DNA from: an uncultured Caulobacterales bacterium
GTDB taxonomy: Bacteria; Pseudomonadota; Alphaproteobacteria; Caulobacterales; Maricaulaceae
Assembly (NCBI GenBank): GCA_937927825.1
Contig: CALFWV010000215.1
Location: 1 to 32,008, forward strand
Direction: 5' to 3'
DNA: 32,008 nucleotides
Shown: positions 1 through 32,008 of the stretch, piece after piece
Layout: each line of letters starts with the position of its first letter
Numbering within the stretch: the first letter of the stretch is position 1
Notes under the pieces: generated by a model
What the model saw: only the letters and a program-made list of their open reading frames with translations
The model's database searches: none
What the model was told of the DNA's origin: nothing
Translations under genes and position numbers: made by a program

Positions 1-46
1 CTGTGTCGCTTTCCCCCAAAGAGAGTGCGCGAGATTGGCGGGGCAC

Positions 47-88
47 GCAGACGCAGGGCCCTCTCCCCCTGCGTCTGCATTATTTTTT
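47..88 (+). terminator. Rho-independent terminator of a gene upstream of the window
   Basis: Perfect 12-bp inverted repeat GCAGACGCAGGG (47-58) / CCCTGCGTCTGC (67-78), 8-nt loop, followed by a T-rich tail (ATTATTTTTT). Confidence 0.85.
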
Positions 89-100
89 GACACACCACAT

Positions 101-215
101 TGTCATCCCGCACGCAGCGAAGCTGAGATGCGGGACCCAACTGACATTCACGCAAGCGGATGATGATAACCGACAGGTCCCGCATTTACGTCCCGCGGAC
201 GTGTGCTGGGTGACA
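101..215. repeat. Nested palindromic intergenic element (REP/MITE-like)
   Basis: Imperfect outer inverted repeat TGTCATCCCGCA (101-112) / TGCTGGGTGACA (204-215), 10/12 complementary. Perfect inner inverted repeat ATGCGGGACC (128-137) / GGTCCCGCAT (176-185). Single copy in this window. Confidence 0.5.
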
Positions 216-224
216 TGGGGCAAC

Positions 225-251
225 TTATCCCCAAAGTTAGACTTATGCACA
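225..251 (+). promoter_or_regulatory. Pair of DnaA-box-like 9-mers upstream of dnaB
   Basis: TTATCCCCA (225-233) and TTATGCACA (243-251), each one mismatch from TTATCCACA. A TATATT -10-like hexamer lies at 259-264. Confidence 0.35.
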
Positions 252-318
252 AAAGGACTATATTCCTATCAACAGATAAGCTATGACTCGCAAGGTCTTC
301 TCGCCCTAAGGTCGCTCC

Positions 319-1836
319 ATGGTATATGTCGCAGATAATGATTCGATGACGGGCTCTGGAGGTCTAGGAGGTCAAGAGCTGGACTCCACGCCCCAAAGCC
401 AAGAAGCAGAAGCGGCCCTGCTGGGCGTGCTGCTTTACGATAATGAGGTCTATCACAAGATCTCGCCGATTGTGCAGGCCAAGCATTTCTACAATCCCGT
501 CCATGTCCGCATTTTCGACGCCGTTGCGCGCCTGATTGAAACGGGCAAATTGGCCGATGCGATTGTCCTGAAAAACCGCTTCTCCCAAGATGAAACCCTC
601 GTCGATATTGGAGGCGTGGAATATCTCGCGCTGCTGCTCGACAATGCGCCGCCAACGGCCACCGCCACAGAATATGCCAAGTTGATCTTTGACCTCGCCA
701 TGCGGCGGGAATTGATCCGCCTCTCGGACCTCATCAAAGCCACAGCCACCGACCCAGATAGCGAAGCCGACGCCCAAGCGCAAATTATCGAAGCGGAAAG
801 TCAGCTTTATAATCTGGCCGAGCTGGGCGGAACGCAGCAAGGTTTTGTCGACTTTGAAACCGCGCTGGTTGAATCCATTGAGATGATGTCCGCCGCCTTT
901 ACGCGGGACGGCAATCTGTCGGGGATTTCCACAGGCCTGATTGATTTGGACCGCCAGCTCGGCGGACTGCATAAATCAGACCTCATCATCCTCGCGGGGC
1001 GTCCGTCCATGGGGAAAACCTCCCTCGCAACGAACATCGCCTTTCACGTCGCGAAACATTTCAAAAAAGAAAAAGACGAAAACGGGATTGAGAAGACAAC
1101 CGATGGCGGCGTGGTCGGGTTCTTCTCTCTGGAGATGAGCTCTGAACAGCTCGCCACCCGTTTGCTCGCGGAGCAATCCGGCGTGTCCTCGCACCATATT
1201 CGTCGCGGCGATATTACTAGCGCCCAGTATGAGCATATTCGCGATGCGGCGGATGAGATTATCCAAATTCCCCTTCACATCGATGATACGGGCGGCTTGT
1301 CAATTGGGGCGCTGGCTGCGCGGGCGCGACGGTTGAAACGCCAAAAGGGCCTCGACTGTATCGTCGTCGACTATCTGCAGCTCCTCACGGGCGGTGCGGG
1401 TATGAATTCAAATTCAAACCGCGTGCAGGAAGTCTCGATGATTACCCAGGGGCTCAAAGCCCTCGCCAAGGAACTGGACGTGCCCGTCCTCGCCCTCGCC
1501 CAGCTCTCTCGCCAGGTCGAACAACGCGACGATAAACGCCCGCAGCTCTCAGATTTGCGCGAATCCGGCTCGATCGAGCAAGACGCCGATGTCGTGATGT
1601 TCGTCTTCCGCGAAGAATATTACCTCTCTCGGACAGAGCCGAGCGAGGATAATGTCGCCGAACATGAAGAGTGGATGGCGAAAATGGAAAAACTCCACGG
1701 CAAAGCCGAAGTCATCATAGGCAAACAACGCCACGGCCCGATTGGGACGGTTGCTCTGTCCTTCCAGCCTAACCTGACGAAATTCGGAAATTGGGTCGAG
1801 GAAGATTTTGGTTCCGGCGGCGGGAGCGCCTTCTAA
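319..1836 (+). CDS. dnaB: Replicative DNA helicase DnaB
   Basis: 505 aa with DnaB N-terminal domain (PQSQEAEAALLGVLL), Walker A GRPSMGKTSLA, and DYLQLL / LSRQVEQRDDKRPQLSDLRESGSIEQDADVV motifs. No intein. Confidence 0.98.
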   Translation: MVYVADNDSMTGSGGLGGQELDSTPQSQEAEAALLGVLLYDNEVYHKISPIVQAKHFYNPVHVRIFDAVARLIETGKLADAIVLKNRFSQDETLVDIGGVEYLALLLDNAPPTATATEYAKLIFDLAMRRELIRLSDLIKATATDPDSEADAQAQIIEAESQLYNLAELGGTQQGFVDFETALVESIEMMSAAFTRDGNLSGISTGLIDLDRQLGGLHKSDLIILAGRPSMGKTSLATNIAFHVAKHFKKEKDENGIEKTTDGGVVGFFSLEMSSEQLATRLLAEQSGVSSHHIRRGDITSAQYEHIRDAADEIIQIPLHIDDTGGLSIGALAARARRLKRQKGLDCIVVDYLQLLTGGAGMNSNSNRVQEVSMITQGLKALAKELDVPVLALAQLSRQVEQRDDKRPQLSDLRESGSIEQDADVVMFVFREEYYLSRTEPSEDNVAEHEEWMAKMEKLHGKAEVIIGKQRHGPIGTVALSFQPNLTKFGNWVEEDFGSGGGSAF

Positions 1837-1899
1837 AAGGCGCATTGGAAAAGGCCCTTGTTTGGAACTTTAGCGTGAGCGCATCGTTCGGTCCTATAT

Positions 1900-2892
1900 G
1901 TGGCCATAAAGGAATGTGACATCGCCTATTTAGAAACAGTCTTCATCATTTGGTGCCTATGCTTGCTGATTGGGGCCTTAATCCCGATGTTTCGGGTGAA
2001 AACATGGTGGCTGCGCGCCTGGACTTATGCGCGAATTCAAATCCTGTGTTTGACGGGACTAACCTTTGTCGCCGGCTTATTTTTGTTCAATTTGCAGTCC
2101 GTTTGGGGCACGTCAATCGCGATTGGGGCTGCGATAATTTCGGCCTTATGTTTGCGGGATATTTTGCCTTTCACACCGCTGGGTAAAAAACAGGTTTCGA
2201 ACATCCCTCAATCAAAAAACAACAAGGCTGTAAAATTATTCGTCGGCAATGTTTTGATGGATAATCAATCACATCAACCCCTGCTGGATATGATAGATGA
2301 GACGGCGCCCGACATCGTATTTCTGGTCGAAACTGACCAAAGGTGGCGCGATTATATGGCTGCATTGGAAGATAAATTTGCCCACACATACCTCCTACCC
2401 CTGCCCGATTATAACGGCATGTTATTCTATTCCCGCTTTCCGATTTTGGACGTGCGCGAGCGTTACTTAGTTCAAGATCACATTCCGTCTCTCACCCTGA
2501 CCCTTGACTTAGGGGACGGCGAAATTTTGACATTTTATGGTTTGCATCCCCGTCCGCCACGTCCGCAAGATGATACCGCTGACTTGGATAAGGAACTCGA
2601 AATTGTCGCCAAAGAAGTCAGCCAAATAAAGACGCCGGTCATTGTTACGGGCGACCTCAATGATGTCGGGTGGTCCACGACAACCAAAGCCTTTCTGAAG
2701 ACAAGCAATCTGAAAGACCCCCGCCGGGGTCGGGGATTATATAATAGCTATAATGCCAAAATCCCGGTTGTCAGATGGCCACTGGATCACACCTTTCATT
2801 CAGATCACTTTGGTCTGATATCCCTAAAACGTATGCCCGCATTTGGCTCGGATCATTTTCCGATTTTTATTGAACTCGGATTAGAAACATAA
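1900..2892 (+). CDS. Endonuclease/exonuclease/phosphatase (EEP) family protein with N-terminal transmembrane segments
   Basis: GTG start. Hydrophobic N-terminus, then EEP signatures: VETDQRW, PVIVTGDLNDVGWS, LDHTFHS, FGSDHFPIFIEL. Confidence 0.9.
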   Translation: MAIKECDIAYLETVFIIWCLCLLIGALIPMFRVKTWWLRAWTYARIQILCLTGLTFVAGLFLFNLQSVWGTSIAIGAAIISALCLRDILPFTPLGKKQVSNIPQSKNNKAVKLFVGNVLMDNQSHQPLLDMIDETAPDIVFLVETDQRWRDYMAALEDKFAHTYLLPLPDYNGMLFYSRFPILDVRERYLVQDHIPSLTLTLDLGDGEILTFYGLHPRPPRPQDDTADLDKELEIVAKEVSQIKTPVIVTGDLNDVGWSTTTKAFLKTSNLKDPRRGRGLYNSYNAKIPVVRWPLDHTFHSDHFGLISLKRMPAFGSDHFPIFIELGLET

Positions 2893-2993
2893 GTTTAAAC
2901 CTATAAGAATCCTCAAATCGGCGTGTCTGTCAGACCAACAAAAACAATGACTTATATAAATTTTTTAGAGAACAATCCTCACTTTCAAAAGCT

Positions 2994-3003
2994 GTGCTAT
3001 ATT
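2994..3003 (+). promoter_or_regulatory. Possible extended -10 promoter for the downstream putative ncRNA
   Basis: TGC-TATATT (TGN extended -10) at 2995-3003. No good -35 hexamer seen. Confidence 0.3.
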
Positions 3004-3009
3004 GAACAC

Positions 3010-3280
3010 GTTCTTTCAAACATGGGACTGGGTAGGACGTCACCTTCCTGTTTGAAAGACGGTGGGTCTGAGCAGCTTTGTTGTGCAAATCGCATTCGCG
3101 AAATGCACTAGACACCAAAGCCTGTGCCGGGAATTTAGGAGTGAGAGCCGATGCCTGGGTCCAACGCTGGCCCAACTGGTAGGACAAACGGGCCGCTTCT
3201 TCAAAAACCATTGCCGCAGAGACTGGCAATTGGCGCAAGCCAAATGCGGGGGGTTGGATTAGCAATCCAATCTTTGCCTT
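3010..3280 (+). ncRNA. Putative structured non-coding RNA
   Basis: No convincing CDS. Manual pairing gives nested stems 3047-3054/3185-3192, 3063-3068/3169-3174, 3075-3080/3116-3121, 3083-3087/3104-3108 and 3090-3093/3098-3101. Also TTGGC-GCAA-GCCAA (3230-3243) and a terminator-like hairpin TTGGATT-AGC-AATCCAA-TCTTT (3254-3275). Ends are approximate. Confidence 0.4.
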
Positions 3281-3418
3281 CTGTAAAACTAACTTCCCTT
3301 CTGGTATTCCATCAGAAGACCAACTCTGCGGGCAAGTCCTGCTTTTAAAATGCCTCGGCTGGCCACGAGTTGAAACTGTTGTTTCAACGGATTGGCAGCA
3401 GCAACGTCCGCTTGGGCA

Positions 3419-3823
3419 CTAATATTTTGACCGCTCACCATTGGGCCGGTTCGCATCCTCCAGAATGCGGCGCTTAATTTGCGCGAGGGTGAAGCCGATG
3501 GATTTTCGCTTGAAAAGGATTTTATCCACCGCTGCCAATTCATAGCGGTAGGCGGCCTCATGATTTTTCATCAGATCGGTGTGCAGGGACCGTATCATAA
3601 TCATGTGCCCCCCGCGAATGAGGACAAAATAAAAGGCAAAAAACCCGACAATGGTTGCATTATGATCTCGGAACCGCGGCGCATCAGAAATTGTGGAAAA
3701 GGCATAGAGAAAGACAAGCAGAACCAACATTGTCGGCAGCACAATTCGTTGCAGCCAAACCCGCAGGCACAGATGTTTCGCGATGAGGGTTTCCGGTGTC
3801 ATCTTCCAGTTCCATACGCTCAT
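3419..3823 (-). CDS. Small membrane protein, function unknown
   Basis: 134 aa from MSVWNWKMTPETLIAKHLC. Two hydrophobic stretches (IVLPTMLVLLVFLYAF, ATIVGFFAFYFVLI). The longer 200-aa ORF start overlaps ychF and is unlikely. Confidence 0.7.
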   Translation of the reverse strand: MSVWNWKMTPETLIAKHLCLRVWLQRIVLPTMLVLLVFLYAFSTISDAPRFRDHNATIVGFFAFYFVLIRGGHMIMIRSLHTDLMKNHEAAYRYELAAVDKILFKRKSIGFTLAQIKRRILEDANRPNGERSKY

Positions 3824-3941
3824 ATTTGCCTTTTGGATATGGGGCAATTTGACGGGTCTGACTGTCGCTTGTGTCTTGACGTTGGGGGGCGAGACTGAAA
3901 AGAGCCGCGCGAGTTCAAAATTTAAATGTCGGAGTCCCGTT

Positions 3942-5039
3942 ATGGGTTTTAAATGCGGTATTGTTGGTCTGCCCAATGTTGGCAAATCCACCCTGTTTAA
4001 TGCGTTGACCAAAACGGCCAATGCACAGGCAGCGAATTATCCTTTCTGTACGATTGAACCAAATGTTGGTGACGTCGCCGTGCCGGAGCCAAGGCTCGAC
4101 ACGATTGCGAAAATTGGCGGCTCTGCGCAGATCATCCCTGCCCGTATGAATTTTGTTGATATTGCGGGCCTCGTCAAAGGTGCGTCGCAAGGCGAAGGCA
4201 TGGGCAATCAGTTCCTCGCCAATATTCGTGAGACTGACGCTATCATCTATGTTCTGCGGTGTTTCGAAGATGATGATATCACCCATGTCGAAGGCCGCAT
4301 TGATCCGATGAGCGATTTTGAGACGATTGAGACAGAACTGATGCTGGCTGATTTGGAAAGTTTAGAAAAGCGTAAGCCGGGCCTTGAAAAAAAAATCAAG
4401 CAAAATGACAAGGATGCCCTCCAAACTATTCGGCTTATCGAGCTCGCTATCGCAGCTCTTGAGGACGGCAAACCGGCCCGCACGGTCGAGATTGACGACG
4501 ATGATAAGAAAGCGTGGCGGATGCTACAGCTACTGACGTCCAAGCCTGTTCTCTATGTCGCCAATGTCGACGAAGACAGTGCAGCCAGCGGAAATGATTT
4601 CTCTGCCAAAGTTGTTGCCCATGCCGACTCTGAAGGGGCGCAGGCGGTTATCATTTCTGCCCAAATCGAATCTGAAATGGCTGTCTTGGAAGATGAAGAA
4701 CAAGCTGAATATTTGGACGCCATTGGCTTGACCGAACCCGGACTGAACCGCCTGATCCAAAAAGGCTACGCTTTGCTGGACTTGCAGACCTATTTCACAG
4801 TTGGTCCAAAAGAGGCGCGCGCTTGGACATTCCAAAAAGGATGGAAAGCCCCGCGCTGTGCAGGCGTCATCCACGGGGATTTTGAAAAAGGCTTCATTCG
4901 CGCTGAAACCACCGCCTATGAGGATTATGTTGCCAATAATGGCGAACAAGGGGCGAAAGAAGCGGGCAAAGTCCGCCAAGAAGGCAAAGAGTATGTTGTC
5001 AAAGATGGCGACATCATGCTCTTTAAATTCAATGTTTAG
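3942..5039 (+). CDS. ychF: Redox-regulated ATPase YchF (Obg-family)
   Basis: Starts MGFKCGIVGLPNVGKSTLFNALTKTANAQAANYPFCTIEPNVG. C-terminal TGS region FTVGPKEARAWTFQKG...HGDFEKGFIRAE. The ORF-track start at 3783 is too early. Confidence 0.97.
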   Translation: MGFKCGIVGLPNVGKSTLFNALTKTANAQAANYPFCTIEPNVGDVAVPEPRLDTIAKIGGSAQIIPARMNFVDIAGLVKGASQGEGMGNQFLANIRETDAIIYVLRCFEDDDITHVEGRIDPMSDFETIETELMLADLESLEKRKPGLEKKIKQNDKDALQTIRLIELAIAALEDGKPARTVEIDDDDKKAWRMLQLLTSKPVLYVANVDEDSAASGNDFSAKVVAHADSEGAQAVIISAQIESEMAVLEDEEQAEYLDAIGLTEPGLNRLIQKGYALLDLQTYFTVGPKEARAWTFQKGWKAPRCAGVIHGDFEKGFIRAETTAYEDYVANNGEQGAKEAGKVRQEGKEYVVKDGDIMLFKFNV

Positions 5040-5113
5040 TTGTATTTCAGTCACTTAGGCGAAATTTAACGACTCACGACCACATTACGGGCTCCTAAAT
5101 CGGAGCTTTGTCC

Positions 5114-5557
5114 ATGCGAAAAATTCTACTGACGGCCCTCTTCACAGCGGCTGCTTGGCCTGCCTTTGCAATGGATTCCGGCGATGCCGCCTTTGAGCTT
5201 CTGTCGCAATATGCGGTGGAAACACAAAAGAAAAATTACATCAAATTGCAGAGCACGATTAATCCAGCGGATGCCATGGAAATAGATGCCAAATTTTCTG
5301 AAGTCTATGGCGATCCGGAAATCAACCGATCCGGCCTTAAAGTTTGGGAAATAGACAACACCAGCGGGCAAGGGGCTAAACAAACAACACTCATGTGCGG
5401 CCCCGACGGTAAAGGCGGCTTATTCATTTCAGCAGATCGGCGCGGCAAAGCCATAAACAAAATGGCAAAGGGTCAGGAAAAGCAATCGGGCGAGAAGCCG
5501 AAAGCGCTTGAGATAACAAATATGAAGACGGGCCCAGTGTCGTATGAAAGAGACTGA
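5114..5557 (+). CDS. Small secreted protein, function unknown
   Basis: 147 aa with N-terminal signal peptide MRKILLTALFTAAAWPAFA. GGAG Shine-Dalgarno sequence 8 nt upstream of ATG. Confidence 0.75.
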   Translation: MRKILLTALFTAAAWPAFAMDSGDAAFELLSQYAVETQKKNYIKLQSTINPADAMEIDAKFSEVYGDPEINRSGLKVWEIDNTSGQGAKQTTLMCGPDGKGGLFISADRRGKAINKMAKGQEKQSGEKPKALEITNMKTGPVSYERD

Positions 5558-5652
5558 CCCTGATGTGAAAATTAAGACTTTTACAAGCTTACCCGCCCTA
5601 TCCTTTGGACAAATCCAGCGGTGGGAACCGTGTAGGATGTGGGATAATTTAA

Positions 5653-7599
5653 ATGCAGGCGTTTAGCAGCATATTTGCGCGTATCATTTGGGTGATGAGC
5701 TTTATCGTCATCCCTACATATACGCATGCCCAGACTTTCACTAACACAACGGCAGGCGTCATTGATGACAGTACCTTCTGCGCGGGCGGAACCAACGCCA
5801 ATGGGAACGGCGTTATCAACGACTTGGAACGGACTTTTTCGGTTAGCGGCCTAACGGCCGTTACGGACCTGAACGTGGGCCTCGTCGCCGCACACACGTG
5901 GCGCGGAGACATGGACGTCAGGTTGGAATCGCCTCTGGGTACGGAAGTGCAGCTCATTGTTAGCGACACCTCCGGCGCCGGCAACCACGACAATTACAAT
6001 ATCGAACTCAGCGATGAGAATTTAGAGGATGTCAATACAGGGTCCCACGCAACCGCGAATGACACGAACCCGCCTTATTACGAATTTTCCGTCAGGCCCG
6101 ATAACGCGCTTTCTGCTTTTGACGGGGAAGACCCAAATGGGACTTGGACGCTAAAAATCTGTGATGATTACACGGGCGAGATTGGGAATTTCATTCAGGG
6201 CGAATTGACCTTTGCAGGCACAGGCGCGGACCTGTCTTTGTCGCTGACAGCTAATACGGAATTTCCCACGACAGGCGATACCGTCACACTTACATTGACC
6301 GCGTTTTCAGAAGGTCCGTTGAACTCCACCCCGACAGCCCAATTAAATCTTCCCGCCGGTGCTAATTTTGTGTCCTCCTCGGGCGATGGCTCTTATAATA
6401 GCAGCTCTGGCGTTTGGAGCATCGGTAGTGGTTTTGCGCCCGGCACACCTCGGTCACGTATAATTGTTATTTCTTTGCCCGCGACAGGCAGCTTCCCTAT
6501 TAACGCCGAGATTTTTTCCTCAAATCGTACAGATCAAGACTCGACACCTAATAATGCCGTCACGACGGAAGATGACTATTCAGAACTCACCTTAATCGTA
6601 CAACCCTCCTCCGTAGCCCCCGCGCTAAACTGTCCGGCAACTGATAGATTTGAATTAGCCTTCACAGCGCCAGGAACAACAAATGGTTGGACCTCAGGAA
6701 GTTTCGCCGAGAGTTATTCGGCGTTTGACCCCGTGAGTGCATCAAACATTGATTTGAATTTTGCACTTTCCGGCGACACGGGGTTTTTAGGAGCGGTTGG
6801 CGGCGTAAACAGCCCGGTATCACAAACCACATACACAGGCGGTATTTCACCCGCCGAACATAGTGTCGCAATCGCAGCAGATTTCGATACAACAAACCAA
6901 TTCGTAACCATGGGGATAGACGTCGGAACAACGGGAATTGGTGTAGAGGCTCTGCAATTCACCATTTTCGATGTAGACTTGGGCGGATGGACGGATCGCA
7001 TCGAATTTCGAGGTTTCTTAGATGGCGTCTATGTTTCCCCGCTCCTAACGCCCAGCGCACAGAATTATGTATCTGGGAATGAAATTATCGGCCAAACAGG
7101 AAATGCGGGTCAAACATCGAGTGCAGGCAATGTAACTGTGACGTTCAATGAACCCATAGACCGTGTTGAATGGGATTATGGCAATGACGCAAGTGCGGGT
7201 CCCAACCCTGATTTCCAAATCATTTCAATGCATACTGTAAACATGTGCGGCCGCCGCAAGGCAGATTTAGAGGCCATCAAAACTGTTGAGGTCTATGATC
7301 CAAACGCTTTGGGTCTGTATATGACTCCGGGCAATGAGGTTATCTACAAAATCATTGTTACAAATTCCGCAACGGCAACAGCTACGGCCGAGGATGTTGA
7401 TATTTCTGATACGCTACCCGATAATTTGAAATTCGTCTCGGCATCCACTATCGGATTTACCGGCGGTGGATTCGGAACGCCTAACCTCCCGGCGACCAAC
7501 ACCGATTGTGCAGTCACGCCTTGCGTCGTTAGGTTTTCAGGCGGCGATGTGCCAATAAACACAACAGCTGAAATCGCTGTCCGCGCAATTATTAAATAG
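5653..7599 (+). CDS. Exported P-domain (proprotein convertase P-type) and DUF11-repeat protein
   Basis: Signal peptide, then a P-domain-like region (DLNVGLVAAHTWRGDMDVRLESPLGTEVQLI...NGTWTLKICDDYTGEIGNF) and a C-terminal DUF11-like unit (GNEVIYKIIVTNSA...DTLPDNLKFVSAS). Confidence 0.85.
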   Translation: MQAFSSIFARIIWVMSFIVIPTYTHAQTFTNTTAGVIDDSTFCAGGTNANGNGVINDLERTFSVSGLTAVTDLNVGLVAAHTWRGDMDVRLESPLGTEVQLIVSDTSGAGNHDNYNIELSDENLEDVNTGSHATANDTNPPYYEFSVRPDNALSAFDGEDPNGTWTLKICDDYTGEIGNFIQGELTFAGTGADLSLSLTANTEFPTTGDTVTLTLTAFSEGPLNSTPTAQLNLPAGANFVSSSGDGSYNSSSGVWSIGSGFAPGTPRSRIIVISLPATGSFPINAEIFSSNRTDQDSTPNNAVTTEDDYSELTLIVQPSSVAPALNCPATDRFELAFTAPGTTNGWTSGSFAESYSAFDPVSASNIDLNFALSGDTGFLGAVGGVNSPVSQTTYTGGISPAEHSVAIAADFDTTNQFVTMGIDVGTTGIGVEALQFTIFDVDLGGWTDRIEFRGFLDGVYVSPLLTPSAQNYVSGNEIIGQTGNAGQTSSAGNVTVTFNEPIDRVEWDYGNDASAGPNPDFQIISMHTVNMCGRRKADLEAIKTVEVYDPNALGLYMTPGNEVIYKIIVTNSATATATAEDVDISDTLPDNLKFVSASTIGFTGGGFGTPNLPATNTDCAVTPCVVRFSGGDVPINTTAEIAVRAIIK

Positions 7600-7604
7600 T
7601 CCTG

Positions 7605-8252
7605 TTACAAATTGACCGCGTCCGTCTCCGGCAAAATATGTGTCTCAGCAAAAGCCAATGCTTCCCACTCTAGAAAATGTTCGTCCGTCATAAGTTCGGA
7701 AATATACACGTCTGACCGTGTAGAGCGTGGAAGGCCATAGCTTTCAAAGCGGGTTGCCACGGGCAGATAAAACGCATCCGCAATTGTCCAATCATTAAAC
7801 AGAAATGGTCCATCATGACGGCCCAATAATTCGTCCCACATTGCAGAGATTTCTGCCGCCTCTTTCAGACAATCAACTGGCATCGGGCCTTGGGTGCGTC
7901 GCCGTAAATTCATGGGCGCTTCTCGGCGAATAGCTTCGAATCCCGTGTGCATTTTCGCGACAACGGCTTTGGCTTCTGCCCAAAGCGCTTCGTCCTTGGG
8001 CCAAAGGTTCGGCACGGCTTTTGCGCAAAATTCAGCAATGGCCAGGCTATCAGGGATAACCGCTCCGTTAACATCCAACACCGGAACGGTCCCGGCATCG
8101 CTGACTTTCAACAAAGCGTCCTTATATCCGGGGACATCGAGGTCAATCATCACGGATTGAAACGGAAGCTCCGTCTTCCGCAAAATCTGCCAAGCCCGCA
8201 ATGACCAAGACGAGTAGTTATAATTACCGATATAGAGCGTCAGATTAGACAT
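7605..8252 (-). CDS. Glutathione S-transferase family protein
   Basis: 215 aa. GST N-terminal fold LTLYIGNYNYSSWSLRAWQILRKTELPF...GTVPVLDVNGAVIPDSLAIAEF. Confidence 0.93.
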   Translation of the reverse strand: MSNLTLYIGNYNYSSWSLRAWQILRKTELPFQSVMIDLDVPGYKDALLKVSDAGTVPVLDVNGAVIPDSLAIAEFCAKAVPNLWPKDEALWAEAKAVVAKMHTGFEAIRREAPMNLRRRTQGPMPVDCLKEAAEISAMWDELLGRHDGPFLFNDWTIADAFYLPVATRFESYGLPRSTRSDVYISELMTDEHFLEWEALAFAETHILPETDAVNL

Positions 8253-9481
8253 TAATAACCCATAAGCTTTAAGGCCGCGAGGAGCTGCGGTTTTTCCGTG
8301 GAAAATCCTGACCTCACCCAGAGCGCCTCCAACGCTTTTAGGGCCTTGCCCATGCCTGGCCCTTTTGAAACGCCAGCCTCAGCCAAGTCTTTTCCTGTGA
8401 CGGGAAATGTGGGGGCTTGCCAGCCTAACGCAAGGTCGGCCAGCACCATCCAACGGGCCGATTGAATGGCATCGGCTTCCCCCGCAGCGCGCAATCGGGC
8501 GCGGTCAAAAATCACAGTTTTTCCGGACTTGTAAATCGCCGCCAACCGATCCCGTTCTGCCATATCCGTGGAGAGTTGAGCGTCGTCATCCGCCCAGCCG
8601 CGCAAACGAGCGGTTTCGGATTTACTCATTTTCAACCGCTTTGTCAGCAGCGCCATTTGCAGCGGCTCGCGGGCGCTCATCGCCATCAAACGTAACAGTG
8701 GGTCAGGTTTGATCCCTTCTCTGGATTCAAGTCTAACCAAGGCCTCCAACCCATCGACATTATTCGCCTCCGGGAACACGGTTTCCAAAATACCGTTCGT
8801 CAGCATAATATGGCAGGCACGCACAGGATTGCGCGCGGAGAGAAGTTTTTTCATCTCCGTCCAAATGCGTTCGGCCGAGAGTTTTTTGATGCCGGATTGA
8901 TTTTCGCGGCAGGCCTTTAACGAGGCCGCGTCAACTTTCTCCCGCCCGCCGTACCACGCCAAGAACCGGAAGAACCGTAATATGCGCAAGTAATCCTCGC
9001 GAACACGTTGATCCGCCGCGCCGACAAATCGAAACTTACGCACTTTTAAGTCGTCCAATCCCTGTCCGGTTGGATCAAAAACCTGCCCCGACAGATCAGC
9101 ATAGAGGGCATTTACCGTTAAATCCCGGCGCTGCGCATCCTTTGCCCAATCTCTTGTATAGGCAACAACCGCCCTACGGCCATCCGTTTCAACATCGCGA
9201 CGCAAGCTGGTGATTTCATAAGGCGTGCCGTCAATGACCGCCGTAACGGTACCGTGATCAATCCCTGTTGGCACGTGTCGAATGTTGGCTTTGTTTAGAG
9301 CTTCAACGACAGCCTGCGGCTCCAACTGACAGGCGAGATCAATATCGCCAACGGGCTCATCCCAAACCGCATTTCTCACGCACCCGCCAACGAACCGCAG
9401 GCTCTCGTCCGGCATGGCAGCGAATAACGCGAGAACGGCCTCGCTTTGCATCCAAGAGAATTGTTGTTGGGTCAGCTTCAT
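8252..9481 (-). CDS. CCA tRNA nucleotidyltransferase / poly(A) polymerase family protein
   Basis: RFVGGCVRNAVWDEPVGDIDLACQ, RRDLTVNALYAD, GAADQRVREDYLRILRFFRF motifs of class II nucleotidyltransferases. Confidence 0.95.
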   Translation of the reverse strand: MKLTQQQFSWMQSEAVLALFAAMPDESLRFVGGCVRNAVWDEPVGDIDLACQLEPQAVVEALNKANIRHVPTGIDHGTVTAVIDGTPYEITSLRRDVETDGRRAVVAYTRDWAKDAQRRDLTVNALYADLSGQVFDPTGQGLDDLKVRKFRFVGAADQRVREDYLRILRFFRFLAWYGGREKVDAASLKACRENQSGIKKLSAERIWTEMKKLLSARNPVRACHIMLTNGILETVFPEANNVDGLEALVRLESREGIKPDPLLRLMAMSAREPLQMALLTKRLKMSKSETARLRGWADDDAQLSTDMAERDRLAAIYKSGKTVIFDRARLRAAGEADAIQSARWMVLADLALGWQAPTFPVTGKDLAEAGVSKGPGMGKALKALEALWVRSGFSTEKPQLLAALKLMGY

Positions 9482-9495
9482 ATGCGCGTCATAGC

Positions 9496-10413
9496 CTACA
9501 GTACCAGCGCGTCCATCCGTTTACTGCCGAATTCGATATATTGTTCCGGATAGGGCTGAATCTCTGTCTCCATTTCGAGAGACTTTAGCGTCAACCAGTT
9601 CCGGCCTGATGTTGGCTCATGCGGAATGGGGTGATAATCGGAAAATGCTAATGCTTCAGCCGCATCAACGAATTTCCAGCCATCTGCCCGCAACGCCAGC
9701 AAGACATCTTCCAGAAAATGGCCGTTCAAAACATTATGATGCATGAGGGTCAAATGCGGCAAGGATGTGAAGCCCAAAGTTTGCGCAACATCGTCCCAAT
9801 GATTTGAGAGCGTGAGGCACATCTCGACATAATAATCTCGATAAGGCGCGAGATTGGTGTTCGGATTAGCCTTTAGAGCGGCTTCCAATCGGCTGGTGGT
9901 GTACCAATCCACGCTGTCCATCGTAACAGGTGCGTTGCGGAGACCAAAGCTCTTGAGACCAGCAAAGAAGGCTAATTGTTGTGCCCTATCTCGCCCGTCA
10001 TCCAGAAATGGAAAGCGGAAGTAAGTCGACGTGCCCGGAAGTGTATTTAGATAATTTTGATTTTTTCTAATGTCGGCTAAATAAGTAGCTTTATCTGTCT
10101 TATTTGCATGCGCATGCGTCCAAGTGTGATTGGCAATGACATGCCCTCGCGCGAGCCACTCCAGAACAACCTCCTGCCCCCACGCGGAATTGACAAAGCT
10201 CCCTGTGACAAACCCTGCAGCTTTGTGACCGACGGCATCGAAAGCCCTCAAAATATTCTCGTGCCGATCCTTTTGAGAAAGACCGATATCAAATCCCACA
10301 TTAAAGTCATCTATTGTGATGGCCATGCGCTTTTGATGCGTTTGGGACGACCGACCGTCACCGCACGCCGAAAGCGCCGCCAGACCCGTCAAAAACATCC
10401 GCCTGTCAATCAT
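9496..10413 (-). CDS. Polysaccharide deacetylase family protein, probable Tat-exported lipoprotein
   Basis: N-terminus MIDRRMFLTGLAALSAC (RRxFL plus lipobox-like LSAC). NodB-type motifs ITIDD and NHTWTHAH. Confidence 0.88.
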   Translation of the reverse strand: MIDRRMFLTGLAALSACGDGRSSQTHQKRMAITIDDFNVGFDIGLSQKDRHENILRAFDAVGHKAAGFVTGSFVNSAWGQEVVLEWLARGHVIANHTWTHAHANKTDKATYLADIRKNQNYLNTLPGTSTYFRFPFLDDGRDRAQQLAFFAGLKSFGLRNAPVTMDSVDWYTTSRLEAALKANPNTNLAPYRDYYVEMCLTLSNHWDDVAQTLGFTSLPHLTLMHHNVLNGHFLEDVLLALRADGWKFVDAAEALAFSDYHPIPHEPTSGRNWLTLKSLEMETEIQPYPEQYIEFGSKRMDALVL

Positions 10414-11003
10414 GTCTCAAATCCCCTTTGCCAAAGACGATAGATTGTCATCGCCGTCATGCCCCAGATATTCCGGTGCCGACCATCGGCTTCATCATAG
10501 GGCATATCAAACAGTACATGATCCTTGCCGTCAAAAAACACCTCGCGGCGTTTGTGATTATCGGAGTTCATCAAGAAACTGAGCGGCACCTCAAAAGCGC
10601 TCTCGACTTCGCGCGGATCGGGAATGATGGCGGCATCGGGTGAAACAACGCCGACGAATGGCGTGATGCGGTACTGGCTGACAGCGTCGAAGCTCGGCAA
10701 TCGCCCCAGTAGCTCAATGTCCTCAGCACCGACGCCGATTTCCTCTTCCGTCTCCCGCAATGCCGTTTGCGCGATTGCCTCGCCGACCTCGGCCTTACCC
10801 CCCGGAAACGCGATTTGACCGGCATGGGACGGCATCGTTTCGGGACGCTGCGTGAGAATGACTTGCCACTCATCGCGCATCACCAACGGAAGCAGCACGG
10901 CGGCCTTACGCTGTCCGTCACGTTTCACTTGATCGGTCCCATCTGAGATTTCCAAAGGAAGCAAGGCAGACCGGACTTTATCTAAAAAGACATCAGACCT
11001 CAT
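10410..11003 (-). CDS. NUDIX hydrolase, CoA pyrophosphatase-like
   Basis: Probable start MRSDVFLDKVRSAL at 11003. Nudix box GGKAEVGEAIAQTALRETEEEIGV and LTQRPETMPSHAGQIAFPGG. Confidence 0.93.
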   Translation of the reverse strand: MRSDVFLDKVRSALLPLEISDGTDQVKRDGQRKAAVLLPLVMRDEWQVILTQRPETMPSHAGQIAFPGGKAEVGEAIAQTALRETEEEIGVGAEDIELLGRLPSFDAVSQYRITPFVGVVSPDAAIIPDPREVESAFEVPLSFLMNSDNHKRREVFFDGKDHVLFDMPYDEADGRHRNIWGMTAMTIYRLWQRGFET

Positions 11004-11598
11004 GTGATCCTGCCGGACCGAGACCATAAAACTTGCCGCCCGCCCAAACACCGAGTTGTGCGCCGTCCGAGGTTTGACGTTCGACCGCCAAATCGACCAG
11101 TTCGTAAAACACAGGACGCGACAGAGATGCCTCAAGCCGTCCCCATACGCCAACGTAAGGATCCGGTTCTCCCGTCTTGGGGTCTGTTTCGATACGGAGC
11201 GGCGTTTCCTCACTGACTTCGACGACATCATTCAGGTTCGTTGTGAAAAAGAGCCTTTGGTCACGCCCCTCTCCCTTGGCATCTAAACGTACGGCAACAA
11301 AATGTGCCCGTTCCACCGAGATGGTCAGTTTTTCTGCAGGCGTCACCAAATATGTAAGCCCATCTTCGTCTTTTCGCAGGACAGACGCGAAGAGCTTTAC
11401 CAGCGGCTCCCGCGTTATACGTGACCCCTCATGCCACCAAGAACCATCGGATTTGATGATAATATCGATTTCACCACAATGATCGGGGTTCCAACGCTCC
11501 ACCGGACGGCGGTCATCCGACGTATCGGACAAGGCTTTCATCAAATCTTCGAGAGAAAACTGCGACTTACTGCCATTTAAGGTGTTTGGGGTGGACAA
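10993..11598 (-). CDS. DUF1285 domain-containing protein
   Basis: PVERWNPDHCGEIDIIIKSDGSWWHEGSRITREPLVKLFASVLRKDEDG...YLVTPAEKLTI matches the DUF1285 pattern. TTG start; overlaps the NUDIX gene by 11 nt. Confidence 0.92.
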   Translation of the reverse strand: MSTPNTLNGSKSQFSLEDLMKALSDTSDDRRPVERWNPDHCGEIDIIIKSDGSWWHEGSRITREPLVKLFASVLRKDEDGLTYLVTPAEKLTISVERAHFVAVRLDAKGEGRDQRLFFTTNLNDVVEVSEETPLRIETDPKTGEPDPYVGVWGRLEASLSRPVFYELVDLAVERQTSDGAQLGVWAGGKFYGLGPAGSHEV

Positions 11599-11659
11599 TG
11601 GTTTTACCAGCTTTCATTCCAAGTGTTTATATGAGTCACTTCAATACTATTCATAGGCC

Positions 11660-12658
11660 ATGATTTCGATGCAAGATATTCCCGCGAACATAGAAAAATC
11701 CGCAGCGGCGGCGAGTGACCGGCTTCGCACCGCCCGTGAGAACATTGGTAGCGTGGTTTACGGACAGGACAAAGTCGTCGAACTGGCTATAGCGGCCATT
11801 CTTTCGGGCGGACACGCTTTGCTGGTCGGGGTGCCGGGATTGGCCAAAACCCTGTTGGTCGAAACCTTAGGTACGGTGATGGGATTGGAGGATAAGCGCG
11901 TCCAATTTACGCCAGACCTCATGCCGGGGGATATATTGGGCTCAGAAGTCTTGGAAGAGACGGCCAAAGGCAAACGCGAATTTCGTTTTATCCCCGGCCC
12001 TGTTTTCACCCAGCTACTTATGGCGGATGAAATCAACCGCGCCAGCCCGCGAACACAATCTGCTCTTTTGCAGGCAATGCAGGAGCGCTTTGTCACGATT
12101 GCAGGCGTCCGTCACGATCTGCCGAAACCGTTTCACGTCTTGGCGACACAAAACCCGATTGAACAGGAAGGAACTTACCCCCTACCAGAGGCGCAACTTG
12201 ATCGTTTCCTGCTCCGTATTGATGTCGATTTTCCGACATTGGAAACAGAGCGCGACATTCTGGTCCGCACAACGGGCGCCAATCAAGATAGCGCCAAGAA
12301 AGCGATAACGCCAAAACAACTCATCGATATGCAAACTTTGGTGCGCAAACTCCCGGTGGGTGAAAATGTTCTCGGCGCCATCCTGACGTTGGTACGCAAT
12401 GCCCGACCTGCGCAAACGGACATAGAGAGCATTCGAGAACAAGTCAGCTGGGGACCCGGCCCTCGCGCCGGTCAAGCCCTCATGCTGGCGACCCGTGCCC
12501 GCGCTCTGATTGACGGGCGGCTGTCTCCTTCAATTGACGATGTTCTGGAATTGGCTGGGCCTGTATTGTCGCACCGCATGGCGCTAAACTTTGCCGCACG
12601 GGCAGATGGCCAAACCGTCAACAGCGTTATTGACACATTGAAAGACCGTATACGGTAG
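11660..12658 (+). CDS. MoxR family AAA+ ATPase
   Basis: GGHALLVGVPGLAKTLLVETLG, QFTPDLMPGDILG, LLMADEINRASPRTQSALLQAMQE, TQNPIEQEGTYPLPEAQLDRF. Confidence 0.96.
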   Translation: MISMQDIPANIEKSAAAASDRLRTARENIGSVVYGQDKVVELAIAAILSGGHALLVGVPGLAKTLLVETLGTVMGLEDKRVQFTPDLMPGDILGSEVLEETAKGKREFRFIPGPVFTQLLMADEINRASPRTQSALLQAMQERFVTIAGVRHDLPKPFHVLATQNPIEQEGTYPLPEAQLDRFLLRIDVDFPTLETERDILVRTTGANQDSAKKAITPKQLIDMQTLVRKLPVGENVLGAILTLVRNARPAQTDIESIREQVSWGPGPRAGQALMLATRARALIDGRLSPSIDDVLELAGPVLSHRMALNFAARADGQTVNSVIDTLKDRIR

Positions 12659-13534
12659 ATGGCTCTCCTCGCCCGAAAGCAAGATATCCGGCGGCGCGCC
12701 CTGTCGCTGTCGCAAGGCTATCCGGCGCTTCTAGCTGAAGCGGAACGTGTGGCCGCTGTTGTCGCGTCAGGTGTTCATGGACGTCGCCGGGCCGGACAAG
12801 GCGAAACCTTTTGGCAATATCGCAATTACCAAACGACCGATGCGGCCAGCCAGATTGATTGGCGGCGCTCAGCGCGAGGCGATCAAATTTTTGTTCGAGA
12901 TAATGAGTGGGAAGCCGCCAACACAATTTATTTGTGGCCTGACACGCGCCCGGGCATGGTCTGGGGCAGTGACAAGGCTCTTCCGACGAAAGCCGATCGC
13001 GGGCGAGTTTTAACCCTCGCGATTGCAAATCTGCTGATGAAAGCGGGCGAGCGATGTGCCCTGATCGGATTGCAGGACCGGGCCAGGTCTGGCCGAGTCG
13101 GATTTGAACGACTTGCAGAGTCTATGATGCGGTCCGAAACGGATGAGCGCGCGTTGGAAACAGATATCGCGGCGCATTCCCGATTTGTCATTGTGAGTGA
13201 TTTCCTCGACCCGATTGACGATTGGCGCCTGCGCCTTTCGCGGCTGTCCGGCAGGCCCGTCACCGGCGTGATGGTTCAGATTATCGACCCGGCAGAGGAG
13301 TCATTTCCGTATAAAGGTCGACTAAACCTGCGCGCGCCAGGCGGAACGAAACCGTTTCTTCTCGGCCGGGCAGAAACCGCACAAGAAGATTATCAAGCCC
13401 GTCTTGCTCATCATAATGCTAAAATCTCAAATACGGCAGCGCGTCTCGGCTGGACACTTATCCGGCACCGAACCAATGAACCTGCGACATCCGCCTTAAA
13501 CGCGCTGTACCAAGCTTTGGGTGGCGACAAATGA
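12659..13534 (+). CDS. DUF58 domain-containing protein
   Basis: HGRRRAGQGETFWQYRNYQTTDAASQIDWRRSARGDQIFVRDNEWEAA; directly abuts moxR. Confidence 0.94.
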   Translation: MALLARKQDIRRRALSLSQGYPALLAEAERVAAVVASGVHGRRRAGQGETFWQYRNYQTTDAASQIDWRRSARGDQIFVRDNEWEAANTIYLWPDTRPGMVWGSDKALPTKADRGRVLTLAIANLLMKAGERCALIGLQDRARSGRVGFERLAESMMRSETDERALETDIAAHSRFVIVSDFLDPIDDWRLRLSRLSGRPVTGVMVQIIDPAEESFPYKGRLNLRAPGGTKPFLLGRAETAQEDYQARLAHHNAKISNTAARLGWTLIRHRTNEPATSALNALYQALGGDK

Positions 13535-16218
13535 GTTTTGCTGGTGTCACATTCTTAGCGCCCCTCGTTTTGATTGGGTTGCTGACTTTACCAATTGTCT
13601 GGTGGATACTACGCATCAGCCCGCCAAAGCCGCGCGAACAAATTTTTCCTCCTCTGCGAATTTTGGAAGGCGTTAGGACGGAAGAAGAAACGCCCGCCGG
13701 AACACCGCTTTGGCTTCTGCTTTTCCGCCTGCTTATGGTGGCTTTGGTCGCCTTCGCCTTGGCGCAACCGATTATAAAATCCACACAAACCGAAACGCAA
13801 TCACGCCCGACACTGTTAATAGACCAGAGCGTATTTTCCGGGCCTATTTGGGAGGATTTGATTGATGAAGCGGAACGGCTGGTCCGAAATGCTCAGCGCA
13901 ATAATCTTGAGGTAAATTTGATAGCCTCGGAAACAGACTCCGTTGGGTTTCGTCCTGCGCGTGAAGCCTTGGAAACGCTAAAGTCTCTACAACCCGTAAG
14001 TTACCCGAGTGAGTTCGCGACACCGATTACTGACGCGGGTTCAGATATCTATGTCCTGACGTCAGGCCTCAGCACCTCTCGAAATCTAAGCTTTCCAAAA
14101 GGTGCAACGATTTTCAGACCGGACGTCCAGCCAATTATCTTGCCGGGCGATATTCGCGAGACGCCCAATGGTTTTGACGCCGATTGGTATCGACCATCCT
14201 CCGCGACACCCGCCGCTCACACGATTGAAGCCTTGGGAGCTGGCGGCGGCGTTATTGCCTCTGAAGAGCTTCGTTTTGGACCGGGCGCGGATTTGGCAAC
14301 GGTCAGTTTCAACCTTCCGGCACAATTGCGATCGCGTGTTGCCCAAATCCGCGCTTCCGGCGTGCGGTCAGCAGCCTCAATTAAGCTGCTGGATGATAGT
14401 TTTGGCCGCCCGCTCGTGGGCGTTTTACGCGCCAATGCGGACACATCCAGCCCGCTCCTCACGGAACCCTTTTATGCGAAGCAGGCGCTTTTACCGTTTG
14501 CGGATGTCTTCGAAGGCGATCAAAACACCTTACTCGCGCTTAAGCCCTCAATCCTAGTTATGCCGGACAGTCAACGCAGCGATGACGCGCCCGTCAAAGC
14601 CTTCGTTGAGGAAGGCGGGATTTTGATCCGATTTGCCGGACCCCGTGTCGCCAAAACTCCGGATACATTATTACCTGTTGCGCTTCGCATTGGCGACCGG
14701 GCCATCGGCGGAGCGTTGGCTTGGGAAAGCCCACAAAAACTAGCTCCCTTTTCAAATGAGAGCCCCTTCGCAGGCTTGCAAATCCCGGAAGACGTCACAG
14801 TCTCCAAACAAGTTATGGCCGAGCCGGGAATCGAGACTGATACTCGCACATGGGCGAGATTAGAGGATGGCAGTCCTATCGTAACCAGTTCAGCCTTAGG
14901 TCAAGGCCGTATCATATTGTTTCACGTCACCGCCGGACCGGAATGGTCCAATCTGGCTTTGTCGGGGCTTTATGTTGATATGTTGCAACGCCTGCTCCCG
15001 CTGGCGAAAGGCCGCGCTATTGAACAAACAGAGTCTGCAGCCGATTGGATCTTAGATCGAGAACTGGATGCCTTTGGTCGGTTACAATCCCCGCCGCCCG
15101 GTTTGCCGAGCCTCACAAACGTCGATTTTGAAACAGCTCCAGCGTCGGCTGAGGCTCTTCCCGGGATGTATAGGCAAGGCACCCGCATTCGAGCGCTCTC
15201 TGTCATTCGCAATCCCGCCGACGTCCAAGACATGACGATTTCCGCGGGGTCATCCGTGCGAAGTTTCGGCGAAACATCAGAAAGCTCTTTAATGGGCAAG
15301 TTGCTTGGTGTCGCTCTTTTTGCCCTGGCTTTGGACGCGCTCTTTGCGTTGATGGCGTCCGGACGATTAGCTTACCTCATGCCTGTGCGAGGGGCTGCGG
15401 CGCTTCTTGTCGTCGGCTTGTTCTTAGCGCCAAATGCCATGGCACAAGACATCGCGAAAACCGCAGACGAATCCCGAATACTCGCGGCCGCCACGGGTCT
15501 TCACTTGGCTTATGTTGAGACAGGTGATCTGCGCCGGGACGAGCTTTCCCGAGTTGCAATGGAGGGCCTCCGTGAGCAGCTGGACGGCCGCACAACAATT
15601 GAACCAGCGGGGGTGCATGGCGTCAAGCCAGACATGCCCGGTTTGGAAATGTACCCGTTTCTCTACTGGCCGGTACGGCGTGACACACCGGCTTTGAGTC
15701 CAGCGGAACGCTTAAACATAAATGCCTATATGGCCTCGGGCGGAACTGTCATTTTCGACACAGGAGATGAAGGCGATCGTGTTTTGCGCGCGGGCGAGCC
15801 ACATCCGGGACTTAAGCGCGTCAGCGAAGGCCTTAACATTCCTCGGTTGACTGAAGCTCCCGAAGATCACGTTCTCACCAAATCCTTTTATCTGCTACAG
15901 GTTTTTCCGGGCCGATGGGCAAATGGCCCGGTTTATGTGCAGGCGGCAGAATCCGGAGCCAGTGGCCGCGATGGCGTTTCGCCTGTCATCATTGGATCAA
16001 ATGATTGGGCCGCCGGCTGGGCGGTTACAAATCTCGATGGCGCATTGGTCGATTTAGAAAAAGACATTCCTCGACAGCGGGAAATCTCTATTCGGTTCGG
16101 GGTGAACATCGCCATGTATGCTCTTTCGGGAAATTATAAAGCAGACCAAGTTCACGCCGCGGCACTGGTGGAACGTTTAGGCGAAGGCAAACGTGACCTT
16201 CCGGGTGAAACCGAGTGA
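13531..16218 (+). CDS. DUF4159 domain-containing protein with N-terminal BatA-like membrane domain
   Basis: N-terminal FLAPLVLIGLLTLPIVWWILRISPPKPREQIFPPLRIL. C-terminal DUF4159-like region (MEYPFLYWPV-type segment, GGTVIFDTGDEGD). ATGA overlap with the DUF58 gene. Confidence 0.9.
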   Translation: MSFAGVTFLAPLVLIGLLTLPIVWWILRISPPKPREQIFPPLRILEGVRTEEETPAGTPLWLLLFRLLMVALVAFALAQPIIKSTQTETQSRPTLLIDQSVFSGPIWEDLIDEAERLVRNAQRNNLEVNLIASETDSVGFRPAREALETLKSLQPVSYPSEFATPITDAGSDIYVLTSGLSTSRNLSFPKGATIFRPDVQPIILPGDIRETPNGFDADWYRPSSATPAAHTIEALGAGGGVIASEELRFGPGADLATVSFNLPAQLRSRVAQIRASGVRSAASIKLLDDSFGRPLVGVLRANADTSSPLLTEPFYAKQALLPFADVFEGDQNTLLALKPSILVMPDSQRSDDAPVKAFVEEGGILIRFAGPRVAKTPDTLLPVALRIGDRAIGGALAWESPQKLAPFSNESPFAGLQIPEDVTVSKQVMAEPGIETDTRTWARLEDGSPIVTSSALGQGRIILFHVTAGPEWSNLALSGLYVDMLQRLLPLAKGRAIEQTESAADWILDRELDAFGRLQSPPPGLPSLTNVDFETAPASAEALPGMYRQGTRIRALSVIRNPADVQDMTISAGSSVRSFGETSESSLMGKLLGVALFALALDALFALMASGRLAYLMPVRGAAALLVVGLFLAPNAMAQDIAKTADESRILAAATGLHLAYVETGDLRRDELSRVAMEGLREQLDGRTTIEPAGVHGVKPDMPGLEMYPFLYWPVRRDTPALSPAERLNINAYMASGGTVIFDTGDEGDRVLRAGEPHPGLKRVSEGLNIPRLTEAPEDHVLTKSFYLLQVFPGRWANGPVYVQAAESGASGRDGVSPVIIGSNDWAAGWAVTNLDGALVDLEKDIPRQREISIRFGVNIAMYALSGNYKADQVHAAALVERLGEGKRDLPGETE

Positions 16219-18308
16219 TAGAACAACTTTTCGGAAATCTCGCCTTGGACCCGCTGCTGCCCTTACCTTGGGTATTAGGTTTAGCCGCGCTTATCTTTAT
16301 GGCGTCCATCGCAGCGGGAGCCGGTCGATTACGGAGTCAATTTACGCGGCTGACGGCAGGTCTGTTCTTGCTAATAGGCTTACTCAATCCGCAAGCGGTT
16401 GAAGAGGACCGCAAGACCTTGCCGGACACAGTTATCGTGATTGAAGACCGCAGCGACAGCATGACGTTTGGCGGGCGTGACGACGCGTTAAATAAAATGA
16501 CGACGGAGCTTAAGTCTCAATTTAGGTCCGACGGAAATTTGGACATTATCACGGTTTCCGTTCCGCAGGATAACGACGGAACCTTGCTGGCATCCGCCTT
16601 AACGGATGCGTTGGCGGGCGCTCCGACAAAACGGTTAGCAGGCGTGGTCGCGCTGAGCGATGGACGGGCCCATGACATCACAGAGGCTGTCGCGGATTAT
16701 CTTCCAGATGGCGTGCCGTTTCATTCGCTTATCATTGGAGCACCAGAGGCACGCGATCGCCGCATATTGGCAACCAAAGCGCCGAAATTTGGCGTTGTTG
16801 GCGAACAAGCAGAATACGAGTTACTCGTTGAAGACCCCGGTTTTGAAGGCGAACGCGCTCGCATTGAGTTAAAATTGAATGGTGATGTGAAAGCCCGCTT
16901 TCCCATTACTATTGGTCGGCCGCTCTCAATTCCTTTGGAAATCGAACGTCGCGGCAGCAATACAGTCGAGCTTACGGTCGAGAGCGTCGAGGGCGAGCTG
17001 ACCCTCAATAACAATCTGTTTGTTTCTGAAATTCAGGGTGTCCGGGACCGACTGCGTGTTCTATTGATTACGGGTGAGCCTCATAATGGCGGACGTGCTT
17101 GGCGAAATCTTCTAAAGTCTGATCCCGCGCTTGATCTCGTGCAGTTCACAATTTTGACGAGCCGCAGCAAATACACCAATGCTGGCGAGCGGGAATTATC
17201 TCTGATTCAGTTTCCGACACGCCAATTATTTGAAGAACGGTTAGACGAATTCGACCTGATTATTTTTGACCAATATGAGCGCCGATCTCTTTCCCGAACA
17301 CGTGGACGCTCCCGTCCAACCATCCCGCCGCAATATTTTCAGAATATTGCAAATTATGTAGAAGATGGCGGCGCGCTTTTGCTCGCAACCGGGCCCGCCT
17401 TTGCCACCCAAGCCAGCCTTTATCGCACACCTTTAGTTTCAGTTTTGCCGACACGCCCAACGGGCGAAACGCTGACAGGCGCATTCCGTCCGGAGTTGAA
17501 TGACAAAGGAAAACGCCACCCGATCACAGCGGATTTTCAAGGGAATGAAGACCAATCTTGGGGTGCTTGGTACCGCGTTATCGACAATGACCCGATTGGC
17601 GGCGATGTATTAATGGACGGCCCGGACGGCGTGCCGCTGTTCGTCATTGATAAAGTCAGGGACGGCCGCGTTGCCATGTTGATGAGCGATCAAGCCTGGC
17701 TCTGGGCCAAGGGGCATGATGGAGGCGGGCCTTACCGCGAGATGTTCCGCCGCACCGCCCATTGGCTGATGGGTGAACCCGAATTAGATGCTGAGACTTT
17801 ATCCGGTGTTAGAGATGGCGACACCCTTGTCATCACGCGTAAGTCTTTGGACAAGGTGAGTGACCCCGTTGACGTTATAGCCCCCGATGGTTCGCGCCGC
17901 AGCATTACATTAGACAAGGTTGCAGACGGGTTATATCGTGCGAGCTTGCCATTAACCGGACAAGGCGCTTACCGCCTGAGCAACGGCGACATCTCCGCGA
18001 TTACAGCTGTGGGCGCCCTCAACCCCAAAGAATATAAGAACCTGCTTCCCACCCAAGACATTTTGGCACCTCTGTCAGCAACGACAAAAGGCCTCATCAA
18101 ATCTGTCGGCTTAGAAAGTTCAAACTTGCCGGAAATTCGACGGCCACGGACAGGACGCCAGACATCTGGGAGCAATTGGATGGGGTTTGTTTCACACGAA
18201 GCCTATACCGTCACGCAGAGCCGGCGTACGCCCCTTGCCCCCGGAATTTTCCTCTTCGCCCTTTTCTTCCTTTTCCTTGCATGGGCCTGGCGACGGGAGG
18301 GGCATTAA
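16215..18308 (+). CDS. Membrane protein with VWA-like and glutamine-amidotransferase-like regions (Bat/MoxR operon)
   Basis: N-terminal TM segments, VIVIEDRSDSM (DxSxS), LAGVVALSDGRAHD, DQYERRSL...VEDGGALLLATG region, C-terminal TM. GTG start in a GTGA overlap. Confidence 0.85.
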   Translation: MIEQLFGNLALDPLLPLPWVLGLAALIFMASIAAGAGRLRSQFTRLTAGLFLLIGLLNPQAVEEDRKTLPDTVIVIEDRSDSMTFGGRDDALNKMTTELKSQFRSDGNLDIITVSVPQDNDGTLLASALTDALAGAPTKRLAGVVALSDGRAHDITEAVADYLPDGVPFHSLIIGAPEARDRRILATKAPKFGVVGEQAEYELLVEDPGFEGERARIELKLNGDVKARFPITIGRPLSIPLEIERRGSNTVELTVESVEGELTLNNNLFVSEIQGVRDRLRVLLITGEPHNGGRAWRNLLKSDPALDLVQFTILTSRSKYTNAGERELSLIQFPTRQLFEERLDEFDLIIFDQYERRSLSRTRGRSRPTIPPQYFQNIANYVEDGGALLLATGPAFATQASLYRTPLVSVLPTRPTGETLTGAFRPELNDKGKRHPITADFQGNEDQSWGAWYRVIDNDPIGGDVLMDGPDGVPLFVIDKVRDGRVAMLMSDQAWLWAKGHDGGGPYREMFRRTAHWLMGEPELDAETLSGVRDGDTLVITRKSLDKVSDPVDVIAPDGSRRSITLDKVADGLYRASLPLTGQGAYRLSNGDISAITAVGALNPKEYKNLLPTQDILAPLSATTKGLIKSVGLESSNLPEIRRPRTGRQTSGSNWMGFVSHEAYTVTQSRRTPLAPGIFLFALFFLFLAWAWRREGH

Positions 18309-18386
18309 ACCTGTATTTTTTTATGTCCTGTTTAGAAACTCGTGCTTATACGAAGATATCGGGATCGAAACTAAGGACAAGTCGAT

Positions 18387-18815
18387 ATGCGCAACTCACT
18401 TTTCATTACCACGCTGGTTATTGCAGGATTTAGTTTATCGGCCTGCGGTGTCCATAAAGTTGTCACTGTGCCGGCAAAAGCCGCAATCGGAACCACAAAA
18501 TTTGTCGGTAAAGCCGCTGTTGGAACAACAAAAGTTGTCGGAAAGACAGCGGTTGGCGGCACGAAAATGGTCGGCAAAGGGCTTTGGGCAACAGGTAAAG
18601 GTGTTTATTATATCGGGTCAGTTCCCGTGAAGATTACAGATGCGGCCCTAAGTACAACGGCTCGGCTTTTATCTATCACGACACAAGTTGTTGATTTGTC
18701 CGGCAAAGTCGTAACGGTGACGCGGGTTGTTGCTGCAGCGCGCTTAGAAGCCGAGCTCGCCGGATTAAAAACCGCGAAAAATGTGTTATCCGTACTTGTT
18801 GATGTCGCAACATAA
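18387..18815 (+). CDS. Small lipoprotein with tandem VGKxAVGTTKV repeats
   Basis: 142 aa. Lipobox LSAC. Repeats PAKAAIGTTKF / VGKAAVGTTKV / VGKTAVGGTKM / VGKGLWATGKG. Confidence 0.8.
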   Translation: MRNSLFITTLVIAGFSLSACGVHKVVTVPAKAAIGTTKFVGKAAVGTTKVVGKTAVGGTKMVGKGLWATGKGVYYIGSVPVKITDAALSTTARLLSITTQVVDLSGKVVTVTRVVAAARLEAELAGLKTAKNVLSVLVDVAT

Positions 18816-18851
18816 GTCGTTGCACGTCTCATATATGACGTAATTGTTAGG

Positions 18852-18873
18852 CCTGCGTCATGTCGCAGGTTTT
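18852..18873 (+). terminator. Weak intrinsic terminator candidate
   Basis: CCTGCG (18852-18857) TCATGT CGCAGG (18864-18869) followed by TTTT. Confidence 0.4.
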
Positions 18874-18900
18874 GCCACATATCAGAAAATGTGTTATATC
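18872..18900 (+). promoter_or_regulatory. Sigma70-like promoter for the 18922 gene
   Basis: TTGCCA - 17 nt - TATATC, 21 nt before ATG. Confidence 0.4.
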
Positions 18901-18921
18901 CTTACAGGATAGGAGACATTC

Positions 18922-19545
18922 ATGCGTAAATTTCTAACATTTATTTCTGCCACGGCCATTCTTGCGACGCCGGCGTTTGCACAGGCTAGAGGGTTCGATG
19001 CCGATTTTTCCAAGGCTGTGACCGGGCCGTTTAAATTAGAAATTGTTGTCTCCGAAGACCTTGCCCATCGCGCAAATAATCTACCGAAAAAACTCTCAGA
19101 CCGAGGATCAACGACGCGTTTGAATGCCGCCTTCTCCAATAATGGTAAATACGGCGATCGGGCGATTGAATATCTTCTCGAAGACTTGGAAGAAGAGCTG
19201 GTCAGTGACTTTTCCAAACGTGGTCTGACGCTATCAGAGAACGCGTCGACGCTCTTGCGTGTGACGATTAACGAAGCGAAACCTAATCGCCCGACTTTCA
19301 ATCAACTCAAAGAAGATTCGAGCTTATCTTTCCAGAGCTTCGGGATTGGCGGAGCGGATATTTCTGCGGAACTCGTATCAGCAGGTGGCACCGTGGTCGG
19401 CACGGCTGACTATGATTACTTTAGTAGTTTCAACGATAGAGCCATTCAGTCCTTGGGGACCTGGACAGATGCAAACCGCGCTTTCTCTCGATTTTCTAAA
19501 AAATTAAGCAAGAAACTTGCGGCGATGGAAACGAGCTCCAGCTAA
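18922..19545 (+). CDS. Secreted protein, function unknown
   Basis: 207 aa. Signal peptide MRKFLTFISATAILATPAFAQA, preceded by RBS-like AGGAGA. Confidence 0.78.
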   Translation: MRKFLTFISATAILATPAFAQARGFDADFSKAVTGPFKLEIVVSEDLAHRANNLPKKLSDRGSTTRLNAAFSNNGKYGDRAIEYLLEDLEEELVSDFSKRGLTLSENASTLLRVTINEAKPNRPTFNQLKEDSSLSFQSFGIGGADISAELVSAGGTVVGTADYDYFSSFNDRAIQSLGTWTDANRAFSRFSKKLSKKLAAMETSSS

Positions 19546-19546
19546 C

Positions 19547-20188
19547 TTACGGCACACCAATCGACTTGTGTGTTTGAACAGATAGACGCCATTGCGGGTG
19601 TTCCAAACAATATTGAAAGGCGGCTTGAGAATGGTCCGCCTTTTTTTTCGCGCCGAGATAGCTATCGTCGCGGGGTTGCAGGCAGAAATGTGTGAAATCC
19701 AAATCTGCGAATTCCGACGGGTGATTTTCAGATTGAGGAAAGACAAGCTTTAATTCATCCCCTGTCGTCTGGACCAGCCTTGCATTCGCTTTGGGCGAAA
19801 CACATACCCAGTCGATGTCTTTGGGTACGGCCAAGGTTCCATTGGTTTCTACAGCAATTTTAAATCCTTCCGCATGCAGGGCCGAAATCAATAATTCATC
19901 CAATTGAAGAAGTGGCTCTCCCCCCGTGCAAACGACCCACTTCTCTCCCTCTCCAATCCAGAGATTGGCGACCTGATTGGCGAGGTCGAAGGCGTTATAT
20001 TTGCCGCCATTCACACCATCTGTTTTGACAAAATCAGTATCGCAGAATTTGCAAATTGCGGAGGCTCGGTCGCGCTCTAAGCCAGACCAGAGATTACATC
20101 CTGCGAAGCGCAAAAAGACAGCGACCGTTCCAGCGCGGAATCCCTCTCCTTGAACTGTGAGGAAAATTTCTTTGACAGAATAAGTCAT
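19547..20188 (-). CDS. queE: 7-carboxy-7-deazaguanine synthase (radical SAM)
   Basis: Start [69 protein letters not shown] overlap with queC. Confidence 0.95.
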
Positions 20189-20907
20189 GCGCCTTGGCTC
20201 GCAAATTCCGTCCACCCCTTGGCTCTGAGCTCACAAGCGGGGCACGTCGCGCATCCGTAACCCCAATCATGAAGCTCGGCATGGACACCTTTGTAGCAGG
20301 TATGACTTTTCGTCCGAATAATTTCGACCAATCCATCCCCGCCAAGACTTTCAGCCAATTCCCAAGCCCCTGCTTTCGACAAATGCATGAGCGGCGTGTG
20401 GAGCGAAAACGGGCGATCTAAACCCAACGAAATAGCATGCATCTGGGAGTCCAGTGTTTCCTTCCGGCAATCCGGATATCCCGAAAAATCAGCCTCACAC
20501 ATTCCCGCTACCAAGTTTGTGAACCCGCGTCGCCATCCCAAAGCGGCCGCGTAGTTTAGGAAAATAAGGTTCCGGCCGGGCACGAAAGTTGTCGGCAAAC
20601 CGTTTTCATGCACACCAATTTCGACATCCCGGGTCAGCGATGTTTCGCTGATTTGACCCAGCCCTGCGAGACTTATCACATGGTCTTCGCCTAACTTCTT
20701 CGCCCATTGCGGGAATTGCGCTTTGACGGATTGGCGAACATCCATCCGGCACGTCATTTCCACGTCATGACGCTGTCCATATTGAAACCCTATCGTTTCA
20801 ACATGGTCGAAGGTCTCAAGCGCCCAGGCTAAACACGTTGCGGAGTCTTGCCCTCCGGAGAACAATAGCCCGGCGGTTAGATTTATATTTGTGAGAGACG
20901 CATTCAT
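20185..20907 (-). CDS. queC: 7-cyano-7-deazaguanine synthase
   Basis: Start [53 protein letters not shown], and the Zn site CYKG...[14 protein letters not shown]. Confidence 0.96.
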
Positions 20908-21016
20908 GCGCAGGCGCTTAGCGGATTGCACTCCCATCGCCAAGTTGTCTGCACACGAAAATAAACGTCGGATTAGACCTTCGCCCGGACGGCACGGGGA
21001 TTGCACGGTGCCTGAC

Positions 21017-21541
21017 ATGCGAAACACTTTCAAAAAACTCTCCGCGTTAAAAGGCAAAAAACGCTACATCGTTTTTGGATTCATTGCCGTAGAAATGCTT
21101 AGCCTGCCAGCCGCAGCACAGATTGTTCACCGCGTTGCCTTTGATATTCGCCCCGTGGTCATCGCCGTCGAAATACCAACAGCCGATACAGGGGTTTCGC
21201 GTTTCCTCGTGACCTCTAACGCGGGCTTTGGCGTCAAAGCCAGTGACGCAATCGGGAATATTAAAACGGATGTCTATGTCTCGGGCACGATGGGGGAGCT
21301 CAGCCGATTTGGCGAGTCCGCGCAATTACCCGGACCGAAAACGGCATGTGCACAAACGTCCGGCCTGAGTAGTGATATATATATTGCCAATCGGAAAACA
21401 GCCGCGACACCCGGAACACCGCCCGAGCAAGCTGTCGTTTTCGAATTTCGCTATGAAGCAAATACTCGCCCTAATTTTGAATTTATTGCTGGCTCAGACT
21501 CGGCTGCAACACCTAAATCCTGTTTAAACGCGACAAGTTAG
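21017..21541 (+). CDS. Probable secreted protein, function unknown
   Basis: From [35 protein letters not shown] (signal-peptide-like). Divergent from queC. Confidence 0.65.
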
Positions 21542-23334
21542 CCTTTTAACTCCGACATAAAGGCCTCGCCAAACCGTTCAAACTTGCTGGGCCCGACACC
21601 GCTAACATCCAGCATTTCTTCGCGGGTCTTAGGTTTACGCGCAACCATATCGATTAAGGTTGCGTCGGAGAATACAACGAAAGCCGGCTTGCCCAGTTGT
21701 TTCGCAAAATCCATGCGAAGCGCTTTTAAACGTGTCAGCAATTCGGCATCCTCTGCACCCAAAGAGGAAGCAATCGATTTTGAAGCCGTACGGGACCTGG
21801 GCGTTTTCGCAGCCCGTTTTACTGTCGGATCTTTGCAATTGAACGGCGCACGATCATCCAAAACAGCCTGAGCCTTTGGTCGAATTTCAAGCCTGCCATA
21901 GGATTCCATATTCACATTCAAAAACCGTAGCGCAACCGCTTGGCGAAGAAGCCCTTGAAACCATTGTTTGGGTTTGTCTGATGTCCCAAAAACATCCAAC
22001 TTATCGTGCCCATATTGCAGAATACGAGGAGTTTCGTCCCCGCGCGCAACCGCAATAACATGTGTGGCACCAAACCTTTGCCCCGTCGCCTCGATGGCTC
22101 CAAACAATGCCTTTGCTTCGGCCGTGGCGTCAATCAAATCCGGCGGATTGAGACACACATCGCAATTTCCACACGGGTCGGACGATTCCCCGAAATATGA
22201 CATTAAGACCTGCCGTCGGCATTTAGACGCCTCGCAATATCCAAGTAACGCATCCAAGCGTCGATGTTCGCGCATTTGATGCTCCGTATCGGAACCATCT
22301 TCCGAAATAAATTGCCTGCGCATTCGAATGTCGTCCAGCGCAAAAATCAATCCGGTCTCGGATGGCGCACCATCGCGACCCGCGCGTCCTATTTCCTGAT
22401 AATAGGCTTCTAATGAACTTGGCAGGTTGAGATGATACACAAAACGTACGTTTGATTTATCAATGCCCATACCAAAAGCGATCGTCGCCACGATAACAAC
22501 GGCAGGTTCGGCCAAGAATCTCTCTTGGTTTTCAAACCTAACCTCGGATGAAAGACCCGCGTGATAAGGCAGGGCGTTAAACCCCTGCTCTCTTAAAATT
22601 TCAGCGTATTTTTCAGTATTCTTGCGTGACAGGCAATAGACAATCCCGCATGCGCCGCGCTGGCCTTCCATCCAAGCGAGGAGTTGTTCGGTCCGGTTCG
22701 TCAAATTTGACACGGTTAAACTAAGATTAGGTCGATCAAATCCATGGACAATAATTTCGCCCTGACCCGAAAATAATTGTTCTGCGATGTCTTTACGCGT
22801 CGACGCATCCGCTGTTGCAGTAAACGCCGCTATACGCGCGGTTGGAAACAAGGTTTTCAAGCGGCTTAAATCCGCATATTCAGGCCTGAAGGCCGGCCCC
22901 CATTTTGACACACAATGCGCTTCGTCCACGACAAAGAGAGCGGGATTCAACGCCTTCATGGCAGATAACATACGCGGTTGCATAAGACGTTCGGGCGAAA
23001 GATACAGCAACTTGGTACGACCCTGCGCAACCTCTTTCCACTGTGCGACATTTTCCTCACGTGATTGCCCGGAGTGAATAGCCGCCACGGAAACCCCATT
23101 GGCCCTTAATCCTGCGGCTTGGTTATCCATGAGCGCAACAAGCGGCGAGATGACGATTGTCGGTTGGTCCAACAACTGGCTGGGCACTTGGTAACAAATC
23201 GACTTGCCCGCCCCGGTCGGCATCACAGCCAGCACATTTTTGCCGTCTAAAATCATATCCACAATATCGGCTTGCCCGGGCCGAAAGGCCTTATGGCCAA
23301 AGCTATCTGATAAGATGTGGAGCGGGGTCGTCAT
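21538..23334 (-). CDS. recQ: ATP-dependent DNA helicase RecQ
   Basis: GHKAFRPGQADIVDMIL, AVMPTGAGKSICYQVP, VDEAHC, QEIGRAGRDG, Cys-rich Zn domain CRRQVLMSYFGES..CGNCDVC, C-terminal HRDC. Confidence 0.96.
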   Translation of the reverse strand: MTTPLHILSDSFGHKAFRPGQADIVDMILDGKNVLAVMPTGAGKSICYQVPSQLLDQPTIVISPLVALMDNQAAGLRANGVSVAAIHSGQSREENVAQWKEVAQGRTKLLYLSPERLMQPRMLSAMKALNPALFVVDEAHCVSKWGPAFRPEYADLSRLKTLFPTARIAAFTATADASTRKDIAEQLFSGQGEIIVHGFDRPNLSLTVSNLTNRTEQLLAWMEGQRGACGIVYCLSRKNTEKYAEILREQGFNALPYHAGLSSEVRFENQERFLAEPAVVIVATIAFGMGIDKSNVRFVYHLNLPSSLEAYYQEIGRAGRDGAPSETGLIFALDDIRMRRQFISEDGSDTEHQMREHRRLDALLGYCEASKCRRQVLMSYFGESSDPCGNCDVCLNPPDLIDATAEAKALFGAIEATGQRFGATHVIAVARGDETPRILQYGHDKLDVFGTSDKPKQWFQGLLRQAVALRFLNVNMESYGRLEIRPKAQAVLDDRAPFNCKDPTVKRAAKTPRSRTASKSIASSLGAEDAELLTRLKALRMDFAKQLGKPAFVVFSDATLIDMVARKPKTREEMLDVSGVGPSKFERFGEAFMSELKG

Positions 23335-23433
23335 GTCTCTCCCTTGACTGCGTTTGCCTACGTCTGCAAGTCGCCAAAGGCGTCAGAAAGAGGCTTTTAC
23401 ACTCCCGTTACAAAATGCAATAGGGCGGCGGAT

Positions 23434-25314
23434 ATGACCTCTCAGACAACAGACTCACCCCGCAGCTCGGGCGCAGCCTTTGCTGCGAAAATTGACCAAG
23501 ATAAAGCCGGGCGAAGTAAAGCCCGCTCCTTGCGCCCGCTTGCGAAACTCTGGCCATTTATCCGTCGCTACCCCGGGCAGCTCATCGCGTTTCTTATATT
23601 TTTGACTTTGTCCGCCTTGGGCAGTTTGACGATGCCGTGGATTGTTAAGATTATTATTGATTGTGGATTTGGGGCGGGCAACACAGAAGTTGCGATCTGC
23701 GCCTCTATCGGCAATCCGGATAATGCCTCCCTGACACCCTATTTTCTGCTCGCGGGTATATTCTCAATATTTTTTGCATTTGCCGGCGCACTTCGATTCT
23801 TCTTCATCACCCGACTGGGGCAGCGCGTGATTGCAGATATTCGAAGAGCTGTTTTTGACAGGCTCACACTTTTGTCCCCGGCCTATTTTGAACGAGTTAG
23901 AACGGGCGAGGTTTTATCTCGTCTTACGACCGATACCACCTTGGTCGAAACCGTTATAACCGGGTCCGTTAGCTTTGCGCTGCGGTCCATGGCCACAATC
24001 ATCGGGGCTATTTTTATGATGTTTTTCTTGTCTTGGAAATTAGCGTTAATGGTCTTGGCCATAGCTCCCGCTATGATCCTCCCTTTGATTTTGACAGGTA
24101 AAAAAATCAAACGCTTTTCCCGCGATGGTCAAGATCGGCTCGCCGACGCCTCCGCCCGCGCAGGCGAAGCATTGGGCGGCATTCAAACCGTTCAAGCCTA
24201 TACACAAGAAGCCGGAGAGCGGCATCGTTTTGGCGAAGATATTGAGGCCAGCTATACGGCTCAACGTAAACGGATTGTCATCCAATCAGCCTTGACGGCG
24301 CTCATGTTTATCATCGCCTTTGGCGGCATAATTGTCATCTTCTATTTTGGCGCGGGATTTGTCCGAAGCGGAGATATGACGGGAGGCGATATCACCGCAT
24401 TTTCATTCCTGGCGTTCCTTACCATTGGCGGGGCCAGTTCCTTAACGGAAACCTTTACGAATCTTTTGCGTGCGGCAGGGGCATCCGACCGCTTGGTCGA
24501 AATCTTGGACGAAATACCCGTGATCACCGCACCAAAAAACCCGGTCGATTTAACCTCCGTTCGAGGTGAAATTGCGTTTAACTCGGTGAATTTCGCTTAT
24601 CCAACCCGAAAAGAAAGCGCGGCTTTGACCGATGTATCCTTGCATATTTCTCCTGGCGAAACCGTTGCTTTAGTCGGGCCAAGCGGCGCAGGGAAATCGA
24701 CTGTCTTCCAACTTCTATTGCGGTTTTATGATATTCAAAGCGGCGCCATATCGCTCGATGAAACAGATATTCGTGATTTGGCGCCCGAAGCGCTTCGCAC
24801 GCATATCGCTGTTGTCCAGCAGAGCGCGCCGCTGTTTTCAGGCACACCAGCGGAGAACATTAGTTATGGAAAACCGGAGGCCACACAGGACGAAATTATT
24901 GCTGCGGCAAAGGCGGCCTATGCGCATGATTTCATCATCGCGTTACCCGACGGATATAGCACGGATTTGGGGGAACAAGGCGCAACCTTGTCTGGCGGAC
25001 AACGTCAACGGCTCGCGATAGCCCGCGCAATATTGAGAGACGCGCCCATACTCTTACTTGATGAAGCCACATCTGCATTAGACTCGGAATCCGAGCAAGC
25101 CGTGCAAAAAGCGTTCGAGCAAGCCTCTCAAAACAGGACGACGCTCGTCATCGCTCACCGGCTTTCAACCGTGTTGAAAGCTGACAACATTATTGTGTTT
25201 GACGCGGGTAAAATTGTCGAAACCGGGACCCATGCGGAGCTCATACGAAAGAATGGGCTATATGCACGTCTCGCTAAGATCCAGTTCGAGCAAGGCACTG
25301 GCCTTACGCCCTAG
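23434..25314 (+). CDS. ABC transporter, fused permease/ATP-binding protein (ABCB/MsbA-like exporter)
   Basis: Start MTSQTTDSPRSSG. TM domain, Walker A GPSGAGKSTVF, LSGGQRQRLAIARAIL, Walker B ILLLDEATSALD. Confidence 0.95.
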   Translation: MTSQTTDSPRSSGAAFAAKIDQDKAGRSKARSLRPLAKLWPFIRRYPGQLIAFLIFLTLSALGSLTMPWIVKIIIDCGFGAGNTEVAICASIGNPDNASLTPYFLLAGIFSIFFAFAGALRFFFITRLGQRVIADIRRAVFDRLTLLSPAYFERVRTGEVLSRLTTDTTLVETVITGSVSFALRSMATIIGAIFMMFFLSWKLALMVLAIAPAMILPLILTGKKIKRFSRDGQDRLADASARAGEALGGIQTVQAYTQEAGERHRFGEDIEASYTAQRKRIVIQSALTALMFIIAFGGIIVIFYFGAGFVRSGDMTGGDITAFSFLAFLTIGGASSLTETFTNLLRAAGASDRLVEILDEIPVITAPKNPVDLTSVRGEIAFNSVNFAYPTRKESAALTDVSLHISPGETVALVGPSGAGKSTVFQLLLRFYDIQSGAISLDETDIRDLAPEALRTHIAVVQQSAPLFSGTPAENISYGKPEATQDEIIAAAKAAYAHDFIIALPDGYSTDLGEQGATLSGGQRQRLAIARAILRDAPILLLDEATSALDSESEQAVQKAFEQASQNRTTLVIAHRLSTVLKADNIIVFDAGKIVETGTHAELIRKNGLYARLAKIQFEQGTGLTP

Positions 25315-25943
25315 TCTTTCAGGCGGAAATGGATTTCATTCCGTTTGAACGGCCCCGGCACCCAGGGTGCGTCATATCCGGCATATTCTGGCGTCCCGAC
25401 CACAGCGAGGCCTCGCTCTTTCACGTATTGAATGAGTTTGGCTTCATGCGTCGCGATGTTCTTCGTCGTATTGTTTCCATTATAGCGAATACTGACGGTT
25501 CGGTAAGGGTCTGTCTTAAAAATACGAATATCCGGATCCGTTGGTTTTGGGAGCGTCTCTAAGGTATATTTGCTGGGCATCATAAAGTTCACGCTCCAAC
25601 GCCCATCTTCCTCCAACGCGCGTGTGACCGGAGCGGTCATGTCGATCTTTTCAGGACGGGAAACGACCGGCGACGTCATCGCGACTTTATCTTGGGACGC
25701 GTTGTCCCCAAAGATAAAAGCGGCTAATTTTCGAAACCCTCGATTATTGGCCGTCCGGCGATCTCCCTCTACCCGAACTTCGGCCAGAATCATGGGCGGA
25801 TAGTCACGTATTTCGATCTTTCCGTCCGTTTTGACGATGGTGTAATTTGGCTTTTCTGTCGCTGAGGCGGATCCGGACATAACAATTAATCCTCCGCCGA
25901 TAATGACGACAAAAGCTGAAAGGCAAATGAGAATAAATTTCAT
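25311..25943 (-). CDS. SOUL family haem-binding protein
   Basis: IEIRDYPPMILAEVRVEGDR..GFRKLAAFIFGDNASQDKVAMTSPVVSRP..IDMTAPV is the SOUL pattern. N-terminal hydrophobic signal. Confidence 0.92.
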   Translation of the reverse strand: MKFILICLSAFVVIIGGGLIVMSGSASATEKPNYTIVKTDGKIEIRDYPPMILAEVRVEGDRRTANNRGFRKLAAFIFGDNASQDKVAMTSPVVSRPEKIDMTAPVTRALEEDGRWSVNFMMPSKYTLETLPKPTDPDIRIFKTDPYRTVSIRYNGNNTTKNIATHEAKLIQYVKERGLAVVGTPEYAGYDAPWVPGPFKRNEIHFRLKD

Positions 25944-25999
25944 GGCGCAAATCTCCTTTTGAAATAGATACGCCTGAACCCGCGAAAAGAGACTGCAGC

Positions 26000-27049
26000 T
26001 TAGAAGCCATGTCCCTTCACCAGTGTACGGGTGCGGGCCAGAAACTTATGCGAGGTCATATAGAGCTCGCGGCCATCCGCGCCGCCAAATGTAACATTTG
26101 CAATGGCTGATCCCGTGGAAATGACACCCAGTTTTTCTCCATCCGGTGACATCATCCATACGCCGCCCGGCCCTGTCGCGAAAAGAGTTCCATCGGCGGC
26201 CATAGCCATGCCGTCAGGATTACCCCTAAGCCCGGCCTTCAATTCCTCAAACGCCTCCGCGATAACCCGAGGATTTGAAACATCTCCCGCTTCGGAAACA
26301 TCATAAGCAGTCCAATTCGCCGTCGCTGGGTCTGAATTTGCGACATAGAGCGTGCGTTCGTCGGGCGATAAAATCACGCCATTTGGCCTAGCCAAAGTCT
26401 TGTCAACGACCTTCATCGTCCCATCAGGATAGAGGGCGAAGACGGCGTTGAAGTCTAATTCTTTTGCCGGACTATCATCTTGCCCTTTGAGACCATAAGG
26501 AGGGTCTGTAAAATAAATAATTCCGGAGCTGTGTAACACAGCATCATTTGGGCTATTTAGTTTTTTACCTTCAAATCTATCGGCCAGAACGACTCTGTCC
26601 CGCGTCTCTATGTTTTGACGCCAAAGCGTACGACTACCATGATCCGGAACAATCATATGGTCCGCATCCATCATAATTAGACCGTTGGCACCGGGGCTTG
26701 AGGTATATTCAGGTAGCGGCGGAACGGCACCGGATGGACGCATATATTCTGTGAGGCCTTCACCGTCTTTATACTTCCAAATTGTATTTCCCGGAACGTC
26801 GGTGAATAGAACTGCATCCAGTTTTTCGACCCAGACCGGGCCTTCCGACCATCCGTAGTCGCCGCCTAATTTCTCTATTTTTGAGGTGGGATTAATCAGT
26901 TGGGATTGGGTGGTCGTGATGGATCCAACGGTCTCAAACGAGATAGTCGTAGCTGGCGGCTGAGCTTGTGCGGGTGGGGTCTGCGCGGTGTCTACGTCCA
27001 AACATCCCGCCGAGAAAAGGGGCAAGATGCAGATTAAAGATATACGCAT
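26000..27049 (-). CDS. SMP-30/gluconolactonase/LRE family lipoprotein
   Basis: Lipobox LFSAGC. GYGWSEGPVWVEKLDAVLFTDVPGN-type blades, SPNDAVLHSSGIIYFTDPPYGL, RPNGVILSPDERTLYVANS. Confidence 0.93.
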   Translation of the reverse strand: MRISLICILPLFSAGCLDVDTAQTPPAQAQPPATTISFETVGSITTTQSQLINPTSKIEKLGGDYGWSEGPVWVEKLDAVLFTDVPGNTIWKYKDGEGLTEYMRPSGAVPPLPEYTSSPGANGLIMMDADHMIVPDHGSRTLWRQNIETRDRVVLADRFEGKKLNSPNDAVLHSSGIIYFTDPPYGLKGQDDSPAKELDFNAVFALYPDGTMKVVDKTLARPNGVILSPDERTLYVANSDPATANWTAYDVSEAGDVSNPRVIAEAFEELKAGLRGNPDGMAMAADGTLFATGPGGVWMMSPDGEKLGVISTGSAIANVTFGGADGRELYMTSHKFLARTRTLVKGHGF

Positions 27050-27064
27050 AGGAACCTCAAAACT

Positions 27065-28078
27065 TTAGTCTTTGAGCACCATCGCAGCGGCACCGTAAAG
27101 CGGAACAAAATTAGCTTGAATCAATCGAACCGGGATGTCTTTGACATACCAACTACCTGGACCACGGTCTTTAAAACGTGACACAAAATCAGAGCCGGGG
27201 ATAAATTTCGCAATGTGGCGCGACACCCCGCCGCCGACAACAACCCCCCCAGATGCCCCTTGGGTCACGGCGACATTTCCGGCGAAACCGCCCAACATAG
27301 AGCAGAAGTGATTGACCGTAATACGCGCAACAGAGGCCTTGTCCAATTCTGCAGCGCCGACGATTTCAGCCGCCGAAAGACTATTGTCGGGTTTATTCAT
27401 AATCGCGCAAATCGCCGTATGGAGTCTCACTATTCCGGGTCCTGAAATCAATGACTCGGCAGACACAAAGGAAAGGCGTGAGGACCAATAGGACAATACC
27501 TCTCTCTCCAATTCATTGCCCGGGGCAAAGGCCGTATGCCCCCCCTCTGTCGGGATAATTCTGACAGGCTTACCGGGTAAAATACAAGACAGCCCCATCC
27601 CCGTTCCGGGGCCAAGGACCGCTACCGGTTTATTGTAATCGACTTTGCCCGGAACCAGAACGTCAAAGCCATCATCAGGAATAACCGTCGCGCCATTTGC
27701 CATTGCAACGAAATCATTCAAAACGACTGCCGTTTCCAAACCAAATTTTTTGCGAAGTTCATCCTCAGACACAATCCAATTCAGATTTGTCATTCGAATT
27801 TCATCATCAAATTTTGGGCCTGCAAAGGCGAATGCCCCTTGCTTTGGCTGGACGTCATGGGTTTTTAGATAGCTCGCAACAACATCATTGAAATGCCCAT
27901 ATTCTGAGACCGCATAACGCTCAGAGTGATGAAGCTCAATTGAACCAGAGCTCGTCCGTTCCGCTAATGCCAAACGACAATTCGTACCCCCGACATCACC
28001 AACGAGCGTCAGGCCCGTAGATGTGACATTTGCAGAATTGTGTATGTGTGCACCGGCTTCGGGCGTTACGTGAACCAC
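27065..28078 (-). CDS. glk: Glucokinase
   Basis: LVGDVGGTNCRLAL, AVLGPGTGMGLS, IPTEGGHTAFAP. GTG start overlapping the edd end by 13 nt. Confidence 0.95.
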   Translation of the reverse strand: MVHVTPEAGAHIHNSANVTSTGLTLVGDVGGTNCRLALAERTSSGSIELHHSERYAVSEYGHFNDVVASYLKTHDVQPKQGAFAFAGPKFDDEIRMTNLNWIVSEDELRKKFGLETAVVLNDFVAMANGATVIPDDGFDVLVPGKVDYNKPVAVLGPGTGMGLSCILPGKPVRIIPTEGGHTAFAPGNELEREVLSYWSSRLSFVSAESLISGPGIVRLHTAICAIMNKPDNSLSAAEIVGAAELDKASVARITVNHFCSMLGGFAGNVAVTQGASGGVVVGGGVSRHIAKFIPGSDFVSRFKDRGPGSWYVKDIPVRLIQANFVPLYGAAAMVLKD

Positions 28079-29916
28079 GGCATATCCCCCAAGGTCGAGG
28101 CACCACTTTCGGCGTCCGTGGCAATTGCTCGCTGGGCAGAAAACATATTCATCCCCAATGCCGCGAGCTGAGGCTGAGGAGGCTGGGTCGCCGCTGTGCG
28201 TGTGGAGAGATCGACATCAACAACTTCTACCACATTATTTGCGGGATCAACCCGTATCATATCTCCGGTCTGAATACGTGCAATCGGCCCATCCATCAGC
28301 GCTTCCGGATGAAGATGGATAGCCGCCGGAACCTTGCCTGAGGCCCCGGACATTCTGCCATCTGTTACCATGGCGACCTTGAACCCCTTATCCTGAAGTA
28401 AGCCTAAGATTGGTGTAAGCTTATGTAATTCAGGCATCCCATTTGCCCGAGGCCCTTGGAACCGCAGAACAACGACAAAATCGCGTTCCAGCTCACCCGC
28501 CTTATGCATGTCCATCAGAACATTCTGATCATCTATAACGATAGCCGGGGCTTCGACTTTCCAATTCTCTTGTTTAACCGCAGAAATTTTCATAACGGCG
28601 CGGCCTAGATTGCCTTCCAAGAGCGCAAGGCCACCGTCTTTGCGAATGGGTGTATCAACTGTCGTCAATATCTCTTTATCAAGGCTCTCTTTTGGTCCGT
28701 CCCGCCAGATTACGGTATCCGGTTCAAGATGCATGTTTTTGACGGGCTCCTGCGTATAAGCGTGAAGACCGTCGCCCCCGGCAATTGTTGTGACGTCACC
28801 GTGCATCAAACCGGAGCTAAGCAATTCACCGATAAGATACGCCATCCCGCCCGCGGCGTGGAAATGGTTCACATCCATGATGCCATTTGGATATATTTTG
28901 CAGATAAGCGGAACGGCGCGGCTAATTTCCGCATAGTCGTTCCAGTTGATGACAATTCCGGCCGCACGCGCAATAGCCGCCATGTGAATTGTCAAATTGG
29001 TCGAGCCGCCCGTGGCCATCAGTCCGACCAGTCCGTTCACAATGCTTTTTTCAGAAATCACATTGCAGGCTGGCGTAAAGACCGCATTTTTGCCTTTTGC
29101 CATATTTGTAATTTGCGTTGCGCGCCGAACAGTTTGCGCCGTCAGCGCATCCCGCAAAGGCGTATTTGGATGTACAAAGCTGGACCCAGGCAATTGCATG
29201 CCCATGACTTCCATCAACATCTGATTGGTATTGGCAGTACCGTAGAACGTACAGGTTCCGGGCGAATGATAGCTGGCCGCTTCCGCAGCAAGCAAATCAG
29301 CGCGGCTCGCCTCTCCGGCTGCAAAGGCCTGCCTGACGCGAGCCTTTTCCGGATTTGGCAGACCGGATGGCATCGGTCCCGCCGGCGCGAATATTTGCGG
29401 TATCCAACCAAACCGAAGCGCCGCGATCATCAGGCCGGGTACGATTTTATCGCACACACCCAGATGGATAGCCGCGTCAAACATGTCGTGTGAAAGTGCA
29501 ATTGCGGCGCCTTGTGCGATATTATCACGCGAGAATAGCGATAGTTCCATGCCCTCTCGGCCCTGCGTGACGCCATCGCACATTGCCGGTACGCCGCCGG
29601 CAACTTGCGCCGTCGCCCCATTTCGCCGCGCGGCATGACGAATTAATTCCGGAAATCGTTCGAACGGCGCGTGGGCCGACAACATATCATTATAGGCCGT
29701 CACAACGCCAATGTTTGCCCATTTCGCGCCCAAAAGCTCCGTTTTTTCCAAAACGGCACACCCAGCCGATGCGTGGGCGACATTGCCTTCAGACAGACGT
29801 TTGCGGCGGGGTCCTTCGCGCATCTGTGCTTCGCAGGCCGCTAGATAGCCAGCCCGGCTTTTTTTAGAGCGCTCAATAATCCGCGCTGTCACATCTTGAA
29901 TCACGGAATGAATCAT
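28066..29916 (-). CDS. edd: Phosphogluconate dehydratase
   Basis: 616 aa IlvD/Edd family. VVTAYNDMLSAHAPF, GGVPAMCDGVTQGREGMELSLFSRD, GLMATGGSTNLTIH, VTDGRMSGASGKVPAAIHLHPEA. Confidence 0.97.
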   Translation of the reverse strand: MIHSVIQDVTARIIERSKKSRAGYLAACEAQMREGPRRKRLSEGNVAHASAGCAVLEKTELLGAKWANIGVVTAYNDMLSAHAPFERFPELIRHAARRNGATAQVAGGVPAMCDGVTQGREGMELSLFSRDNIAQGAAIALSHDMFDAAIHLGVCDKIVPGLMIAALRFGWIPQIFAPAGPMPSGLPNPEKARVRQAFAAGEASRADLLAAEAASYHSPGTCTFYGTANTNQMLMEVMGMQLPGSSFVHPNTPLRDALTAQTVRRATQITNMAKGKNAVFTPACNVISEKSIVNGLVGLMATGGSTNLTIHMAAIARAAGIVINWNDYAEISRAVPLICKIYPNGIMDVNHFHAAGGMAYLIGELLSSGLMHGDVTTIAGGDGLHAYTQEPVKNMHLEPDTVIWRDGPKESLDKEILTTVDTPIRKDGGLALLEGNLGRAVMKISAVKQENWKVEAPAIVIDDQNVLMDMHKAGELERDFVVVLRFQGPRANGMPELHKLTPILGLLQDKGFKVAMVTDGRMSGASGKVPAAIHLHPEALMDGPIARIQTGDMIRVDPANNVVEVVDVDLSTRTAATQPPQPQLAALGMNMFSAQRAIATDAESGASTLGDMPWFT

Positions 29917-30623
29917 GATGCTGGGCTCGCAAATATGTGAAGTTTCGTCCCCGCAGCCATTAGGACTTGTACGGGCGCATCTGATATGGGTTTCGTTGGC
30001 GCAGAATCGAAAACGGCGCGTTTCGCCTCGCCCGGAATGAAGAGCACAATAAAATGAGAATCCAAAACGGCCCGCCTTGTTAAGCTAATACGATGTGGAT
30101 GGTCGCCTGCAACTGGTGCGCCCGCCGCATCAACGAAACAAAGAATATCTTCAGTCTCCGGGGACAGTGCATGCTCCAAACCTTTGGCGTTTGGAAACCA
30201 AGACGCGGTATGCGCGTCAGACCCCATACCCATCACGCAAACATCAAATGGTCTTTTGAGTTTTTCAAATCTCGCTTCGGCTGATTTCAATCCGGATTCA
30301 ACGGTAGGATGTTGCGTTTTCAATCCGAAAAACTTCGCCTGCGCGGCCATATTTTGAATTAAATTTTCGCGGATGAAATCTTCATTCGATCCCACCTCTC
30401 CCGGATCGACCCACCGTTCATCGACCAGACTTATCGTGACTTTTGACCAATCCAAATTCGCTTTGGACAACCGCGCATAAAGCGGCTTTGGAGAGCTCCC
30501 GCCACTGACCATCAGGCTTGCATAACCACGTGTTTCTATGGCTTGGCGAAGCGTCGCTTCAATGGCCGCTGCGGCCTCAATGACCATATCGCCGCTATCA
30601 TGTATAAAGGGTGCGTCTATCAT
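29913..30623 (-). CDS. pgl: 6-phosphogluconolactonase
   Basis: Start MIDAPFIHDSGDM. SGGSSPKPLYARL, LVDERWV..SNEDFIRENL, VMGMGSDAHTASWFP. ATGA overlaps on both sides. Confidence 0.95.
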   Translation of the reverse strand: MIDAPFIHDSGDMVIEAAAAIEATLRQAIETRGYASLMVSGGSSPKPLYARLSKANLDWSKVTISLVDERWVDPGEVGSNEDFIRENLIQNMAAQAKFFGLKTQHPTVESGLKSAEARFEKLKRPFDVCVMGMGSDAHTASWFPNAKGLEHALSPETEDILCFVDAAGAPVAGDHPHRISLTRRAVLDSHFIVLFIPGEAKRAVFDSAPTKPISDAPVQVLMAAGTKLHIFASPAS

Positions 30624-32008
30624 TCGAAATTTGACCACTCATGACCTTGCTTTGCCAACATCCGATTGGCCGCATCAGGACCGTCTGATCCGGCCGGGTA
30701 GTAAGAAACGGCTTGGTCAACTTCATCCCACGCATTCAGAATACCATCACACCAAATCCAAGCGGCTTCGACCTCGTCGCGTCGCATGAAGAGTGAAAGA
30801 TTACCGCGCACTACATCCATCAGAAGGCGTTCATAGGCGTCGGGATATCTGACTGTAAAATTATCCGCATAAGACAGGTTAAGCGGCAATGTTTTCAGCC
30901 GCAACCCGCCTGCGCCCGGTTCTTTGATTTCCATCCAGAGATTAACAGCCTCGTCCGGCTGCAAACGAATGACGAGCTTATTCGGATTAACGGGAATACC
31001 TTCTCCGAAAATAGAATGCGGAACAGGTTTAAACTGAATGATAATTTCAGAGCGGCGTGCGCTCATCCGTTTTCCGGTGCGGATATAAATGGGTACACCT
31101 TCCCAACGCCAATTATCCACTTTGGCATGGATGGCGATATAAGTTTCGGCATCACTCTCTTCGATTTCAACATCTGTGAGATAGTCAGGTGCAATTTCCC
31201 CCTCGACTTTACCTTTGACATATTGCCCGCGAACCGTGGTCTCTTTCACATTTTCAGCAGTAATTGGCGCCAACGCCCGCAGGACTTTTATTTTTTCCAG
31301 GCGAAGATCACCCGCGTCTGTCGAACCAGGAGCCTCCATCATAGTTAAACACAAGAGTTGAAGCAGATGGTTTTGAACCATATCGCGAAGCGCGCCCGAT
31401 TTATCGTAATAGGCCCCCCGCCCACCTGCACCGATACTTTCGGCAACGGTTATCTCGATATGCTCAATCGAATCGCGGTTCCACAGCGGCTCTAACAGGA
31501 CATTCCCGAAACGAAGGACGAGCAAATTTTGTACGGTTTCTTTGCCTAAAAAATGGTCGATACGGTAAATTCGTTTTTCAGAGAAAACTTTGCCGACGGC
31601 TTCGTTAATTTCATCGGCCGATTTAAAGTCTCGGCCCAAGGGCTTTTCGAGGACGACACGGCTTTGCTTATGCGCCAAACCTGCAGACTTCAGCCCTTGG
31701 CAGATATTAGAAAATAGCGCGGGCGGCATAGCCAGATAGAAGACACGAATGAGTTTTTCGGACTTATCCAATGTCGCCCCTAAACTCGTCCAATCTTTAT
31801 CGGTCGTTACATCAACTGGGACATATTCGACCAATTTGCAAAACGCGTCCCACTTGGTTTTTGAAAAATCCGCATCAGGCTGAAATTCTTGATAAGCCGC
31901 TGTTATCATTTTCAGATATTCATCGCGTGACAATTTTGATCGTGATGCACCAATGATCTTGGATTTTTTCGGAATCTGCCCATCACAAAAGCGGTGATAT
32001 AGAGACGG
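30620..32008 (-). CDS. zwf: Glucose-6-phosphate 1-dehydrogenase, 5' end truncated by the window edge
   Basis: EKPLGRDFKSADEIN, YRIDHFLGKETVQN. The frame stays open past the ORF-track start (31933) to the window edge, encoding PSLYHRFCDGQIPKKSKIIGASRSKLSRDEY, so the gene continues off-window. Confidence 0.97.
   Translation of the reverse strand, partial: PSLYHRFCDGQIPKKSKIIGASRSKLSRDEYLKMITAAYQEFQPDADFSKTKWDAFCKLVEYVPVDVTTDKDWTSLGATLDKSEKLIRVFYLAMPPALFSNICQGLKSAGLAHKQSRVVLEKPLGRDFKSADEINEAVGKVFSEKRIYRIDHFLGKETVQNLLVLRFGNVLLEPLWNRDSIEHIEITVAESIGAGGRGAYYDKSGALRDMVQNHLLQLLCLTMMEAPGSTDAGDLRLEKIKVLRALAPITAENVKETTVRGQYVKGKVEGEIAPDYLTDVEIEESDAETYIAIHAKVDNWRWEGVPIYIRTGKRMSARRSEIIIQFKPVPHSIFGEGIPVNPNKLVIRLQPDEAVNLWMEIKEPGAGGLRLKTLPLNLSYADNFTVRYPDAYERLLMDVVRGNLSLFMRRDEVEAAWIWCDGILNAWDEVDQAVSYYPAGSDGPDAANRMLAKQGHEWSNFE

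Follow-up and report, generated by a model that had tools for sequence, protein, structure and literature searches.

A dispersed family of predicted ~410-nt pseudoknotted RNAs with a changing palindromic hairpin tip in marine Caulobacterales

What occupies the gap between an EEP-type gene (1900-2892, + strand) and a small membrane-protein gene (3419-3823, - strand, followed by ychF) in a contig of an uncultured Caulobacterales bacterium? We analysed the 32,008 nucleotides of this stretch, hereafter the window. An earlier note had flagged the segment 3010-3280 of the gap as a candidate for a novel or unrecognised non-coding RNA: highly structured, with no convincing coding sequence and an extended -10 just upstream, and folded into a nested rod of 146 nt recalling 6S RNA. 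As judged from comparison of its sequence with others, the gap is one copy of a dispersed, multicopy family of ~410-nt structured RNA genes, a property beyond what the reading of a single window could show. The earlier description holds for the missing coding sequence, the -10 element and the structuredness, but not for the exact rod.

A DNA search of the host genome with 2890-3430 returned 42 matches at 66-94% identity, spread over many contigs and in many cases split into modules. The part of the window that resembles dispersed copies begins at about 2936-2974 and ends at 3399; among the near-identical copies of G004 the likeness reaches back to about -110. From 50 copies, fetched and aligned, we define a unit of ~520 bp, in which a control region of ~110 bp precedes ~410 bp that open with an invariant GTTCTTTC-like block. 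The copies are intergenic and adjoin unrelated housekeeping genes. The flagged segment begins at the predicted start of the RNA, G3010, but the RNA runs 140 nt further, to about 3418; no intrinsic terminator was identified at its 3' end, which is therefore only approximate. That no convincing coding sequence exists is borne out by 27 copies, in which reading frames uninterrupted across 340 nt are almost lacking and only 17% of pairwise indels have a length divisible by three. Stops and non-triplet indels together rule out a protein-coding origin on either strand.

Table 1 Predicted features of the repeat unit and its RNA, in positions of the window. Helix numbers are those of the 75-pair model.
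Feature	Position	Strand	Remarks
Whole repeat unit (upstream control block and RNA gene)	2893..3418	+	occupies the entire intergenic gap; outer ends approximate
AATCCTC, upstream instance of the ATCCNC motif near -100	2909..2915	+	129 copies: + strand enrichment near -100, strong at -35
ATCCTC at -35 (an activator site, or a -35 box that departs from consensus)	2975..2980	+	conserved in 137 copies
Extended -10, TG-C-TATATT	2995..3003 (TG 2995-2996, TATATT 2998-3003)	+	conserved in 137 copies
Structured RNA, predicted start G3010 (GTTCTTTC)	3010..3418	+	3' end approximate; abuts the stop codon of the convergent gene
Helix P1, encloses P2	3012-3020 with 3051-3059	+	covarying, 98.8% of cells paired
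Possible long-range pairing, GGAC with GTCC	3025-3028 with 3336-3339	+	both near-invariant; 1-nt misalignment hampers the count
Hairpin P2	3031-3036 with 3043-3048	+	palindromic tip GACGTC, 3036-3041
Loop-loop pseudoknot	3039-3042 with 3110-3113	+	covariation of columns 30 and 77, 100% paired, C-G to G-C exchange
Helix P3, closes the 5' domain	3060-3065 with 3208-3213	+	helix 5; 100% paired, compensatory changes
Helix P4a	3067-3069 with 3130-3132; 3072-3073 with 3126-3127	+	helix 6
Helix P4b (GCTTTG/CAAAGC)	3075-3081 with 3115-3121	+	helix 7; top covariation overall, 6/6 pairs compensatory
Hairpin insert GTGCAAATCGCATTCGCGAAATGCAC in the P4b loop	3083..3108	+	missing from most copies, found in several others
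Helix P5 with inner stem and variable P6 arm	3137-3143 with 3194-3200; inner stem 3147-3149 with 3191-3193	+	helices 8 and 9
Helix P8, closes the 3' domain	3216-3221 with 3324-3329	+	covarying between copies
Second hairpin of the insert kind, TTGGC-GCAA-GCCAA	about 3222..3249	+	copy-specific
Variable arm, P8b hairpin	3254..3270	+	helix 11; 6/6 pairs compensatory
Helix P9, encloses conserved GTAAAAC	3278-3283 with 3313-3318	+	helix 12; 8/9 pairs compensatory

The control block carries what appears to be a promoter. When 137 copies are anchored on GTTC, the columns of the extended -10 stand out (T 69% at -15, G 71% at -14, A 88% at -11 and T 88% at -7), as do those from -34 to -32 (T 80%, C 95% and C 87%). 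The extended -10, TGC-TATATT, had been noticed in the window alone; it proves to be conserved and correctly spaced, and because this spacing fits exactly, the G of GTTC is the predicted start of transcription. A conserved, correctly spaced promoter on many paralogues is a strong, if indirect, sign that they are transcribed, and would not be expected of a dead repeat. The motif ATCCNC occurs twice upstream of the copies (about -112 to -90, and at -35), on the same strand, often ~65 nt apart and inside an AT-rich block. These paired motifs look like operator or activator sites common to all copies.

How far does the family reach? By plain DNA search it is present in only 10 of 60 related genomes, all of one genus. 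Copies were counted with a covariance model of 178 positions, built on the 5' domain, which detects 34 in the window genome and finds the RNA in 12 of the 18 genomes of the genus (Litorimonas/Hellea group). These hold 9-52 copies each, for instance 52 in G008, 45 in G011, 43 in G013, 39 in G002, 38 in G010, 27 in G004, 12 in G015 and 9 in G003. No copy was detected in six of the 18 congeneric genomes; the RNA is therefore not essential for the lifestyle of these bacteria. Of 137 genomes of the family, 31 are carriers, in 6 of 19 genera, and the copies outside the genus are weaker. Under strict filters, with which weak matches are lost, the order (299 genomes) yielded matches in family members only, and in the class (385 genomes) and phylum (399 genomes) nothing but the genome of the window responded. 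Among named genomes, a motif scan pointed to Litorimonas cladophorae KCTC 23968 (G013), Hellea sp. and uncultured Caulobacterales, of the NCBI family Robiginitomaculaceae; the carrier family consists of marine, often alga-associated bacteria.

Plasmid and phage records, including an annotated phage collection, gave no match, and two IMG/VR contigs with a 21-nt motif were dismissed as chance, the model scoring only 7 bits. Nor did the model support a diverged candidate upstream of xerC (L265), in G017, a genome where no copies were detected; its sequence, GTTCGCT ... AGCGGACGGG, resembles the start of the element. A strong copy also lies on a MAG contig labelled Akkermansiaceae (L167, JALZUH010000075.1), with flanks ~70% identical to Litorimonas-type sequence over 1.1-1.7 kb; this contig is most likely mis-binned.

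Copies tend to resemble others in the same genome: the closest relative lies within the own genome for 45 of 67 copies, against 9.7 expected. In G004, the type of P2, the type of P6 and the 3' domain are visibly reshuffled between copies, which are thus mosaics of modules. Such similarity and mosaicism point to recombination, or to recent spread, inside genomes. Downstream of many G004 copies (L286-L301) we also noticed repeats of another dispersed family, marked by strings like ATGTCATCCCG...GGACCTCTTGACC...GGGATGACA.

The structure rests on covariation. We counted a hand-written model of 75 pairs on 27 full-length copies, with 500 column shuffles and slid alignments as controls. Altogether 92.2% of the cells are paired (79.7% in column shuffles, 41-49% in slid controls), 43 of the 75 pairs show compensatory double changes (28 in shuffles), and cells with double changes number 263, against 79 +/- 9 when shuffled and 26-60 when slid. 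None of the 500 shuffles attained any of the observed values. In the 5' domain, 36 copies from across the family have 96.4% of cells paired and 48 of 54 pairs compensatory, a count that leans towards the model, since the alignment was fitted to it. Run on 33 copies of this domain, RNAalifold predicted 54 pairs, and compensatory changes are seen in 35 of these.

An APC-corrected G-test, which is blind to pairing, placed Watson-Crick partners at the top of its list for 48 copies; among them are helix P8 of the 3' domain and the contact of 3039 in the P2 loop with 3113 in the P4b loop. This independent list agrees with the 75-pair model in its helices and in the pseudoknot. In different copies P8 reads GCAGAG/CTCTGC, GCGTGG/CCACGC, GCGTTG/CAACGC or GCGCGG/CCGCGC, and G-U intermediates occur among the compensatory changes in most helices. 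The loop-loop contact, helix 4 of the 75-pair model, is 96.2% paired. At the level of covariation, then, a multi-branch fold with a 5' domain (P1-P6) and a 3' domain (P8-P9) is secure, and an intramolecular pseudoknot between the loops of P2 and P4b is shown. For the terminal 3' hairpin (helix 13), unalignable and 8.9% paired in the 27 copies, we claim no covariation.

Folding energy leaves the case unsettled. Relative to shuffled sequences, z is -0.22 for 3040-3200, -1.69 for 3008-3282 and -2.09 for 3010-3418, while the minus strand reaches -2.66; taken alone these values would have misled, and it is covariation that decides. The segment is highly structured in an evolutionary sense, as the earlier note had it, but its nested rod is mostly not the conserved fold: the region of the rod, 3040-3200, folds no better than shuffles. 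The outer helix of the rod, CCTGTTTG/CAAACGGG, is not conserved, and TTTGAAAGA (3051-3059) pairs instead, with compensatory changes, with the upstream TCTTTCAAA (3012-3020). One inner helix, GCTTTG/CAAAGC, is genuine and covarying, and became our P4b.

Two further elements of that reading, GTGCA/TGCAC with TCGC/GCGA (3083-3108) and the GNRA-capped stem at ~3222-3249, are indeed hairpins of a recurrent kind, but specific to individual copies. Hairpins of this kind follow the pattern GCA-N-TT ... AA-N-TGC and sit on various stem tips across the copies: 25 were found in 50.8 kb of element, 20 of them with a mismatch (A-A or T-T), and 2 in 100.5 kb of flank. Grafted modules of 22-26 nt (GCAATT-stem-loop-AAATGC) are also seen in L005, L010, L014, L020, L029, L061, L071 and L072. 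The recurrent module may serve to bind a protein, or may itself be a small insertion element nested in the larger one.

The most peculiar part of the RNA is the tip of P2. By a strict count, 40 of 45 distinct 16-nt P2 segments contain a self-complementary hexamer, against 7.8 expected by shuffling; of the five exceptions, four are cut inside the palindrome by the way the segments were anchored and one is doubtful as a copy. Applied elsewhere along the RNA, the test gave 0-4 of about 25. An automatic count lists 11 palindromes: GACGTC, GAGCTC, AGGCCT, AGCGCT, ACGCGT, CGATCG, GGCGCC, TGATCA, GCGCGC, ACATGT and ACCGGT. Pairing between two molecules is the natural reading, because the sequence of the palindrome changes while its self-complementarity stays. 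An exposed self-complementary loop kept in evolution, by which homo-oligomeric RNAs may be recognised, is what we find here, and suggests homodimerisation by kissing loops through the P2 tip. Monomer and dimer contacts would compete, since the P4b loop of the same molecule has the 3' half of the palindrome as its partner.

Does the RNA belong to a family already described? At gathering scores, Rfam 15 has no family in the window; at E up to 10 over 2890-3430 it returns only two weak chance matches. Nothing credible over the element emerged when this copy and about 20 others were scanned permissively (E up to 10, 5 and 1), and ARAGORN found neither tRNA nor tmRNA. A literature search on the RNA, or on repeats in the carrier genera, returned nothing. 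RNase P RNA, SRP RNA and tmRNA can be set aside on the Rfam result, the last also on that of ARAGORN, and the models of GOLLD, ROOL and OLE are likewise unmatched. The likeness to 6S RNA is not supported: no model of RF00013 and relatives matches any copy, and a rod opened by a central bubble is not what the covarying structure shows, with its multi-branch junctions, pseudoknot and long-range helices. Rfam scans and covariation on homologous copies were among the checks that the earlier note had named; the first returned no credible family over the element and the second is strong. With the conserved promoter and the non-coding indels, they support its suggestion of a novel or unrecognised non-coding RNA.

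Several known systems resemble the family in part. HEARO RNA, the omega RNA of IscB (RF02033), is likewise a complex RNA that occurs many times in genomes, often with no ORF. Its model is unmatched in the window copy and about 20 others, no inserted ORF is seen in any copy of our family, and the promoter lies so close upstream that a 5' guide would have no space. In the dimer initiation hairpins of retroviruses, such as the HIV-1 DIS, a 6-nt palindromic tip may change in sequence while self-complementarity is kept. The analogy is one of mechanism only: our family is bacterial, its hairpin forms part of a larger RNA, and the loop has a second, intramolecular partner. REP/BIME, ERIC and MITEs share with it a dispersed, intergenic and mosaic distribution, concerted within a genome. 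The unit described here differs from them as an asymmetric, promoter-bearing ~520 bp with a predicted two-domain pseudoknotted RNA, and not a simple palindrome.

In its way of working, the family would be nearest to OLE, ROOL and GOLLD. These are large, multi-branch, strongly covarying bacterial RNAs with kissing loops, some of them intermolecular and with covariation support; cryo-EM shows them as RNA-only homo-oligomers held by conserved intermolecular contacts, and OLE as an RNA-only dimer (PMC12286853). Our family shares no sequence or covariance-model similarity with them. It differs also by its tens of promoter-bearing chromosomal copies per genome, by a palindromic tip whose sequence varies between copies, and by the lack of any match in the annotated phage collection or of model support for any of the pattern matches in viral contigs.

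We propose, with a probability of about one half, that the copies constitute a family of independently transcribed ~410-nt structured RNAs that act in trans, probably as homodimers, with pairing P2 tips and many copies under regulon-like control. Each copy would be transcribed separately, from G3010 in the window, by a shared type of promoter made of the extended -10, ATCCNC at -35 and the AT-rich block. The transcript would fold into its two domains, with the kissing of P2 and P4b inside the molecule, and two transcripts could pair tip to tip through the 6-nt palindrome of P2; the RNA would thus choose between a closed monomer and a kissing homodimer. It may then act as an RNA or RNA-protein scaffold, with the many copies providing dose, while recombination between copies would keep the members of one genome alike and shuffle their modules. 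Tentatively, one may go further and see here RNAs of a new class, encoded tens of times per genome, which would form homodimers or higher-order assemblies; the varying palindromes would serve as tags of self-recognition, by which transcripts of like tag pair, and the RNA would have a built-in switch between intramolecular and intermolecular kissing. Against the proposal count the six congeneric genomes with no detected copy and the lack of an identified terminator. The palindrome, moreover, occurs in two registers relative to the P2 loop, and downstream neighbours are co-oriented with the copy 43 times and convergent 19 times (examples are L014, L020, L181, L219 and L223), a bias not expected of an RNA that acts purely in trans.

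The chief competing reading is that of a mobile element, selfish and non-autonomous: a mobility enzyme encoded elsewhere would act on the RNA or its DNA, and the structure would be kept for moving and not for the host. We consider it unlikely, yet it would account for tens of copies at unrelated sites, for patchy presence between close species, for near-identical copies at different sites in G004 and G034 and for hairpin modules inserted at several stem tips. Presence and absence at the same locus speak for it too. Next to ychF, beside the small membrane-protein gene, a copy is present in G013, G008, G011 and G005 and not in G009, G016 and G002; next to xerC, G000, G008, G011 and G013 have one, which G002, G010, G004, G006 and G014 lack. 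However, the counterparts of the window copy in several species also argue against mobility, as does the promoter intact in each copy, and neither terminal repeats nor target-site duplications can be defined. Of the usual engines of mobility, TnpB/Cas12f-like genes (PF07282) and Y1 transposases (PF01797) are missing in each of the 18 congeneric genomes, and reverse transcriptase (PF00078) is missing in the RNA-rich G000, G002, G004 and G013 (27-43 copies); reverse transcriptases do not track the RNA. Among 88 flanking proteins there is no recurrent partner; only xerC-like recombinases, which are ordinary cell genes, come up more than once, three times in all.

A leader or terminator acting in cis on the adjacent gene would explain the excess of co-oriented downstream neighbours and a 3' end often near the next gene. 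We hold it to be improbable, since the neighbours are unrelated housekeeping genes of no shared pathway and the RNA has its own promoter; about a third of the downstream neighbours, the window's included, are convergent, and many close relatives carry the same genes without the RNA. It is more doubtful still that the RNA has diverged far from one of the established families (6S, RNase P, tmRNA, SRP, HEARO/omega RNA, GOLLD, ROOL or OLE): size and complexity are of similar order, but the element has no credible Rfam 15 match, no tmRNA or tRNA match, no TnpB-like partner gene, and tens of copies per genome, unlike housekeeping RNAs. Hardly any weight is left for a DNA-level repeat or decayed coding sequence with incidental structure, even though the repeat is dispersed and several ORFs above 60 aa cross the element; it is contradicted by compensatory changes with G-U intermediates in most helices, by the asymmetry of the unit, which has a polar promoter at one end, and by stops in every frame and indels that shift the frame.

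Few large structured bacterial RNAs are known; they are usually single-copy, and several proved to be ribozymes, guides or self-assembling particles. The family described here adds a predicted pseudoknotted RNA of ~410 nt for which no partner protein is recognised, and which occupies 9-52 promoter-bearing sites in each carrier genome of the genus. Its combination of features (a large pseudoknotted RNA, tens of promoter-bearing copies, a changing palindromic tip and restriction to a single bacterial family) appears to be undescribed, and we know of no RNA that shares it. Litorimonas cladophorae KCTC 23968, a cultured bacterium with 43 detected copies, makes the family testable now. Were it a selfish element, it would be an unusual one, promoter-bearing and RNA-structured. 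If the RNAs dimerise, they would form a natural set of orthogonal kissing loops, with which one can ask whether homo-oligomeric RNAs are commoner than thought; and if they are transcribed, they would be a prominent new RNA gene family of the genomes that carry them.
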